From: Natronosalvus amylolyticus | Lineage (GTDB): Archaea > Halobacteriota > Halobacteria > Halobacteriales > Natrialbaceae | Length of the DNA: 64,000 nt | Direction: 5' to 3' | Assembly: GCF_024298845.1 (NCBI RefSeq) | Contig: NZ_CP101156.1 | Location: forward strand, 186,001-250,000 | In this document: piece after piece, positions 1 through 64,000 of the stretch | Numbering within the stretch: the stretch's first letter is position 1 | How the letters are laid out: every line of letters starts with the position of its first letter | Position numbers and translations under genes: made by a program | Notes under the pieces: model-generated | What the model was told of the DNA's origin: nothing | The model's database searches: none | Seen by the model: the letters and a program-made list of their open reading frames with translations, nothing else

Positions 1-12
1 ACTCGAGGACGA

Positions 13-699
13 TCACCGGCTACTCCCGTTGTGGGCGTGGGCGCGTGCGAATTTGGCCTCGATGTGTCTGAGATGTTCGCCGACGGTGCCTGTCGCGATA
101 TCGAGCGCCGCCGCCACTTCCGCCTGCGTGGTCTCTCGGGGAATCTCGTAGTAGCCCAGGCGAGTGGCAACGTCGAACACCTCCTGTTGTCGCTCGGTGA
201 GGCCGGCGTCGTGCGGTCTCGGGGTGAGGTCGTACTCACCGATTCGCTGGACCTCGAGGGTGATCTCTTCGGGGAGGATGGCGGCGGCCTGTTGAATCGC
301 GTCGCCCGTCCCGATGACGGTCAACTCGAACCCCCGGACACCGTGGGCCACCTCATCCCGGTAGCGGATCGGCCAGTCGAGCACGATGTCGTGGTCTTGA
401 AGGATCGACAACAGGTCGGCGACCAGTCCGACGTTGCGACACGTCACGTAAGCGACGCCGCGTTGGCCGCCCTCGTCACCGCTGACCCCGTATTCGAGGG
501 CGTGGCTCGAGTCTGCCAGTCGGTCTCGAACTCGATCCGGGTCGCCGCGGAACGTCAGCAGTTCGATGTACTCGCCGTCCCGAATTGGACTGAGGTAGCG
601 GATCGATTCCATCGAAACGTCGTCGATGCTGGCAAACAGTTCGTCGAGGGGGTGAATCGAGCCCGTTTTCCAGGTTAGCGTGACCGTAGCATATCGCAT
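13..699 (-). CDS. Bat/HTH_10-type transcriptional regulator
   Basis: Predicted cytoplasmic one-component regulator of the haloarchaeal bacterio-opsin-activator type, 228 aa. The last ~60 residues (from about 167) form an HTH_10 domain: they open with the family signature LTERQQEVF, then TQAEVAAALD and GTVGEHLRHIE as the helix-turn-helix. The first ~165 residues fit the Bat-associated sensor-like region; no ligand is evident. I start at the ATG at 697-699 because the in-frame extension upstream is Cys/Leu-rich and unlike the family. The gene is divergent from the P450 gene, with a 115-bp shared upstream region, so control of that gene is plausible but is inference. Confidence 0.85.
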   Translation of the reverse strand: MRYATVTLTWKTGSIHPLDELFASIDDVSMESIRYLSPIRDGEYIELLTFRGDPDRVRDRLADSSHALEYGVSGDEGGQRGVAYVTCRNVGLVADLLSILQDHDIVLDWPIRYRDEVAHGVRGFELTVIGTGDAIQQAAAILPEEITLEVQRIGEYDLTPRPHDAGLTERQQEVFDVATRLGYYEIPRETTQAEVAAALDIATGTVGEHLRHIEAKFARAHAHNGSSR

Positions 700-814
700 C
701 GTGTACTCGCCTCGCGCCAGGTTGGTCGCGTTGCACGCTATTTGATATCTGCACATAAGAATCCCGAGGATGCTCGGGAACAGGGATAGCGGCGTTCCGG
801 TTGTCATAGTGGGT

Positions 815-2155
815 ATGCGACTGACGCGTTCGACAGAGTCACGGCCACCCGGGCCCGACGGGTTGCCGCTCGTCGGTACCCAACTCTCGTTTCTTCGGGA
901 TCCCTACGGCTTCATGACCGAGACCGCCCGTGAATACGGCGACATCGTCTCCTGGAAGGATCCTGGAGGCTACGTCTATCAGCTGAATCACCCCGAGTAC
1001 ATCGAACAGGTTCTCGTCCAGAACAACCAGCACTACGTCAAAGGTGATCTGTTTCAGAACACGCTTCGGCCGATCACTGGCAACGGAATTTTGAACAGCG
1101 AAGGTGAGGTCTGGCGACGCAATCGGCATCTGATTCAACCGGCGTTCCATCCCGAACGAATCCGGGAGTACGCGACGATGATGACGGACTTTACCACCGA
1201 GACGATCGAGACGTGGGTCGACGGCGAGACCCGCCCGTTCCACGAGGAGATGTCGACGCTGACCTTAAAAATCGTGGCTCGAGCCCTCTTCGGCGTCGGT
1301 ATCGACGACCACGTCGACACGGTTGCGGCGGCCCTCGACGACTTCATGCTGGCCTCGGAGACGCTCTCGCACTACGTGCTGCCGCCGGGGATACCGACGC
1401 CGTCCCGTCGGCGAATCGCTCGCGCACGGGAGCGACTCGATGCACTCATATACGACATGATCGAGGATCGGCGGTCGAACCCGACCGATGGCGACGTCAT
1501 TTCGAAACTCCTCGAGGTCAGCGACGAGGGGGGAGCCACCCTCTCGGACGAACAGATCCGCGACGAGGTCGTGACGCTGTTGCTTGCCGGCCACGAGACG
1601 ACGGCGCTCGCCATGACCTTTAGCGCGTACCTGCTCTCGAAGCACTCGGCGGTCGAGGCGCGACTGGTCGAGGAACTCGAGACCGTTCTCGACGGGAGCC
1701 CGCCGACGATGGCCGACCTCGAGGATCTGGAGTACACCGAGCAGGTGGTCAAAGAATCGATGCGGCTGTATCCGCCGGTTCCGGCCATCGTTCGCGAACC
1801 CGTCAAACCGGATCTCATCGGCGGGTACGAGATCCCACCCGGTGTGACCGTGCAGATGCAACAGTGGGTCGTTCATCGCGACCCGCGCTGGTACGACGAC
1901 CCGCTCGCGTTCCGACCGGGACGCTGGACCGACGAGATGGAAGCCGAGTTACCGAAACTAGCGTACTTTCCGTTCGCGGCGGGTCCACGGCGCTGTATTG
2001 GTGATCGATTCGCGATGCTCGAGGCTCGATTGCTGCTGGCGACGATTTACCAGCGCTACCACCTCGAGTTGGTCCCCGGCACCGAACTCGACTTGATGGC
2101 CACGATCACCGCGCGCCCGAAGCACGAAATTCCGATGACGATCCGCGAACGATAG
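815..2155 (+). CDS. Cytochrome P450
   Basis: Soluble haem-thiolate mono-oxygenase of 446 aa, the usual length for class I prokaryotic P450s. The hallmarks appear in order: I-helix oxygen-activation motif AGHETT, K-helix ExxR within KESMRLYPP, and haem-binding loop [14 protein letters not shown] with the axial Cys at about 394. The N-terminus has a Pro-rich leader ([12 protein letters not shown]) and no membrane anchor. It needs an external ferredoxin and reductase; none is encoded nearby, and the substrate cannot be inferred. The start is the ATG at 815; an upstream in-frame ATG at 770 would add 15 unconserved residues. It is divergent from the Bat-type regulator. Confidence 0.93.
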
Positions 2156-2340
2156 CCATAGCGATTCACGACACTATCGAGGTCAGTGACTGGAGACGGT
2201 ACCGCTCGAGTGTCTCAGGACTTCCAGGAACGAAAGTAGGTTGCACCGTCGCCACCAGCTGTCGCAGTCGCTATTGGTCGCGGTCGCTGTGTGCCGCAGT
2301 CGCTGACGGTTCAGCCGCCATCGGTACCATCGCTGACGGT

Positions 2341-2847
2341 TCAGCCGCTATCGGTACCGTCGCTGTCGGCGTCTCCCTCCCAGTAGTCGACATCGTCTTC
2401 GATACGGTAGTAGCCGTGAACCGATCGGTCACCCGTTCCACCGGGTGGCGTGTCCGCGAAGACACCGACTTTCTCCATCTCCGGGTACACCGTTATATCC
2501 GGTTCGTTCATCGTCGAAAGCATGAGATATCGTACTGGTTCGTCGCTCTCGTTCACGACCTGATGGCCGCCGCCTTCGTTCGTCGGAAACGAGACGAAGT
2601 CGCCAGCCTCGAGGGAAACAGTGCCATCGTCACACCGAAGCGTTCCGGATCCCGACAGAACGTACAGCGCTTCCTCGTTGCCGACGTGGTAGTGATACGG
2701 CCACGACCGTTCTCCTGGCGGAAGTTCGTAGAGGCTACAGCCCAGGTCCTCGGCTTCGGTGGCGTTCGAGAGCTGTTTTCGTCGAAATCGATTCCGTTCG
2801 CGGTCGTTCTCACGCCACTCGAGGTCGCCTTCGTTGATTCGGTTCAT
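2341..2847 (-). CDS. Cupin-domain protein
   Basis: Single-domain cupin of 168 aa. Cupin motif 1 is visible as [17 protein letters not shown] (two His and a Glu as metal ligands) and motif 2 as [14 protein letters not shown] (fourth His), so a bound divalent metal is likely. Small haloarchaeal cupins of this kind are sugar-phosphate isomerase-like or metal-dependent binding proteins; the substrate is unknown. The acidic tail ([12 protein letters not shown]) is typical of halophile proteins. I start at the ATG at 2845-2847 just before the conserved part; the frame stays open far upstream only because it is antisense to aspS. It is divergent from aspS. Confidence 0.8.
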
Positions 2848-2909
2848 ATCTCTGGAGTGCGACACGTTCGCACAAAGTCGTTCCGGCAGGATCGAACGAG
2901 AAAGATTGT

Positions 2910-2917
2910 GCTTAAGT
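2910..2917 (+). promoter_or_regulatory. TATA-like box of aspS
   Basis: GCTTAAGT lies 23 nt before the aspS ATG, the spacing expected for an archaeal leaderless or near-leaderless transcript. A GGAGGT directly abuts the start codon, which is too close for ordinary Shine-Dalgarno pairing. Confidence 0.5.
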
Positions 2918-2940
2918 TCGGGCTGACTCAATCGGGAGGT

Positions 2941-4245
2941 ATGCAGAACCGAACCTACACGGCTGACGCCGAGCCGGGCGACCACGTGACGGTCGCTGGC
3001 TGGGTCCACGAGGTGCGAGACCTCGGCGGTATCGCCTTCCTGATTCTCCGAGACACGTCGGGCAAGATCCAGATCAAATTCGAGAAAGACGAGATGGACG
3101 AGGAACTCGTCGACACGGGACTGGGCGTCGCTCGCGAGTCGGTCATCACCGTCACCGGTGCGGTCGACGAGGAGCCACGCGCACCGACGGGTGTCGAAAT
3201 CACGCCCGAGGAGCTCGAGGTCGTCGCGCCGGCGGACCCACAGCTGCCACTCGACCCCTCCGAAAAGGTCGACGCGGAGCTCTCGACGCGACTCGACAAC
3301 CGGACCCTCGATCTGCGCAAAGACGAGGTGCAGGCGATTTTCGAGATCCGCGCCGAAATCCTTCGCGCCACGCGCGATCACTTCCGAAAGGTCGGCTGTA
3401 CGGAGATTACGACGCCGAAAATCGTCGCCACCGGGACCGAAGGCGGGACGGAGCTGTTCCCGATCACCTACTTCGGCGAGGAAGCGTTCATGAACCAGAG
3501 TCCACAGCTGTTCAAACAGCTCATGGCCGGCTCGAACCTCGAGGAGGTTTTCGAAATCGGCCCAATTTTCCGTGCCGAAGAGCACAACACGCCACGTCAC
3601 CTGAACGAGGCGACCTCGATCGACTACGAGGGCGCGTTCTGTGACCACCACGACGCGATGGACGTCGTCGAGGGCGTGGTCAAAGCGGCTTACGAAGCCG
3701 TCGCCGAGAACTGTGCGGACCAACTCGAGACGCTCGGCATCGCCGAGGAGTTCGACTTGCCGGATGGCGACTTCCCACGGCTCTCTTACGAGGAAGCCAT
3801 CGAACGCATCAACGCGACGGGCGAACTCGACGAACAGCTCGTCTGGGGTGACGACCTGCCGACCGAAGGCGAGAAGGCCCTCGGTGCGGACGTCGGCGGC
3901 CACTACTTCATCACCGACTGGCCGAGCGAGATCAAACCGTTCTACATCATGGACCACGAGGACGACGAGCAGCTGTCGACGGGCTTCGACCTGATGCACC
4001 CCGAGATGGAGCTGGTGTCGGGCGGCCAGCGTGAACACCGCTACGACGAACTCGTGGCCGGATTCGAACAGCAAGGACTCGACCCGGACCAGTTCGAGTA
4101 CTACACGAAGATGTTCAAATACGGTATGCCACCACACGCCGGTTTCGGACTCGGTGGGGAGCGACTCGTCATGACGATGCTCGAGTTGGAGAACATTCGA
4201 GAGGCTGTATTGTTCCCACGAGATCGTCAACGTCTGAGTCCTTGA
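2941..4245 (+). CDS. aspS: Aspartyl-tRNA synthetase (archaeal type)
   Basis: Class IIb synthetase of 434 aa, charging tRNA-Asp with aspartate; archaeal forms may be non-discriminating and also charge tRNA-Asn. The N-terminal OB-fold anticodon-binding domain ([18 protein letters not shown]) precedes the class II core: motif 2 region with [14 protein letters not shown], and motif 3 with [11 protein letters not shown] near the C-terminus, ending in the usual [11 protein letters not shown]. The start is the ATG at 2941, matching the archaeal family; the longer open frame upstream is antisense to the cupin gene. The last ~30 bp are part of a sequence duplicated about 150 bp downstream. Confidence 0.97.
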
Positions 4246-4528
4246 CGAAGACGTTGAGAGGCAGCGAGACGAGTTTGCGAGTCTTGCCGAATCGGCAGCG
4301 GCTGAGCCCGTGAGGCGAAGTCTCTGGGAGCGCGTGGAAACCACGAGCGCGTAGCGCGAGTGCGTTTCCGCGAGATCGTCAACGTTTGAGTACTCCGTCA
4401 AGCGTTGCCGTGTAAACCGAACCCATCGGTTCGGCTTACATACGCAGGCTTGACGAACCACTGAATCCTTGACGAAGACGTTGAGAGGCAGCGAGACGAG
4501 TGTTGCGAGTTTCGCCGGACCGGCAGCG
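4219..4528. repeat. Duplicated aspS 3' end segment
   Basis: The stretch at 4219-4306 (from the last codons of aspS onward) recurs at 4371-4528. It includes a perfect 35-bp direct repeat (4239-4273 and 4466-4500, starting TCCTTGACGAAGACGTTGAG) and a diverged continuation around GGCAGCG. The second copy is split by a 75-bp palindromic insert (4391-4465). No gene is evident in 4246-4667. Confidence 0.85.
4391..4465. mobile_element. MITE-like palindromic element, family 2, copy 1
   Basis: A 75-bp imperfect palindrome. The ends are TACTCCGTCAAGC and GCTTGACGAACCACT, and the centre is CGTGTAAACCGAACC / GGTTCGGCTTACATACG. It interrupts the second copy of the aspS-end duplication, whose first copy shows the uninterrupted sequence. 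Flanks TGAG (left) and TGAA (right) could be a decayed 4-bp target duplication. Related copies lie at about 23522 and 62716. Confidence 0.6.
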
Positions 4529-4667
4529 TCTGTCTCCGTACGGTGATGTCTGAACACTCGAGCGGCGTCTCGAACTGGGCGAGCGACGCCAGGGAACGGT
4601 TTGAAGGCGGACACTTCCGTACGAACGGGTATGGTGCTGGAACGGAGCGCGTTGCCGGTGGTCGGCG

Positions 4668-5084
4668 ATGAGTGACGAAGGAGAGACACCGCTCGAGCAG
4701 ATCGCCGCCGGCGTGACGATAGGGGCGATTCTCGCGGTCGCGTTTGGCTTGCTTGCCCTCGGTGTCTCGTGGTTCTGGATCGTGTTTCCGATCGGCTTTG
4801 CAGGCGTTCTACCGGCGGTGATGGGACTCGTCAAACTCTACGAGCGACGTCAGGAACAGGAAGCTCCTGAAGAAGATGAAGACCCACTCGAGGCACTGCG
4901 CGAGCGGTACGCTCGCGGCGAACTCAGCGATGCGGAATTCGAGCGAAAACTCGACCGATTACTCGAGACGGAGTCGCCCGCTGATGCGCGACGCTTCGAG
5001 GGGCTGAACGGAGACGAAAAGGGGTTCGAAGACGAACGAGACTCGACCGAGTCGACCGAAGAACTGGACAAGAATCTCGAGTGA
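4668..5084 (+). CDS. SHOCT-domain membrane protein
   Basis: Small membrane protein of 138 aa with two adjacent hydrophobic helices (about residues 15-35 and 36-57) and a charged cytoplasmic tail. The tail has a SHOCT motif (DPLEALRERYARGELSDAEFERKLDRLL, residues about 70-97), a short C-terminal module often found on membrane and stress-related proteins and thought to mediate oligomerisation. The rest of the tail is Glu/Asp-rich. It lies just upstream of pantoate kinase on the same strand, with a 93-bp gap. Function unknown. Confidence 0.75.
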   Translation: MSDEGETPLEQIAAGVTIGAILAVAFGLLALGVSWFWIVFPIGFAGVLPAVMGLVKLYERRQEQEAPEEDEDPLEALRERYARGELSDAEFERKLDRLLETESPADARRFEGLNGDEKGFEDERDSTESTEELDKNLE

Positions 5085-5177
5085 GCGTGTATCAGCGCCG
5101 TCCAGTCACTCGAGTGAGCGTCCGACGTGCTGTCGAAATCTTCAACGTTATAACCGCCGCGGCGAAAGCACGGCCGT

Positions 5178-6005
5178 ATGCGCGAGGAGGCGACGGCGTT
5201 CGTACCGGGTCACATCACGGGCTTTTTCAGTGCCCACCCGGACGACGATCCGACGAAAGCAGGGTCGCGGGGGGCAGGACTGACGCTGACCGATGGCGTC
5301 GAAGTAACGGTCACGCCAGCCGACGAGCCACAGATCGTTCTCGACGGCGAACCGGCCGCAATCGAACCCGTCGCAACCGTTCTCGAGACGCTCGAGGCTC
5401 CCGCTCGCGTCGAGGCCGAAACTTCCGTCCCGATCGGGGCGGGGTTCGGCGTCTCGGGCGCAGCGGCTCTGGGGACGGCGCTGGCGACGAACCTGGTGTA
5501 CGATCGGAAACTATCCTACAACGAACTGGTGACGATTGCCCACGGGGCGGACGTGCAGGCAGGGACTGGGTTGGGTGACGTGGTCGCACAGGCCAGTGGC
5601 GGAATTCCGATCCGGCTCGAGCCCGGCGCACCCGGGCACAACCTGCTGGATGGGATTCCCGCTCGAGCGCGCGTGGAGTACGTCTCGTTCGGACAGCTGT
5701 CGACGGCAGAAATCATCACGGGTGACACGGCTCAGTTGAGTGCGGCCGGAAAGGAAGCCCTGTCACTGGTCGTCAAGGAACCAACGCTGTTGTCGTTTAT
5801 GTACGCGTCCCGTCGATTCGCTCGCGAAGCCGAGTTGCTGACCGAAGATGTGCAGCACGCGATCCAGGACGTTGCGTCGGTCGATGGACAGGCGTCGATG
5901 GCGATGCTCGGGAACACAGTGTTCGCGCTCGGGACCGGGTTATCGGATGCTGGCTACGAGCCGTCGATCTGTGCCACGCACCCGGCCGGAGCCATGCTCA
6001 AGTAA
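5178..6005 (+). CDS. Pantoate kinase (archaeal CoA biosynthesis)
   Basis: GHMP-superfamily kinase of 275 aa that phosphorylates pantoate to 4-phosphopantoate, the archaeal route into coenzyme A. The GHMP phosphate-binding loop is visible as PIGAGFGVSGAAALGTAL (about residues 76-93), with the early FVPGHITGFFSAH motif typical of pantoate kinase and the GLGDVVAQASGG segment. Length fits the family. Its partner enzyme, phosphopantothenate synthetase, is encoded at 9151-9927 on the same strand, separated by the long DUF1508 gene. The ATG start directly precedes the conserved N-terminus. Confidence 0.93.
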   Translation: MREEATAFVPGHITGFFSAHPDDDPTKAGSRGAGLTLTDGVEVTVTPADEPQIVLDGEPAAIEPVATVLETLEAPARVEAETSVPIGAGFGVSGAAALGTALATNLVYDRKLSYNELVTIAHGADVQAGTGLGDVVAQASGGIPIRLEPGAPGHNLLDGIPARARVEYVSFGQLSTAEIITGDTAQLSAAGKEALSLVVKEPTLLSFMYASRRFAREAELLTEDVQHAIQDVASVDGQASMAMLGNTVFALGTGLSDAGYEPSICATHPAGAMLK

Positions 6006-6178
6006 GTGTTCGGTTGCTGGAAACTCGAGCGGGGTGAGATTGCGCCCTCAAATCGGTCATTCCGGGACTGTATCTGTTGTGTCGCCTAAATTGAGGTGAA
6101 GATCGGCACTTTACATCCGCCAATTACGGATACAATTCAGTCGAAACTCGTGTCAATTACACCGAGTGTAGCCAGAAG

Positions 6179-6185
6179 TTTATTA
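6179..6185 (+). promoter_or_regulatory. TATA-like box of the DUF1508 gene
   Basis: TTTATTA lies 33 nt before the ATG at 6219 and only 15 nt before an alternative ATG at 6201. This spacing favours 6219 as the start. Confidence 0.45.
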
Positions 6186-6218
6186 TGGTGGGATTCAGTG
6201 ATGCACTCGAGTTCCCGA

Positions 6219-9092
6219 ATGTCCACACTCAGTGACTTTCACCAGAACCTGTTTCGATTGTACGAACACTACGTCGGCGAACCGGATTCGAAAAAAGACG
6301 TATACGGCTACTGGGTTTTCATCGTGGGGTATCTGATCGGGGCAGCGGGGGTTTTTACGTTTATCATCGGTTACGCGGGAGATACCGGCTCGTTCCTGTT
6401 GATTCGCGTGTCAGGTGTCTCAGCAGCGGCCGGACTTTCACTCTGTCTGTTCGGTATCGTCCTGATGTTACCCGTCCGAAAACGAGCCATCTGGGCGAGT
6501 GGCGTCGGTCTCCTGATCGCACTCGTCGGTGTTGGCTCCTTCGGCGTCGTCTACCCCAGTGACTGGCGTGGATACGGTGCCGACTACAGCGTCGAAGTCA
6601 TCGCGATTTACGCAACCGGTGTCGCCATCATCGCCGGTGTCACGGCGCTCGTTCCGGTCGTAACCGGGCGCAAAGGGATGTTCGTCGAGGAGGAAGGCGC
6701 GACTGAGGATCCCGAAATCCTTACCGGTGATTCCCTCGAGGCTGCCCAGTTCGCCGTCTTTCGCGACGGCGAGGGTGACTGGAAATGGCACATTCTGCAC
6801 CTCGAGGCCCTGGCCGAAAGCGAGAGTACGACAGTGACACGCCCGGAAACCGAAGCCAGTATTGAGGAGGTCAAAACACAGATCGGGTCAGCCGGACTGA
6901 TGGAGTTGACGACCTCGGCGTTCCGTCTCCACCAGGATCGCAACGGCACCTGGCAGTGGACGCTCGCTCGAGACGATGGCAGCGTCGTCGGGACCTGTGC
7001 GAGTGAGTTCACGGAGCGAGACGATGCCGAGGGGTCCGTGAGTTTCCTGAAAGACCGTGGGCCGACCGCTGACGTCATCGAAATCGATGGAGCGGCGTTT
7101 ACGTACCACGAAGAGCGCGATCAGTGGCACTGGCAGTTGCTCGATGCCGACCGGCGGGCGCTTGCCTCGAGCGAGCGCGGCTACGGGACCATGGAGGCGG
7201 CCGAGGAAGCCGCCCAGACGTTTGCCCAGCGGTTCGACCGGGCGCGCCTGCTCGACATCGAGATGTTCGGCGTGGAGTTGCGAGAAGCCGACGATGGGTG
7301 GGACTGGCGATTCGTCGACACCGATGACGAGGAGTTGGCAACCAGCGCCGAAGCGTACGATCACAAGCGAGATGCCGAAGAAGCCGCCGAATCGTTGCTC
7401 GCCCAACTCGAGTCGGCGTCGATCACCGTTGCGAGCGAACCGACGTACGAACTGTACCAGTCCGACTCGGGATGGCACTGGCGGCTGGTCGATGGGAACG
7501 AACACGTCGTCGCACGGGCACCGGAAGCCTCCGATGCCCACGCCAGTGCAGAGCAAGAAACCGAACAGTTTGCTGCACACGTCGAACAGGCCACGGTTGT
7601 CGAAATCGACGAGGCCGAGTACGAGGTGTATCCGACACCGCGCGAAGCGGCCACGGATGGTGGCGAACTCAAACCGGTGACCGTCGAAGAGGACGACAGT
7701 TCAGCTGACGAAGACGCCATCACCGACGACTGGCACTGGCGACTGGTCACGGAAGACCGGGAGGTCATCGCCGCCAGCACGGACCCACACTTCGACGAGG
7801 AGGCTGCCGAGGACGCAATCGAACGCGTTCGAGAGCAGGCGAGTGAAGCCGACCTGATCGAGTTCGAATCCTCTGCGTTCCAGGTCTACGAAGCGGACTC
7901 CGGTGAGTGGCGCTGGCGATTGATCGACGAAGACGGCACGGTCCTCGCCGATTCAGGCGAAGAGCACACCTCTCGGGGGGACGCTGCGGAAGCGATGATG
8001 ACGCTCAAAGAGCAGGCCCCTGAAGCGGAACTGCTCGAGATCGATACGGCGGCGTTCGAAATCTTCGTCGACGAGAACGACGAGTGGGGCTGGCGGCTGA
8101 TCGACGAAGCCGGCAAACTGGTTGCCGAAGATCCGAACACCCATCCGACGCGGGCCGCCGCAAAATCCGCGATGGAGCGACTGCTCTCGCATCTCGGCTC
8201 GAGTATTCGAACGATGGAAGCGGCTATCTTCCAGACGTACGTAGATCAGGACTGGCACTGGCGATTCGTCCTGCCGACGGGTGAAACGGTTGCTACCGAC
8301 GCGGCGAGCGCATCGACGCGGGACGAAATCGAAACGAGCATCGAAAGCCTCCGGGACGATGCAGCAGGTGGCGAGATCTGTACGGTTGGCGACGTCATGA
8401 TCCAGTTGTACGGTAGTGGAAAGGGCGACTGGCGCTGGCAATTACTCGACCGAGACCGAGGGGTGATCGCCGATGCGAGTACGTCCGACCAGTCACGACA
8501 GGCAGTCACGGCAACGGTCGAGAACCTCAAACGGTACGCCGGTGATGCGCCGATTTTCACCATCGACGACGCGGCGATTCGAATCGATCGCGGAGACAGG
8601 TGGACCTGGCAACTGATCGACGATGAACGGTCGATCCTCGCGAGTGCTACCGAAGAGCAGTCCTCGAAAGCAGATGTGTTGGCACTGGTCGAAGACGTCC
8701 GCCAGCTCGCCCCGATCGCCGGCCGCGTCGATTTCGACGTCGCATCCTTCGAACTGTACGCCGGCGAAGACGACCGCTGGTACTGGCGACTCATCGACGA
8801 AAACGGGCGGACGGTTGCCACGGGAACGGAAGGCTACACCTCGAGTGAGGCCGCAAGAGAGGCGCTCGATAACGTGCGTGAACTGATCGAAAACGCCAGC
8901 ATCCTCGAAATCGATAGCGTCTCGTTCGAACTCCACCGAAGCGACGACGGCTGGGTCTGGCGATTGATCGACAAGTACGGTGACGTCCTCGCAGAGAGCA
9001 CACAGAGTTACGAACACCGAACGGACGCCAGAGAGGCCATGGTCGCGGTCAAACGCCACGCCCCCGGCGGCTGGATTACGTTCACCGAGTGA
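6219..9092 (+). CDS. Multi-repeat DUF1508 (YegP-like) membrane protein
   Basis: A 957-aa protein with four hydrophobic segments in the first ~150 residues (about 28-50, 57-81, 87-107 and 127-147), followed by a long soluble region. That region holds 13 copies of a ~60-residue unit of the DUF1508/YegP type. Each unit carries a WxW core (for example WHWRLVD, WRWRLID, WYWRLID), a VxAxS turn, an Ala-rich helix and a hydrophobic strand. Bacterial YegP proteins have two units, so 13 is unusual. The repeats probably form a string of small alpha/beta modules facing the cytoplasm. The start at 6219 is set by the TATA spacing; in-frame ATGs at 6201 and earlier are possible. Function unknown. Confidence 0.85.
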   Translation: MSTLSDFHQNLFRLYEHYVGEPDSKKDVYGYWVFIVGYLIGAAGVFTFIIGYAGDTGSFLLIRVSGVSAAAGLSLCLFGIVLMLPVRKRAIWASGVGLLIALVGVGSFGVVYPSDWRGYGADYSVEVIAIYATGVAIIAGVTALVPVVTGRKGMFVEEEGATEDPEILTGDSLEAAQFAVFRDGEGDWKWHILHLEALAESESTTVTRPETEASIEEVKTQIGSAGLMELTTSAFRLHQDRNGTWQWTLARDDGSVVGTCASEFTERDDAEGSVSFLKDRGPTADVIEIDGAAFTYHEERDQWHWQLLDADRRALASSERGYGTMEAAEEAAQTFAQRFDRARLLDIEMFGVELREADDGWDWRFVDTDDEELATSAEAYDHKRDAEEAAESLLAQLESASITVASEPTYELYQSDSGWHWRLVDGNEHVVARAPEASDAHASAEQETEQFAAHVEQATVVEIDEAEYEVYPTPREAATDGGELKPVTVEEDDSSADEDAITDDWHWRLVTEDREVIAASTDPHFDEEAAEDAIERVREQASEADLIEFESSAFQVYEADSGEWRWRLIDEDGTVLADSGEEHTSRGDAAEAMMTLKEQAPEAELLEIDTAAFEIFVDENDEWGWRLIDEAGKLVAEDPNTHPTRAAAKSAMERLLSHLGSSIRTMEAAIFQTYVDQDWHWRFVLPTGETVATDAASASTRDEIETSIESLRDDAAGGEICTVGDVMIQLYGSGKGDWRWQLLDRDRGVIADASTSDQSRQAVTATVENLKRYAGDAPIFTIDDAAIRIDRGDRWTWQLIDDERSILASATEEQSSKADVLALVEDVRQLAPIAGRVDFDVASFELYAGEDDRWYWRLIDENGRTVATGTEGYTSSEAAREALDNVRELIENASILEIDSVSFELHRSDDGWVWRLIDKYGDVLAESTQSYEHRTDAREAMVAVKRHAPGGWITFTE

Positions 9093-9120
9093 GAATCGTG
9101 ATCTCGAGATAATCGGACTG

Positions 9121-9129
9121 TTTTTTATC
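9121..9129 (+). promoter_or_regulatory. TATA-like box of phosphopantothenate synthetase
   Basis: TTTTTTATC lies 21 nt before the GTG start at 9151, so the gene probably has its own leaderless promoter although it follows the DUF1508 gene closely. Confidence 0.5.
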
Positions 9130-9150
9130 GGCCGTTTCCACGTTCTTACC

Positions 9151-9927
9151 GTGAGCGATCACGAGACCGTCCCCGCAGCAGTCGAACACGAAGACGAGAT
9201 TCCCCTCGATCATCCGCGATACACCGATCTGGTCACGCGCCATCGGATCGAGCGCGGCGTCGAGAAGGGAATTACGCATCTGCAGGGAATGCACGCGGAG
9301 GGTCGAGGCAGCGCGTTCGATTACTTACTGGGCGAAGAGACGACTGAAACCGCCGACGAAGCTGAGCGAGCCGCAGCAGCACACCTGCTGTCTGCGGACC
9401 AGCCAGTGCTCTCGATCAACGGCAACGTGGCGGCACTCGTGCCCGGCGAGATGGTCGAACTCGCGGCCGAAGTCGATGCCGACCTCGAGATTAACCTGTT
9501 CAATCGGACGCCAGAGCGTATCGGCGCTATCGAGTCACACCTGCGAGAACACGGGGCGACTGCGGTAAAAGGCCTCGAGGCCGATGCGCGAATCCCGAAT
9601 CTCGATCACGAACGCTCGAAAGTCGACGCCGAGGGGATTTATAGCGCTGACGTGGTGTTGGTTCCGCTCGAGGACGGCGACCGCGCTGAGGCGCTCGAGG
9701 CCATGGGTAAAACCGAAATCGTGATCGATCTGAACCCGTTATCGCGCTCGCCACAGGTGGCAGACGTTCCGGTCGTCGACAACATCGTTCGAGCGATCCC
9801 GAACATGACGGCCCACGCCCGAGCGCTTCAGGACGCGTCTGAGGCGGAACTCGAGGGGATTATCGACGCGTTCGATCGGGAGCGGGCACTCGAAGCGGCA
9901 GAGTCACGGATTCGAAACGGGCTCTAA
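9151..9927 (+). CDS. 4-phosphopantoate--beta-alanine ligase (phosphopantothenate synthetase)
   Basis: A 258-aa member of the archaeal DUF137 family, which condenses 4-phosphopantoate with beta-alanine using ATP to form 4'-phosphopantothenate. Family features include HPRYTDLVTRHRIERGVEKG near the N-terminus, INGNVAALVPGEMV, INLFNRTPERI, and the C-terminal DLNPLSRSPQVADVPVVDN and RAIPNMTAHA segments. The start is GTG at 9151: it gives a family-length N-terminus and fits the TATA spacing. With pantoate kinase at 5178 it completes the archaeal branch from pantoate to phosphopantothenate. A large hairpin follows the stop. Confidence 0.95.
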   Translation: MSDHETVPAAVEHEDEIPLDHPRYTDLVTRHRIERGVEKGITHLQGMHAEGRGSAFDYLLGEETTETADEAERAAAAHLLSADQPVLSINGNVAALVPGEMVELAAEVDADLEINLFNRTPERIGAIESHLREHGATAVKGLEADARIPNLDHERSKVDAEGIYSADVVLVPLEDGDRAEALEAMGKTEIVIDLNPLSRSPQVADVPVVDNIVRAIPNMTAHARALQDASEAELEGIIDAFDRERALEAAESRIRNGL

Positions 9928-9959
9928 AGTCTATCGAGAGTGGAACGACTGTCTCTAGT

Positions 9960-10037
9960 CCCTTCCAAAACCGGCAGTTGTGAGTGAAATCGAACCGTAT
10001 TGCGTGATTTCACTCACCGGTCGACGTTTGGGAAGGG
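9960..10037. terminator. Large nested hairpin between convergent genes
   Basis: A perfect 12-bp inverted repeat (GTGAGTGAAATC at 9980-9991, complement at 10006-10017) lies inside an outer pair (CCCTTCCAAAA at 9960-9970 with TTTGGGAAGGG at 10027-10037, one mismatch). It sits between the convergent synthetase and flippase genes and may act as a bidirectional terminator. Confidence 0.55.
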
Positions 10038-10055
10038 GCTTGATGGGGGCGGTTT

Positions 10056-11576
10056 TCATTTCCCGAAATATCTGGCTGGCAACCACTTTTTCACCCCGGG
10101 ACCGAGTTCGGCAGCCATTTTGGCGTCGTTTTCCGTGAACGCGTCGGTCAGAATTAACGTCCCGATGTACGTGACGAGGACGACGATGGGGAGTGTAATG
10201 ACCGTTAGCAGGTCGGACTCGAGAAAGAGCAAAAATGGGATGCCAGCGATGGCGGCCGGAACCCCTGCGCCGACGACTTTCGCGAAGTCACGGGTAAACG
10301 GGTGGATTCTATCGAGATAGTAGAGTTCGAGCAGGGTGAGGGTCCCGACGAGAAAGAGTGCGGCCGCCGAGCCAATCGCTGCGCCGTTGATGCCGTACAG
10401 TGGAACCAGTGCGAACGAGACCACGAAGTTCGTCCCGAAGAGCAACAGTGTGTTGACGAAGACGACTCGAGAGTACCCCATTCCCTGTAACAGGGTCCCG
10501 TCAGGCCCGCCGAAAGTGACGTTGAACAGGAAGGCAGCGGCAAGCAAGGCGACGACAGCACTCGCCTCGGTGTACTGTGGCGTGTACAGAACGGCGAGAA
10601 ACGAGGGTGCACCAACGGCAATGATGATGGCGAAGGGGAGGGTGATGCCGGCGATCCAGCGGGCGGCGACGCGAAATCGTTCCTGGACGAGGTCCGTATC
10701 CTCTCTCGTTTCCGCGATGAGCGGTTTGAATACGGGAGCGAGCGAGTTGAAGATGATCATCAGTCCGGAGCCGAGCATGTACCCGACTCGGTAGAAGCCG
10801 ACGTCGTCCGAATCGAGGAAGTAGCCGAGGACGAAGTAGTCGACGTGGCCCATGAGCACGAAGACGACGCTCGTCATTGCAAGCGGGACGGAGTATCTGA
10901 CGAGTGGTCCCGGTGCAACCGTCTCGAGTTTGGCCGACATAACCTCCCAGGCCTTGTACGTAAAGACCATGGCCCCGACGGTGATCGCGATGAAAAGTCC
11001 GACGACGTAGCCAACGACGAGCGCCAGCAGTCCCCACCAAATCAACAGGAGACCGGTCGTCACGGTAAACCGAACCGTCGGGCGGACCAGATCTCGCATG
11101 ATGACTCGATACTGGAGCTTTTTGATGCTGTAAAAGGAGGTGAGCAAGACCCTGTACAGTGCCAGCATCGGAATCGTGACGCTGAGCAATACGAGTGCTA
11201 CCTGGAGTGCTGGTTCCTGAAAGAACGCACTGATCTGTGGCGCCGTGTACGCGACGGCAAGCGCAACCAGTGATGAGGTGACGAGAACCGTCGCCGTCAC
11301 CTGTACGATTACGCCCTTTGCTTTGCCCGGCTCGTCGTCGTCGAGATACTGTGGAACGAAGTAGTCGATAGCGAGCGGAAGGCCCAGGTTCGCGAACACC
11401 TGCATGAACAGGATCACCGAGGTCGCAAGCACCCAGAGCCCGTACACGCTGGGGCTGACGAACCGGGTGATTACCATGACGATGATGTACCCGAGGAGGC
11501 CGTTGATCAGATTGCCGGCAAAGGTAATACTCCCTTGCTTCGCCAGCGTCGAGACGCCCTCGTCGTGTTCGGTCAT
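10056..11576 (-). CDS. Polysaccharide/lipid-linked oligosaccharide flippase (Wzx/MATE-like)
   Basis: A 506-aa integral membrane protein with roughly 14 hydrophobic helices, in the polysaccharide biosynthesis (MurJ/Wzx, MOP) superfamily. The N-terminus is typical: a short acidic leader, then LAKQGSITFAGNLINGLLGYI. In haloarchaea such proteins translocate lipid-linked glycans for S-layer or archaellin N-glycosylation, or build extracellular polysaccharide. No glycosyltransferase genes lie in the window, so its glycan is unknown; the SDR epimerase at 13383 is the only possible sugar enzyme nearby. The start is the ATG at 11574-11576. Confidence 0.88.
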   Translation of the reverse strand: MTEHDEGVSTLAKQGSITFAGNLINGLLGYIIVMVITRFVSPSVYGLWVLATSVILFMQVFANLGLPLAIDYFVPQYLDDDEPGKAKGVIVQVTATVLVTSSLVALAVAYTAPQISAFFQEPALQVALVLLSVTIPMLALYRVLLTSFYSIKKLQYRVIMRDLVRPTVRFTVTTGLLLIWWGLLALVVGYVVGLFIAITVGAMVFTYKAWEVMSAKLETVAPGPLVRYSVPLAMTSVVFVLMGHVDYFVLGYFLDSDDVGFYRVGYMLGSGLMIIFNSLAPVFKPLIAETREDTDLVQERFRVAARWIAGITLPFAIIIAVGAPSFLAVLYTPQYTEASAVVALLAAAFLFNVTFGGPDGTLLQGMGYSRVVFVNTLLLFGTNFVVSFALVPLYGINGAAIGSAAALFLVGTLTLLELYYLDRIHPFTRDFAKVVGAGVPAAIAGIPFLLFLESDLLTVITLPIVVLVTYIGTLILTDAFTENDAKMAAELGPGVKKWLPARYFGK

Positions 11577-11640
11577 TGCTATTCTGGTATTGGGCTCGAC
11601 TCAGCCTGTGGCGGGGAGGTCACTACTTCGAGTCGGTCTC

Positions 11641-12033
11641 TCATACGCTCGTTGCCGGTTCGAGTTCGTAGCGAACGACTTCTCGAGCGGCCTCACCAAA
11701 CCGGGGGTATTCGATCTCGAACGGCCAGTCGCCTTCTGCGGTGGGATCCTGGATGTTTTCGATGACTGAATCGAGTTCTTCGCCTGCTTCGTCGTAAAAC
11801 GTCCCCCGGACCTCCACGTACGTCGGCTCCCGGTCGCCTTCGTTACGAAGGACGCCCCAGATGAAGACGCGTTCGTCTTCAGTGCCCGGATTCTCGCGGA
11901 CAAGATCGGACCACTCGACGACCAGGTCGGCAGGCTCGAGAATGTCTTCCCCGTTTTCCGTAAAGTATTCCAGGCACCCAGAGAGGGAAAGTGAGCCACC
12001 GGCAGCAAGTGCGAGCAGCGAGCGACGTTTCAT
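11641..12033 (-). CDS. FxLYD-like haloarchaeal lipoprotein
   Basis: A 130-aa exported lipoprotein. It begins [20 protein letters not shown]: a basic n-region, hydrophobic core and lipobox LSGC with the lipidated Cys at residue 20. The mature part is a single beta-rich domain with [19 protein letters not shown] and [11 protein letters not shown], like FxLYD domains, which are immunoglobulin-like and often extracellular. It lies 64 bp downstream of the flippase start on the same strand but precedes it in transcription order, so co-transcription is possible. Function unknown. Confidence 0.8.
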
Positions 12034-12150
12034 GCGCTGGTCGTAATTGGGCGGGCCAATGCTTCAGCCTTCGGGAACGAACGAGAGCCGCTCTCGGTTT
12101 CACAGGTGGCTCGCCGTTCGTTCAGAATATGGCGTCTATGTATCGGCAGG

Positions 12151-12178
12151 TTTTACTACTGGGTCGTACCACGTAGTA
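12151..12178 (+). promoter_or_regulatory. thi4 promoter with inverted repeat
   Basis: TTTTACTA (12151-12158) is a good TATA-like box 22 nt before the thi4 ATG. It overlaps a perfect 6-bp inverted repeat, TACTAC (12154-12159) and GTAGTA (12173-12178), placed where a repressor would block transcription. Haloarchaea control thiamine genes through the ThiR regulator; that this is its site is inference. Confidence 0.4.
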
Positions 12179-12180
12179 AT

Positions 12181-13107
12181 ATGGTCGAATTTGACCAGTT
12201 CAGCGACGTCGGAGAGATGGAAGTTACCCGCGCGATCGGCGAGGCGTGGAGCGAGGAATTCATGGAGTTTGCCGACTCGGACGTCATCATCATCGGTGGC
12301 GGGCCGTCCGGCCTGATCGCTGGGAAGGAACTCGCCGAACGCGGCGTGAAGACGATGATCGTCGAGAAGAACAACTATCTCGGGGGCGGTTTCTGGCTTG
12401 GTGGATTCCTGATGAACAAGGTCACGGTGCGGTCCCCGGCGCAGGAAATCCTCGAGGACCTCGAGGTCGACTACGAACAGGCAACGGATACGGAGGGGTT
12501 ACACGTCGCCAACGGGCCACACGCCTGTTCAGCGCTGATCAAAGCCGCTTGTGATGGTGGTGTCAAGATGCAGAACATGACCGAGTTCACCGACATCGTC
12601 ATCCGCGAAGACCACCGCGTCGCCGGGATCGTGATGAACTGGACGCCCGTCCACGCCCTCCCACGTGAGATCACGTGTGTCGACCCGATCGCTGTCGAGG
12701 CTGATCTCGTCATCGACGCGACGGGCCACGACGCCATGGCCGTCACCAAACTCGACGAACGCGGCGTGCTCGAGGCACCGGGCATTACTGATTCCCGGGA
12801 ACGTGGGAAGGTTATGGACCAGACCGAAGACGATACGTACGGCGCACCCGGCCACGACTCGCCCGGTCACGATTCGATGTGGGTCGGTCGGTCCGAAGAT
12901 AGTATCGTCGAACACACCGGGGTCGTTCACGACGGCCTCATCGCGACCGGCATGGCCACGGCGACGGCCTACGGCCTCCCTCGAATGGGGCCGACGTTCG
13001 GTGCCATGCTCGTCTCCGGCAAACGAGCCGCACAGATCGCTCTCGAGGAACTCGAGGTCGATGCCGAACCGGTCGGACTTCGAACAGCCGTCCCCGCTGA
13101 CGATTAA
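12181..13107 (+). CDS. thi4: Thiamine thiazole synthase Thi4 (Cys type)
   Basis: A 308-aa enzyme that makes the thiazole precursor of thiamine from NAD and glycine. The Rossmann FAD/NAD-binding loop is [14 protein letters not shown] (residues 35-48), followed by [15 protein letters not shown] and the C-terminal [16 protein letters not shown]. The sulfur-donor position is Cys (REITCVDPI, Cys166), as in yeast and Haloferax, not His as in methanogen homologues. A Cys-type enzyme either gives up its own sulfur once per protein or is recharged; sequence alone does not decide this. The ATG at 12181 matches the family N-terminus; the longer frame upstream is not conserved. Confidence 0.95.
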
Positions 13108-13194
13108 TAGGATTCGTTGGGAACTGTGAGAGCGTTTCGTCGGCATCCATCGGTTCCCGGGGCAGAATCGAGACACAGCGCCGAAGACCGGATC

Positions 13195-13212
13195 ACTGAT
13201 ACGGTTTACTGT
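13195..13212 (+). repeat. Short dispersed motif ACTGATACGGTYTAYTGT, copy 1
   Basis: ACTGATACGGTTTACTGT lies in the 275-bp gap between thi4 and the epimerase gene; a near-identical copy follows the epimerase at 14268. Nothing else is recognised in this gap apart from ACCGGT-containing palindromic bits around 13221-13262. Confidence 0.5.
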
Positions 13213-13382
13213 CGTCTCGTACCGGTGATTACTCTCCGGGCGTCGGCAATTACCGGTACAAAGGTACAGCCGACCGGCAACCGCTGGTTGGTGACGGTAC
13301 TCCCCGTGACTCCGAACGAATCGTCTCATTGACCCTTCTCCGGAACGTGTACCGTTTAGGGCTTCCTCGAGAATGCGCAGGT

Positions 13383-14270
13383 ATGACTATTCTCGTAACG
13401 GGTGCAACTGGCAGGGCTGGCAGCTGGATGGTCGAACGTCTGGCTCGGGATGGAACCGACGTGGTCGGTGTCGACCTCGAACGCCCACCACGCACACGGG
13501 AGCAGGTGACTTTCCTCGAGGCAGACCTCACCGATCAGGGGCAGGCCTGGGAGCTTATGCACTCGTACGAACCCGATGCAGTCGTCCACTTCGCCGCGAT
13601 TCCGCGGGTGGGCCTCACACCTGGCACGAAAACGTTCACCACGAACGTCGAGAGCACGTATCACGTATTCGACGCAGCCGGACAGGTCGGTGCCGACGTC
13701 GTGTGGGCCTCGAGCAACTGCGTGTACGGCTCGGTGTTTGCCGAGGAGCCCTGGTTACCGCCATCGTTCCCGATCGACGAACGACAGCCACGTCGTCCCG
13801 AAGACCCCTATGGGACCTCGAAACTCGTGGGCGAGGAACTGGGTGCGATGGCAGCCAGAAAATACGAGATTGCCGTAACGTCGATTCGCCCCTGCTGGAT
13901 CACGTTTCCGGGCAGCCAGAAGACTGCCCACGCTCGAGAGACGTTCGACCCGAGGGCGGCCGACAGAACGGGGAATTTCTGGTCGTACGTCGACGTTCGC
14001 GACGTCGCCACTATGGTACAGGCTGCCCTCGAGCAGCGCTCGGAAGGCCACGAGGCGTATCTCGCGGCGGCCCCAAACAACTATCTCGACCGGCCGACGG
14101 CGGACGTGATCGAGAGCGTCTTCGGGGAACTGCCGGCTGAGTGCATACTGGAGGGTGACCAATCGGCGTTCACCACCCAAAAGGCGCGAGCGGACCTGGG
14201 TTGGAAGGTCCAACACACGTGGGAAGAGACCGAACTCGAGACAGTAGATGGCCCTCTTTTCGTGGACTGA
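13383..14270 (+). CDS. NAD-dependent epimerase/dehydratase (extended SDR)
   Basis: A 295-aa extended short-chain dehydrogenase/reductase. The cofactor loop TGATGRAGS (residues 6-14), the D-loop acidic residue (VGVDLERP) favouring NAD, and the catalytic YGTSK motif with Tyr and Lys are present, together with a SSNCVYG segment supplying the catalytic Ser region. Proteins like this act on nucleotide sugars (UDP-glucose 4-epimerase type) or on sugar acids (uronate dehydrogenase type); the substrate is not clear. The ATG at 13383 sits right at the Rossmann fold; the longer frame upstream is not conserved. It is flanked on both sides by copies of a short dispersed motif. Confidence 0.88.
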   Translation: MTILVTGATGRAGSWMVERLARDGTDVVGVDLERPPRTREQVTFLEADLTDQGQAWELMHSYEPDAVVHFAAIPRVGLTPGTKTFTTNVESTYHVFDAAGQVGADVVWASSNCVYGSVFAEEPWLPPSFPIDERQPRRPEDPYGTSKLVGEELGAMAARKYEIAVTSIRPCWITFPGSQKTAHARETFDPRAADRTGNFWSYVDVRDVATMVQAALEQRSEGHEAYLAAAPNNYLDRPTADVIESVFGELPAECILEGDQSAFTTQKARADLGWKVQHTWEETELETVDGPLFVD

Positions 14271-14285
14271 TACGGTCTATTGTGT
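14268..14285 (+). repeat. Short dispersed motif ACTGATACGGTYTAYTGT, copy 2
   Basis: ACTGATACGGTCTATTGT overlaps the stop codon of the epimerase gene. It differs from the copy at 13195-13212 in two pyrimidines. Confidence 0.5.
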
Positions 14286-14298
14286 TACGCTCCCGCGG

Positions 14299-14706
14299 TC
14301 AGCGGTCGTGGCGCTCTATCGGAGACGCCGAGTGTGTGCCCGATTCTGAATCTTGTACCTGGGGTCCGATTTCAGTATCGTACGACCGCATTGTGTCGAG
14401 AAGCGGTTCGACGGAACCGAAACGCGGGCCTCGAACGATGTCCTGATTCCGAGGGTCGTACTCGATAATTCCCTCGTCTGCGAGGCGTGGAAGATGATTG
14501 TGCAGCAACGAGATGCGTTGCTCGCGTCGGCGTTGCTCACCGTCGGCAGAAGATCGAGCGTCTCCGATCCGATCAGTGCCATACACGTCACTCAGAAGCG
14601 TTTCCACCGTAAGACATCGCTTGCCTTGCAGCGCATACAGGAGGTGACGTCGTCTCCAATCGGCGAGTAAGCCCAGAAGTGTATCCGTATCGAGAGCCGT
14701 CGGCAT
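14299..14706 (-). CDS. DUF7344-type winged-helix protein
   Basis: A 135-aa soluble protein of the haloarchaeal DUF7344 type, a winged-helix fold widespread in haloarchaea and presumed to bind DNA. Visible features are LLADWRRRHLLYALQG near the start (helix 1), RISLLHNHLPRLADEGIIEYD (recognition helix and wing), and a short variable tail. The start is the ATG at 14704-14706; a GTG three codons further out would also work. It is convergent with the epimerase gene, and their stops are 28 bp apart. Targets unknown. Confidence 0.75.
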   Translation of the reverse strand: MPTALDTDTLLGLLADWRRRHLLYALQGKRCLTVETLLSDVYGTDRIGDARSSADGEQRRREQRISLLHNHLPRLADEGIIEYDPRNQDIVRGPRFGSVEPLLDTMRSYDTEIGPQVQDSESGTHSASPIERHDR

Positions 14707-14715
14707 ACCCGCCAC

Positions 14716-15113
14716 TTCGGTATGGAGAGATACAACAATTCACCCAAAACAGTTAGGGTCGTCTTGCTCTGTTCGGGGTAGACGTCCTGTACCCAGTTGT
14801 CTATAGGGAGTATCGTAGCCAACCGGCGGTTACGAAGGACGGCTATCGACACTGTGTCTCGGTTCTTCGTCGGTACCGATGAACGCCGACGACAATCCCG
14901 ATAGTCCATCGTCATGCGTCGAGGTCTGGGCCGAACCACTCGGTTTGGCTCACCCGGTCAGACCTGACGAACCACTTTGTCCACCTCGACCGAGAGCAAT
15001 TGATACCGATTCCTGGAACCGTCGAACACCTGAGAGGACCATCTCCCACTCGAGGATCTCAGGACTTCGAGAAATCGCTTCGATGTGAAATCCTCGAGAC
15101 TCACGACTGCGGA
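14716..15113. other. Gene-free stretch holding a MITE-like element
   Basis: This ~400-bp gap between the DUF7344 gene and alaX has no supported gene. Its main content is the inverted-repeat element at 14801-14904. The rest shows no recognised feature. Confidence 0.6.
14801..14904 (-). mobile_element. MITE-like element, family 1, copy A
   Basis: A 104-bp element with imperfect terminal inverted repeats: CTATAGGGAGTATCG at one end and CGACAATCCCGATAG at the other. Its reverse complement matches copies at 45741 and 46932 along the full length, including the core GCGTTCATCGGTACCGACGA and GCCGTCCTTCG. It carries no gene. Confidence 0.75.
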
Positions 15114-15872
15114 TTACGCCTCGAGCAAACGGAATCGAATTCGCTCTTCGCCACTGCCAGCCGTTTCTCGTCCGGTGATCTCGATCCCCGAAAGTTCACC
15201 AGTCGATTCGGCGTGGGTACCAGCACAGGCGACCCGGTCGTAGGGCGCGTCTTCGTCCCCGATTTCGACGATCCGAAGTTCGGTGATGCTATCGGGGAGG
15301 AGATCGAGTCGCGTGCGCTCGACGTCGAGTTGGGACTCGGCAACCGCTCGGTCCAACTCGTACCATCGAACCGGCAGGTCCTCGTCGATACGTTCGTTCA
15401 CGGCGGCTTCGATTGCTTCCAGGTCCGTACCGTCGAAGCGGTCGTAGCGACAGTCGAGGCGGGCGCGTTCGGCGTACAACTGGTTGCCGGTCGTTGGCGC
15501 GTCGTACGCTTCGAGCAGGTGTGCCGAAAGCAAGTGCTGGGCAGTGTGATAGCGCATGTGTGCATATCTGCGGTCCCAGTCGAGTGTTCCCACAACCGTT
15601 GTCCCGTGTTCGAGTTCGTCGAGTGGAGGCGTTCCCTCGAGTTCGTGGTAGATCGTGTCCCGTTTTTGGACGTCGACGACGGACCACTCGAGGGCTCCCT
15701 CGGCAGCCACATCTGTATCGAGCTGTATCGTGCCCTGATCGGCGGGTTGGCCGCCACCGGCCGGATAGAATCCTGTGCGGTCGAGCACGACTCGACCGTC
15801 ATCGAGTACTCGCTCAACTGTCGCCTCGAACGAGCGGCGGTTCGTTTCCTCGAGATAGAGTGGTTCGGTCAC
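15114..15872 (-). CDS. alaX: Stand-alone alanyl-tRNA editing protein (AlaX)
   Basis: A trans-editing hydrolase of 252 aa that removes Ser or Gly wrongly attached to tRNA-Ala. It has the zinc site of the AlaRS/ThrRS second additional domain: HTAQH (two His) and CAGTH (Cys and His) near the C-terminus. The N-terminal half is the AlaRS-like beta barrel with TGFYPAGGGQPADQG, a feature of AlaX-II/M types. I start at a GTG (15870-15872), giving MTEPLYLEETN; the frame is open to 15980 but that extension is basic and unlike the family. It is divergent from the HD hydrolase gene. Confidence 0.9.
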   Translation of the reverse strand: MTEPLYLEETNRRSFEATVERVLDDGRVVLDRTGFYPAGGGQPADQGTIQLDTDVAAEGALEWSVVDVQKRDTIYHELEGTPPLDELEHGTTVVGTLDWDRRYAHMRYHTAQHLLSAHLLEAYDAPTTGNQLYAERARLDCRYDRFDGTDLEAIEAAVNERIDEDLPVRWYELDRAVAESQLDVERTRLDLLPDSITELRIVEIGDEDAPYDRVACAGTHAESTGELSGIEITGRETAGSGEERIRFRLLEA

Positions 15873-16049
15873 GCTCGAGCGAACGGGGGCTGCGTGCAAA
15901 TCGATTTCGGACGTCAGGCCCGTGGATACCGTCGGTGCGGGGGTCTGGGAACGAGTTCTCGTGACATCGATCCGAACCAAAGGCTAAAGAGTGAATCAAC
16001 CCAATATTCCTCTAATGACTATCGTTCGTTTACTGCGGAGGGATTTATC

Positions 16050-16724
16050 GTGGGTGTCGAGATAACTGAGACCACGGTTACCGACGAGGAGTTCGAGAAG
16101 ATGCAGTCGTTCGTCTTCGAGTATCTCGCGGCGAGCGTGGAAAAAGAGGACGAAGGCGGGCGGATGCGCTGGTACCCGTGGCACTCCGCCGAATATCGGC
16201 ACAACCACATCCTCAACGTCGTGTCGTTGGCGACCGAAATCGCCGAGAAAGAGGGTGCAGACGTCGACGTCACTCGCGTTGCGGCGCTGTTTCACGACGT
16301 CGCCAAACTCGAGGCCGACCAGGAACTGCACGCCGAGGCCGGGGCACGCGTGGCTCGAACCTACCTCGAGACACAGGGGGACTATCCTGAATCGTTCATC
16401 TCCCAGGTGACCCGCGCCATCGAATACCACTCCTATCAGGGGCCGCTGAGCGACCTCTCACTCGAGAGTCAGTGTGTGATCGAGGCCGACCTGCTCGATA
16501 AGATTGGTGCCAACGGGACGGCGCTAATGTTGTTGCGGATGGGGTACGAAGCCCGCACGCACATGGACACCGACGAGATGGTCGAACGCGTCCTCGAGCG
16601 CGGTCTGGATGCTGCTTCACGCGTCGAGAGCGAGACGGCAGAGTCGATCGCACACCGCCGACTCAAACGGGTCAAGTGGTTCAGCGAGTGGCTCGAAGAC
16701 GAGATTGCGGCCATGGGAGAGTAG
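16050..16724 (+). CDS. HD-domain phosphohydrolase
   Basis: A 224-aa metal-dependent HD-superfamily hydrolase. The metal site is seen as HNHILNV (His), then ALFHDVAK (the HD pair) and a later Asp in ECVIEADLLDKIG-like sequence (CVIEADLLDKIGANG). Such proteins hydrolyse phosphate esters, commonly of nucleotides; the substrate cannot be told from sequence. The start is GTG at 16050, with GGAGGG about 10 nt upstream as a possible Shine-Dalgarno; the frame is open for another 350 codons but that part is antisense to alaX and not protein-like. Confidence 0.85.
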   Translation: MGVEITETTVTDEEFEKMQSFVFEYLAASVEKEDEGGRMRWYPWHSAEYRHNHILNVVSLATEIAEKEGADVDVTRVAALFHDVAKLEADQELHAEAGARVARTYLETQGDYPESFISQVTRAIEYHSYQGPLSDLSLESQCVIEADLLDKIGANGTALMLLRMGYEARTHMDTDEMVERVLERGLDAASRVESETAESIAHRRLKRVKWFSEWLEDEIAAMGE

Positions 16725-16788
16725 CGGTCAATTGGGCGACCGTGCTCCTCGGTCACGGGCGGTTTTCGATGGTTGCGCCCCAGTCCGG

Positions 16789-17847
16789 TTAGCTCGCTTC
16801 GCGCCAACGGGCGCGCAGCCACGCACGTAGCTGTCGGACATATCCTCGTCCGAGACGGTATGCCCGTCGCCAGGTCGACGGTCGAAGACAGTAGCGAACG
16901 CCTCGAGCACCCATTTTCACCCAGAATGTAACGGCGGTCATGACTCGAGCGACGTGACGCGAGTGTCTCGCCACCGGCAGGACGATAATCGTGGCACTCG
17001 CCAGCCCGATGGCACCGGCTCCCGTGTACGCTGAGAATAGCGGAAAGTACTCGAGGGCGGCGATAAGCGGTGCGAGTGCCAGTGCACCTACTATCAGATG
17101 GATTGCTATCGGGCGAAGCGCTTCGGAGGGAACGGTCGCTTCCACGACGGTTTCGCCGAGGCGAACACCTTGCCAGCCGGCAAATGCACCGAGTGTGACG
17201 CCCGCAAGCGCGAGCGAGTCGACGTCGCCGCCGGTCGTCGCCAGATAAAACCCACTGAGTAGGACGGCCAACCCAAAGCCGACAGTGGGTCTATCGGTGC
17301 CGGTGGACTCGAGGAACGTTCGCACTCCAAAGAGGAACGCGAGGCCGAGTGCAACGCCGACGACGACGTCGACGAGATAGTGGACGCCGAGGGCAACACG
17401 GGTGAAACAGACCGTCGCGACGATTGCCGCTGCCGTGCCGTATCGGAGTCGTCGCGATCCTATCGCCAGTGCGCCCGCCAGTCCAAAGTAGACGATGGTG
17501 GTGTTCGTCGCGTGGCCGCTCGGAAACCCGTAGCCGCTGGCCGTGGCTGTCGCCTCGTACAGCGGCTGGATCATCCAGGGTAATAGCTCCGCCTCGAGCA
17601 GGGGTTGGTCGGGACGGGGGAATTCGAATATCTCTTTGAGCCCTCGATAGAGCCCCATTCCCGAAAATGCGAGACCGATCACCAGTGCGACGTTCCGTCG
17701 TGCAGCCGTGTTGAACCAGTAGAGCCCACCGAGGAGTAAGACGAGAAACCAGATATCCCCCAACTGGGTGAGTAGGGCGATAATGGGTGCTGCCCACTCC
17801 GGAATCAGTTCCTGTATCGACTGTACAGCACCGATACTGCGGCTCAT
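16789..17847 (-). CDS. PAP2-family membrane phosphatase
   Basis: A 352-aa polytopic membrane enzyme of the PAP2 (phosphatidate phosphatase type 2) superfamily. The three phosphatase motifs are in order: KEIFEFPRP (K-x6-RP), GFPSGHAT (PSGH) and RVALGVHYLVDVVVG (S/R-x5-H-x3-D). It probably dephosphorylates polyprenyl or lipid phosphates at the outer membrane face, for example recycling dolichyl pyrophosphate from glycosylation. Extra hydrophobic helices follow the catalytic part and the tail is Arg-rich (RLGRGYVRQLRAWLRARW). The start is the ATG at 17845-17847. Confidence 0.9.
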   Translation of the reverse strand: MSRSIGAVQSIQELIPEWAAPIIALLTQLGDIWFLVLLLGGLYWFNTAARRNVALVIGLAFSGMGLYRGLKEIFEFPRPDQPLLEAELLPWMIQPLYEATATASGYGFPSGHATNTTIVYFGLAGALAIGSRRLRYGTAAAIVATVCFTRVALGVHYLVDVVVGVALGLAFLFGVRTFLESTGTDRPTVGFGLAVLLSGFYLATTGGDVDSLALAGVTLGAFAGWQGVRLGETVVEATVPSEALRPIAIHLIVGALALAPLIAALEYFPLFSAYTGAGAIGLASATIIVLPVARHSRHVARVMTAVTFWVKMGARGVRYCLRPSTWRRAYRLGRGYVRQLRAWLRARWREAS

Positions 17848-17985
17848 TGAAGCCTATTTGTGTTCCCACGATAATCAGTTACTTGGTATCCAATGGACCT
17901 GCCGACACCTCTCGGCACTGTCGTGAGTAGCTGTATACTCGAGCGAACGCGGCAGGGTTGCTATCGAAACCGAGACTGAGCCAGG

Positions 17986-18666
17986 TCATCGCAGACCGGT
18001 GATTCCCAGGGCCAGAAACAGCGCCCCAAAACCGGCGAGTACGACGCCGCTCAACAGAGCGATTATCGGCGCGAATCGGTCGACGCGTTGCCCCACTCGA
18101 GCGAGCACTGCCGGGTACGCGACGATCCACACGGCGATGCCGCCGAAAAACCCGAGGAGGAGGGCTGGACTGCCCGTTTCGACGATGAGGGTTCCCGCGA
18201 GAGCGTTGCCAGCGGCCGGGACGTGAGCGAATACGTCGAGCGTCCCTTCCCTGATCAGGCCGACGCCCACGGTGAGCCAGAACCCGATCTGATACGGGTT
18301 CGTAATCGAGAGCGCGAACGCCTTCTGAAACCCGGTTGCGTCGGTCTCGAGATCGCTGGTGAACGAGGCAGCCTCACGAGCGCCCTGCCAGGCCCCAATC
18401 GCGAAGTACACCATCAGTGTGCCACCCGCGACGTACAGCCCCGACTGGACCGTCGGATAGCGGACGACGACAGCCACAGCGCCTGCGGCCGCCAGCAGGA
18501 AAAACAACACGTCAGCGAGCATTGCACCGACACCGGCTTTGAACCCTGCGGTCCACCCCCGTAAGACGCTCTCTTCGGCGATGATGGCGTTCATCGGGCC
18601 TGGTGGAGCAGCGAGCGCGATGCCGAACACGATTCCGGCAGCCAGTGAGGCGACGATGGCTGACAC
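17986..18666 (-). CDS. LysE/RhtB-family exporter
   Basis: A 226-aa membrane protein with about six hydrophobic helices. The LysE-type N-terminal signature is present: a first helix with GIALAAPPGPMNAIIAEESV and a Gly-rich repeat GFKAGVGAMLADVLFF. The family exports amino acids or related small compounds; the substrate is unknown. It starts with GTG (18664-18666). It lies 138 bp downstream of the PAP2 gene's promoter region on the same strand. Confidence 0.85.
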   Translation of the reverse strand: MSAIVASLAAGIVFGIALAAPPGPMNAIIAEESVLRGWTAGFKAGVGAMLADVLFFLLAAAGAVAVVVRYPTVQSGLYVAGGTLMVYFAIGAWQGAREAASFTSDLETDATGFQKAFALSITNPYQIGFWLTVGVGLIREGTLDVFAHVPAAGNALAGTLIVETGSPALLLGFFGGIAVWIVAYPAVLARVGQRVDRFAPIIALLSGVVLAGFGALFLALGITGLR

Positions 18667-18932
18667 GGTTGGCTGTGGGAGATACGTGAGTAAAAACGCT
18701 CCGGAGCCATCGCCACAAACGTGTTTTCACCCTCCGCGAGTGATTAGCGCAGTTTCAGCGTCTCGAGGACCCGAGTCTGAAAAAATCTCGCGAGAGGCGG
18801 TCTCAGCCTCACAGGGTTAACGCAGCCCTCGGTGTATCGTCGTCAAATCCTCGAACTTCAATCCCGACGGGTCGAAACCTCGAATTTCGGTCGTAATTGG
18901 CCGAAACCTGTGCTCCGCTCGAAAACGGTTAC

Positions 18933-21900
18933 TCACTCCCGGCCGCCAAAGCGAGTGAACAGCCCGGAGAAACCGATACGGTCTGCCCACGAGGAACGTT
19001 CGTCGCCGAGTGCGGTGACACCCGCCTGTCCCACGGTACAGACCAATCCATCGGCGACGGTGAGGGCGTGTATCGCGCCACCATCGTCGCTATCGTACCG
19101 CCAGCGTGCGGAGCCGTCGTCGACACCGAGTGCGTAGACGACGCCACCGTCAGTACCGACACAGCAGACGTCGCCGATCACGGCCGGTGCCGTCGGCATG
19201 GAGCCACCCGTATCGAACCGGAACCGCTCACCGCCCGTCTGCAGATCGATTGCGTATACGCTCAGGTCGCCACTAGCAACGAACGCCGTGTCGTGTGCAA
19301 CGGCGGGGGCTGTTTCGATCGCCCTGCCGGTGTGGAATCGCCAGCGGTGGGCTCCCGTATCCGACTCGAGTGCGGTCACTGTGCCGGTCCCATCACCGAC
19401 GAGAACGACCCCTGTTCCGACAGCGACCGGTGTCGTGATGGGACGCTCGAGTGACTGGGACCAGCGGTCTTCGCCGGTCTCCGTCGAAAGGGCTCGAACG
19501 ATACCGTCGGTGGTGCCGACGAAAAGCGTCCCATCGGAGACGGCTGGCGTCGTCGGAACGCCTGCCTCGTCTCGCTGGAATCGGGGCGCTCCGGTCGTTC
19601 TGTCGACGGCGTGAATCGTGCCGTCGTCACTCGTCAGGTACACCGTGTCGGTCTCGACGACCGGACCGCCCCGAACCTGTCCGCCAGTCTCGTACCGCCA
19701 GGTCCGTTCGCCGGTTTCGGCGTCCAGTGCGTACAGTGCCCCGTCCTCGCTCCCCACGAAGACGACTCCCTCGACGACTGCTGGTGCAGTGGTTATCGGT
19801 CCCTCGGTTCGATACTGCCATCGGTTTCCGCCATCCTCGAGCGCGATAGCGACGACAGTCCCGTTGGTACAGCCGACGTAGACCGTGTCACCGACGACAG
19901 CCGGTGTGCTCGAAACCTCGCTGTCGGGTTCGAATCGCCACTGTGCGTCGACACCCTCGATCAGCGGCTCTCCGGTAGGGAGTGCGCCAACACCGGCAGC
20001 GGTTCCCCGTTCCATTTGCCAATCTTGCACCGCCGTGGCCTCTTCCTGAGAGGGCTGGTTGGCCGCTTCGAGCGTCGCGACGCCGTTCGATGCGACTTCG
20101 GATACAGACGGTGCGGGATCGCCACACTGTGGCTCGAGACGTGAGATCGCGGCGGTTCGGTCGAATTCGGACCGACCGAGTGACGTGAGCGTCCGTGCCG
20201 CCTGCACTCGGACAGCAGCCACCGGATCGCCACGCAACTCGAGGAGCGCCCCCTCGAGTCGGTCGGTGTGACCTTCGAGCCCGTCGAAATCGGCTGCCTG
20301 GGACAATGTTGTGAGCGTCCGAAGGATGTTTTCACGTACCAGGTCGTCCGGATCCTCGAGCCCGTCGAGCAAGGCGGGAACGAGCTGGTCGTATCCCGTG
20401 GTCTCTCCTTGGGCACGACTGGCGAGGGCTGCACTCGCGGTTGCCCGGACCACTGGCGAACCCGTAGCCAACCCGTCAGCCAGTTTCGACACAGCAGTCG
20501 GGCGTAACCGGTCAGCACCCTCGGCGAGTTCGGCGAGTCCGAGCGCAGCGAGACCACCAACCCACGGGTCGTCGTCCAGTCGGCGTCCGAGGCCCGAGAG
20601 CTGTTTGTTGAGGGCGTCAGTGTGTTGGGGTGTTTCGCCACCGACCACGATCGAGGTGACATCGAGCAACCGGTTATCGACGTCGTCGACGACGTCACGT
20701 AACACAGACGGTGCCGCCTCGCCGAAACTGACGACGGCGCCAAGCGCCAGCACCGCGTATCCGCGAACGGATTCGCGGTCGTGGTCGAGGAGCGTCCGTA
20801 TTCGGTCGGACGATCGGTTCACGTCGTCCGGCGCCAGGACTGCGAACCGTGCGATTTCGCTCGCGAGTTCGTCCATCGCTTCTCCGCTGTCTGCCTCCTC
20901 GAGGTGGTCGAGCAACAGCGCTGAGAGTGGACGAGCGTCCTCGTCCTCGAGTCGTTCTCCGGCAGTGACGAGTCCTCGCAACTGTGCACGACGCTCCAGT
21001 GGACCGGCAGCGCCGAGCCGTTCGGCGATCAGTTCCGAGAGCGGTCCTGGCTGGGACAGCGAAGGTGAGACACACATGGCGTCTGCAATCGTCTGTGCGA
21101 GTCCGGCTCCTGTGGGTATCCCGTCCGGCGAGTTCGCTTTGGTCAGCTTCTGAGACGGTGAGACGACGAGTGCCGTTTCTTCGGTTGGATCGGCGTCGTC
21201 GGCTGCCGCCTCGAACACGTTTCGAAGGACATCGACGACGGTCGTTTCGGTCTCGAGTGGTGTGGTGAGAAGGGTTTCGACCGTGCCAACGAGCGCAATC
21301 CGCTCAGCGACCGACGGTGACGACCTCACACTTCGAGCGGCGATCGCGTCGATCAGCCGCCGGAGTTCGTCCGTGGTTTCGGGGAGGACGACGGCGAGCG
21401 CTTCGAACGCAGCGCCACGACGGGCTGGGTCCGGGTGTTCGGTCTCACGGAGAGCGAGTTCGAACGCCGGAGCGCGTCCCTCGTAATCGGCCCCGAGGAT
21501 CTCGAGCACACCGATGACGTTCGTCCTGACGGTGCGGTCCGGATCGTCGGTCGCTCGAAACAGGCTGGTGAGCACTCCCCGAACCGTGTCCGGAAATGTC
21601 TCCGCGAGACGAGCGAGCGCGAGCGCCGCGTTGTTGCGAACGCTCGCGTCCTCGTCCTCGAGTCGGGTAGCAAGCGTCGTCGTCGCTTTCCTGATATCTT
21701 CTGGCTGGGCGGCCGCGACGTCGACGAGGTCGCGGGAGGCGGCTCGGCGAACCGTTACATCGTCGGCAGCGAGTCGGTTACACAACGCCGTAACGGCTGG
21801 GTGTGGAGCCGCCGTTCGCCTCTTGGCAACCGCGGCCAGTTCCCCGGCCGCATAGCCCTGTATCCACTCGTCACCGTCCTCGAGGGCGTCGAGAAGGGCT

Positions 21901-23291
21901 GGCACGTCGGGGCCGTCCGTCGGTCCATCGAGTGCCACTGCACCCAGCGCGTCGGCTGCCGCTCGGCGGACCGCATCGTCGGCATCGTCGAGTCGTCCGG
22001 CGAGCGGTTCGACGACCGCTCTGATCACGGCCGGATCCGCGTTCGATACCGAGCGGATCGCTCGAATCGCTTCGAGTCTGTTGGGGTCTTCGTCCTCGAG
22101 CAGCGTTCCCAGGTCAGTGACGATGGGTTCGACTGCTGTGGGATGTACTCGTGCGACGGACGCGGCAGCCCGCGCGACGAACGCATCGCAATCGGCGGTT
22201 TCGTCCTCGAGGCGCTCGGCCAGTGGCTCCATTGCAGCGGTGACTGCCGAGGGATTCTCGGCCGCGATTGTTGCAAGCGTCGCAGCGGCGTCAGTTCTGA
22301 TCGCCGGCAACGGGTCCTCGAGTCGGTCGACGAGCGCTTCGACAGCCGGGAGCACCGCCTCGGCGTCGAAGGCAGCCACGTCACGGAGCGCGTTCGCTGC
22401 AGGTTGGCGAATCGCTGGTGCATCAGTGAGCGAGTCACGCAGTGATTCGACGACCGGGCAAACGGTCGCTGGCTCGGACGCAGCGACCGCCGATAGGGCG
22501 ATGCTCGCGTCCTCGCGAACGGGCTCGAGTGCGTCCTCGAGCCGATTCGCGATTGTATCCACGTGATCAGTGAGGGCGCCAGGCTGTGCCGTTCCAATCG
22601 AGCGAACCGCCGCGATTGCAGCCGTACGGACACGAGGCTGGTCCTCGAGGCGAGCGACGAGCGAGGAGACACAGTCAGTGACTGCGGTCGGATTCGATTC
22701 GGCAACGTCACGAAGTATCTGGGTCGCGTTGGCGCGAACGTCATCGTCGTCGTGATCCGTTGCCAGTGCAACCGTGGTAGCGATTGGGGTTACCACTTCG
22801 GGGTCTGCACTCGCGATGGCGGCCAGGACCGCGGTGGCTCGATCACAGACGAACGGTTCCTCGTCGGTGACGTAGTCGGCAATCGTTCGTGCCGACCGGG
22901 AGACTGCGGTCGGTTCGGCCTCGGCGACGGCCGCCAGGGCCGTGATCGCATCGGCTCGGACCGACGGCGAGTCGTCGAGTTGGGCGGTCAGGGCGGGAAC
23001 CGCCGATTTCACCGCTGACGGATCGTGCGTGGCGACTGCCGACAACGCAGTGGCGGCGTGTGACCGAATCGCTGGCTGGTCCTCGAGTCGCTCGGTTAGT
23101 GCGGGAACGGTAGCGGCGACGTCAGCCGGCCGGTCGGTCGCTTCGGCCGCGAGCGTTCTGGCAGCGTACTCGCGAACGTCCGGATCATCGGCCGAGAGGA
23201 ACGCCTGTAGCTGGGTGATTCCGACGGTTACTTCGATACCGCCGCCCGGTTCGCCGATGGGCACGTCGTTCGGGGAGTCATCGTTTGCCAT
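18933..23291 (-). CDS. Giant HEAT-repeat / PQQ beta-propeller protein
   Basis: A 1452-aa acidic protein with no signal peptide or membrane helix, so probably cytoplasmic. Residues about 25-1075 are tandem HEAT-like repeats of ~37-40 residues (recurring VRxxAAxALxxVA and LxxRLEDxxxxVR patterns). Residues about 1095-1430 are a PQQ-type beta-propeller of about eight blades, each with a VYVGxxDGxVxALDxxTGxxxW-like pattern (for example VYVGCTNGTVVAI and LFVGTTDGIVRAL). HEAT arrays bind proteins and PQQ-like propellers are interaction platforms, so a scaffold role is likely. The start is the ATG at 23289-23291. No partner gene is obvious. Confidence 0.88.
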   Translation of the reverse strand: MANDDSPNDVPIGEPGGGIEVTVGITQLQAFLSADDPDVREYAARTLAAEATDRPADVAATVPALTERLEDQPAIRSHAATALSAVATHDPSAVKSAVPALTAQLDDSPSVRADAITALAAVAEAEPTAVSRSARTIADYVTDEEPFVCDRATAVLAAIASADPEVVTPIATTVALATDHDDDDVRANATQILRDVAESNPTAVTDCVSSLVARLEDQPRVRTAAIAAVRSIGTAQPGALTDHVDTIANRLEDALEPVREDASIALSAVAASEPATVCPVVESLRDSLTDAPAIRQPAANALRDVAAFDAEAVLPAVEALVDRLEDPLPAIRTDAAATLATIAAENPSAVTAAMEPLAERLEDETADCDAFVARAAASVARVHPTAVEPIVTDLGTLLEDEDPNRLEAIRAIRSVSNADPAVIRAVVEPLAGRLDDADDAVRRAAADALGAVALDGPTDGPDVPALLDALEDGDEWIQGYAAGELAAVAKRRTAAPHPAVTALCNRLAADDVTVRRAASRDLVDVAAAQPEDIRKATTTLATRLEDEDASVRNNAALALARLAETFPDTVRGVLTSLFRATDDPDRTVRTNVIGVLEILGADYEGRAPAFELALRETEHPDPARRGAAFEALAVVLPETTDELRRLIDAIAARSVRSSPSVAERIALVGTVETLLTTPLETETTVVDVLRNVFEAAADDADPTEETALVVSPSQKLTKANSPDGIPTGAGLAQTIADAMCVSPSLSQPGPLSELIAERLGAAGPLERRAQLRGLVTAGERLEDEDARPLSALLLDHLEEADSGEAMDELASEIARFAVLAPDDVNRSSDRIRTLLDHDRESVRGYAVLALGAVVSFGEAAPSVLRDVVDDVDNRLLDVTSIVVGGETPQHTDALNKQLSGLGRRLDDDPWVGGLAALGLAELAEGADRLRPTAVSKLADGLATGSPVVRATASAALASRAQGETTGYDQLVPALLDGLEDPDDLVRENILRTLTTLSQAADFDGLEGHTDRLEGALLELRGDPVAAVRVQAARTLTSLGRSEFDRTAAISRLEPQCGDPAPSVSEVASNGVATLEAANQPSQEEATAVQDWQMERGTAAGVGALPTGEPLIEGVDAQWRFEPDSEVSSTPAVVGDTVYVGCTNGTVVAIALEDGGNRWQYRTEGPITTAPAVVEGVVFVGSEDGALYALDAETGERTWRYETGGQVRGGPVVETDTVYLTSDDGTIHAVDRTTGAPRFQRDEAGVPTTPAVSDGTLFVGTTDGIVRALSTETGEDRWSQSLERPITTPVAVGTGVVLVGDGTGTVTALESDTGAHRWRFHTGRAIETAPAVAHDTAFVASGDLSVYAIDLQTGGERFRFDTGGSMPTAPAVIGDVCCVGTDGGVVYALGVDDGSARWRYDSDDGGAIHALTVADGLVCTVGQAGVTALGDERSSWADRIGFSGLFTRFGGRE

Positions 23292-23676
23292 AGATGCGTT
23301 CGTCGGGAGTCAGGGTATCAGTCACTGACTCCGTTGATTGGTTGTGCATCCGTCGCAGGTAAGTTAATTCTATCCCTGCACCAGTGAGTTACAACGATTG
23401 ACCTGTGAACTGAATAACATTCTTTGCTGTCAATTCGGCAGGTGTCCGCCATCGACGGACTCGAGACGGTGTCTCACTGTGAGGATAACGAATCGTCCGC
23501 TGGAGACCTCGATGGCCCGCTTTACTCCGTCAGGCGTCGACGGCTGCGTCATCCTATCGGCTTGGCGCAAACGTTCAGCCTCGAGGTACCACTCAGTACC
23601 CTCCCAACGGTCGACCCATGCGTGAAACCGGAACACAGCCATCGGTTTCACGCTCCGTGCAGGGTTGGGAAGCCAC
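23292..23676. other. 385-bp gap with a degenerate repeat
   Basis: It lies between the HEAT/PQQ gene and topA. It contains the family-2 repeat copy at 23522-23596 and the presumed promoter region of the HEAT/PQQ gene. A 94-codon open frame on the minus strand (23430-23714) overlaps the topA end and is not supported as a gene. Confidence 0.5.
23522..23596. mobile_element. MITE-like element, family 2, degenerate copy
   Basis: It starts TTACTCCGTCAGGCGTCGAC and ends GTACCACTCA, matching the ends of the copies at 4391 and 62716. The centre is more diverged and the inverted repeat is poor. It lies just beyond the 3' end of topA. Confidence 0.4.
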
Positions 23677-26163
23677 TCAGGTCGCCGTCTGCCAGGTTCG
23701 AATTCTATCCGCACTGATGCCGTCGACGGAGTCGGCGACCGTCTCCGGATCGGCGTCAGTCAGGTCGTCGATCGACTCGATACCTGCGTCCGCGAGTTTT
23801 TCGACCGTTTTGGCTCCGATACCGTCGATGGCCTCGAGGTCGGAGCCGCTATCGGCCTCTCGAGCCTGGAACTCGCGATAGTTACAGATCGGACAGCCAA
23901 GTTCCCAGGGTTCGTCGCCGTTGTGGATCACCAGTTCGGGAAGGTGGTGTTCGTCACACACCTCATCGGTGACCTCGATTTCCCCGCGCCGTGGGAGGGG
24001 CAGAGAGTACTCACAGTCGGGATAGCGCGTACAACCGACCAGTCGCGAGCCGCTCTGGAGCGTCTTGATCGCGAGTTCACCACCCTCGTCGTCGCCACAC
24101 TCCGGGCAGGCTCCGAGAACCGGCCCTTCACCGGCTTCTTCGGCCCGGCAGAGCGGACACCCGTGAACGAACGTCTGTCGGCCTGCGAGCATCTTCACTT
24201 CGTGTAAGTCGTGTTCGTCACAGGTTTCCTCGAGAATCAACGGCTTGCCTGTCGAGGGCAACTGCAGCGTAAACTCACAGTCGGGATAACCGTCACAGCC
24301 GACGAAGTACGAGCCATACCGGCTTCGACGGACCAGCAAGGATTCACCACACTCCGGACACGGCCCCAGCTGCTTGTCGGCTTTGAGCGATTTCCGGAGG
24401 TGGTCGCCGACCTCCTCGCGCGAGGCTTCTAACTGCTCGAACACCGCCTCCAGCATCTCTCTGGACTCGTCCGTCACGTCCTCGAGCGTCGCCTCCCCGG
24501 TTGCAATGGCGTCCATATCGGCCTCGAGTTGAGCCGTCATCTCCTCGCTTACCACCTGGTCTGCGTACTGCTCGGCAGCGTCGACCACTGCCATCGCCAG
24601 CTGGGTCGGCCGAGGTGGGTCGCTCTCGATGTAGCCACGGTCGTACAGTTTCTCGAGCGTATTGTGTCGCGTCGACTTCGTCCCGATTCCCAGGTCCTCC
24701 ATGGTCTCGATCAGCCGTGACTGGCCGTAGCGTCGGGGTGGCTGGGTCTGTTTGGCCTCGAGTTCGACGTCACTGACGGCGAGTTCTTCGCCTTCGTCGA
24801 CCGCGGGGACGTAGTTCTCGCTCGTCGAGAAGTATGGGTAGACCTCGTGGTAGCCAGGGTCGACCAGGCGCTTGCCGTTGGCTTTGAGCAAACAGCCGTC
24901 GGCTTCGGCGACCACCTTGAGGTGTTCCCAGATCGCCGGTTCGGCCACCGTCGCGTAGTAGCGCCGAACGACGAGCTCGTACACGCGCCACTCGTCTTCG
25001 TTCACGTCGCTGCCCCGTGTCGGAATCTCGCCCGTTGGATAGATTGGAGGGTGGTCGGTCGTCTCCTCGTCACCTTCCGTCGGAACGAGGTCGTCGTCGC
25101 TCTCGAGCAACGACTGGGCCGACTCGCCGAGTTCGGGGTGCTCGACGAACGATTCGAGCAGGTCCTCGGGCTCGAGGTCGTCGGGGTAGACGGTGTTGTC
25201 GGTTCGCGGATAGGTGATGAAACCGTCGGTGTAGAGGTCCTCCGCGATGGACATCGCACGTTTGGCCGAGAAGCCGATTGCCCCCGCCGCTCGGATGAAC
25301 TGCGTCGTGTTGAACGGCGTCGGTGGACTGTCGGTCCGGGTTCGGCCGTTGACCTCGGTTACCGTGGCCTGGCTGGCACCTGAGAGAGTCTCGTAGGCTT
25401 CGGTGGCGGCGCCTTCGTCCCAGACGCGCTCGGCTTCGTTGTCGTCTTCGTCGAGATAGAAGTACTGGGCTTCGAACGGTTCGTCGTCCTTCGTGAGGTC
25501 AGCAAACAGTTCCCAGTAGTCGTCGGGATCGAACGCCTGAATCTCGCGCTCGCGGTCGACGATCAGTTTCAGCGTCGGGCTCTGGACGCGGCCGACGGAG
25601 ATGAAGTCGTTACCGAGTTGGCCGGCCGAAAGTGAGAGAAACCGGGTGAGTGCCGCCCCCCAGACGAGGTCGATTATCTGCCGGGCTTCGCCTGCTGCAG
25701 CCAGGTCGAAGTCGATCTCGTCGGGTTCGTCGAACGCGCGCTGGACCTCGTTTTTCGTGATCGAGGAGAACCGAACGCGGTCGATAGGGACGTCCTCGTT
25801 GACGTCGCGGACGATTTCGTAGGCCTCCTTCCCGATCAACTCTCCCTCCCGATCGTAGTCAGTCGCGATGATAACCCGTTCGGCCTGACGGGAGAGAATA
25901 CGCAACGTTGCGACGATGTTCTCTTTCGTCGGCGTTTTCTCGATCGACGCATCCACGAGTTCGACGGGTTCGACGTCTCGCCAGTCGGAGTATTCTGGCG
26001 GGAAGTCGACACCGACGACGTGGCCGGAGAGCCCGACACAGCGTTTGCCGCCCCACTCGTAGACGTTGACGCCGTTCTCTCGCGTCGCCGTCGCAGATTC
26101 CCCGCTCAGAATATCGGCGATGCGTCTCGCCGCGTTGTCTTTTTCCGTAATAATTAGCTCCAC
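23677..26163 (-). CDS. topA: DNA topoisomerase I (type IA)
   Basis: An 828-aa type IA topoisomerase relaxing negative supercoils. The Toprim domain opens with MELIITEKDNAARRIA and has the acidic ATDYDREGE motif (metal binding). The catalytic Tyr is in DGFITYPRTDN. The C-terminus carries three Cys4-type zinc ribbons (CPECGES, CPECGDDEGG and CDEHHLPELV regions, with CDGYPDC and CTRYPDC pairs) and ends in a helix-hairpin-helix segment (AIDGIGAKTVEKLADAGI). The start is GTG at 26161-26163, fixed by the conserved N-terminus. The HhH tail is a common haloarchaeal addition. Confidence 0.95.
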   Translation of the reverse strand: MELIITEKDNAARRIADILSGESATATRENGVNVYEWGGKRCVGLSGHVVGVDFPPEYSDWRDVEPVELVDASIEKTPTKENIVATLRILSRQAERVIIATDYDREGELIGKEAYEIVRDVNEDVPIDRVRFSSITKNEVQRAFDEPDEIDFDLAAAGEARQIIDLVWGAALTRFLSLSAGQLGNDFISVGRVQSPTLKLIVDREREIQAFDPDDYWELFADLTKDDEPFEAQYFYLDEDDNEAERVWDEGAATEAYETLSGASQATVTEVNGRTRTDSPPTPFNTTQFIRAAGAIGFSAKRAMSIAEDLYTDGFITYPRTDNTVYPDDLEPEDLLESFVEHPELGESAQSLLESDDDLVPTEGDEETTDHPPIYPTGEIPTRGSDVNEDEWRVYELVVRRYYATVAEPAIWEHLKVVAEADGCLLKANGKRLVDPGYHEVYPYFSTSENYVPAVDEGEELAVSDVELEAKQTQPPRRYGQSRLIETMEDLGIGTKSTRHNTLEKLYDRGYIESDPPRPTQLAMAVVDAAEQYADQVVSEEMTAQLEADMDAIATGEATLEDVTDESREMLEAVFEQLEASREEVGDHLRKSLKADKQLGPCPECGESLLVRRSRYGSYFVGCDGYPDCEFTLQLPSTGKPLILEETCDEHDLHEVKMLAGRQTFVHGCPLCRAEEAGEGPVLGACPECGDDEGGELAIKTLQSGSRLVGCTRYPDCEYSLPLPRRGEIEVTDEVCDEHHLPELVIHNGDEPWELGCPICNYREFQAREADSGSDLEAIDGIGAKTVEKLADAGIESIDDLTDADPETVADSVDGISADRIRTWQTAT

Positions 26164-26347
26164 GGCGATCCACCTCCGGGTAGCCGAGACACCTTCATTG
26201 GCGCTCGCTACGACCGAGTTGCGGATAACCCTTTCGGGGCGAAATCAACAGCCTCCGGCGTCCTTCCCTGCGCGAGCGTGTCAATATGCCCGGGTTAGAG
26301 AGCGGTGTGATGGCGCCGAAACGGACGGAATCCGCCGCCCACCCGGA

Positions 26348-27820
26348 TCAGTCGTCAGCTGGCACCGGCTGTGGTCGGTGCTGGCTTGCTTCTGTATCGA
26401 GCAACAGAGTGGTGGCCACTGGCGACAGTTCGTTGACGACCGATCGGCCGTCTCGCTCGCGGATGACAAGCCCTGCCTCCTCGAGTTTCGTCAGGTGGTG
26501 TGAAATCGTACTCGGGTCACGATCGAGCGCGTCCGCCAACTGGCTGTTGGGCGCCTGTCCAAGCGTCACCAGTTTCTCGAGTAACCGTCGACGAGTTGGT
26601 TCCGCGAACGCGGCGTGAAGTTCGACGTCGTCTGCGTCGATCGGGAAATATCGGCGTTTTCCATCGACCTTGATCGAGGTAACGAGGGTTTCCTCCTCGA
26701 GGATGCGAACGTGATGGCGAACCGTCGAGAGCGGGACGTCGCTGTGGTCGCTCACCGCAGAGAGGTACAGACCTGGTTCGGCTGTCACCGCTTCGAATAT
26801 CGCCTTCCGCCGCTCGTTCTCGAGTGGGTCGGAGTCGTCGTAGCGACTGTATCTGAGCAGCGCCGCCAGTGAGATCGGGCTGGCATCCCGAAGACGACTC
26901 CACAATCGTCGAACCCTCGAGCGGCCAGTCCAGCTGGCGACCGTGCCCCCGGCCGTTCCCGCTCCGGCTCCAGCCCCGGCAACGCCAGCACCCATGCTCG
27001 AGACAGCGACGGCCCCAAGCAATCCGGCAAGGATCCCGTTGACGGCGGTTTGCGTGCTCGGTGACGGTTCTGCCGTCGCGACACCGAGCGGCCCACTTGC
27101 TGTGTTCTCGTCTGCAACAGCCTCGTCGCCGTCAGTTTCTGTTCCATCCCCAGTGGTGACGTTCGTCGCGTGGCTCGCCTCCTGATCGAGCAGCTCCGTT
27201 TGAACCGTGGCGTTCACATCCGTCGAATCGAGAACGGTGTCCGTCGTGTCCGAGAGCGCCGTTGTCGTCTCCTCGAGGGCCTCACCGGTGTCGTCTATCG
27301 TGTCGTCTATCGTGTCGAAACTAGCCGCTACCGTGTGGTCAATTGTCTCGAGGCCGTCCGCTACCGTCTCGGTCGTGGTTTTCTCGAGGGTCTCGTCGGT
27401 ATCATCCACCGTGTCTGCAAGCGTCTCGAGGGTGTCCGTATCGGTTGTATCGACCGTTGTATCCTCGATCGTCTCAGTCGTTTCCTCCAGTGATTCGGTC
27501 GTATCCTCGAGGGTCTCGCTAGTGTCGTCGATTTCCCCCGTGGTTTCATTTACCGTGTCTTCGGTATCGTTCGTCGTGTCGTTTACCGTGTCTTCGGTAT
27601 CGTTCGTCGTGTCGTTTACCGTGTCCCCGAGATCGTTATTGAGCACGAGGGCACTGGCCTCGAGCAGGCCACTCGAGCCCGCCTCGTCCAACTCGCCCGT
27701 CTGATCGCCCGGCGTGTCCACGAGAGCGACGGCTGTCCCTGTCCCAGCGACAGCCAATGAACAAATCACCATGGCGACCACGAGACCGACACAATGACCG
27801 GCGGGTCTGGACGAACGCAT
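26348..27820 (-). CDS. Membrane-anchored tandem winged-helix regulator with extracellular Asp/Thr stalk
   Basis: A 490-aa protein. Residues 1-33 are a signal peptide. Residues about 60-200 are a low-complexity Asp/Thr/Glu stalk with DTTNDTEDTVN repeats. A Gly/Ala-rich hydrophobic helix (about 262-290) is followed by a basic stop-transfer segment (GRSRVRRLWSRLR). The last ~165 residues are cytoplasmic and hold two winged-helix domains: VSDHSDVPLSTVRHHVRILEE-like and ALDRDPSTISHHLTKLEEAG-like (both ArsR/MarR-type recognition helices). It therefore looks like a one-component membrane sensor that binds DNA directly. It is divergent from the orphan permease gene at 28082. Targets unknown. Confidence 0.8.
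   Translation of the reverse strand: MRSSRPAGHCVGLVVAMVICSLAVAGTGTAVALVDTPGDQTGELDEAGSSGLLEASALVLNNDLGDTVNDTTNDTEDTVNDTTNDTEDTVNETTGEIDDTSETLEDTTESLEETTETIEDTTVDTTDTDTLETLADTVDDTDETLEKTTTETVADGLETIDHTVAASFDTIDDTIDDTGEALEETTTALSDTTDTVLDSTDVNATVQTELLDQEASHATNVTTGDGTETDGDEAVADENTASGPLGVATAEPSPSTQTAVNGILAGLLGAVAVSSMGAGVAGAGAGAGTAGGTVASWTGRSRVRRLWSRLRDASPISLAALLRYSRYDDSDPLENERRKAIFEAVTAEPGLYLSAVSDHSDVPLSTVRHHVRILEEETLVTSIKVDGKRRYFPIDADDVELHAAFAEPTRRRLLEKLVTLGQAPNSQLADALDRDPSTISHHLTKLEEAGLVIRERDGRSVVNELSPVATTLLLDTEASQHRPQPVPADD
27549..27628 (-). repeat. 33-bp in-frame tandem repeat in the stalk region
   Basis: The 33-bp unit encoding an 11-residue DTTNDTEDTVN block is repeated about 2.4 times with almost no change (GTTTACCGTGTCTTCGGTAT at the start of each unit). 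Near-identity at the DNA level suggests recent expansion, and copy number may vary between strains. Confidence 0.85.
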
Positions 27821-28081
27821 GGGAAAGTTACTAGCAATACGCAGTCATCAAGTATATGCTTTGTCTGTTTGCACGGATTGTATGGCGGTGCGGGACGAGA
27901 ACCCAAAGGTCCACATCGTCAGCATCGATGGGTTCTGGAGTTCGGCCCCGAGCAACGAACGGATTGGCATCCACTCCGCCCTGACGGCGGGGCTATCTCA
28001 TTGATTCTCCGTAACCACTGACTCCGTCCGGAAAAGACAACACAGTGAAGTATTTCCGACTCAGTGGTAGGCAGACGAGAA

Positions 28082-29263
28082 ATGGAATCGTCTGGCCCTG
28101 AACAGTTCACCGACCTCGAGGGGGATGCGTTCGACGACTCGAAGGTTCGGTGGCGACTGTTCGTGAGACCGCTCGGCATCCTGCTGGCCTATGGAGCCTT
28201 GTTCGCCGGGGTCGTCTACGCGTATCGAACCGAGGGCGGGGATGCCGTATTGATCGGTGGACGCGAAATCGGCACCCTCGACTGGGTGAGCCTGTTTGCG
28301 CTGCTGGCCATCGCACTCGTCGTCGTTTCGGCCGTCCTCAAGCGTCCGGGTCGGTCCGTCGAATTCGTTCGAACCTTCGCTCGAGACAGACTCGCCGCGC
28401 TTGGGGCTCTGGGGACGGTCGTGTTGGTACTGGTCGCGCTCGGCGGTCCGCTCGTGTATCCGCGGCCGGAAGTCGATCCGGTCGTGAGCTATCAGCCACC
28501 GGTTGGAGCGACTGTGGATGATTTCATCCCCGTCAACTGCGTCGGATCGACGAGGGACGGCGTCTGCCGGGGGACCTGGGAGCATCCACTCGGCACGGAC
28601 AACGGCGGTAAGGATCTGGTCCACGTCGTGGTGTACGGCCTGCGAACGAGTTTGCAAATCGGCGTTTCGGCGGCGGTCATCGCGGGCGGAATCGGGACGA
28701 CGGTTGGACTCGTTGCGGGCACATTCGGTGGCCGGGTCGACCGGGTCTTGATGCGCTACGTCGATATCCAGAGTGCGATCCCCGCGTTTTTCGTCTACGT
28801 ACTGGTCGTCGCCATCCTGTCAGCGGATTTCGTCTTGATGGCGATCATATTCGGACTGTTGAGCTGGGGTGGGCTCGCGCGACTCGTCAGAAGCGAGGTT
28901 CACCGAATCAATACGACTCTGTACGTTCGTGCAGCCACCGCCTCGGGGGCGACGACGTACTACAATCTTCGGTATCACGTCCTGCCGAACATCGCCGGAG
29001 CCGTCATCGTCCCGCTCTCGGCGCTCGTGCCGACGTTTATTCTCTACGCGGCTGCTCTGTCGTTTCTTGGATTCGGGGAATCCGATCCACGAATCGTTTC
29101 GCTCGGGAACACGATTGCAGACGGCCTCAGTCACTCGTTCGCAAACTGGTGGGACGTCTGGTGGTATCCGGTCGTCCCCGCCGTAGCACTCACTGTCCTC
29201 GTCCTTTCGATGCTGCTCGTCGGCGACCGGTTGAGCCAGCTGTCAGATCCGCGAGAGCAGTGA
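28082..29263 (+). CDS. DppC/OppC-like peptide ABC permease (orphan)
   Basis: A 393-aa permease of an oligopeptide/nickel-type ABC importer. There are two N-terminal hydrophobic helices not usual in bacterial DppC, then the BPD_transp_1 core with five helices and the EAA-loop region (VRAATASGATTYYNLRYHVLPN). The external loop after the first core helix has two Cys (VNCVG...VCRGTWEHPLGT), also present in the DppC encoded at 54661. The start is the ATG at 28082, after a TATA-like AAGTATTTCC. It is convergent with the matching DppB-like gene (gap 11 bp). No ATPase or binding protein is adjacent. Confidence 0.88.
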   Translation: MESSGPEQFTDLEGDAFDDSKVRWRLFVRPLGILLAYGALFAGVVYAYRTEGGDAVLIGGREIGTLDWVSLFALLAIALVVVSAVLKRPGRSVEFVRTFARDRLAALGALGTVVLVLVALGGPLVYPRPEVDPVVSYQPPVGATVDDFIPVNCVGSTRDGVCRGTWEHPLGTDNGGKDLVHVVVYGLRTSLQIGVSAAVIAGGIGTTVGLVAGTFGGRVDRVLMRYVDIQSAIPAFFVYVLVVAILSADFVLMAIIFGLLSWGGLARLVRSEVHRINTTLYVRAATASGATTYYNLRYHVLPNIAGAVIVPLSALVPTFILYAAALSFLGFGESDPRIVSLGNTIADGLSHSFANWWDVWWYPVVPAVALTVLVLSMLLVGDRLSQLSDPREQ

Positions 29264-29274
29264 ACGAAACGGAG

Positions 29275-30255
29275 CTATCGGTCTGCCCGCGGGTCCAGTA
29301 CGACGGTCGCAAGATCCTGGACGACGTTTGCGAGGACGGCTGCCGTCGCAAACACCGCCGTCAGGATCATGACGAGTTCGAGTTCGCGCTCGAGCACGGC
29401 CTCGTAGGCGAGCAAGCCGATACCAGGTACCGAAAACACCACCTCGAGGACGAAAATTGCCACCAGAATAACGGCCAGCAACTCGGTCACGAACAGCGTG
29501 ACGAGGGGAACGGCAGCGACCCGAAAGACGTGTCTGGCAACCCGCACCGGCCCGGCCCCCTTCGAGCGAACCAGCGTCACGTACCGTTCGTTCAGTACAG
29601 CTCGCGTTTCGTTTCGGCTGTAGCGATAGTGGCCGGCCAGCACGTGTGTCGACAGAACGAACGCGGGTAACGAGAGCCAGAGAGTGTGCTCGAGGAGACC
29701 ACTCGCTGTGGCGTACGACTCCGGAAACCACGACGGATTCAGATCGCGGAGCGTGTAAAAGATGACCGCTGCGAGGAAGAAATTCGGCAGACTGAACAGG
29801 AGATACGTGGCTCCCGAACTCAACCGCTCGACCAACGACCGCGCGGTCTGTGCCGTGTAGTATCCGAGGCCAGCCGCGAGCCCGAAGGCGAACAAGGTCG
29901 ACGGTACCACGTACGCCAGCGTTACCGGAATCGCTTCGGCGACGGCGGAAGCGTTGGCTGCGCTCGCGGCACCGTTTTCGCCGCCGTTTACCCAGGCAGC
30001 TGCGGTCATCGACTCGCCCCACTCGAGGGAGAACACCGAAACGACCCACTCGACGTATTGCTCGGAGAGCGGTGGTGGGTCATCGAATTCGACTTCATCA
30101 CCCGACATCGCGGCCGCCCATAACATTGGGGCGTCCGTATCGTCCGGCGCAATGACGAACAGGGCGAACAGCCCCGAAACGATGGAAAAGACAACCACGA
30201 CGGCCCACAGTAGTCGCCACAGGACGTACAGGCCGAAACGGCGAATCGTGGTCAC
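29275..30255 (-). CDS. DppB/OppB-like peptide ABC permease (orphan)
   Basis: A 326-aa permease, the other half of the membrane channel. The N-terminal helix (RRFGLYVLWRLLWAVVVVFS) is typical of DppB, followed by a ~90-residue external region and the BPD_transp_1 core with the EAA-loop (YVTLVRSKGAGPVRVARHVF) and the C-terminal LATVVLDPRADR, a family hallmark (xDPRxR). The start is GTG at 30253-30255; the frame extends further but the conserved N-terminus begins here. The convergent arrangement with the DppC-like gene is unusual, because these two are normally consecutive in one operon. Confidence 0.87.
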   Translation of the reverse strand: MTTIRRFGLYVLWRLLWAVVVVFSIVSGLFALFVIAPDDTDAPMLWAAAMSGDEVEFDDPPPLSEQYVEWVVSVFSLEWGESMTAAAWVNGGENGAASAANASAVAEAIPVTLAYVVPSTLFAFGLAAGLGYYTAQTARSLVERLSSGATYLLFSLPNFFLAAVIFYTLRDLNPSWFPESYATASGLLEHTLWLSLPAFVLSTHVLAGHYRYSRNETRAVLNERYVTLVRSKGAGPVRVARHVFRVAAVPLVTLFVTELLAVILVAIFVLEVVFSVPGIGLLAYEAVLERELELVMILTAVFATAAVLANVVQDLATVVLDPRADR

Positions 30256-30369
30256 TCGAGACACAGAGCCGGATTTCGAGTGACGAATAATAGTTGTTGG
30301 TGCTGTGACGGTACGACAAATCGTTCCTGATACGTTCACACCTGCACGATCACATGAAGCTCCGGTCGA

Positions 30370-30921
30370 CTACATGAAGCCCCGGTCGACTTCGTCGGCG
30401 TCGATGAGGTCCTCGAGTTCGGCCTCGAGTAATTCCTCTGCCTCCTCGAACGTATCCGAGAGGCCCTCGAGTTCGTCGGGTCGATCGTACTGGTCGTAGG
30501 CCATCGGTCCGAACGCCGGACTCTCGACGGCATCCATCACGTCGTCGAAGAAGTCCTCAGGTCGCGTCGGGGCGTCCGCATGCGTCTGGACCACCGTCTC
30601 GAGGCGCTTGGCGAGGGACTGGGCGTGGTCTTCGTCTTCCGGCGGCGACCGAACGGCGAACCGGCTGGGAGTGTTCTCTTCCGGGAGATACGACCCGATT
30701 TCGTCGTCGACCTTGCGGGCGACGCGACCGCCGACACCGCGCAGGTCGTATGGATTTTTCGCGTACGTTTTCAGGACGAAGACGCCGGCTCTTGGATGGG
30801 CGAGGTACATATCCTCGCCGACCCCACTCGAGCGGTCGCCGGCGACGGCGCGCCAGCCCTTCGGGTCGACGTCGCGTTCGACAACGTCCTCGAGCACGTC
30901 CTGCCACTCACGAATCCGCAT
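30370..30921 (-). CDS. Conserved haloarchaeal hypothetical protein
   Basis: A 183-aa soluble, acidic protein with no signal peptide or membrane helix. I do not recognise its family. The N-terminal ~70 residues look like a compact domain (MRIREWQDVLEDVVERDVDP, then MYLAHPRAGVFVLKTYAKNP), and the last ~60 are Glu/Asp-rich and probably helical (SDTFEEAEELLEAELEDLI). Codon use and acidity match its neighbours and no frame problem is seen. The ATG start at 30919-30921 precedes the conserved-looking part. Confidence 0.7.
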   Translation of the reverse strand: MRIREWQDVLEDVVERDVDPKGWRAVAGDRSSGVGEDMYLAHPRAGVFVLKTYAKNPYDLRGVGGRVARKVDDEIGSYLPEENTPSRFAVRSPPEDEDHAQSLAKRLETVVQTHADAPTRPEDFFDDVMDAVESPAFGPMAYDQYDRPDELEGLSDTFEEAEELLEAELEDLIDADEVDRGFM

Positions 30922-30980
30922 ACTCGAGGGATACGGCCGGGAGGGAAAATACGTATCGGTCGCAGTGGATTACAGAATCA

Positions 30981-31352
30981 AGGGGAAAGCCCACGACTTT
31001 AGTCGTGGGATGAATCCGACGAGTCCTCGGTAAAATCGGAACGATTAGCTTGACTGGGGTCGAATGTTAGCATAACTCGCTCGGGAAAATTGGAGTTGGA
31101 TTGGGGTCTCCACCAACAAAAAGCAACCCTACCCAAGTGAGGCTCGAACGCGAGTTCGAGTCGGGTTGATGGCACGGCCTGTAGGGTGCCAGCAGGGTAG
31201 TCCAAACGGACTGGCGTCACCACACGCCCACCACTCGACGCACCACCTACAAACCGAGACCGACCAACCGAGGTCGGGAAATTGCCTCCGTTGGCGTCGG
31301 AACGCCCGACCCCAAGCGCGAGGAAACCCACGACTTCAGTCGTGCGGAGGAT
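30981..31352. mobile_element. Decayed IS200/IS605-type (TnpB) element
   Basis: About 370 bp bounded by two hairpins of the kind found at IS605-family ends: CCCACGACTTTAGTCGTGGG (30990-31009, perfect) and CCCACGACTTCAGTCGTGCGG (31327-31347, one mismatch). There is no transposase or intact tnpB. The plus-strand reading before the right hairpin (PKREETHDFSRAEDV) looks like the tail of a haloarchaeal TnpB. It may be a non-autonomous derivative or a relic, and it abuts the tyrS stop codon at 31354. Confidence 0.6.
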
Positions 31353-31353
31353 G

Positions 31354-32337
31354 TCAATCGTCGCGAATCTCTCGAAGTTTCTCGCGGCCGGGCGCGATCA
31401 GTTCGTCGAGGTAACTCGCGAGCGTCCCTTTCGCGTCTGCGGGATGCAACTCGCCGGACTCGAGGTCCGCCGCCAGCGCCTCGTAGCCGTCGTACTCGAG
31501 GTCGCCGCCGTACTTGTCCGGACGCTCGACCAGCACGGTCTCGAAGCGGGGGAACACGTGGTACTCGAACAGTTCGAGGACGGGGTTCTCGAGGTCACCC
31601 TCAGGGTCTCGAGTCGGGGGACAGAACGCCGAGTTGACCTTCTCCTCGAGGTCGGCCGTCGAGTCTTCCATCGAAATCGTGACGCCGGTACTCGAGGACA
31701 TCTTGCCCTCGCCCGTCGTGAGGTCGGCCACGATCGGGGTGTGCAGACACGGTCGGGCGTCGTAGCCCAGTTTCGGGAGCTCTTCGCGCATGAGCATGTG
31801 GACTTTTCGCTGGTCCATCCCACCCACGGCGAGGTCGAGGTCGAGGTATTCGATGTCCAGTGCCTGCATCAGCGGGTAGACCACGTGGCTCACTTTTGCC
31901 GTCTCATCGCCCTGGAGTTCGGCCATCGCGCGCTGTGCGCGGTTGAGCGTCGTCGACAACTCGAGTTCGTGGACGTCGAGCACGTAGTCCTCCTCGAGTT
32001 GGTAACTCGAGCCGTAGACGAACTCCGTCTGGGATTCCTCGAGGCCGTAGGCCAGAAACTGAGCGCGCATCTGTTCAGCCGTCTCGCGAATTTCCTCGAA
32101 GGTCCCCTTTCCGTTCAGGTAGGCGTGAACGTCGGCGAGCAGGATGACGACCTCCATACCCGCGTTCTGGAGGTCGATGAGTTTGTTCGCCGTGAGGAGA
32201 TGCCCGAGATGCAACACGCCCGAGGGCTCGTAGCCGACGTAGACGCGCTTGCCATCCGGGTCGCTGGCTAGCTCGCGCACCTCCTCGTCGGTGACGACCT
32301 CGTCGACGTTCCGCGTCAGCAAGTCGTAGGTGTCCAT
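31354..32337 (-). CDS. tyrS: Tyrosyl-tRNA synthetase (archaeal type)
   Basis: A 327-aa class Ic synthetase of the archaeal/eukaryotic type, without the bacterial S4 tail. The HIGH motif appears as HLGHLL (after YVGYEPSGVL) and the KMSKS loop as KMSSSTG. Tyrosine-site features include the YPLMQALDIEYLDLDLAVGG region, with GGMDQRK. The length is normal. The start is the ATG at 32335-32337. The stop codon lies directly next to the end of the decayed IS605-type element, which has not disturbed the reading frame. Confidence 0.96.
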   Translation of the reverse strand: MDTYDLLTRNVDEVVTDEEVRELASDPDGKRVYVGYEPSGVLHLGHLLTANKLIDLQNAGMEVVILLADVHAYLNGKGTFEEIRETAEQMRAQFLAYGLEESQTEFVYGSSYQLEEDYVLDVHELELSTTLNRAQRAMAELQGDETAKVSHVVYPLMQALDIEYLDLDLAVGGMDQRKVHMLMREELPKLGYDARPCLHTPIVADLTTGEGKMSSSTGVTISMEDSTADLEEKVNSAFCPPTRDPEGDLENPVLELFEYHVFPRFETVLVERPDKYGGDLEYDGYEALAADLESGELHPADAKGTLASYLDELIAPGREKLREIRDD

Positions 32338-32357
32338 ACCAGAGGGTACCGGAGCAG

Positions 32358-32367
32358 GGATTTATGC
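32358..32367 (-). promoter_or_regulatory. TATA-like box of tyrS
   Basis: GCATAAATCC on the minus strand lies 20 nt before the tyrS ATG, consistent with a leaderless transcript. Confidence 0.5.
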
Positions 32368-32534
32368 GTTTTTGAACGATGTCACCGAGACTGTGGGTGG
32401 GTGACACGGCTCGAGAACGGGCTGACTACTTACTACTAATATAAAAGTAATTAAATATTGAGACTATATCACATGCTATTAGACCTGAAGCTATGTGACG
32501 ATCGCTTCACTCGAGCAGCGATATGTAGATATCC

Positions 32535-32760
32535 TCAGAACGGCTTTAGAACCGATTCAGCGCGGTCTCGAGCAGTTCCCGCGAGATACCCAGTCGCGGC
32601 ACCGACGCCGGCACCGACTGCTCCCGGCACGGGACCGCCGACGCCACCGATACTGCCGCCAATCTCGGCTCCTTTCGCAGCCCCTCTCGAGGCGTGTTTC
32701 GATCGTGAACAGGGTGGTTGCAAGGAGACCATACCGTACCATGTCGATCTCCCGACTCAT
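32535..32760 (-). pseudogene. Possible frameshifted small Gly-zipper protein
   Basis: Two overlapping frames make sense only when joined. The first (from the ATG at 32758-32760) gives MSREIDMVRYGLLATTLFTI and then turns into Arg-rich nonsense. The second gives GAAKGAEIGGSIGGVGG and GAVGAGVGAATGYLAGT, a GxxxG-rich hydrophobic stretch. A single-base shift near 32685 would yield one ~70-aa membrane-active small protein. It could also be two chance frames. The upstream ~80 bp (32430-32480) are AT-rich. Confidence 0.35.
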
Positions 32761-32839
32761 ATACCCTCGGCTCGTACAGACGATGCTTCCCCACTTCGAT
32801 CGTCCCTTCGAGTTACCCCCTTTAACCAGCAGGATCCGA

Positions 32840-32977
32840 TCAGGCGCCGGTAACCAACCTGAGGCCGAGGCCGATTACGACCACGACGATCCCCAGGGGA
32901 ATCGATGCGACCGGCGGTACGGGAACGAACAGGAGCGCGATACCGATCAGTATCACGATCGTCGAGAGACGAGCCAT
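32840..32977 (-). CDS. 45-aa small membrane protein
   Basis: This short frame starts at the ATG 32975-32977 and encodes MARLSTIVILIGIALLFVPV, a Pro-Pro turn, then a second hydrophobic helix (IPLGIVVVVIGLGLRLV). It is thus a two-helix hairpin of 45 aa. Helix-turn-helix hydrophobicity without any charged residue in the core argues against a chance frame in this GC-rich DNA. It lies between the possible broken gene and the YeeE pair, on the same strand. Function unknown. Confidence 0.55.
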   Translation of the reverse strand: MARLSTIVILIGIALLFVPVPPVASIPLGIVVVVIGLGLRLVTGA

Positions 32978-33079
32978 GCCCCGAGCGTCGACGGCCGCCG
33001 GTGTAATCGTTGGCCCGGCATTGCCAATCTCGATTCGGTGGAGACGGTTATCTCACGGTCCGGTAACGGTTTTCCGGCG

Positions 33080-33562
33080 TCAGTCGGCTTTCGTCGTGCC
33101 CACGCTCGAGGTGGTGGGCGTCGAGCGCCAGTAACCCTGGACGTACGCGCCGACGAACATGCCGACGATACCCCAGAGGATGGCGTAGTTGCCGATGCCG
33201 AGACTGGCGTAGGCGGCACCCGGACAGATGCCCGACAGGCCCCAGCCGACGCCGAAGATGCCGCCGCCGACAACCACGTTCCGGTCCAGTTCCTTGAGCC
33301 GTCGTTCGTACGGCTTCCCGGTAAGGGGCGCACTCCCCAGGACTCGAGGCGCGCCGAAAAAGACGATCCCGGTGACGATGGCTGCACCGAACATCACGAA
33401 CAGGAGACCGAAGTCGGCAAACTGCAAAAACGAGAGGACGACCTCTGGCTGGGCCATGTTACTCACGGCGAGGCCGACGCCGAACAACAGGCCACCGACG
33501 AACACCAGCGCCAAGAACAGCGGGTGCTGTTCGTGTTCCTGCCTGACGCCGTCGGTGCTCAT
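33080..33562 (-). CDS. YeeE/YedE-type transporter, C-terminal half (DUF6691)
   Basis: A 160-aa membrane protein with four or more hydrophobic helices, matching the second half of bacterial YeeE/YedE (TsuA-like) thiosulfate or sulfur-compound transporters. The signature GWGLSGICPGAAYASLG carries the conserved Cys. The start (33560-33562) overlaps the stop of the upstream half by 4 bp (ATGA), so the two are translationally coupled and probably form one transporter. The N-terminal part (EHEQHPLFLALVFVGGLLFG) begins a helix after a short polar leader. Confidence 0.85.
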   Translation of the reverse strand: MSTDGVRQEHEQHPLFLALVFVGGLLFGVGLAVSNMAQPEVVLSFLQFADFGLLFVMFGAAIVTGIVFFGAPRVLGSAPLTGKPYERRLKELDRNVVVGGGIFGVGWGLSGICPGAAYASLGIGNYAILWGIVGMFVGAYVQGYWRSTPTTSSVGTTKAD

Positions 33563-34062
33563 GGGGTCACCCCCGCGGCCATGACGAGGTGTGCGGTGAC
33601 GATAGCGACCAGCAGGAACGAGATGACGCCGATGAAGGAGGTCCCCGAGACCGAGCCGACCCCACAGACGCCGTGTCCGGAGGTACAGCCTTTCCCGAGA
33701 CGGGTCCCGATACCGACGAGAATCCCGCCGAGGAGTAGTCGCCACCAGGCGACTTCGGTGACCCAGATACCGTCGCCAGTCGCGAGTTGGTACCCAGCGG
33801 CACCGGCGACGATACCGACCGTAAAGACGACCCGCCAGTCTCGAGAGGCCCGATACCGGTCGAACCGGGACAGCTTCGAGCCGTAGGAGAGCGTCGACTC
33901 GAGGAAGGTACTGGCTCCGGCGGCGATACCCGTGCCGAGATAGATGACGGTCACGCCGAGCCCGACGAGCAATCCGCCAACGGCGTAGTGGGCGATGCCC
34001 TCGGGGAACGGTTCGGCCGGAACGACATCGGCGAGCAATGCGAGTGTCTCGAGTGGAAGCAT
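33559..34062 (-). CDS. YeeE/YedE-type transporter, N-terminal half
   Basis: A 167-aa membrane protein corresponding to the first half of YeeE/YedE. The hallmark GKGCTSGHGVCGVGSVS contains the conserved Cys pair that relays sulfur compounds through the membrane in TsuA. The split into two cistrons is common in haloarchaea and some bacteria. Substrate (thiosulfate or another sulfur species) is inferred from the family. No sulfurtransferase or TusA gene is adjacent. The start is the ATG at 34060-34062. Confidence 0.87.
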   Translation of the reverse strand: MLPLETLALLADVVPAEPFPEGIAHYAVGGLLVGLGVTVIYLGTGIAAGASTFLESTLSYGSKLSRFDRYRASRDWRVVFTVGIVAGAAGYQLATGDGIWVTEVAWWRLLLGGILVGIGTRLGKGCTSGHGVCGVGSVSGTSFIGVISFLLVAIVTAHLVMAAGVTP

Positions 34063-34178
34063 ACCCTGAAGTCGGCTCGACTGGCTATTAACCCTTCATC
34101 ACCGGGGAAACTTGTTCGTATCTGTGACACGCTCGAGAATGGACGACGAATGTTGCTTCTCACTCGGTTGTGATCCCG

Positions 34179-34976
34179 TCAATCGGCGGCAGTCGACCCC
34201 GACAGCGTCTCGAGTTTCCGGGCGGTGTAGCCGAAGACGTTCCGATAGCCATAGGGCGACATCAAGACGGGATAAAAAGGCTCGGAGGCGACCTGTTTTT
34301 CGCCGTCTGCGGCCGCGAAGGGGCTGCCAGCTTCCACGCGCTGGAAGTTCTCGACGAACACCTCGTAGGTGTCTGCTGCGGTTTTATCGATGCGGTCGAC
34401 CAGTTCGAACACCGGAACGTCCCGACGGACGGTATCACCCGGCAAGACGTCGACGGCGGTCAGGAACGCGCGAGTGAGTTGGTGTGCGTTTTCGACGGCT
34501 GCGTCACTCCCCTGGAGGCCGCACTCGATCTCGATGGTATCCACCTCGCTAAACAGTCGGCCATCCGCATACGGGCCTGTTTCGACGATGGCGCTGATCG
34601 GTAACTGGGGACAGATATCTCTGGCACGCTCGCCGAGGGCTTCGACGATGGCGAACGGCTCAGCGTGACTCTGCGTCGAGTGCATCGAAAAGGTTAGACA
34701 GTGCTCGAGTTCGTCTGCCAGTTTCGCTGCCAATTGCCCCTCGTGAGTCGTCGCTTCGGTGTGGCCCGGAAACGCGCGGTTGAGGTCTTCGTCGACGTAA
34801 CGGACCCCTCGCTCGAGAGCCAACTCGTTCGCGATTACGAGTTTGACCGGCCGTTTGACGGACGGGTCGGTCTCGAGCAGTCGTTCGACGGCCCGGACGC
34901 CACAGGGTTCGTCACCGTGGATACCGGCGACGACGGCGATTTCGGGCGTCCCCGACCCGAGCTGTGCAACTCTCAT
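34179..34976 (-). CDS. Succinylglutamate desuccinylase/aspartoacylase-family protein
   Basis: A 265-aa zinc-dependent amidohydrolase of the M14-like AstE/AspA family. Zinc ligands are visible in AGIHGDEPCG (His and Glu) and in MHSTQSHAEP (second His); the DEDLNRAFPG segment with its Arg is typical of the substrate pocket. It should cleave an N-acyl amino acid; the substrate is unknown. The start is the ATG at 34974-34976, directly before the conserved core. The gene is divergent from the MGMT-like gene at 35069. Confidence 0.86.
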   Translation of the reverse strand: MRVAQLGSGTPEIAVVAGIHGDEPCGVRAVERLLETDPSVKRPVKLVIANELALERGVRYVDEDLNRAFPGHTEATTHEGQLAAKLADELEHCLTFSMHSTQSHAEPFAIVEALGERARDICPQLPISAIVETGPYADGRLFSEVDTIEIECGLQGSDAAVENAHQLTRAFLTAVDVLPGDTVRRDVPVFELVDRIDKTAADTYEVFVENFQRVEAGSPFAAADGEKQVASEPFYPVLMSPYGYRNVFGYTARKLETLSGSTAAD

Positions 34977-35068
34977 TGTTGACCGTACGTACGTCAGGCT
35001 CAAAGGAGATTCGGTATCTTCCGATCGACAGCCAAATCTTCAAGAGTGCCCCGTTCGTCCAGACCACT

Positions 35069-35554
35069 ATGGACGAGTCCGCCGATGCGGGTATCTACGC
35101 ACGTCACTCGCCGTATCTCGAGCGGTACGTACAGATCGGTGTCGCTGGCGATCGCGTACTGTCTATTTCGTTTCCCGACCAACCCGACGAGAACGCCGTC
35201 GAAGGGGACGAGGCGAACGAGCATCCACTGCTGGACCAGCTATTCGAGTACCTGGATGGCGTCAACGAAGTGGGTTTCGATGACGTCCAGATCGCACTCA
35301 CCGTCCCGACCGATCAGCGGGACATTCTCGAGACGCTTCGCACGATACCCTACGGCGAAAGCGTCGATGTGGAAGCGATCGCTCGAATGACGCCAGACCT
35401 GAATCCCGAGGACGACGATGACCTGATCACCGTCCGGACGGCACTCGATAAGAATCCGATTCCGATCGTGCTCCCGGATCATCGGGTTCGAAACGGACCG
35501 AGTGCGGCACCGCCAGGTGTCGAACAAAAACTTCGCTCGCTCGAGGGGCTCTGA
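35069..35554 (+). CDS. MGMT-fold protein with Asp in place of the catalytic Cys
   Basis: A 161-aa protein whose C-terminal ~75 residues match the DNA-binding domain of O6-alkylguanine-DNA alkyltransferases: IPYGESVDVEAIARM, then TVRTALDKNPIPIVLPDHRV, where the family has PCHRV. The Cys that accepts the alkyl group is therefore Asp137, while the flanking His and Arg, the Arg at 123 (position of the base-flipping Arg finger) and the NPxPI segment are kept. The N-terminal half is shorter and acidic. Catalysis by alkyl transfer should be impossible; an alkyltransferase-like (ATL) damage-recognition role is a candidate. The start is the ATG at 35069. Confidence 0.82.
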   Translation: MDESADAGIYARHSPYLERYVQIGVAGDRVLSISFPDQPDENAVEGDEANEHPLLDQLFEYLDGVNEVGFDDVQIALTVPTDQRDILETLRTIPYGESVDVEAIARMTPDLNPEDDDDLITVRTALDKNPIPIVLPDHRVRNGPSAAPPGVEQKLRSLEGL

Positions 35555-35603
35555 GCACTCTCTGTATTCTTGTAACGCGGCGTGCAGTGACGACCAGCTG
35601 GCA

Positions 35604-35951
35604 TCAGGTTTCGAGCCAGACCGCGAGGATGTAGAGTCCGATGCCGACGAAGACGGCCATCGAGGCTACGGCGTGTAACAGCAACTCTCCCGTGAAGACG
35701 GCAATCAACTGCGCGATGCCGCCGACGAGAAGACACAGCCCACCAGCGCTAAGCGGCGAGAGGCGGTCGGTCGCTCGCGTAAACAGCAACACCCCGACGG
35801 TGATTGCGACGAACGCGAAGACGATATCTGCGGCGAACCCGGCGAGGGGCTCGTTCGCGATTTCGGCGTAGACGATCAGCGTAAAGTAAAGCAGGATACC
35901 GAATACAATCGACCGCTGGACCGACTCCGGAACCGACTCGAGTGAGTGCAT
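35604..35951 (-). CDS. Small four-helix membrane protein
   Basis: A 115-aa hydrophobic protein with four predicted helices and almost no soluble part, beginning MHSLESVPESVQRSIVFGIL. I recognise no family and no catalytic motif. The start is the ATG at 35949-35951; the frame stays open upstream but that part overlaps the end region of the CPBP protease gene and is not hydrophobic. It lies 62 bp downstream of the CPBP gene on the same strand, so it may be co-transcribed with it. Confidence 0.7.
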   Translation of the reverse strand: MHSLESVPESVQRSIVFGILLYFTLIVYAEIANEPLAGFAADIVFAFVAITVGVLLFTRATDRLSPLSAGGLCLLVGGIAQLIAVFTGELLLHAVASMAVFVGIGLYILAVWLET

Positions 35952-36013
35952 ACGTGAGCACAGACGCTCGTCTGGCTTAGCTTTCGGTGATTCGCTGCGG
36001 GGGACGTCGGCGT

Positions 36014-37063
36014 TCAGTTGGCGATCCCCACCGTCCACTCGAGGCCGAGCCACTCGTGCACCAGGAACTCGAGGGCGTTGATCAGGTAGTGAGCCACCAC
36101 GACCACCAGCAGGCTACCCGTTGTGATGAACAGCCACGCGAGGACCAGCCCTAGCAAACCGGTGACGACGATGCCGGTTCGACCCTGTGCGCCGTGACCG
36201 AGAGCGAACGCTGCCGAGGAGCCAACGGCGAGTATCCACAGCGGGATATCGAACCCCGCCGACAGTGCCCCGATTAGCGCGGCGCGAAAGAGGAGCTCCT
36301 CGAACAGCGCGACGACTGGCAAGACGAGGCCGAGCAACACGGCCCAGCCGGCGGTACTATCGGGTGCCAGCAGCCCTCGAAGCCCTTCGTCGTGTTCGAG
36401 ACCGAAGTGGGTCGCAATCGTGGCCCCGAGTTCGTTCCCCACGTAGAGAATCAGCCCGGCAAGGACGCCAACCGTGATGCCAGTCAGTAGATACTCACTT
36501 TCGAGCGCGACGCCCAGTGTCTCGAGTGGGACGTTTGTGTAGACGATTGCCCCGATGAGCACCCCCGCGAACAATCCCTGGGTGAGCGCAACGTTCGCCA
36601 GTAAGGCCATCGTCGAGAGCTCCTCGACCGGCGACGGGCGATGCGGTTGCCGGTCGACCGGTGGTGTTTCGGAGTCAGAGTCCGGTGATGTTTCGGAGGC
36701 AGAGCCCGGTGATGTTTCCGGGTCAGATCCAGAGATCGGAAACTCGCTCGAGCCTGGAGCTGTGCTGGAATCGGCCTCCCCGTTTGTCTGCGTTGCTGGC
36801 GAACGACCGTCGGGCGGCCCGGCTGTTTCACCCTCCGGCCTCTCACGGTCGCTTGACTCGCATGGCGACGTGGCCGAATTCTCCTCGAGTTCCGACTCTC
36901 GGCGGCCGGTCCACACTGTTTCTGCTGCGTTCGGTCGCTGGTCGCCGGTCGGTGGGCTCTCACCCGTGCCGAGCCCCAGCCCCTCGGCGGTCAGCCTGGT
37001 TAACACCAACACCACCACGAGGACGATGGCGGTTATCCCGGCGAACGTCACCCACTGGGTCAT
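36014..37063 (-). CDS. CPBP-family intramembrane metalloprotease
   Basis: A 349-aa membrane protein of the CPBP (CAAX protease and bacteriocin-processing) family. The catalytic Glu-Glu-x3-Arg is in FEELLFRAALIG and a second motif His in FALGHGAQG, each at the end of a hydrophobic helix. Residue 1-25 is a membrane anchor; residues about 30-125 are a disordered Ser/Pro/Glu-rich linker with a repeated ETSPGSASETSPDSDSETPP-like pattern. The start is the ATG at 37061-37063. It lies just downstream of lonB on the same strand (142-bp gap). Confidence 0.88.
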   Translation of the reverse strand: MTQWVTFAGITAIVLVVVLVLTRLTAEGLGLGTGESPPTGDQRPNAAETVWTGRRESELEENSATSPCESSDRERPEGETAGPPDGRSPATQTNGEADSSTAPGSSEFPISGSDPETSPGSASETSPDSDSETPPVDRQPHRPSPVEELSTMALLANVALTQGLFAGVLIGAIVYTNVPLETLGVALESEYLLTGITVGVLAGLILYVGNELGATIATHFGLEHDEGLRGLLAPDSTAGWAVLLGLVLPVVALFEELLFRAALIGALSAGFDIPLWILAVGSSAAFALGHGAQGRTGIVVTGLLGLVLAWLFITTGSLLVVVVAHYLINALEFLVHEWLGLEWTVGIAN

Positions 37064-37204
37064 CGCTCGAAGGTACGAAGGGTCGACAAAAGAGGGTTTG
37101 GCTCGAGACAGTGCACGTTCGGGGTTGTGACTGCCTCGAGTACGCACCAAAGAGCAGTGACTACCGAGGCGAGTAAAAGTCGAAGCCGAAACGTCGGCGG
37201 AAAA

Positions 37205-39502
37205 TTACTGCGGACTTGGACTCGAACCGGTACCGGTCGCGCCAGGGCCGGATTTGTCGAGTGCGGAGCCGGTGATCGCCTTGAGGCGGTCAACCAGCGA
37301 ATCCTTCTGCGGTTCGCCCATCAGGGCGACGTCCAGCACTTCGCTGATGTTGTCACAGGGGATGATCTCGATCATATCCTTGTACTCGTCTTCGATCATC
37401 ACGTCCTGCTCGTTGGTTTTGGGAATGATGACCTTGGTACAGCCGGCTTTCGCAGCAGCCTCGATTTTGTGGGTGACCCCACCGACCGGCAACACGTCGC
37501 CGCGAACCGACAGCGAACCGGTCATCGCGACCGACTGGTCGACGGGGATGTCCTCGAGGGCGCTGATGACGGCCGTCGCCACCGTAATGGAGGCCGAGTC
37601 GCCGTCGACACCCTGTTGGCCGGCCTGGACGAACTGGATGTGGACGTCCTTCTCGGAGAGGTCGACGTCCGAGAACTTCTTGATAATCGCCGAGACGTTC
37701 TGGACGGATTCTTCGGCCATCTCCTTGAGCTGGCCCGTGGCGATGACTTTTCCGCCACCCTGTGTGGGGGCGATTTCGGCCATCACGGGCAGCATGATAC
37801 CGGAGTCTTCGCCCATCACGGCGAGCCCGTTGACACGACCCTCGACGCCGCCCTCGTTGACCTGCAGTTCGTAGTCTTTGCGGCGTTCGATGTAGTCGTC
37901 TGCCAGTTGCTGTTCGATAGAGCGCGAGCGCCCCTTCGCCTGTAAGACGTGTTCACGTGTCGTGAAGTCGGTGTCCTCGGCTCGAGCGATGTCGCCGGCA
38001 ACGCGAACCAGCCCACCGAGGTTTCGGAAGTGCAGTGTCAGGTGCTCCTTGCGACCAGCCCGGCGTTTTGCCTCGAGGATGACCTCCTCGACGGCATCAC
38101 GGGTAAAGTGAGGAAGCCGGCCGTCGCGCTCGACTTCCTGGGCGATGAACCGGGCGTACTTCCGGCGCATCTCGGGGGTGTCCTCGATGGTGTCGTCCAT
38201 GTAGACCTCGTATCCGTAGCCTTTGATACGGCTGCGGAGTGCGGGGTGCATGTTCTCCATCGCGTCGAGGTTCCCGGCAGCGATCATGATGAAATCACAG
38301 GGGACGGGTTCGGTCTGGACCATCGCACCCGAGGAGCGCTCGGACTGACCCGTGATGGCGAACTCGCCTTCCTGGATGGCGGTCATCAGCTTCTGCTGGG
38401 TTCGCACGTCGAGGGTGTTGATCTCGTCGACGAACAACACGCCCTTATTCGATTTGTGAATCGAACCGGGTTCGACGCGGTCGTGGCTCGGCGTCTCCAT
38501 CCCACCGGACTGGAACGGGTCGTGGCGGACGTCGCCGAGCAGCGCACCGGCGTGAGCACCGGTCGCGTCCTCGAACGGAGCCGTGCGCTGTTCGCCGTTG
38601 TTGACGATCATGTTCGGCACCATCGCGTCGATGCCACGAGAGGTGTACCGGAAGATCAGCCAGATGATACCGGCAGCGAGAATCCCGAGCAGAATCTGCC
38701 TGGCGATGATCGCGTAGACGACGATGATCGCGATGATGATCCACATCAGGATCGAACGCATCTGGTTGCGTTTCCTGGCTTCTTCCTTGTGGGCGTCGAT
38801 GATCTGTTCACCCTTACCAGCCGGAACGGTGCGCACTTTCGGTGCGTTGCCGTCGTCCGGGTTATGGTAGACGAGAACGTCCTGGAGGTCCTCTTTCGGC
38901 AGCAACTGACTCATCGCCTTGGCGAGCATCGATTTCCCTGTCCCGGGAGAACCGATCATCATGACGTGACGGCGCTGCTTGGCCGCCTTGATAATGATGT
39001 CTCGAGCCTCGTCCTGTCCGATCACCTGATCGACGAGTCGGTCCGGGACTTCGATATCTTCGGTCGAATCGATTTTGAGGCCGCCGAGCAGGTCCTCGTC
39101 TTCGATCTCTTCATCGATTTCGACGCCAGGGTCGACCTCGACGGAACTGCCGAGGTCTTCGACGGTCTCGATGTCGTCTTCCGTCGGTGTCTCGTCATCG
39201 GACGGGGATCCCTCAGCGAGTTCGTCGCTGTCACCATCGGTTGCGTCCGATTCGCTCGAGCCATCGAGCAGTGAGAGCGACTCTTCGAGTGGATCTGTGG
39301 GTTCTTCGTCTGCAACAGAGGTGGTGTCTTCGGCCCCTGCTTCGACGTCGCCAGTGGTGTCCGAACTATCCACAGCCTGTCCCTGGCCATCGCCGGCGGA
39401 GCCATCGTCTGTTCGTGACGACTCCTCCTGTGCGGATGGGACGGATTCCTCCTCGGGGGCGCCGTCCGCTGGAGGGTCGTCGACGTTCGTATCGTTACTC
39501 AT
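37205..39502 (-). CDS. lonB: Membrane-bound ATP-dependent protease LonB
   Basis: A 765-aa archaeal LonB. Domains in order: a ~140-residue Asp/Glu-rich N-terminal extension (halophile-specific), the AAA+ ATPase with Walker [12 protein letters not shown] (about residue 188) and Walker B FVDEINTL, a two-helix membrane anchor inserted in the ATPase module ([16 protein letters not shown] and [12 protein letters not shown]), and the C-terminal Ser-Lys protease with GDSASIT (catalytic Ser) and KVIIPKTNE (catalytic Lys region). It degrades membrane and soluble proteins and is essential in Haloferax, where it controls carotenoid and lipid synthesis enzymes. The start is the ATG at 39500-39502. Confidence 0.97.
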
Positions 39503-39541
39503 AGAATGCTTTTCAGTATTGCAACGGAAGGGATTGCGACT

Positions 39542-39551
39542 GATATACTTT
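39542..39551 (-). promoter_or_regulatory. TATA-like box of lonB
   Basis: AAAGTATATC on the minus strand, 39 nt before the lonB ATG. The spacing allows a short leader. Confidence 0.45.
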
Positions 39552-39636
39552 CTCCCTTCTACTGAACCGCGGGACCGACACAGGGGCCTTCAAACGGCTG
39601 AATTCGCCGCTTTCTCTCGTCAAAACGACCTCGCCA

Positions 39637-39646
39637 CCCTTAAGAG
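39637..39646 (+). promoter_or_regulatory. TATA-like box of nadM
   Basis: CCCTTAAGAG, 22 nt before the nadM ATG; similar in form and spacing to the aspS box. Confidence 0.4.
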
Positions 39647-39668
39647 TCCCACCCACGACGTGACAGGT

Positions 39669-40187
39669 ATGACGCGGGGGTTTTACATTGGTCGCTTTCA
39701 GCCCTATCATAACGGGCATCACACGATGGTCGAACGGATTGCCGACGACGTCGACGAACTCGTTCTCGGCATCGGCAGCGCTGGCGATTCACACTCGACG
39801 CGAAACCCGTTCACTGCCGGCGAGCGTATTATGATGATTACCAAAGCCGTCCAGGAGTTCGATATTACGACGTATGCCGTCCCCATCGAAGACCTCGACC
39901 GAAACTCCGTCTGGGTAAGCCACGTCCAGAGTATGAGCCCGGATTTCGACGTCGCCTACTCGAACAACCCCCTGGTTATCCAGCTCTTTCGTGAAGCAAG
40001 CGTCGAGGTCAGAGAGTCCCCGATGTTCAAACGAGAAATCCTCGAGGGGACTGCCGTCCGCAAACGGATGATCGAAGACGAAAACTGGCAATCCCGCGTC
40101 CCGGACGCCGTCGTCGACGTCATCGACGAAATCGGTGGCATCGAGCGGATACAGATGGTTGCCGACGACGACTCCAACGGTCGATAG
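39669..40187 (+). CDS. nadM: Nicotinamide-nucleotide adenylyltransferase
   Basis: A 172-aa archaeal NMN adenylyltransferase making NAD from NMN and ATP. The nucleotidyltransferase HxGH motif is GRFQPYHNGH (residues 8-17), followed by GIGSAGDSHSTRNPFTAGER, where the family's substrate-binding loop lies, and the second motif region GTAVRKRM (family ISSTxxR position). The length is normal. The start is the ATG at 39669; the longer open frame upstream is antisense to lonB. It is divergent from lonB. Confidence 0.95.
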   Translation: MTRGFYIGRFQPYHNGHHTMVERIADDVDELVLGIGSAGDSHSTRNPFTAGERIMMITKAVQEFDITTYAVPIEDLDRNSVWVSHVQSMSPDFDVAYSNNPLVIQLFREASVEVRESPMFKREILEGTAVRKRMIEDENWQSRVPDAVVDVIDEIGGIERIQMVADDDSNGR

Positions 40188-40255
40188 CAGCCCTCGAGCG
40201 ATCGATTACGATTTCCGTCGTGAACTTTTTTGGGAACTGCCGTCTCTTGGTGCGT

Positions 40256-41107
40256 ATGATTACACTCGCCTCTGACTTTGGCTCTCCGTACCCCGCGGCG
40301 ATGAAAGGCGTCCTGCTCGAGCGAACCGATTCTGCTACGCGGCTGGTCGACCTCACCCACGAACTGCCGCGGGGAGACGTTCGCTCGAGTGCGTTCTGGC
40401 TTCGCGAGATCCTCCCGTACGTTCCGCCAGCGATTCATCTCGTCGTCGTCGATCCCGGTGTCGGCACGGATCGACGAGCGATTGTCGTCAATGCGGGCGA
40501 TCACCGGCTGGTGGGCCCCGACAACGGCGTCTTACTGCCGGTTGCGCGACGTCTGGTGGGCAATGCCGAACAGCATTCGGATATCGAGTCGGCTGACGAC
40601 CCAGCAGCAGACGTCGAGGCGTACGTCGTCGACGAATCAGCACTCGAGACTCCTGTTCCCACGGGCGGCAAAGCGGAAGCCGCCGGAAGCACTACCTTCC
40701 ACGGTCGGGACGTATTTGCCCCGATTGCGGCTGCCCTCGAGGAGACGAGTCAGTCGCTCGAGACGCTCCCCTGGCTCAGTCCGCTTTCGGAGCCGATCGA
40801 CTGTAGGCTCCCAACGGCTGCAACCGACGGCGACACCGCCGACGCGACGGTGCTCGCTGTCGACGATTTCGGCAACGTGATTACGAACGTTCCAGGTCGC
40901 TTCCTCGAGGGGGTCGACAGGGTGCTGGTAGATGACGAGCGCGTCCCAGTTGGGGAGACGTTTGCCTCCGTCGAGCGCGGCGAACCGGTCGCGCTCGTGG
41001 GGAGTCACGGCTACGTCGAACTCGACGTGAACGATGGGCGTGGCTCGGAGGCGTTCGGCCTGTTTGTCGATGAACACGTCACTCTCGAGCGTCTCGAGAG
41101 CCCCTGA
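40256..41107 (+). CDS. SAM hydroxide adenosyltransferase (DUF62)
   Basis: A 283-aa enzyme of the fluorinase/chlorinase superfamily that uses water to split S-adenosylmethionine into adenosine and methionine. Family motifs: ITLASDFGSPYPAAMKG at the N-terminus, LTHELPRGDVRSSAFWL, HLVVVDPGVGTDRRAI (Asp-His-Arg triad region) and GRDVFAPIAAAL, with DDFGNVITNV in the C-terminal domain. The archaeal Asp/Arg/His set, rather than fluorinase-specific residues, points to hydrolysis. The start is the ATG at 40256. It follows nadM by 68 bp on the same strand. Confidence 0.93.
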   Translation: MITLASDFGSPYPAAMKGVLLERTDSATRLVDLTHELPRGDVRSSAFWLREILPYVPPAIHLVVVDPGVGTDRRAIVVNAGDHRLVGPDNGVLLPVARRLVGNAEQHSDIESADDPAADVEAYVVDESALETPVPTGGKAEAAGSTTFHGRDVFAPIAAALEETSQSLETLPWLSPLSEPIDCRLPTAATDGDTADATVLAVDDFGNVITNVPGRFLEGVDRVLVDDERVPVGETFASVERGEPVALVGSHGYVELDVNDGRGSEAFGLFVDEHVTLERLESP

Positions 41108-41156
41108 TAGCCAAGTTTCTCACTGTCTCCCTGATAGCCAGTGTTCTCACTGACAG
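41104..41156. repeat. Tandem 27-bp direct repeat after the SAM hydrolase gene
   Basis: Two copies of CTGATAGCCA followed by a TTCTCACTG-containing tail, period 27 bp (copies begin at 41104 and 41131). The first copy includes the stop codon. Its origin is unknown. Confidence 0.6.
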
Positions 41157-41162
41157 TCCACG

Positions 41163-41525
41163 TTATGCCGGTGTTGGTGTGCGTTTCGGGTCGATGACGA
41201 TCTCGCCGTCGGCACGGACCGTAACGTCACACTGTGCGAAACTGAACGATATCGCCCCGTCGCCGACGCGTGGTTCGTCACCGCGCCAGTGGACGAACAG
41301 TTCGTTGAGTGCGTCGGGATTGACACACTCGTGGAGCGCCTCGAGATCTTCCGGCTCTTTTCCGAGGACGGAAGAAACCGCCATCAGCAAGGCGGTGCTT
41401 ACCGGTTCGTACTCCCCCATGTCACACCAGGTGTGATACGTCCCCCCACAATCGTCGTAGTAGACCGGCCGCTCATCAGGTCCCCCGATCTGTGTCAGTC
41501 GGTCAATTGGTGGATTGTGGGACAT
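41163..41525 (-). CDS. HalOD1 output-domain protein
   Basis: A 120-aa soluble protein consisting mostly of a HalOD1 domain (residues about 40-112: STALLMAVSSVLGKEPEDLE and DGAISFSFAQCDVTVRADG). HalOD1 is a haloarchaea-specific output module, found alone or at the end of signalling proteins. The ~40-residue N-terminal part contains Cys-rich spots (YYDDCGGTYHTWCD) that might bind metal. The start is the ATG at 41523-41525. It is convergent with the SAM hydrolase gene. Confidence 0.85.
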   Translation of the reverse strand: MSHNPPIDRLTQIGGPDERPVYYDDCGGTYHTWCDMGEYEPVSTALLMAVSSVLGKEPEDLEALHECVNPDALNELFVHWRGDEPRVGDGAISFSFAQCDVTVRADGEIVIDPKRTPTPA

Positions 41526-41615
41526 TACAAACGGAAGTTACGACTTGTTAACACTTAACATTGTTGGCCCACAGAGACCGTCTCGAGCCCTGAAATAGAA
41601 AGGAAGGTGATCCGC

Positions 41616-43193
41616 TTATTCGGCAGCGATAACGTCGTCGATACGGACGATCATGGTGGCGGCTTCGGTGGCACTTTCGACGGCTTCGCGTTTCACGTCG
41701 GCGGGGTCGACGACGCCGTATTCGACCGGGTCGTCGATGGTAACGGTTTCACCGTCGGTAATAAGGCCGGCGCGCCCCTCGGCTTCGTGGGCTGCGCGCA
41801 GGTCGACCAGCGAGTCGATTGGGTCCTGGCCGGTGTTGCCGGCGAGCGTCCGTGGGATGATGTCCATGGCGTCGGCGAACGCCGTCACGGCGAGCTGTTT
41901 GCGGCCTTCGATACCGGCAGCAGCCGAGCGGACGTGGTCGGCGATAGCGATTTCGGTTGCGCCAGCACCGGGCACGACCTCACCGCTCTCGAGGGCGGTC
42001 GAGGCGACGTCGAGAGCGTCACCGATGGCGCGCTCGAGTTCGTCGGCGACGTGGTCGGTTCCGCCACGAACGAAGACGGTGACGGCTTCGGCGGCAGCAC
42101 CGCCTTCGACGAACGCGAGTTCGTCGTCGCCGTAGGCTTCACTGCGGACGCGGTCGGCGTGACCGAACGCTTCTTCCGTGAGGTCTTCGAGCGCACCGAC
42201 ACGTCGGGCACCGGTGGCATTGGCGACTTTGCGGGCTTTCTTGTTGCTGATGTCGTCGAAGGTCAGGATTCCTTCGCTGGCGAGCAGCGAGGCGACGCGG
42301 TCGTCGACGCTGTCGGTGGTAAAGAGCACGTCGACGCCGCTGTCGATGACGTCCTGGGCGTACTGGCGGAGTTCGGCCTCTTCGTGGTCGAGGGCGGCGG
42401 TGAGCTGGTCCATGGAGTCGATGGAGTACTCCGCGTCGACCTCGCCGGTGCGGACGCCGAGTTCGACGTCGAGAATACCGATTGAGGCGTCTTCGATGAC
42501 GGTTGGCATCTCGTCGTGGGCCGGCTCTTCGTCGATGATGATCCCGGAGACCAGTTCGGTCGCACTCGAGGAAGCGCCGACCTGGGTGTGGACCTCGATG
42601 TTGTCTCGGGCGACGCCCTCGTCGCTGTCGACGTGGCGGACGGCTTCGACGACAGTCTCTGCCAGGGCTTCGGGTGTGAGTCCACCGGTGCCCTTGCCAG
42701 TCATACTGGATTCGGCGACCTGGACGAGCAGTTCGTCGTCGACTTCGACGTTGAGTACCTGTTCGTCGATGGCTTCGAGGGCGATGCGAGCAGCCTCGTG
42801 GTAGCCTTCGACGATCGTCGTCGCGTGGACGTCCTGTTCGATGAGATCCTCGGCTTCGGCGAGCAACGTTCCGGAGAGAACCGAGGCCGTCGTCGTCCCG
42901 TCACCGACCTCGTCCTCCTGGGACTCGGCGACTTCGACGATCATCTGGGCAGCCGGGTGCTCGATGTCCATCTCGTTGAGGATGGTCGCGCCGTCGTTCG
43001 TGATGACGACGTTCCCGCTCGAGTCGACGAGCATTTTGTCCATCCCTCGCGGCCCAAGTGTCGTCCGTACGGCTTCGGAGACCGCTTTGCCGGCCATGAT
43101 GTTGGACGACTGGGCATCCCGCCCCTGGGTTCGCTTGCTATCCTCGCTCAGAATGAACATAGGCTGTCCGCCCATGCGTCGCTGTTGTGCCAT
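41616..43193 (-). CDS. Thermosome (group II chaperonin) subunit
   Basis: A 525-aa CCT/thermosome subunit that folds proteins in an ATP-driven double ring. Signature sequences: [46 protein letters not shown] (phosphate binding) and [16 protein letters not shown] in the apical/intermediate region, with [12 protein letters not shown] near the C-terminus. The tail is short and lacks the GGM-type repeat found on some haloarchaeal paralogues, so this is not the GGM-tailed subunit. The start is the ATG at 43191-43193 before [10 protein letters not shown]; the open frame upstream is not conserved. Confidence 0.97.
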
Positions 43194-43227
43194 ATATGAT
43201 TCCTCATTACTTGTATCGTCAGCACTT

Positions 43228-43235
43228 CTATAAAA
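43228..43235 (-). promoter_or_regulatory. TATA box of the thermosome gene
   Basis: TTTTATAG on the minus strand, 34 nt before the ATG, preceded by CCGAAACAG, which resembles the haloarchaeal BRE. Strong match to haloarchaeal heat-shock chaperonin promoters in form. Confidence 0.6.
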
Positions 43236-43373
43236 CTGTTTCGGTGCCACCTCGCTCCCCTCTGGCGATTCGTATGTGAACGGTAGGCACACGGACGAGT
43301 CGCCACTGAACGGGTGGGACGCTCTCTGGAAATAACCCACTCGCCGGTACCACCGTCGTTCACCGGTACGCGT

Positions 43374-44255
43374 ATGTCAGATCACGCACGCGAAGCCGAT
43401 AGACCAATGACCTCCGAGGAACGAACGCCTGAACGAATGCTCGAGCTAGAACACGAGTTCCGGGTCGTCGACGTCCACGCTCGCCTGCAGACGGGTGCGG
43501 CTGTTCCCGCAGGCACGACCCCGCTCCAGCCGGACCGTCTCGAGCGCGAGATGCACCAGGCCGGTATCGTTCGATCTGTCGTTTTCCCGCCTGTGTCGCC
43601 GGAAACGAGCTACGTGGCGGCGAACAACGGGGTGGCCCGCCACAGTGTCGAACGGCCGTTTATCGCCTTCGCCCGAATCAACGGGGTCGACGAACCGGCC
43701 ACCAACGCTGGCAGCCGGTTTCGTAACGCCTTCAGCCGCCAGCAGGCACACCACACGACGCCCGAGGACGTCGAACAGTACGCCTACGACGACCGCTTTC
43801 ACGGGTTCGTACTCGACCCTGCCCTCGATGGGTTACCCACCGACGACGTGCTCGAGGTCCTCGATGACGTTTCGCTTCCGTTGCTCATCAGTGGTGGCGA
43901 GGGGGCACCGCCGGCCGTACTTGCAGACAGGCTGTTCGACCGATCGTTTCCCGTCATCGTCTCACACTTTGGCGGACATCCACTCAATCGAGAACTGATG
44001 CACGAAACCATCGACCACCTCGAGGGAACCGAGGACTGCTATCTCGAGACCAGCGCCGTCAGGTATCGCGACGTCCTCGAGCGTGCATTGCTCGAACATC
44101 CAGATAGGGTCTTTTTCGGCAGCGGCGTTCCCGACTGCCACCCGAACGTCGCCATCATGGAAATTCTCACACTCGACGTCTCGGCCGACAAACTCCATCG
44201 CGCCTTTTCGAAAAACGCCTGCAGGGTGATCGAGGCCCTCGGGCCACAGTGGTGA
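43374..44255 (+). CDS. Amidohydrolase-family (metal-dependent hydrolase) protein
   Basis: A 293-aa TIM-barrel hydrolase of the amidohydrolase_2 type. The first-strand motif is VVDVHARLQ (only one His where the family usually has DxHxH), then FHGFVLDPALDG, SFPVIVSHFGG (metal-binding His) and a C-terminal FGSGVPDCHP with Asp, followed by the usual FSKNACRVI (family NA-R). Because the first motif is incomplete, metal content and activity are uncertain. The start is the ATG at 43374. It is divergent from the thermosome gene. Substrate unknown. Confidence 0.8.
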   Translation: MSDHAREADRPMTSEERTPERMLELEHEFRVVDVHARLQTGAAVPAGTTPLQPDRLEREMHQAGIVRSVVFPPVSPETSYVAANNGVARHSVERPFIAFARINGVDEPATNAGSRFRNAFSRQQAHHTTPEDVEQYAYDDRFHGFVLDPALDGLPTDDVLEVLDDVSLPLLISGGEGAPPAVLADRLFDRSFPVIVSHFGGHPLNRELMHETIDHLEGTEDCYLETSAVRYRDVLERALLEHPDRVFFGSGVPDCHPNVAIMEILTLDVSADKLHRAFSKNACRVIEALGPQW

Positions 44256-44352
44256 GCGCTCGAGTGGGTGAATCACCCGCACGGTACTTCTGTCGCCGGC
44301 GCTTCCGACCCATCTCCGGAACACGTGCACTCGTCACGAGCGTGAATCTGCG

Positions 44353-44505
44353 TTACCGATTGAACTGTATGAGCGCCGCCCCCGACAATCCGACCATGAG
44401 GGCGCCCCAGACCAGCCATACCCAGACGGATTCCAGTTGGTACACCACCCACAGCGAGAGCGAAAACACGAGTGCCAACCCAACCGTTGCGCCCCACTCG
44501 TTCAT
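44353..44505 (-). CDS. 50-aa two-helix membrane protein
   Basis: A 50-aa protein with two hydrophobic helices (ATVGLALVFSLSLWVVYQL and WVWLVWGALMVGLSGAALIQF). It starts at the ATG 44503-44505 and ends with NR. The even spacing of aromatic and small residues in both helices supports a real gene. It is convergent with the amidohydrolase gene and divergent from the M42 peptidase. Function unknown. Confidence 0.6.
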   Translation of the reverse strand: MNEWGATVGLALVFSLSLWVVYQLESVWVWLVWGALMVGLSGAALIQFNR

Positions 44506-44621
44506 TACTCGAAGGTCGTGCTCAGGATACAAACGGGTTTCTTTCCCTCTCGGGCTCGAGAGACCATTCAAGTACCGCCGATCGATTCAAATACCCGGCA
44601 CAGGTACCCGTTTCCCACGGA

Positions 44622-44630
44622 CTTATACTG
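44622..44630 (+). promoter_or_regulatory. TATA-like box of the M42 peptidase gene
   Basis: CTTATACTG, 21 nt before the ATG at 44652. Confidence 0.5.
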
Positions 44631-44651
44631 GCGCCTTTCACACTTTTAACC

Positions 44652-45743
44652 ATGGCAGATTCGGAAACTGGTGCAGATGGGGAGCTATCGTTCGACCTCG
44701 AGTTGCTGACTGAACTCACCGAAACCAGCGGCGTTCCGGGCTACGAAGACCGTATCCGAGCGCTCGTCCAGCGCGAGTTCGAAGACAGTGTCGACCGCGT
44801 GCGGACGGACGCGATGGGAAACGTCGTCGGCACGCTCGAGGGTGACAGCGACTATTCGGTCGCCGTCGCCGCCCACATGGACGAGATCGGGTTCATGGTC
44901 AAACACGTCACCGGCGAAGAAGACGGCACGGGCTTTCTCCAGCTCGATGCGCTCGGCGGCTGGGACGCCCGCGTCCTGAAAGCCCAGCGGGTGACGATTC
45001 ACACCGACGATGGCGACCTGCCGGGCGTCATCGGCTCCCCGCCACCCCACACACTCAGCGAGGAAGAGCGCTCGAAAACGCCCGAAGTCGAGGACGTCTA
45101 CGTCGACACCGGGCTGCCAACCGAGGAACTCGAGGAGCGAGTGTCTCTCGGCGACCTCGTCACGATGGACCAACGGACCGAGCGCGTCGGGGAGACGGTC
45201 ACGGGCAAGGCCCTCGACGACCGAATCTGTCTGTTCGCGATGCTCGAGGCCGCTCGCAATATCGAGAACCCCGACGTAACGATTCACTTCTGTGCAACCG
45301 TCCAGGAAGAAGTCGGCCTCCGTGGTGCCCGGGCACTCGGCGTCGACGTCGACCCCGATCTGGCGATTGCCTTGGACGTCACCGTCGCCAACGACGTCCC
45401 CGGATTCGATGCGAGCAAGCACGTCACAACCCTCGGCGACGGCGCGGCGATCAAACTCAAAGACTCGAGCGTGATCACCAGCCCGAAAGTACATCGACGG
45501 CTCCGTGCCGTTGCCGAGGAGGCCGATATCGACCACCAGATCGAGATACTTCCGGCCGGCGGAACCGACACCGCCGGCTTCCAGAATACCGCCGGAGCAA
45601 AACCCGTCGGCGCACTCTCGATTCCGACGCGGTATCTTCACACCGTGACCGAAACCGCCCACGTTGACGACGTCACAGCGACGATCGATCTACTGACTGC
45701 ATTCCTCGAGAGCGAATCCGGCGAGCACGATTACACGTACTGA
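44652..45743 (+). CDS. M42-family aminopeptidase (TET-like)
   Basis: A 363-aa dizinc aminopeptidase of family M42, which in archaea forms dodecameric TET particles that finish off peptides after proteasome and protease action. Metal and catalytic motifs: AAHMDEIGFMV (His-x-Asp), the PDZ-like insert, GKALDDRICLF (bridging Asp), TVQEEVGLRGA (catalytic Glu pair), IALDVTVAND (Asp) and the final HTVTETAH (His). The length fits. The start is the ATG at 44652. The stop codon (45741-45743) forms the first three bases of a MITE-like element, so the element inserted at the very end of the gene. Confidence 0.95.
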   Translation: MADSETGADGELSFDLELLTELTETSGVPGYEDRIRALVQREFEDSVDRVRTDAMGNVVGTLEGDSDYSVAVAAHMDEIGFMVKHVTGEEDGTGFLQLDALGGWDARVLKAQRVTIHTDDGDLPGVIGSPPPHTLSEEERSKTPEVEDVYVDTGLPTEELEERVSLGDLVTMDQRTERVGETVTGKALDDRICLFAMLEAARNIENPDVTIHFCATVQEEVGLRGARALGVDVDPDLAIALDVTVANDVPGFDASKHVTTLGDGAAIKLKDSSVITSPKVHRRLRAVAEEADIDHQIEILPAGGTDTAGFQNTAGAKPVGALSIPTRYLHTVTETAHVDDVTATIDLLTAFLESESGEHDYTY

Positions 45744-45843
45744 TAGGGATTTCGTCGGCGTTCATCGGTACCGACGAAGAACCGAGGTACATCGTCGACA
45801 GCCGTCCTTCGAAGCCGCCGGCTGGCTACGATAATCCTCTGAG
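45741..45843 (+). mobile_element. MITE-like element, family 1, copy B
   Basis: A 103-bp copy starting TGATAGGGATTTCG and ending CGATAATCCTCTGAG. Same core as the copies at 14801 and 46932 (GCGTTCATCGGTACCGACGA). It begins in the stop codon of the M42 peptidase gene. Confidence 0.75.
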
Positions 45844-45854
45844 TCAACTATAGT

Positions 45855-45926
45855 AGCCAGTGAAACTGTTTACACACCTACAGCGATGCCCGCTTGTGAG
45901 CGGGTGTGCACTGACGTTCACTGGCT
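45855..45926. repeat. Nested hairpin
   Basis: Outer arms AGCCAGTGAA (45855-45864) and TTCACTGGCT (45917-45926) pair perfectly; inner arms CCCGCT (45889-45894) and AGCGGG (45899-45904) form a hairpin with a 4-nt loop. It may be a structured RNA, a terminator or a mobile palindrome. Confidence 0.6.
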
Positions 45927-46059
45927 CCTCTACCAGGGCTCGCGGAATCTGGAGTTTTCGACCCGCTCGTGCTCGAGCGTCGTCCTGTCGCTGGCGGGTA
46001 CATGGGTGAGGCTCCAGCATTTCTGACTTCAACTACTGGAGTGATTCGGTACCTTCAAA

Positions 46060-46085
46060 ATACCGTTTGGTATGATAAAGATACC
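46060..46085. promoter_or_regulatory. ATACC repeat operator-like site
   Basis: ATACCGTTTGGTAT (46060-46073) is a perfect ATACC/GGTAT palindrome with a 4-bp centre, and a further ATACC half-site follows at 46081-46085. The AT-rich DNA downstream (AATTTGATTATAC) could hold a promoter. It lies about 160 bp before halocyanin. Confidence 0.35.
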
Positions 46086-46246
46086 AAGTTAATTTGATTA
46101 TACAACCCATTATTCAGAGTCCTTTCTCCCCGATAGTCCCCTATCCCTGTCGGATCCAGCATGGATATCGGTACGCCTCCCAACGGTGACGCATCTCGAG
46201 CGGACGAACCGAAGATTTCAGTACCGCCCATTGCTAAGCCCCGTGC

Positions 46247-46816
46247 ATGAAGCAATTCGAGGAGGACGAACCGCTTTCACGTCGGCTCTTTCTCGCTGGC
46301 GCTGCGGGAACGGCGGTCGCGGCCGGTGCAACAGCGACGGGGATGGCTCAGGAAGACGAAGAAGATGAAGCCGAAAACGGTGACGATGCTCCCGCCGGCG
46401 GGGGAACCGAAGTCGTCGAAGTTGACGACAACTTCTTCGAACCGGAAAACCTCGCTATCGAACCGGGCACGACCGTCGTCTGGGAGTGGGTCGGCGTCGC
46501 CGACCACAACGTCAACCCTGGCGACCAGCCCGAGGGAGCCGACTGGGAGGGCCACCCGGATCTCAAGGCCGACGGCGACTACGAGTACACGTTCACCGAA
46601 GAGGGGACGTACGACTACGTCTGTGACCCCCACGTCGGCGTCGGGATGGTCGGCACGATCGAAGTAGCCGAGGGCGCAAGTGCTGCCCCGGAGGGGCCAG
46701 CGGACCTCGTTCCCGACGCGGCGTGGACACTCATCGTCGCGACGGTCGCGGGCATGGTGTCGACGCTCTCGCTCGTCTACTTCTTTATGCGCTACGGCGG
46801 CGAACCAGCCGAGTAA
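46247..46816 (+). CDS. Halocyanin (blue copper protein) with C-terminal membrane anchor
   Basis: A 189-aa plastocyanin-like electron carrier on the outer face of the membrane. The N-terminus has a Tat signal (LSRRLFLAGAAG, residues 10-21) without a lipobox Cys. The cupredoxin domain (about 55-141) has type 1 copper ligands His87 (ADHNV), Cys126, His129 (VCDPH) and Met134. A C-terminal helix (about 160-181) anchors it, whereas most halocyanins are lipoproteins. Its redox partners are not encoded nearby. The start is the ATG at 46247. Confidence 0.92.
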   Translation: MKQFEEDEPLSRRLFLAGAAGTAVAAGATATGMAQEDEEDEAENGDDAPAGGGTEVVEVDDNFFEPENLAIEPGTTVVWEWVGVADHNVNPGDQPEGADWEGHPDLKADGDYEYTFTEEGTYDYVCDPHVGVGMVGTIEVAEGASAAPEGPADLVPDAAWTLIVATVAGMVSTLSLVYFFMRYGGEPAE

Positions 46817-46931
46817 ATTACATTGACGGCTTTACGGTGCGAAGCCACTCGAGGGAGTCACGATGAGTGTGCCGTCTCGAGTCGATGAACACTCGACAGG
46901 GTGGAGTCCCACCCGACCGGAGATGCTCCTC

Positions 46932-47037
46932 CTTATAGGGATTATCGGAGGCGTTCATCGGTACCGACGAAAAACCGAGGTGCAGCGTCGACAGCCGTCC
47001 TTCGAAACCGCGGGCTGGCTACGATAACCCCTATCAG
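46932..47037 (+). mobile_element. MITE-like element, family 1, copy C
   Basis: A 106-bp copy with the clearest ends: CTTATAGGGATTATCG (46932-46947) and CGATAACCCCTATCAG (47022-47037), inverted with two mismatches. It lies between the halocyanin gene and the convergent SRPBCC gene. Confidence 0.8.
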
Positions 47038-47059
47038 TCCCCTCCCAAACGTCGGGTCC

Positions 47060-47581
47060 TCACGGCATCTCGTGCACCGTCAATTCCACCGACCGCTGTC
47101 TTCCTTCGATGTCGGCGACCAGTCGTTCGACGACACGACGAGCTTCCTCCATGAGCCGTGGGCGGAGTTTGTCGATCACCCACCCCATCGAGACGAACCG
47201 CGGCAGCGACACCACGTCAGAATCGGCCGAATGTGGGTCGTAGACGGCCTCGAAGTAGATTCGACTGGCGGTCTCTTCCGTCGACGGTGCACTCGCCGGT
47301 TCTGGGAGGACGCGCCATTCGCCCGCGGCATCGATATCCTTGGTGAGTTCCCACTCGAGGGAGGTTGGTGGGTTCACCGCAGTCACTTCCGAACGCGCTG
47401 TGTAGGACAGTTTCCACCACGACAGGTGTAATCCGTATCTAGTTCCAGGGCCGCCATCGCCGTCGACAGTGACTGCCTCGAGATGTTTGGCGTAGCGCGG
47501 ATAGTTCGAAAACGATTGCAAGTACGGAAACACCGTCTCCGGGTCACGATAGACGACCGTACTCACCAGGATTCGGTCCAC
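47060..47581 (-). CDS. SRPBCC / coenzyme Q-binding-like protein
   Basis: A 173-aa START-like (SRPBCC) protein. It begins with the family's STVVYRDPETVFPYLQSFSNY-like strand-helix (conserved pattern of COQ10/polyketide cyclase proteins), then LHLSWWKLSYTARSEVT and PPTSLEWEL, and ends with a long C-terminal helix (EEARRVVERLVADIEGR). Such domains form a cavity for hydrophobic ligands. The start is GTG at 47579-47581; no in-frame ATG gives a complete domain. It is divergent from the FAD oxidoreductase gene (147-bp gap). Ligand unknown. Confidence 0.82.
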   Translation of the reverse strand: MDRILVSTVVYRDPETVFPYLQSFSNYPRYAKHLEAVTVDGDGGPGTRYGLHLSWWKLSYTARSEVTAVNPPTSLEWELTKDIDAAGEWRVLPEPASAPSTEETASRIYFEAVYDPHSADSDVVSLPRFVSMGWVIDKLRPRLMEEARRVVERLVADIEGRQRSVELTVHEMP

Positions 47582-47728
47582 ACCTCTGATAGGAACATCG
47601 GGGACCTAAACGTTATCCTCGTGAGCGGGATGGTTGGGCAACACTCGAGCAGCGCGCTCTGTTCGCTTGAACACGGGCGTTCCGGCGTGTCCGCAGATAT
47701 TTGTACCGGCTACACGGATCCATACTGT

Positions 47729-48472
47729 ATGCGCGATGTACTCATTGTAGGTGGCGGCGTCGCCGGTCTCGCCGCCTCGATTTTTACTGCACGTGCAGGT
47801 CTCGATACCCTCGTCGTCGACGGCGGCGAGTCGATTCTGGCCAGAAACGCTAGCCTCGAGAACTATCCCGGCTTCCCCGACGGGGTCGACGCACGCCGGT
47901 ATCTGGCACTCGCGAGTGACCAGGCCCGAAACGCGGGCGCAACCTTCGAGTTGGGCCGCGTCACCGAGATAACCGACAAGGTGTCCGACGATGGTGCGCG
48001 CGGCTTCAACGTACGGACTGAAAACGACGGCGGGACACCACTCGAGGCACGCCGGGTAATTGCGGCCTCCTGGCCCGACAGTGAGTACCTCCTGTCGCTC
48101 GAGGTCGACCGGGAACAGCGCGGCAGCAAGCACGTGGTCTCAGTCGACGAGGGCGGGAGAACGAGCGTCGACGGGGTCTATGCCGCCGGTCGACTCGCCG
48201 GCCAACCACACCAGAGCATCGTCGCTGCAGGACACGGCGCAACGGTCTCCCTTGCGGTCATCCACGACTCGGAGGTTGCGTTCTACCACGACTGGGTGGC
48301 CCCTGAAGGGTACTTTACTGGTCGTGATCGTGCGGTCCCGCCAGCCTGCGAAGAAATCGACGATGCTGAACGGCGAAAGCGCGACGAGCGGGCCAGAAAG
48401 ACGATGCTCGAGGCGTTCGCTGAACCGTTCGAAGAAGAGCCAACGATGCACCCGAGCGTGGCCGACGAGTGA
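47729..48472 (+). CDS. FAD-only oxidoreductase, thioredoxin-reductase-like
   Basis: A 247-aa flavoprotein resembling a thioredoxin reductase that lacks its pyridine-nucleotide domain. The N-terminal FAD loop is VLIVGGGVAGLAASIFTARAG (GxGxxG) and the second FAD segment is VDGVYAAGRLAGQPHQSIVAAGHG. The stretch between them is only ~100 residues, with no NAD(P)H-binding GxGxxG and no CxxC redox pair. The last ~50 residues are charged and helical. It may take electrons from an unusual donor or may have become a non-redox FAD-binding protein. The start is the ATG at 47729. Confidence 0.8.
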   Translation: MRDVLIVGGGVAGLAASIFTARAGLDTLVVDGGESILARNASLENYPGFPDGVDARRYLALASDQARNAGATFELGRVTEITDKVSDDGARGFNVRTENDGGTPLEARRVIAASWPDSEYLLSLEVDREQRGSKHVVSVDEGGRTSVDGVYAAGRLAGQPHQSIVAAGHGATVSLAVIHDSEVAFYHDWVAPEGYFTGRDRAVPPACEEIDDAERRKRDERARKTMLEAFAEPFEEEPTMHPSVADE

Positions 48473-48574
48473 TCGATGCATCGACTGTGTTGTCGTGGTC
48501 AGTGACGGACTGGGTAGGTCACTGACTGGAAATCAGTGACAACAATCCCCACCAGGGGACGATACCCATACCCA

Positions 48575-48582
48575 TTTTATCC
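48575..48582 (+). promoter_or_regulatory. TATA-like box of coaBC
   Basis: TTTTATCC, 23 nt before the coaBC ATG at 48606; typical haloarchaeal form. Confidence 0.55.
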
Positions 48583-48605
48583 CTGCGTGCGAAGGTTCAT
48601 CGAGA

Positions 48606-49772
48606 ATGCTCGAGGGAGTCAACGTCGCACTCGGGGTGTCGGGATCGATCGCGGCCGTCAAAACCGTCGAACTCGCCCACGAGTTGCGGCGCCAGGGTGC
48701 AACCGTTCGGGCCGTGATGAGCCCCAGTGCCCAGCACATTATCCACCCGTGGTCGCTGGAGTTCGCGACCGAAAACGACGTTGTCACCGACATCACTGGC
48801 CGCGTCGAGCACGTCGAACTCTGTGGCTACGACGGGTGGGCAGACGTCTACCTGCTCGCACCGGCGACGGCGAACACCGTCGGCAAAATCGCAAACGCCG
48901 TCGACGACACTCCGGTCACGACCGCCGCAACGACGGCCCTCGGCTCTGGCGTCCCTATCGTCATCGCGCCCGCGATGCACGAACCCATGTACGACCATCC
49001 GGGGGTCCTCGAGGCCATCGAACGGGTCGAAGACTGGGGCGTTTCGTTCGTCGACCCGCGCGTCGAAGAGGGAAAAGCGAAAATCGCCACGGAGGAAGCT
49101 ATCGTTTGTGAAGTAGCGCGTGCGGCAGGCGAGCGCCCACTGGCGGAACGTCACGTCGTCGTCACCAGCGGAGCGACGACGGAATCGATCGACCCCGTTC
49201 GAGTGCTATCTAACCGGTCGTCCGGCAAAATGGGGCGAGCCGTCGCTCGAGCGTGTTACGTCCTCGGGGCAACGGTCACCCTGGTCCACGACGGCCCCGA
49301 AGTGCCCTACGCTACCAGTCGGCAGGTCGAAAGTTCCACGGAGATGCTCGAGGCAACCCTCGAGGCCGCCACCGGCGCTGACGTGCTCGTTTCAGCAGCC
49401 GCAATCGGTGACTACACGGTCGAGACACACGAGGAGAAACTCCGGTCAGGCGAGACACGGACCCTCGAACTCGAGCCAACGCCGAAGCTGCTCGATACCG
49501 TTCGTGCCGAACAGCCATCGTTGCCGATCGTTGGATTCAAGACCGAAACGAGCGGGGAAGACTCGAAGATGATCGAAGCAGCGCGATCGCTTCTCGAGCG
49601 AGTCGACGCCGGGTTCGTCGTCGCAAACGATGCACGTGTGATGGGAGCCGATCGGACGAGAGCGCTCCTGGTTCACGCCGAAACCGCTGCCGAGTTCGAC
49701 GGAACCAAACAGAATCTCGCCGCCGAAATCGGCCGTTCGATAGCCGTTATGCTGGGCGAAGAAACCGCCTGA
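48606..49772 (+). CDS. coaBC: Phosphopantothenoylcysteine decarboxylase/synthase CoaBC
   Basis: A 388-aa bifunctional enzyme: it joins 4'-phosphopantothenate to cysteine using CTP, then decarboxylates the product. The N-terminal CoaC flavodoxin-like half has ALGVSGSIAAVK, the DVYLLAPATANTVGKIANAV segment and APAMHEPMYDHP; the C-terminal CoaB half starts near VVVTSGATTESIDPVR and has SNRSSGKMGRAVA, SAAAIGDYTV and FKTET. This is the step after phosphopantothenate synthetase (9151), so three CoA genes lie in this window, at separate loci. The start is the ATG at 48606. Confidence 0.96.
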   Translation: MLEGVNVALGVSGSIAAVKTVELAHELRRQGATVRAVMSPSAQHIIHPWSLEFATENDVVTDITGRVEHVELCGYDGWADVYLLAPATANTVGKIANAVDDTPVTTAATTALGSGVPIVIAPAMHEPMYDHPGVLEAIERVEDWGVSFVDPRVEEGKAKIATEEAIVCEVARAAGERPLAERHVVVTSGATTESIDPVRVLSNRSSGKMGRAVARACYVLGATVTLVHDGPEVPYATSRQVESSTEMLEATLEAATGADVLVSAAAIGDYTVETHEEKLRSGETRTLELEPTPKLLDTVRAEQPSLPIVGFKTETSGEDSKMIEAARSLLERVDAGFVVANDARVMGADRTRALLVHAETAAEFDGTKQNLAAEIGRSIAVMLGEETA

Positions 49773-49902
49773 CGCGACCATCTCCCATGCTCTTTTTGCC
49801 CCTCATCTCACGCGGCCGTCAGGAGAATTATATAGGTGGCCTCCCTGTCGTAACCTGATGATAACGGAAATCATATCGAACGATTATCTGCGGTGATCTC
49901 GT

Positions 49903-50475
49903 GTGTTAGGGGCACGTACACAGAGCAAACCACTGTCGAAAGGCGAAATATTCGAAGTGCTTCGCAATCAGCGACGGCGCTACGTTCTCCAGTATCTCAA
50001 ACAGGACGGTCGACCCGTTGAACTCGGCGACCTCGCCCAGCAGATCGCCGCCTGGGAGTACGAAACCACGCTCGAGGGCGTCACGCCCGAACAGCGAAAA
50101 CGCGTGTATACGACGTTACAGCAAACCCATCTGCCCAAAATGGACGCCGCAGGTATTCTTCGGTTCGACGCTGACGAGGGGGTTATCGAACCGACCGACC
50201 GAACGGAGGATCTCAACATTTACCTCGAGATCGTTCCCGGTCGGGAGATCGCCTGGCGTGAACTGTATCTCTCACTCGGCGCAATCGCCTGTGCACTGGT
50301 CGCCGCGCTCTGGCTAGAGATCTATCCACTGACGCTCGTCTCGGAACTCGCCTGGGCCGCTCTCATCTCGCTCACGGTCACCGGGACGGCTATTGCACAC
50401 ATCTACTACGAACGGAATATGCGCCTGGGCCACGGCGAGCAACCGCCCGAGCTGAGCTACGGAACCGACGACTGA
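49903..50475 (+). CDS. DUF7344 winged-helix protein with two membrane helices
   Basis: A 190-aa protein. The N-terminal ~105 residues are a DUF7344 winged-helix domain (GEIFEVLRNQRRRYVLQYL; LQQTHLPKMDAAGILRFD), followed by two hydrophobic helices (about 123-141 and 148-167) and a short tail. It looks like a membrane-tethered DNA-binding regulator, common in haloarchaea. The start is GTG at 49903. A related soluble member is encoded at 14299. The 130-bp upstream region contains TATATAGG (about 49829) as a possible TATA box. Targets unknown. Confidence 0.8.
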   Translation: MLGARTQSKPLSKGEIFEVLRNQRRRYVLQYLKQDGRPVELGDLAQQIAAWEYETTLEGVTPEQRKRVYTTLQQTHLPKMDAAGILRFDADEGVIEPTDRTEDLNIYLEIVPGREIAWRELYLSLGAIACALVAALWLEIYPLTLVSELAWAALISLTVTGTAIAHIYYERNMRLGHGEQPPELSYGTDD

Positions 50476-50628
50476 TGCGGACTGTTGGGTCAATGGACTG
50501 CAACTCGCCTGCAACGAGGTCGGCTATCGATGGTACCTGGCCACGACGATACCTGTTGGCCAGATTGGTATCCTCTCTCTGACAGGCGTCTCGCTGACAG
50601 ACCACACCCGGCATCGCGTATCGTCACC

Positions 50629-50636
50629 TTTTACAC
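50629..50636 (+). promoter_or_regulatory. TATA-like box of hpt
   Basis: TTTTACAC, 21 nt before the hpt ATG. Confidence 0.5.
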
Positions 50637-50657
50637 CGTCTCCCGCCCACCTTCAAC

Positions 50658-51227
50658 ATGGATCAACTCAAACGGTCGCTCCTCGAGGCACCGATTATCG
50701 AAAAAGAGGGTTATCATTACTTCGTACACCCAATTAGCGACGGCGTTCCGAAACTCGATCCATCCTTGCTCCGGGAAATCGTCATCCGGATTATGCGCAA
50801 AGCCGACCTCGAGGACGTCGACCGTATCGTCACGCCGGCGGCGATGGGAATCCACATATCGACAGCGGTCTCCCTGATGACCGATATCCCGCTGACCGTG
50901 ATCCGCAAGCGAGAGTACGGTCTCGAGGGCGAGGTCGCCATCTCACAGGAAACCGGCTACTCCCAAAACGAGATGTACATCAACGACGTCCGCGAGGGCG
51001 AGAAAGTCCTGGTACTCGATGACGTCCTCTCGACCGGCGGCACGCTGACTGCGGTCCTTAGCGCACTCGACGGGATCGGTGCGGAGGTCGTCGACACCGT
51101 TGCCGTCATCAAAAAGGCCGGCGGCGAGAACAAAGTCGCCGACGCCGGCTACCACGTCAAAACGCTGATCAACGTCGATGTCATCGACGGCGAAGTCGTG
51201 ATTGTCGACGAAGACGGCGACGACTAA
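50658..51227 (+). CDS. hpt: Hypoxanthine/guanine phosphoribosyltransferase-like protein
   Basis: A 189-aa type I phosphoribosyltransferase that salvages purine bases using PRPP. The PRPP-binding motif is [17 protein letters not shown] (about residues 115-131), and the N-terminal [19 protein letters not shown] and [19 protein letters not shown] segments are typical of the archaeal HGPRTase-like family. The exact base specificity (hypoxanthine, adenine or guanine) cannot be told from sequence. The start is the ATG at 50658. An oligo-T run follows the stop. Confidence 0.92.
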
Positions 51228-51233
51228 TAGAGG

Positions 51234-51239
51234 TTTTTT
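51234..51239 (+). terminator. Oligo-T terminator after hpt
   Basis: A run of six T, four nucleotides after the double stop of hpt (TAATAG). Archaeal RNA polymerase terminates on such runs. Confidence 0.5.
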
Positions 51240-51288
51240 ACTGTTTACGGGTCACCGCCACCAGGCACTTCGCTGGTCGTGAAGAGGC

Positions 51289-51325
51289 GACAACGATCCC
51301 TATATAGGGGCTGTCGTAACGATAT
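51289..51325. repeat. Palindrome resembling family-1 element ends
   Basis: The palindromic core CCCTATATAGGG (51298-51309) is flanked by CGACAACGAT on the left and CTGTCGTAACG on the right, similar to the family-1 element termini (CTATAGGGATTATCG) placed head to head. It could be two solo ends or an unrelated hairpin. Confidence 0.35.
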
Positions 51326-51399
51326 CCAGCCGGTAATCGCCGAAACCAGTCATCGGTGAGTTCAACCAACAAATCAGGTGCACAGTTTCGGGAGACGGC

Positions 51400-51699
51400 T
51401 TAAAACGGACCGCGATTTATTGTCGTGTTGCCCGCATAGGCCTGAAAGACCATCGCCAAAATCATCGCGAGACTAATTCCGACAAAAGCAACGGTAATGA
51501 AGAGTCGTCCGAACGGGTAAATCGAGAGATACATTGCTACAATACCGATTGCCGTAGCGGCAAGCGACACGTACGCGAGCTTGAGTCCCGTATCGCCTGC
51601 GAGCTCGACTACCCGCGGAAGTTCTTCGTCGTCACCGGTCCCCGGGCCATCTTCGGATGGCTGAAAGGATTTTTCAGACGACGTGGCCCCATCTGTCAT
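51400..51699 (-). CDS. 99-aa two-helix membrane protein
   Basis: A 99-aa protein: a ~35-residue acidic, Ser-rich leader then two hydrophobic helices (LKLAYVSLAATAIGIVAMYL and FITVAFVGISLAMILAMVF) separated by a short PFGR turn. It ends in a polar NTTINRGPF. I recognise no family. The start is the ATG at 51697-51699. It follows another membrane protein gene and dppF on the same strand (gaps of 62 and 30 bp), so it may be the last gene of the dpp operon. Function unknown. Confidence 0.65.
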   Translation of the reverse strand: MTDGATSSEKSFQPSEDGPGTGDDEELPRVVELAGDTGLKLAYVSLAATAIGIVAMYLSIYPFGRLFITVAFVGISLAMILAMVFQAYAGNTTINRGPF

Positions 51700-51761
51700 A
51701 CTGTATTCCCTGGCCGCAATCGTAAAAAACGGTGTGGTCTCTCCCGTGAGTCGTACAGGCG

Positions 51762-52184
51762 TTACAAGCCTGACCAGACGAGTGCAACTTCGACTCCGAT
51801 TGAAGCGACCGCCAGGGCAAGCGACGTGAGAAACAGGTGAGCATCGTCACCGTAGACATCGTCGTCGCTTCCCGAAAGCGGGTTCAGTCGAAGACGTATC
51901 GAAACGGGTGGGATGAGCAGGGACCTCTCATCTGCCACCTCGTCAATCTGGCCGCCCGAACGGTTTCGTACCGCCCACAGGATAAAGCCAATGACCGCAC
52001 CGATAAACTGTGCTTCACGGACGAACAGCCAGCTGAACTGACCGGTACGGGCGTAACTCCAGAGCGATCCGACGGCCACGCTTCCCAGCAACACGAGACC
52101 GATCACGAGCACCACATCGGCGAGTGCAGCCGGTCGCCACTGTGGCATCGTCAGCGGTTCGTTCACGTCGTTTGATCCTGCCAT
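51762..52184 (-). CDS. 140-aa membrane protein downstream of dppF
   Basis: A 140-aa protein with three hydrophobic helices (about 21-43, 54-71 and 116-137) separated by a charged central region with RNRSGGQIDEVADERSLL and SDDDVYGDD. I recognise no family. The start is the ATG at 52182-52184. It lies 30 bp after dppF on the same strand, which suggests that it belongs to the peptide-transport operon, though a role in transport is only inferred from position. Confidence 0.65.
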   Translation of the reverse strand: MAGSNDVNEPLTMPQWRPAALADVVLVIGLVLLGSVAVGSLWSYARTGQFSWLFVREAQFIGAVIGFILWAVRNRSGGQIDEVADERSLLIPPVSIRLRLNPLSGSDDDVYGDDAHLFLTSLALAVASIGVEVALVWSGL

Positions 52185-52214
52185 CAGTAACCCAAAAATA
52201 GTACCGGTCGTTGT

Positions 52215-53567
52215 TCAATCTGAAACCGGTTGATCGGCTTCGAGCAACGATCCATCGGTTTTTACGTCGTCGTGGAGATGACAGGAAACCTGCCTACCCG
52301 CCCGTTCAGTGAGAGCTGGCGCGTCGCGTTCACAGACGGTCATGAACGACTCCTCGAGGATCTCGTTTGCGCCCTCGAGATTCCCCTGGGCGAGCTGATC
52401 GAACGCTTTATCGAGCGTCTCGTTGGCCGTCGTATCGGTCAACTCCGCCGGGAGGTCGTTCTCTCGCCGGAGCTGGCTAATGACGGTCTCTGCTGGCATG
52501 TCATCGACTGAAATGTCTCCATCGATTTCGTCCGTGTCGATTCCTTCCTCGACAGCAGCGGTTTCGGCAACTGAGTCGAGATTCAGCGTGCCATCTCGCA
52601 CACGCTGACGGAAGTGTAACACGTCACGCCAGACCGATTGGGAAAGCTCGAGCTCCTCGGGTGGGATCACCTCCGGACAGCGCGTGTGGAACCGACAGCC
52701 ACTTGGCGGGGCGCTGGGGTCAGGAACGTCACCCTTGAGTTCGACGCCAAGGCCCCGCTCACGTGGGTCAGGTGTCGGTATTGCAGAGAGCAGTGCTCTC
52801 GTGTACGGGTGCTGTGGATCGTTGAACAGCTCCTCGCTGTCTGCGACTTCGACGAACTCACCGAGATACATCACGGCTACCCGATCACAGATCTCTCGAA
52901 TAACACCGAGATTGTGACTGATGACGATGATCGTCAGGTTAAACGCCTCTTGCAGCTCTTTCATGAGCTGTAGGATCTCGGATTGGATCGACACGTCGAG
53001 TGCGGACACCGGTTCGTCAGCCACGATTACGTCCGGGTTGACCGCGAGCGCCCGTGCGAGGCCGATACGCTGTTTCTGGCCACCGGAGAATTCGTGTGGG
53101 TAACGGGCCATATCCGAGGCCGAGAGGCCGACGCGTTCGAGTAGATCGGCTACGATTGCCTCTCGCTTCTTCCGATCGCTCATTCCTTGCACGATCAACG
53201 GTTCGGCCACCGCATCACCGATACTCATCCGCGGGTCGAAACTCGAATCCGGATCCTGGAAGATCATCTGGACGTTCCGCCGGAACCGTTTGAGTTCGGT
53301 GCTATCGTATTCGGTGATGTCCTCACCCTTGTACCTGACCTGTCCGCCAGTGGGCTCTTCGAGCCGGATCATCGACGTTGCAGCGGTCGATTTTCCACAC
53401 CCGGATTCGCCGACGATACCGAACGTTTCGCCCTCGTGTATGTCGAAGCTAATCCCGTCAACTGCTTTGACGCGACCGACCTCACCGGAGAGCAATCCAC
53501 CGGAAAGTGGGTAATGTTTCTCGAGGTTTTCGATTTGCATGATCGGATCACTTCGTGACCAGCTCAT
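52215..53567 (-). CDS. dppF: Peptide ABC transporter ATPase DppF-like, with C-terminal insert
   Basis: A 450-aa ATPase driving peptide import. The ABC core (residues about 10-250) has Walker A GESGCGKST, signature FSGGQKQRIGLARAL and Walker B VIVADEPVSALD. The oligopeptide-ABC C-terminal (oligo_HPY) domain normally ends CxxxxRCP...C...CH within ~40 residues; here CRFHTRCPEV and the distal VCERDA...VSCHLHDD Cys are separated by ~110 extra residues that are acidic and partly helical. The four Cys are those that bind an Fe-S cluster in some DppD/F proteins. It starts within the stop of dppD (4-bp ATGA overlap), so translation is coupled. Confidence 0.9.
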   Translation of the reverse strand: MSWSRSDPIMQIENLEKHYPLSGGLLSGEVGRVKAVDGISFDIHEGETFGIVGESGCGKSTAATSMIRLEEPTGGQVRYKGEDITEYDSTELKRFRRNVQMIFQDPDSSFDPRMSIGDAVAEPLIVQGMSDRKKREAIVADLLERVGLSASDMARYPHEFSGGQKQRIGLARALAVNPDVIVADEPVSALDVSIQSEILQLMKELQEAFNLTIIVISHNLGVIREICDRVAVMYLGEFVEVADSEELFNDPQHPYTRALLSAIPTPDPRERGLGVELKGDVPDPSAPPSGCRFHTRCPEVIPPEELELSQSVWRDVLHFRQRVRDGTLNLDSVAETAAVEEGIDTDEIDGDISVDDMPAETVISQLRRENDLPAELTDTTANETLDKAFDQLAQGNLEGANEILEESFMTVCERDAPALTERAGRQVSCHLHDDVKTDGSLLEADQPVSD

Positions 53568-54664
53568 CGATCCTCACCTCCGACGCCCATCTGGTCGATA
53601 TCCAGTGCTGAAACCGTTGCATCGCTTTTCAAGACGATATCCGGATTGCCACCCGGTTCGAAGTGGATACAGGAAACGACGTGGTCCGCTGTGCCGGCCT
53701 CGTAGGTCGGCGGCTGTGGGCCTTCCAGACAGTCCTCGCGTGCGAAGACACAACGGCTTGCAAACCGACAGCCATCCGGTGGGTCGATCGGACTCGGCAG
53801 ACTTCCCGGAATACCGCCGAGATTCCCTTTGCTTGGGAGACACTCGAGCAAAGCTCTGGTGTACGGATGTGACGGTGTTTCGAAGATATCCATCACTGGT
53901 CCCCGCTCCATCACTTTTCCAGCATACATGACGACGACTCTATCTGCAACCTCGGCAACGACGCCGAGGTCGTGGGTGATGAACAGAATCGCCATATCCC
54001 GTTCTTCCTGTAGAGATTTGAGTAATTTGAGAATCTGGGCCTGAATCGTCACGTCGAGCGCGGTCGTCGGTTCGTCGGCGATCAACAGGTCCGGCTCGCA
54101 GGCCAGGGCGATTGCGATCATCACGCGCTGTTTCATTCCACCGGATAGCTGATGTGGGTAATCTCCCAGTCGGGCACTCGCTTCGGGAATCCCTACCTGG
54201 GTCAACAGCTCGATGGCCTTTTCATTGGCTTCCTTTTTGGTTACTTCCTGGTGAAGTTCAATCGCCTCGCGAAGTTGCCAGCCGATCGTGTAGACCGGAT
54301 TCAGTGCTCCCTGTGGGTTCTGGAAGATGTGACTTACGCGGCCACCACGAAGTGATCTGAGTTCTTCCTCGCTCATCTCAGTGACCTCCGCACCATCGAA
54401 CTCGATCGAACCCTCAGGAATGAACCCCGGTGGGCTCTTGAACAGCCGGGTTATCGATTCACTCGTCACTGTTTTGCCGGAGCCACTCTCACCCACGATG
54501 GCGACGGTCTCTCCAGACTGGACGTCGAACGAAACACTATCGACTGCTTTGACAACGCCCTCATCGGTTTCGAAGTACGTACAGAGATCCGTAACCGAAA
54601 GGAGCGAGTTGCTCGAGCGAGTCGATTCATCAGTACCGATCGTCTGTGAAGGCTGTTTGCTCAT
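53564..54664 (-). CDS. dppD: Peptide ABC transporter ATPase DppD-like
   Basis: A 366-aa ATPase, partner of DppF. The ABC core has Walker A GESGSGKT, signature [15 protein letters not shown] and Walker [13 protein letters not shown]. The C-terminal oligo_HPY domain carries [16 protein letters not shown] and VSCIH, so the four-Cys set is intact and compact, in contrast to DppF. The start (54662-54664) overlaps the dppC stop by 4 bp (ATGA). The N-terminal ~25 residues are a Ser/Thr-rich leader ahead of the fold. Confidence 0.92.
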
Positions 54665-55956
54665 TCTCCACCACCTTGTCGTGGATCCAGGGCGTCGCGG
54701 AGTGCGTCACCAAGGAAATTGAAGGCCAGAATTGTCATAAATAAGAACACGCCCGGAATCGTCGATATCCACCAGGCACGATCCAGGTCGCTCCGACCGT
54801 CGGCGATCGTTTCGCCCCAGGATGGGAGGCGTGGATCACCGAGTCCGAGGAACGCCAGCGCTGCTTCGGCGAGAATTAGTCCCGGAATAACGAGCGTCGC
54901 TGCCGTGATGACGCTGTTCGAGACGTTTGGTAGCAAGTGTCGACGGATGGTCCAGAGGCCTCCGGCCCCTGCGTTTTTCGCTGCCATGATGTACGCTTCT
55001 TCCCGACGCTGTAAGGCTTCTGAGCGGACGATACGAGCAATCCCACCCCATCCAAGTACGCCGAAGATGATGATCATCACGAACAGACTTCCACCGACCA
55101 GGTACACGACCAGCAGGTACAGGAAGAAGGTGGGGAACGTAATCTGGATGTCGACGTATCGGAACAGGATTTCGTCGACGTAGCCACCGAAATATGCTGC
55201 CGTAAGCCCAACTGTCGTGGCGATCAGGATCGTCAGGAACATCCCGATCAGGCCGACTTGCATACTAATCTCCATCCCGTAGACGATGGAGATGAGGATG
55301 TCTTTCCCTTGGTGTGTCGTTCCAAACGGATGCGCCCAGCTGCCGTGACACTCGCCACCGCTGACCGGGCCCACACATTGAATAGGAACTGTTTCTCGGA
55401 CGGACCCCCAGACGGGTGGCTGATAGGCCAGCACGGGTTCTACCTCTGGCGGGTCCATGAACCGCGGAACCGTCAGACCGATGGCGAAGATGATCGCCAG
55501 GTAGATCAGGCTAATTACAGCTGCTTTGTTCTTCTTGAACTCTCGCCAGTAGTAGGCGGTCATCCGCTGATTCTGATAGAGCGGAATCGCCACGTAGAAC
55601 ACCCCAACCAGCAAGGTCAGTGACCAGAGCCAGGTGACTCCCCCGATCTCTCCGATCAGCGGATACTCTGCGGGTCCTGCACCTGGAATGAATCCCGGTG
55701 TTTCGACCTGATACCTAGACGTATCGGTTACGAACGCGACCATCCGCTGGTAGGCTCCTTCACCGAATCGATTAAACAGATCGTTGAGAAGTGCCAGCAG
55801 GTACGTCCCCATGATCGCATACCAGGCGATGCGCGTCTTCGTAACGCCTCGAGCCGTCCCGTCGATTTCGTCCCAGTTGACGTCTTCGAAGGTAACGTTG
55901 TCTGCCTCCTTTCTGACGTTTGCGGATTGTGTTGTTGGATCTGTATCGACGGACAT
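54661..55956 (-). CDS. dppC: Peptide ABC transporter permease DppC-like
   Basis: A 431-aa permease. Two extra N-terminal hydrophobic segments (about 40-60 and 108-127) precede the usual first helix, which then leads to an external loop with paired Cys (IQCVG...GECHGSWAHPFGT) and the BPD_transp_1 core with EAA-loop (IMAAKNAGAGGLWTIRRHLLPN). The orphan permease at 28082 shares the loop and these extra segments. Its stop overlaps the dppD start (ATGA) and its start overlaps the dppB stop by one base (TAATG). Membrane half of the peptide importer. Confidence 0.92.
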   Translation of the reverse strand: MSVDTDPTTQSANVRKEADNVTFEDVNWDEIDGTARGVTKTRIAWYAIMGTYLLALLNDLFNRFGEGAYQRMVAFVTDTSRYQVETPGFIPGAGPAEYPLIGEIGGVTWLWSLTLLVGVFYVAIPLYQNQRMTAYYWREFKKNKAAVISLIYLAIIFAIGLTVPRFMDPPEVEPVLAYQPPVWGSVRETVPIQCVGPVSGGECHGSWAHPFGTTHQGKDILISIVYGMEISMQVGLIGMFLTILIATTVGLTAAYFGGYVDEILFRYVDIQITFPTFFLYLLVVYLVGGSLFVMIIIFGVLGWGGIARIVRSEALQRREEAYIMAAKNAGAGGLWTIRRHLLPNVSNSVITAATLVIPGLILAEAALAFLGLGDPRLPSWGETIADGRSDLDRAWWISTIPGVFLFMTILAFNFLGDALRDALDPRQGGGE

Positions 55957-56954
55957 TAGCGATCACCGTATTTGATTCGCGGATCGAGGATGACGTACGC
56001 GATGTCCTGGGCGAGATTCCCGATGATCGCCACGAACACCGGAACGAACACGGTACCGAACACCAGCGCCGTATCCTGGGACATAATCGCGTCGAAGGAG
56101 AGATAACCAAGCCCCGGTATGCCGAACACGACTTCGATGAGATAGGACCCCACGAAGACGATTCCGAGGATGTCTCCCACGAGAATCGTTGCAATTGGGA
56201 TCGAGGCGGGGCGGAAAATGTGTTTTGCGACGATTGTACGCTCGGACACACCTTTCGCTTTGGCAGTTTTGATGAAATCTGATTCGACGTACTCGAGCGC
56301 CTCCGCGCGAGTGTATCGCATCATACTGGCGACTGAGGCAGTCATCAAGACGAACATCGGGAGAATCAGCTGTTTGACGTTCTCCCAGCTGACGATCGCT
56401 CGGAGCGCCCACTCGCCATCTATCTTTGACGCCTGGGTATCAAATAGGAGGTCGACCCATCCTAACCACGTCCCGAAAATAACCAGCAAGATGATAGCGA
56501 ACCAGAAGTTCGGAATGGAGATGCCGAAGAAGGCGACGAACGTCGCAACGTAATCTCCGCGCGTGTATTGGTTCACTGCCGAGTACAGACCGATGACAAT
56601 GCCGATGATCGTCGATATAATGACGGCGGGGACGCCGTACATCATCGAGTATGGGATCGCACTGGCCAGCGCGTCGATCACCGGCTCCGATCGGGAGTCA
56701 GACCATCCCCAGTTGAAACTGAGCATGTTCTGCATGAAATCGATGTACTGGATGTGAAACGCCTGATCCATTCCTCGAGCGGCTTCCGCTGCCTGTCTGG
56801 CCTGTTCCGGGTCGCTCCCCGACTGAGCGGCCTGGAACTCGAGTTCCATAATCCTGGTGTCGGGCGTCAGGTACATCAGCACGAACGTGATTGTGAGGAC
56901 TACCATCGTCGCGACACCAGCCCAGACTAGTCGTTTAAATATATACCATTTCAT
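55956..56954 (-). CDS. dppB: Peptide ABC transporter permease DppB-like
   Basis: A 332-aa permease with the N-terminal DppB-type helix (MKWYIFKRLVWAGVATMVVL), a ~90-residue external segment and the BPD_transp_1 core with EAA-loop (FIKTAKAKGVSERTIVAKHIF) and a C-terminal YVILDPRIKYGDR (xDPRx end). The start is the ATG at 56952-56954, 83 bp downstream of the dppA stop. The operon order dppA-B-C-D-F is the standard one, unlike the orphan pair at 28-30 kb. Confidence 0.92.
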   Translation of the reverse strand: MKWYIFKRLVWAGVATMVVLTITFVLMYLTPDTRIMELEFQAAQSGSDPEQARQAAEAARGMDQAFHIQYIDFMQNMLSFNWGWSDSRSEPVIDALASAIPYSMMYGVPAVIISTIIGIVIGLYSAVNQYTRGDYVATFVAFFGISIPNFWFAIILLVIFGTWLGWVDLLFDTQASKIDGEWALRAIVSWENVKQLILPMFVLMTASVASMMRYTRAEALEYVESDFIKTAKAKGVSERTIVAKHIFRPASIPIATILVGDILGIVFVGSYLIEVVFGIPGLGYLSFDAIMSQDTALVFGTVFVPVFVAIIGNLAQDIAYVILDPRIKYGDR

Positions 56955-57037
56955 ACGCTGTATTCCATGTCTGTAGGGAAGTATGTATTAAATTCGACAG
57001 CTTACCAGCTGTAGCGGACGGTTCGGTACGGCACCAG

Positions 57038-58897
57038 TTAGGCGTCGTAGCCGTAGTCGTCGCTGGTGTACTCTTCGAGGTAGTCCTGTGCCTGCGGTTT
57101 GTTGTAGGAGTCACCGACACCAAACTCCGTCACCTGGGAGTCGTCGTACCATTCGGACCACTCTGGCTGGAAGGTGTGGGTGTACTCTGCGAGGCCACGG
57201 AGGATGTTCTCGGTTATGTTTGCCTTGTCGATGGACATCGACAGCGCCTGACGGACCTCGCGAGTCTGGAGTTCTTCCCAACCGTTTGCACGCTGGTTGA
57301 ACGCAAGAATTCCCAGATACGGCTGTGGGATTTCGTAGACGTCGATCGAATCGTTGTCGACGAAGTCCTGATACCGGTCGGTCGGAATGCCGGCCGTCGT
57401 CAACTCGCCGCCCTCGAACGCTTGCAGTCGGGTCGATTGCTCCTCGATCACGCGGTAGGTGTACTGGTCGAAGTACGGTGCATCCGCCCACTCGCTGCCC
57501 ATCTCGTCGGCGTAGGCGTGCATGTAGTAATCGTCGTTGCGCACGGCGACGAACTCCGAGGAGCGGTCCCAGCGCTCGAACGTGTACGGTCCGAGGTTGC
57601 CGCTGTACTGGATCTCCTGCATCTCTTCGCTCTGTCGAAGCGCATCCGCGTCGGGTGCGTAGCTCTCGTAGAGCTCTTTCGGCGCACAGAACGCGCCCCA
57701 CATGACTGGCTCGAGCGGGAAGTCGGGGTTGACCGACGGCAGTTCGAGCTGGAACTCGAGGGTACCGGTTTCTTCGACGTTGATTCCCTCCCAGTCACCG
57801 CCCTGGGTCGAGGGACCGTTTTCTGCATCCCAGATATCTCCGCTCTGGTGGACTTCTTCGATCTGGAATACCCAGTCTTCGGCCGTCATCTGACCGTAGC
57901 CGTTGCCCCACTCGAGGTTGTCTCGAAGCGTACAGACGAACACCTGGCCGTCGCCGGTGTCTTCCATGTCGAGCCACAGCGGTTGGATGGTGTTCTCGGA
58001 GTCGACGGCGTACGCACCGTCGAGACAGAGACCGATTCGGTTCGCCGACGGCACGTCGTTCACTTCGGGGAAGTAAAGCGTCTCGGCGTCCGTACCGGAT
58101 GCCGCGATGTATTCGTCGGTATCGTCGGTTGCCGACCACGTCGTGGAATCCCAGTTGCCACCGAACACTTCGACTGGCCCTTCGATGTAATCTTGATAGC
58201 CGACGATATCGTCGGACATCGAGACGAAGTTCACCGGCACGTCCTCGCTCAGGATGCCGAAAATTTCCGCCATAATCTGCTGGCGCGCGTCCGGATCTGG
58301 CTCCTGGCGGAAGTCGCTGTACTTGGCGGCCATGTCCACGTCCGGGGCGTAGCCGTAGTAGTTCGTTCCCGACTGTTCGGTCCAGAAGGCGTCGGTCGCC
58401 GCGGGCGTACGCGGGTACGTGTTGAAGTTGATCCCGTACATCAGGTCCCACTGTTCGGGACTCTGGGTCTCATCGCGTGGGCCTGCGTTGAAGCCACCGG
58501 CCGACCACTCGGGTTCGCCGTCACCGATGTATTCGTTGGAGACGTACTGTCCGAGGAGCGTGTCGAAGGTGACACCGTTGATGCTCACCGAAAACCCGAG
58601 GTCCTCGAGCTCGTTAGCCATGACCTCTGCGGCGGTTTCTGTGGTGTCGGTACCCGTGGCGTACACGAGGTTCAGTTCGACCTGGCCATCTGGACCGAGG
58701 AAGTCACCACGGTCTTCGGCTTCGCCGTTCCCGCCGTTGCCACCGTTCCCGCCGTTGCCACCGTTCCCGCCGTTGCCACCGTTTCCGTCGTCGCTGTCGT
58801 CGCTGCTAAAACACCCAGCAAGTCCAGCAAGTCCGGCTGCACCGCCGGCTTTGATAATGTGTCGTCGTCGCGGATGATTGCCTCTTCTTTGCGGCAT
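57038..58897 (-). CDS. dppA: Peptide-binding lipoprotein DppA-like, circularly permuted
   Basis: A 619-aa solute-binding lipoprotein (Tat-like RRRHIIKAG leader, lipobox GLAGC with lipidated Cys29, then a GNGGNGG linker at about 38-58). The fold is SBP_bac_5 but the parts are in swapped order. Residues about 70-250 match the segment that follows the LLxEAGY junction in E. coli DppA (NYYGYAPDVD, QQIMAEIFGILSEDVPV). Residues about 270-619 match its N-terminal and middle parts (FVCTLRDNLEWGNG, MTAEDWVF, VRQALSMSIDKANI) and end at YNKPQAQDYLEEYTSDDYGY, the junction itself. It is the first gene of the dpp operon. Ligand presumed to be peptides. Confidence 0.88.
   Translation of the reverse strand: MPQRRGNHPRRRHIIKAGGAAGLAGLAGCFSSDDSDDGNGGNGGNGGNGGNGGNGGNGEAEDRGDFLGPDGQVELNLVYATGTDTTETAAEVMANELEDLGFSVSINGVTFDTLLGQYVSNEYIGDGEPEWSAGGFNAGPRDETQSPEQWDLMYGINFNTYPRTPAATDAFWTEQSGTNYYGYAPDVDMAAKYSDFRQEPDPDARQQIMAEIFGILSEDVPVNFVSMSDDIVGYQDYIEGPVEVFGGNWDSTTWSATDDTDEYIAASGTDAETLYFPEVNDVPSANRIGLCLDGAYAVDSENTIQPLWLDMEDTGDGQVFVCTLRDNLEWGNGYGQMTAEDWVFQIEEVHQSGDIWDAENGPSTQGGDWEGINVEETGTLEFQLELPSVNPDFPLEPVMWGAFCAPKELYESYAPDADALRQSEEMQEIQYSGNLGPYTFERWDRSSEFVAVRNDDYYMHAYADEMGSEWADAPYFDQYTYRVIEEQSTRLQAFEGGELTTAGIPTDRYQDFVDNDSIDVYEIPQPYLGILAFNQRANGWEELQTREVRQALSMSIDKANITENILRGLAEYTHTFQPEWSEWYDDSQVTEFGVGDSYNKPQAQDYLEEYTSDDYGYDA
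58726..58800 (-). repeat. 18-bp in-frame tandem repeat encoding the GNGGNG linker
   Basis: Alternating CCGCCGTTGCCACCGTTC units, period 18 bp, about four copies. They encode the flexible Gly-Asn linker of the binding protein; copy number is likely to vary. Confidence 0.85.
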
Positions 58898-58919
58898 AAA
58901 ATGGTCATTTCACCAAACC

Positions 58920-58933
58920 CATATATACTTTAT
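58920..58933 (-). promoter_or_regulatory. TATA box of the dpp operon
   Basis: ATAAAGTATATATG on the minus strand, 22 nt before the dppA ATG. This strong AT-rich box fits a leaderless start and should drive the whole operon. Confidence 0.6.
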
Positions 58934-58949
58934 GAACATCCTCTGGCTC

Positions 58950-59509
58950 GAGCATAATTCACCGTCTTTAACCTAAAAACGCAAAATTCTATCCTTTTGT
59001 GTTCAATAGTCGGCTATATCTTTGGATAATCTCTTATTTTGCTGTTTGCCTGTATCTTTGATGTTTGTTCATAGGGAATACAACCTTCAAGAATGATTGT
59101 TTGGACAACATGTATTGTGTGCTTATATTACTACTTAGGTATGCTTCCATCTAGTCAGGTAGTTTGTCATTAGCAGTTATCGCTTCCAGCCATTCTCGCT
59201 TTAACAGGCGGTATATCGTAGTTATTGCCGGTACTCAAATTCGAGGTCACAACTTTGATAGAACGATACACTCCATCACAATTGATATCAGGTTCTTCGT
59301 AAATTTAGACAAGTAGTTATTTTACAGACATTCCTTGTGTGGTGTCTTCGCCAATCCGGAACCGAAACCTTACTTACTTGATAACATGTCGTAGTAGCAG
59401 TAAACAGATTTATACATCCGCCGAGACAGCGTCTCGTGAGAGGTCGTGTGCCGTCTACTCCACACTCCACAGGCACCCTCAATTCGGTGTTGGTTACATC
59501 ACTATACCA
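58950..59509. other. AT-rich gene-free DNA beside the tRNA locus
   Basis: Roughly 550 bp without a supported gene. The first ~400 bp are clearly richer in A+T than the rest of the window (for example ATCTCTTATTTTGCTGTTTG). Short frames at 59288-59482 and 59339-59743 do not look like proteins. The composition suggests foreign or decayed DNA. Confidence 0.55.
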
Positions 59510-59754
59510 GGAGGTAGATTTGAACTACGCGGAGACCGCTCGCTCCGCTCACGGTCTCCTCTCGTTCAAACAACTCGTGCTATCTCCATCGCTCGCGGAC
59601 TTGCTCGCGACAAGCGGGAGGTAGCTTTGAACCACGGTCGCAGCAAGCTGCTCCCTGCTTCAAATCTCCTCGTCAGCTTTTCAGGGACACAGTCTCCTCG
59701 CTATGCTCGTCGGATTGTGTCCCTGAAAAGTAGCGGGAGGTAGATTTGAACTAC
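59510..59754. repeat. Direct repeats of the tRNA-iMet 3' end
   Basis: GGAGGTAGATTTGAACTAC from the tRNA TpsiC arm (59736-59754) recurs exactly at 59510-59528 and, as AGCGGGAGGTAGCTTTGAACCAC, at 59613-59635. A partial inverted copy (TTCAAATCTCCTC) lies at 59658-59670. Such duplicated tRNA 3' ends are typical of integrase attachment sites. Confidence 0.7.
59677..59730 (-). terminator. 15-bp perfect hairpin after the tRNA gene
   Basis: CTTTTCAGGGACACA (59677-59691) and its exact complement (59716-59730) flank a 24-nt loop, directly adjacent to the tRNA 3' end. It may end or process the tRNA transcript, or be part of the att region. Confidence 0.5.
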
Positions 59755-59805
59755 CGATCTGCGGGTTATGAGCCCGCCGGAATCTCCTGGCTATCCCATC
59801 CCGCT
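59731..59805 (-). tRNA. Initiator tRNA-Met (CAT)
   Basis: Folds as a full cloverleaf on the minus strand. Acceptor stem AGCGGGA/TCCCGCT with the A1:U72 pair typical of archaeal initiators; D arm around GGGATAGCCAGGAGATTCC; anticodon loop CTCATAA (CAT) on a GCGGG/CCCGC stem with the three G:C pairs diagnostic of initiator tRNA; TpsiC loop TTCAAAT. CCA is not encoded; the discriminator is A. Its 3' end is duplicated downstream. Confidence 0.95.
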
Positions 59806-59827
59806 GACTCATTGTAACCCGGTTCGA

Positions 59828-59837
59828 CTGATAAGGG
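59828..59837 (-). promoter_or_regulatory. TATA-like box of tRNA-iMet
   Basis: CCCTTATCAG on the minus strand, 22 nt upstream of the tRNA 5' end. Confidence 0.45.
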
Positions 59838-60015
59838 TTGTGATTCGGTTGCCCTATGCGAGTTTTTGACGGTGCTCTCGAGTCAAACCGGCCTTCCCAA
59901 CACCCCTGTACGGGCACGTACAGACTCCGCTTCCGTTCGCTTCCCGTGATCCCTCTTCAGGCTCGTACATTCACCTTGCAGTACCTCTCAGAAGTGCTGT
60001 ATTCGACGACCGGGG

Positions 60016-60345
60016 TTATCGCTCGACGCCGTAATCGACGTGGACCGCGGGGACGCTTTTCGACGTTGGCGCAGTGTTTCCGTTCCAGTCTGCTACGTGT
60101 ACGTTTGCCATTTCACCGGAGAAGCGAAATTGCTGAATGCCGACGTCGATCGTCCCCTCTGCGACACCACCGGACACGATGGTTGCTGTCTCGAGTGGAT
60201 CCGCATCGACCATCTCGATTTGGCCGTCAACGGCGATTTCGAATCGGGACGGAATTCCTCTCCCGACGAGTGTCACGAGATTGGGGAACTTCGTTGGTTG
60301 ATGGGTACTACTTGAACTATTCTGTACCGGTTTGTCGCGTGCCAT
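60016..60345 (-). CDS. Haloarchaeal hypothetical protein (HalOD1-like size)
   Basis: A 109-aa soluble protein. After a polar Ser/Thr-rich N-terminus (residues 1-28) comes a compact alternating strand/helix pattern: LVTLVGRGIPSRFEIAVDGQ, VDADPLETATIVSGGVAEG and DVGIQQFRFSGEMANVHV. I recognise no named family and no catalytic residue. The start is the ATG at 60343-60345; the frame is open for 14 more codons upstream. It is convergent with nothing nearby and lies about 210 bp from the tRNA gene. Confidence 0.6.
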   Translation of the reverse strand: MARDKPVQNSSSSTHQPTKFPNLVTLVGRGIPSRFEIAVDGQIEMVDADPLETATIVSGGVAEGTIDVGIQQFRFSGEMANVHVADWNGNTAPTSKSVPAVHVDYGVER

Positions 60346-60445
60346 ACCCGATAACCCGAGTAGCCTGGCATAAGCTTTCTTGTCCAATTATTGGTAAGAA
60401 GCTGTGAGTGTATCAGTGACGAATGTGTATATCCAGTTGTTGCGT

Positions 60446-60862
60446 TCAGAGCAACCCAAGGACTCGCGTATACCAGGCTGCCGCAGCCGGAATCGTCGCC
60501 GCAGCGGCGACGGCCCCCCATCGGTGATACTCAAACCAGGTTACATCGCCCGCCTCGAGGACGATCTCGGTTGGCACAGCCAGTGCCCACGTCAGAGTGA
60601 GGACAGTGAGAACGACACCGATAACGAGCGTCAAACCGGCGATGGTGTCGGGCTCGGTTCGACCCTGTCGGCCGGCTGCAAACAGGACGAGTGCCACGAC
60701 GGCGAGCAAGGAGAGGAACTGTGGCCCAGCCAGACTCGCGTCGTAGTAAACGTCGATAACGGTCGAGTCAACCTCGAGGAATACGTACGGAGCGATTGCG
60801 ATGATACCGTACGCCAACGCGGCGATGATGCCCAGCGTCGGTGGGCGCGCAACAGGTCGCAT
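60446..60862 (-). CDS. Four-helix haloarchaeal membrane protein
   Basis: A 138-aa membrane protein with four hydrophobic helices (about 9-28, 45-65, 75-95 and 112-132), beginning MRPVARPPTLGIIAALAYG. A conserved-looking external segment lies between helices 1 and 2 (FLEVDSTVIDVYYDASLAGP). I recognise no named family with certainty. The start is the ATG at 60860-60862; upstream in-frame codons are polar and unconserved. Function unknown. Confidence 0.65.
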   Translation of the reverse strand: MRPVARPPTLGIIAALAYGIIAIAPYVFLEVDSTVIDVYYDASLAGPQFLSLLAVVALVLFAAGRQGRTEPDTIAGLTLVIGVVLTVLTLTWALAVPTEIVLEAGDVTWFEYHRWGAVAAAATIPAAAAWYTRVLGLL

Positions 60863-61076
60863 ATATGATTCTCCTCGCGTGGATTGCTTAATTGCGGCGA
60901 TGTTGCCGGTGTCTCTCATCTCCCGAATCTTGTGGCGAAACTTGCTCGAGTATTTGCCTCAGGTGGCGGTACCCTTATGTTTGTCTACCAGTCCCACGTA
61001 CAACCGTGCCGCGCTGCTCGAGCGATTCGACAACAAGACATAAACACTCAACTCGGTGGCTCTCTGAACGGGTAGT

Positions 61077-61397
61077 ATGGGACTTGGTAGTACGGCAAAA
61101 AAGATCCAGAGCCTATCCGACCGCGCCGAAGCCATGTACCGCCAGGTACAGGAGCTGCAAGAACGAATCATCAATCTCGAGGAAGAAGTCGACGACACGC
61201 ACGAGACGGTCAGTAAACTCGACCACAACATCACCGAGCAACGGGCGTTGTTGCTCGCCATCGCGGACGAACACGGTCTCGACGGCGAACAGATCCTCGC
61301 GGAGGCTGCAATCGATGAAGCAGAGGCTGACGACGAGGCGAGTGATGACCCTGAGGCGGCTGAGGACGAAACGGCTGATGCGGAGCATTCCGTATAG
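61077..61397 (+). CDS. DUF5798 coiled-coil protein
   Basis: A 106-aa soluble protein of the haloarchaeal DUF5798 family. The N-terminus MGLGSTAKKIQSLSDRAEAM is the family signature, followed by a heptad-patterned coiled coil (residues about 12-60, VQELQERIINLEEEVDD) and a ~35-residue acidic tail. Function unknown; the shape suggests a small cytoplasmic scaffold or partner protein. The start is the ATG at 61077; ACATAAACAC about 30 nt upstream may be its TATA box. Confidence 0.82.
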   Translation: MGLGSTAKKIQSLSDRAEAMYRQVQELQERIINLEEEVDDTHETVSKLDHNITEQRALLLAIADEHGLDGEQILAEAAIDEAEADDEASDDPEAAEDETADAEHSV

Positions 61398-61552
61398 TCG
61401 ACGAAACGACGACCGATCCCTTTTGGGCTATCGGAGTGAAGTTACCGGTGGGTCCTAATGAGGAAGGATTTGTCCGACGCTCGGCACCTTCGTTCACCCC
61501 GTACCACGGGTGATAGGAAGACCTAACAACGGGGGCAACATTTGCCCAGGCA

Positions 61553-62533
61553 ATGACGACTCACGAGCGGCCGTTGGATTCGGTGCTCGAGACGATCGGT
61601 GAGACCCCACTCGTACGGATCCACGACGGGCCGGCCGAGGTGCCGATATATGCCAAACTGGAATCGTTCAATCCCGGCGCAAGCGTGAAAGACCGCATCG
61701 GTCGATATATGCTCGAACGGATGCTCGAGCGCGAAGAACTCGGCGCCGGTGGGACCGTTATCGAACCGACCGCTGGGAACACCGGTATTGGACTGGCTAT
61801 TGCAGCCGGACAGCTCGGTCTCGATGCTATTTTCGTCGTCCCTGAGCGTTTCAGCGTCGAAAAACAACAGCTCATGGCAGCGCTCGGTGCCGAAATCATC
61901 AACACTCCCACCGCCGATGGAATGGGCGGTGCAATCGACCGTGCCCACGAGTTGGCCGACGAACTCGACAACGCGGTCGTTCCGCAGCAGTTTGCCAACC
62001 CGTTGAACACCGAAGCCCACTACGCGACGACCGCTCCGGAAATCTACGACGCACTCGACGACGAAGTGGGAGCGATCGTCGCCGGCTGTGGCACTGCTGG
62101 GACGCTCATGGGAATCGCACGCTACGGTCGTGAACAGGAGTCGGAGACGTACGTGGCTGCCGTCGAACCTGAAGGCTCGCTGTACGGTGAGTTCCTCGGC
62201 GAACACCGTGAGGAGGGTGCGTACAAAATCGAGGGGATCGGTACCCACAATACCGACACGAACGAACTCTTCGAACCCGACCTCGTCGACGACGTGTACG
62301 CCGTTGCTGACGAGCGCGCCCACGAAGAACTCCACCGACTCGCCGCCGAAGAGGGACACCTGGTCGCTTCAAGTGCCAGCGCTGCCTGTGTCGCGGCGAA
62401 ACACGTCGCTCGAGCGATTGCTGCAGGCGAGATCGACACACCGTATGAATCGGTCGTTACGGTCTTCCCGGACTCGAGTGAGCGCTATCTCTCGAAAGGA
62501 ATCTATCGCTCGTTCGAAGAGTGGGACGATTAA
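61553..62533 (+). CDS. cysK: PLP-dependent cysteine synthase
   Basis: A 326-aa fold type II PLP enzyme. The PLP Lys is in FNPGASVKDRIGRYM, the substrate loop in EPTAGNTGIGLA, the phosphate-binding GCGTAGTLMG, and the end has VVTVFPDSSERYLSKG, as in O-acetylserine sulfhydrylases. It makes cysteine from O-acetylserine (or O-phosphoserine) and sulfide; which acceptor it uses cannot be told. The two YeeE genes at 33 kb could supply sulfur compounds, but a link is speculative. The start is the ATG at 61553. Confidence 0.92.
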   Translation: MTTHERPLDSVLETIGETPLVRIHDGPAEVPIYAKLESFNPGASVKDRIGRYMLERMLEREELGAGGTVIEPTAGNTGIGLAIAAGQLGLDAIFVVPERFSVEKQQLMAALGAEIINTPTADGMGGAIDRAHELADELDNAVVPQQFANPLNTEAHYATTAPEIYDALDDEVGAIVAGCGTAGTLMGIARYGREQESETYVAAVEPEGSLYGEFLGEHREEGAYKIEGIGTHNTDTNELFEPDLVDDVYAVADERAHEELHRLAAEEGHLVASSASAACVAAKHVARAIAAGEIDTPYESVVTVFPDSSERYLSKGIYRSFEEWDD

Positions 62534-62715
62534 GAACGCTCGAAGATCGAGTAGCGGTCCTGGCCGTCGACACGTACGCGAAATGGGACTGCATTCGGTT
62601 TTGCCCAACAGTTGGCTCTCAGCAACCTACTCAGTAGCACCCAGAACGTCGACCGCCTCGTGAAACGGGACTCCGAAAGCGAACTTTCGTATCCGTTCAG
62701 GGCTGGGAAGACACT

Positions 62716-62801
62716 CAGTACTCCGTCAATCGTCGACGTGTGGCCGAACCGATAGCGGTTGTCCAGTTCGGCCCACGCGTTCAGGCGTGACGAACCACTC
62801 A
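62716..62801. mobile_element. MITE-like palindromic element, family 2, copy 3
   Basis: It has the ends CAGTACTCCGTCAATCG and GTGACGAACCACTCA and a central palindrome (GTGTGGCCGAACC and GGTT..GTTCGGCCCACGCG), matching the copy at 4391. It lies between cysK and the CoA-binding gene and abuts the latter's stop codon. A 90-codon minus-strand frame here (62530-62802) is not supported. Confidence 0.55.
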
Positions 62802-63218
62802 CCTACACAGGCGTCTGTGCTCGATTTTGATACATCGGTTCTGCACGACGGTCAGCCCGGCATTGATTGCTCGAGTCGCGGCTTCGTCGTCACGAATGCC
62901 GAGCTGGGTCCAGATGACTGAGACGTCATCTCGGTCGAGGGTTGCTTCGACGATGTCACTGACCTCGTCGCTCGGCCGGAAGATACAGACGATATCGACT
63001 TCTTTCCCCTCGAGTTCATCGAGGGAATCGACGGCAGACCGTCCGAATATCTCCTCAGCGAAGGGATTGACCGGTCGAACATCGTAGCCCTGCTCGAGGA
63101 GATACTTTGGGACGTCGTGTGCCGCTTTTCCGGGCGTGCTCGAACAACCGACAACAGCAACCGTTTCCAATGAAAGAACCTCTCGAAGCGTCGAATCGTC
63201 GGGCGTACTGATGGGCAT
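62799..63218 (-). CDS. CoA-binding domain protein (YccU-like)
   Basis: A 139-aa Rossmann-fold protein of the YccU/CoA_binding family. The nucleotide loop is VAVVGCSSTPGKAAHDVPKYL and the rest follows the family pattern (YDVRPVNPFAEEIFGRSAVDS; DIVCIFRPSDEV; VIWTQLGIRDDEAA; CIKIEHRRL). Such proteins bind CoA or a related nucleotide and act as regulators or ligases' domains; the role here is unknown. The start is the ATG at 63216-63218, because the upstream open frame lacks similarity. Confidence 0.87.
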   Translation of the reverse strand: MPISTPDDSTLREVLSLETVAVVGCSSTPGKAAHDVPKYLLEQGYDVRPVNPFAEEIFGRSAVDSLDELEGKEVDIVCIFRPSDEVSDIVEATLDRDDVSVIWTQLGIRDDEAATRAINAGLTVVQNRCIKIEHRRLCR

Positions 63219-63324
63219 ATCTCGAGTATCGTTCGCAATACCGTAACTGATTGGATCGAGGATTTTTCGCAATACGGTAACGAATTGGAAACGGTATCGT
63301 GGTGAGAACCGCTGATCAGCCCAC

Positions 63325-63948
63325 TCAGGATAGACCTGCTGTTCTGATCGTCTGTTCGTTTTCGTCATCGTTGTCGATTTCGATGACACCGTCGAACAGC
63401 TGTTTCAGCGTGTTCATCGTCTGATCGTCGTGAGCCGTCGAATCGATCACGTACACGCCAAGAGCGTCAGCGCTCTGAATCCGTCCGGTAAAGACGTGTA
63501 AGAACCGGAACACGGTCTGTAGGTTCGAGTACATCAACAGGGTCGACACCGAATGCAGCAGAATCCGGTTTTGCTGGAGGTCTCGGACCTGATAAAAGTC
63601 CTGTAAGAACTCGGAAAGTTTGATCCCGATACCGGTCATGTCGACGGGTGAGGAGGCGTATTTAATTCGTGGATCGTCGTCGAGGGTTCCCATTCCGCGC
63701 TGCTTGGTCACACAATCGACGATGCCGATATCAGGTTTCGTTCGTGTCGTTCGATCTGTGATCCTCGTCAGTACTTTATCGGCACTGTCTTTCGTGGTGA
63801 CCACGATCGTGCCCTCCCCTTTGTTGACACCACTTGCGAGAATATCGAACGCGAGATCACGCTTTCCAGTCAGTGGTGGCCCGGCAATTAACACGTTCGT
63901 CCCTGGAGTGACTGACTCCTCCGGAAGGACATCTGCGAGATCATACAT
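63325..63948 (-). CDS. RecA-superfamily ATPase (KaiC/RadA-like signalling type)
   Basis: A 207-aa P-loop protein. The Walker A is IAGPPLTGKRDLA (about residues 21-33) and a Walker B-like strand is ILLHSVSTLLMY. The fold and length match haloarchaeal single-domain RecA-superfamily ATPases related to KaiC and ArlH, which are linked to signal transduction rather than recombination. No conserved partner lies in the window; the next gene toward the end is cut off. The start is the ATG at 63946-63948. Confidence 0.8.
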   Translation of the reverse strand: MYDLADVLPEESVTPGTNVLIAGPPLTGKRDLAFDILASGVNKGEGTIVVTTKDSADKVLTRITDRTTRTKPDIGIVDCVTKQRGMGTLDDDPRIKYASSPVDMTGIGIKLSEFLQDFYQVRDLQQNRILLHSVSTLLMYSNLQTVFRFLHVFTGRIQSADALGVYVIDSTAHDDQTMNTLKQLFDGVIEIDNDDENEQTIRTAGLS

Positions 63949-64000
63949 GTCAGCTGCTCACACCCACCTGCAGTCACGGGTATCGGACGGCTGCTGGTGA

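Follow-up and report, generated by a model that had tools for sequence, protein, structure and literature searches.

A circularly permuted SBP_bac_5 substrate-binding protein in Natronosalvus amylolyticus and the probable recurrence of such permutations in its family

Introduction

Can the substrate-binding protein of an ABC importer carry the two blocks of its fold in swapped order while heading an otherwise ordinary operon? The question is raised by an open reading frame (ORF) at positions 57038-58897 (minus strand, 619 aa) of a 64,000-nucleotide stretch of the Natronosalvus amylolyticus genome, here called the window, where it leads a five-gene opp/dpp-type operon. A first-pass annotation, made without database searches, had claimed that the parts of an SBP_bac_5 protein lie here in rotated order. 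Natural circular permutations are usually viewed as rare, old, and known from distant relatives.

Results

The target (P0002), a circularly permuted family-5 (cluster C) substrate-binding protein by its profile and orthologue matches, begins with a signal peptide (58811-58897, minus strand, like every feature of the operon below) that bears a twin arginine, R11-R12, and a lipobox, LAGC with Cys29. Both features are invariant in orthologues and are marks of an archaeal lipoprotein, although lipidation itself is inferred and the Pfam TAT_signal match is weak (E 0.029, under the cut-off). Tat/lipobox export is shared with other haloarchaeal SBP_bac_5 members. Next comes a flexible glycine-asparagine linker, also rich in Asp (58715-58810), whose length differs among orthologues. 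It is followed by the canonical C-terminal block (residues 62-256; 58130-58714), a new short linker of about 5 residues joining the former C- and N-termini (58115-58129), and the canonical N-terminal block (residues 262-619; 57041-58114). The joining linker has a median of 7 residues in permuted ORFs (n=129, duplicate loci not removed), and dN/dS is 0.03 in both blocks of the target, indicating purifying selection. Two side observations concern this gene: the length and GGN-repeat number of the linker behind the lipobox differ between P0002 and a near-identical orthologue (L001), and a 593-aa frame runs antisense to the gene (57176-58957, plus strand), probably as a by-product of GC-rich codon usage.

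The target scores 161.5 bits against the SBP_bac_5 profile PF00496 (curated cut-off, 32.4 bits), in two stretches, and in a genome profile search profile positions 287-360 fall upstream of positions 11-284. Forty canonical proteins were aligned, the alignment was divided at the junction into an N-part and a C-part, and each part served as a separate HMM. The C-part HMM gave a single match, to residues 72-256 (101 bits, E 4e-30), as did the N-part HMM, to residues 252-609 (246 bits). Both parts of the fold are present, but the N-part does not precede the C-part, and we therefore call the target a permuted variant rather than a plain SBP_bac_5 member. The order of N-part before C-part is a property of all solved members seen and not a stated family criterion; the 60 best-matching distinct sequences in the PDB all have it. 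When the target was rotated to start at residue 249, its score against the full-length canonical HMM rose from 120 to 156 bits, whereas 50 control versions with a shuffled C block reached at most 123 bits. DppA and a Halorussus orthologue (L018), both canonical, scored highest when left unrotated. The NCBIfam OppA model, which was built on canonical proteins, likewise matches a permuted relative (P0003) in the wrong order, with model positions 398-503 falling on residues 72-184. At the level of sequence, the target is a circularly permuted cluster C substrate-binding protein.

The strongest evidence for the permutation is that the same operon occurs with a canonical-order binding protein. Canonical orthologues match both blocks of the target, swapped, at 50-56% and 53-59% identity (E to 1e-136). 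In Halorussus L018, residues 65-424 correspond to target residues 262-618 (50%, E 7e-119) and residues 435-617 to 72-254 (53%, E 1e-58). Two closer canonical orthologues (L069/L071) are 55-59% identical to the target in both blocks, with residues 38-408 matching the N block (55%) and residues 410-603 the C block (58%). The same five-gene operon with a canonical-order protein is found in Halorussus halophilus (WP_192498497.1, 50-53% identity to the target) and Natrononativus (WP_255171731.1, 44% overall), while the permuted order recurs in orthologues from Natronosalvus (96%), a Haloferacaceae metagenome-assembled genome (about 73%), and Natribaculum (about 43%).

Downstream of the target lie genes for a permease of the OppB/DppB type (55956-56954; PF00528, PF19300), a permease of the OppC/DppC type (54661-55956; PF00528, PF12911), an ATPase of the OppD/DppD type (53564-54664; PF00005, PF08352), and an ATPase of the OppF/DppF type (52215-53567; PF00005, PF08352), which are 60%, 58%, 61%, and 58% identical, respectively, to their counterparts in the canonical Halorussus operon. 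The last four genes of the operon overlap by a few bases. With two BPD_transp_1 permeases and two ATPases that carry oligo_HPY, this gene set is that of an Opp/Dpp-type ABC importer; peptide binding and import are inferred. Apart from the order of the binding protein, operons with a permuted orthologue and those with a canonical one are equivalent. The target resembles DppA, OppA, NikA, and AppA in having both blocks and these four partners and differs from them in its rotated block order.

The target ends exactly at the junction between the YNPEKAK helix and the following strand, aligned to DppA residue 369/370, after YDPEKAKALLKEAGLE. Its end, DYGYDA, and the start of its C block, DFLGPDGQVEL, fit together when compared with EYGYDSDGTLLGPDGEQVTL in canonical L069. 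The first-pass annotation had placed the new termini at a YNPEKAK-like junction and had assigned residues ~270-619 to the usual N-terminal and middle parts; both claims held, the latter through the N-part HMM and orthologue matches to residues 262-619, as did the rotated order itself, through the split HMMs, the canonical orthologues of the same operon, and the gain on rotation. Its assignment of residues ~70-250 to the usual C-terminal lobe held with one refinement: the first block is not a whole lobe but combines the latter half of the C-lobe with the final stretch of the chain, which lies in the N-lobe. On sequence evidence alone, neither outcome named as refuting it was encountered, be it an unpermuted structural superposition scoring as well as a permuted one or homologues that reveal the first lobe to be a separate domain with a second C-terminal lobe missing. 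The sequence and the canonical orthologues of the same operon confirm that the target has no second C-terminal block.

Judged by eye, YGINFNTYPRTP at residues ~151-165 takes the place of GDNGDP, the sequence surrounding D436 in DppA (peptide amino group), and the ligand may therefore be something other than an ordinary dipeptide. Canonical orthologues of the target have a similar replacement, again by eye.

Across 292 haloarchaeal genomes, the operon family is present in both orders. In a binding-protein tree built from sequences rearranged to canonical order, the permuted members form three clades (a, b, and c) among canonical ones. We also built a tree from the four partner genes of 43 operons, with no column of the trait in the data. 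It requires three changes of order, each imposed by supported branches, and a single change suffices on no bootstrap tree. Approximately unbiased (AU) tests reject a single clade uniting all permuted operons (p 8e-95) and likewise one uniting any two of the permuted clades (p 3e-7, 2e-12, and 8e-5). These changes were counted on unrooted trees, on which gain and loss are not separable. The cut sites also differ. The target's clade is cut after the YNPEKAK helix (site A, DppA 369, shared by clades a and b), clade c is cut before that helix, ~20 residues earlier (site B, DppA 349), and a further group, typified by L008, is cut at DppA 454 (site C).

One close pair in the operon family consists of permuted L135 and canonical L147, which are 72% and 69% identical in the swapped blocks, the blocks abutting at L147 residues 386|387. 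Their surroundings (L216/L217) contain eight syntenic genes at 71-83% identity, and the binding protein alone is reordered. Taken as part of the whole explanation, the permutation in the target clade very probably represents one event among several that occurred independently in the family; no cause has been established for its recurrence. The first-pass annotation had proposed asking whether all homologues share the order or only one clade, and the answer is stronger than expected: some are canonical, and the permuted forms appear to have arisen repeatedly. Separately, one canonical-order relative (L153:2717-4354, genome G006) is present as two ORFs with a break close to the junction, which is either a frameshift or a true split.

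Within the N. amylolyticus genome itself, 5 of the 11 family-5 binding-protein genes found are permuted: the target, L008, L009, L011, and L012. The last three are cut near site A. L008 (L008:1420-3264, about 1318031-1319875 on contig C1) is cut at site C, with the last piece of the C-part at its N-terminus and its end after GYYLDW; it matches its canonical sister L154 at 57% (residues 148-609 to 62-525) and 54% (60-142 to 527-609). The same type of permutation is seen in L163-L165. Two other proteins considered for permutation, L013 and L014, were rejected because neither gained score on rotation.

Most of the haloarchaea examined have permuted forms, as do an unrelated archaeal family and Alphaproteobacteria. 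Of 53 haloarchaeal genomes, at least 34 gave a full-length collinear match to the permuted form, versus at least one of about 242 others. A large all-permuted clade unites haloarchaeal families with alphaproteobacterial proteins (WP_113156578.1, WP_273692309.1, WP_207415789.1, and WP_117397031.1), bacteria having been sampled through plasmids only. The plasmid-borne alphaproteobacterial permuted proteins L238, L239, L240, L241, and L243 have no N-terminal lipobox. The genes for L239 and L240 adjoin M28 peptidase genes.

Further cases come from archaeal family f15, outside Halobacteria. Here permuted L227-L229 are 83-88% identical in amino acid sequence to canonical L231 and L233 in the swapped blocks (L227/L228 versus L231, 85-86%), DNA identity is 78-80% where checked, and the canonical relatives belong to the same genus. 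This is a very recent permutation. Another f15 protein (L214:3730-5472, genome G450) is permuted and bears a PGF-CTERM anchor at its new C-terminus, and its genome also has a canonical paralogue (L282). A wide tree gives seven order changes for sites A and B, of which starred branches force at least five, plus a single change for site C; this was a quick tree, and its changes do not tell gain from loss. Scans of viral contigs found no homologue of the target and one distant canonical protein.

Discussion

Taken together, the data very probably describe a functional, naturally permuted cluster C binding protein of an Opp/Dpp-type importer whose family has undergone several independent permutations, with fold, binding, and transport inferred. 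The canonical blocks are swapped, the old ends bridged by a short linker, and the signal peptide kept in front. The folded protein would be the usual two-lobed Venus flytrap, capturing a peptide-like solute and passing it to the permease pair. That it is an ordinary importer subunit of this kind under purifying selection is likely, although there are no binding or transport data. All three cut sites lie inside what we take to be the C-lobe (domain III), with domain boundaries as in OppA and positions taken from the DppA alignment, so the new N-terminus with its lipobox would sit on the C-lobe. The chain ends, and hence the lipid anchor, are thereby predicted to be on the C-lobe rather than the N-lobe. 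The first-pass claim that the anchor moved to another face follows from the block mapping and is still an inference. Because AlphaFold, run on the target with an alignment of only four rows, returned a pLDDT of 29, fold and anchor position alike remain inferred.

Two routes of origin come into question: a tandem duplication with later in-frame deletion, and the relocation of a single segment. An origin by one of these routes is likely, and the data do not separate the two; permuted and canonical sisters have homologous signal peptides, which fits either a tandem duplication with deletions or a segment moved behind the signal. No duplicated N-C-N or C-N-C fused intermediate was present among about 280 classified ORFs. 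Four long ORFs considered as such intermediates (L060, L171, L173, and L181) look instead like upstream frame extensions.

The literature searched describes one natural permutation of an ABC binding protein, TpMglB-2 (Tp0684) of Treponema pallidum, the "Cluster Bc" protein, which is lipid anchored and is reported to bind its sugar normally (PMC4990184). It has the cluster B (type I) sugar-binding fold, whereas the target belongs to PF00496 and cluster C and so falls outside Cluster Bc; moreover, it represents one permuted family, with no multiple independent events in the sections bearing on it. It is the sole precedent that we found for a permuted binding protein, in a different cluster. The first-pass statement that no report of this permutation was known holds for cluster C in the literature searched. 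Most subscription journals were outside that scope, making this weak evidence, and the CIRPIN preprint contains no such case in the passages bearing on it. Saposin/swaposin and other natural permutations have been reviewed, with duplication as a candidate route (PMC3320104); unlike these, the haloarchaeal and f15 events are recent, in place, and repeated, and sister genes are still 69-86% identical.

A bolder reading is that chain ends on the C-lobe are a repeatedly selected trait, the shift of the tether from N-lobe to C-lobe altering docking or capture. The authors of the TpMglB-2 study likewise suggested anchoring as the reason for permutation (PMC4990184). The scoop motif of E. coli DppB enters the cleft between both DppA lobes (PMC12136057), so tether position could possibly matter, by inference. 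This reading would cover the haloarchaeal N-terminal lipid anchors and the one C-terminal PGF-CTERM anchor, in which the anchor-bearing end would also have moved to the C-lobe. We consider it unlikely. A move of the anchor cannot explain permutation in general, as permuted alphaproteobacterial relatives lack an N-terminal lipobox.

Two alternatives to independent permutation of the family's own genes are very unlikely. The first is a single ancient permutation behind all permuted forms, with the canonical relatives in the operon family being reversions. In its favor, change counts on unrooted trees cannot separate gain from loss, and one gain plus one reversal between clades a and b is conceivable because both share site A. 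Against it stand the differing cut residues of clade c and the L008 group, the AU tests, the canonical order of the PDB sequences, and the recent pair L227/L228 versus L231, which has canonical relatives all around. The second sees the target as a distantly related permuted paralogue that displaced the operon's original binding protein through recombination or transfer. The genome does have other permuted families (L009, L011, and L012), but the target shares 50-59% identity with canonical proteins of its operon family and only about 22% with L009, L135 and L147 occupy the same syntenic place, and the binding-protein and partner-gene trees broadly agree. In single genomes, an already permuted gene could still have been transferred within the family. 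An artefact (misassembly, frameshift, or a separate N-terminal domain on a truncated canonical protein) is all but excluded: long spurious frames do arise in GC-rich genomes, but the same order recurs in separately assembled genomes and genera, each with one C block and one N block, residues at the cut are complementary, dN/dS is low, and the orthologues already refute it.

Repeated, independent permutation thus remains the preferred reading. On this reading, permutation has struck a single family of transporter subunits again and again, at three cut sites. Certain permuted genes share their neighborhood with canonical sisters at 69-72% identity, and others are 85-86% identical to a canonical relative from the same genus. 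A large permuted subfamily has gone unlabelled in haloarchaea and Alphaproteobacteria, and annotation based on order misses half of these proteins. Permuted binding proteins of this kind are natural scaffolds for permuted biosensors, and such close permuted/canonical pairs make the route of origin (duplication, fission-fusion, or segment relocation) and the cost of permutation directly testable.
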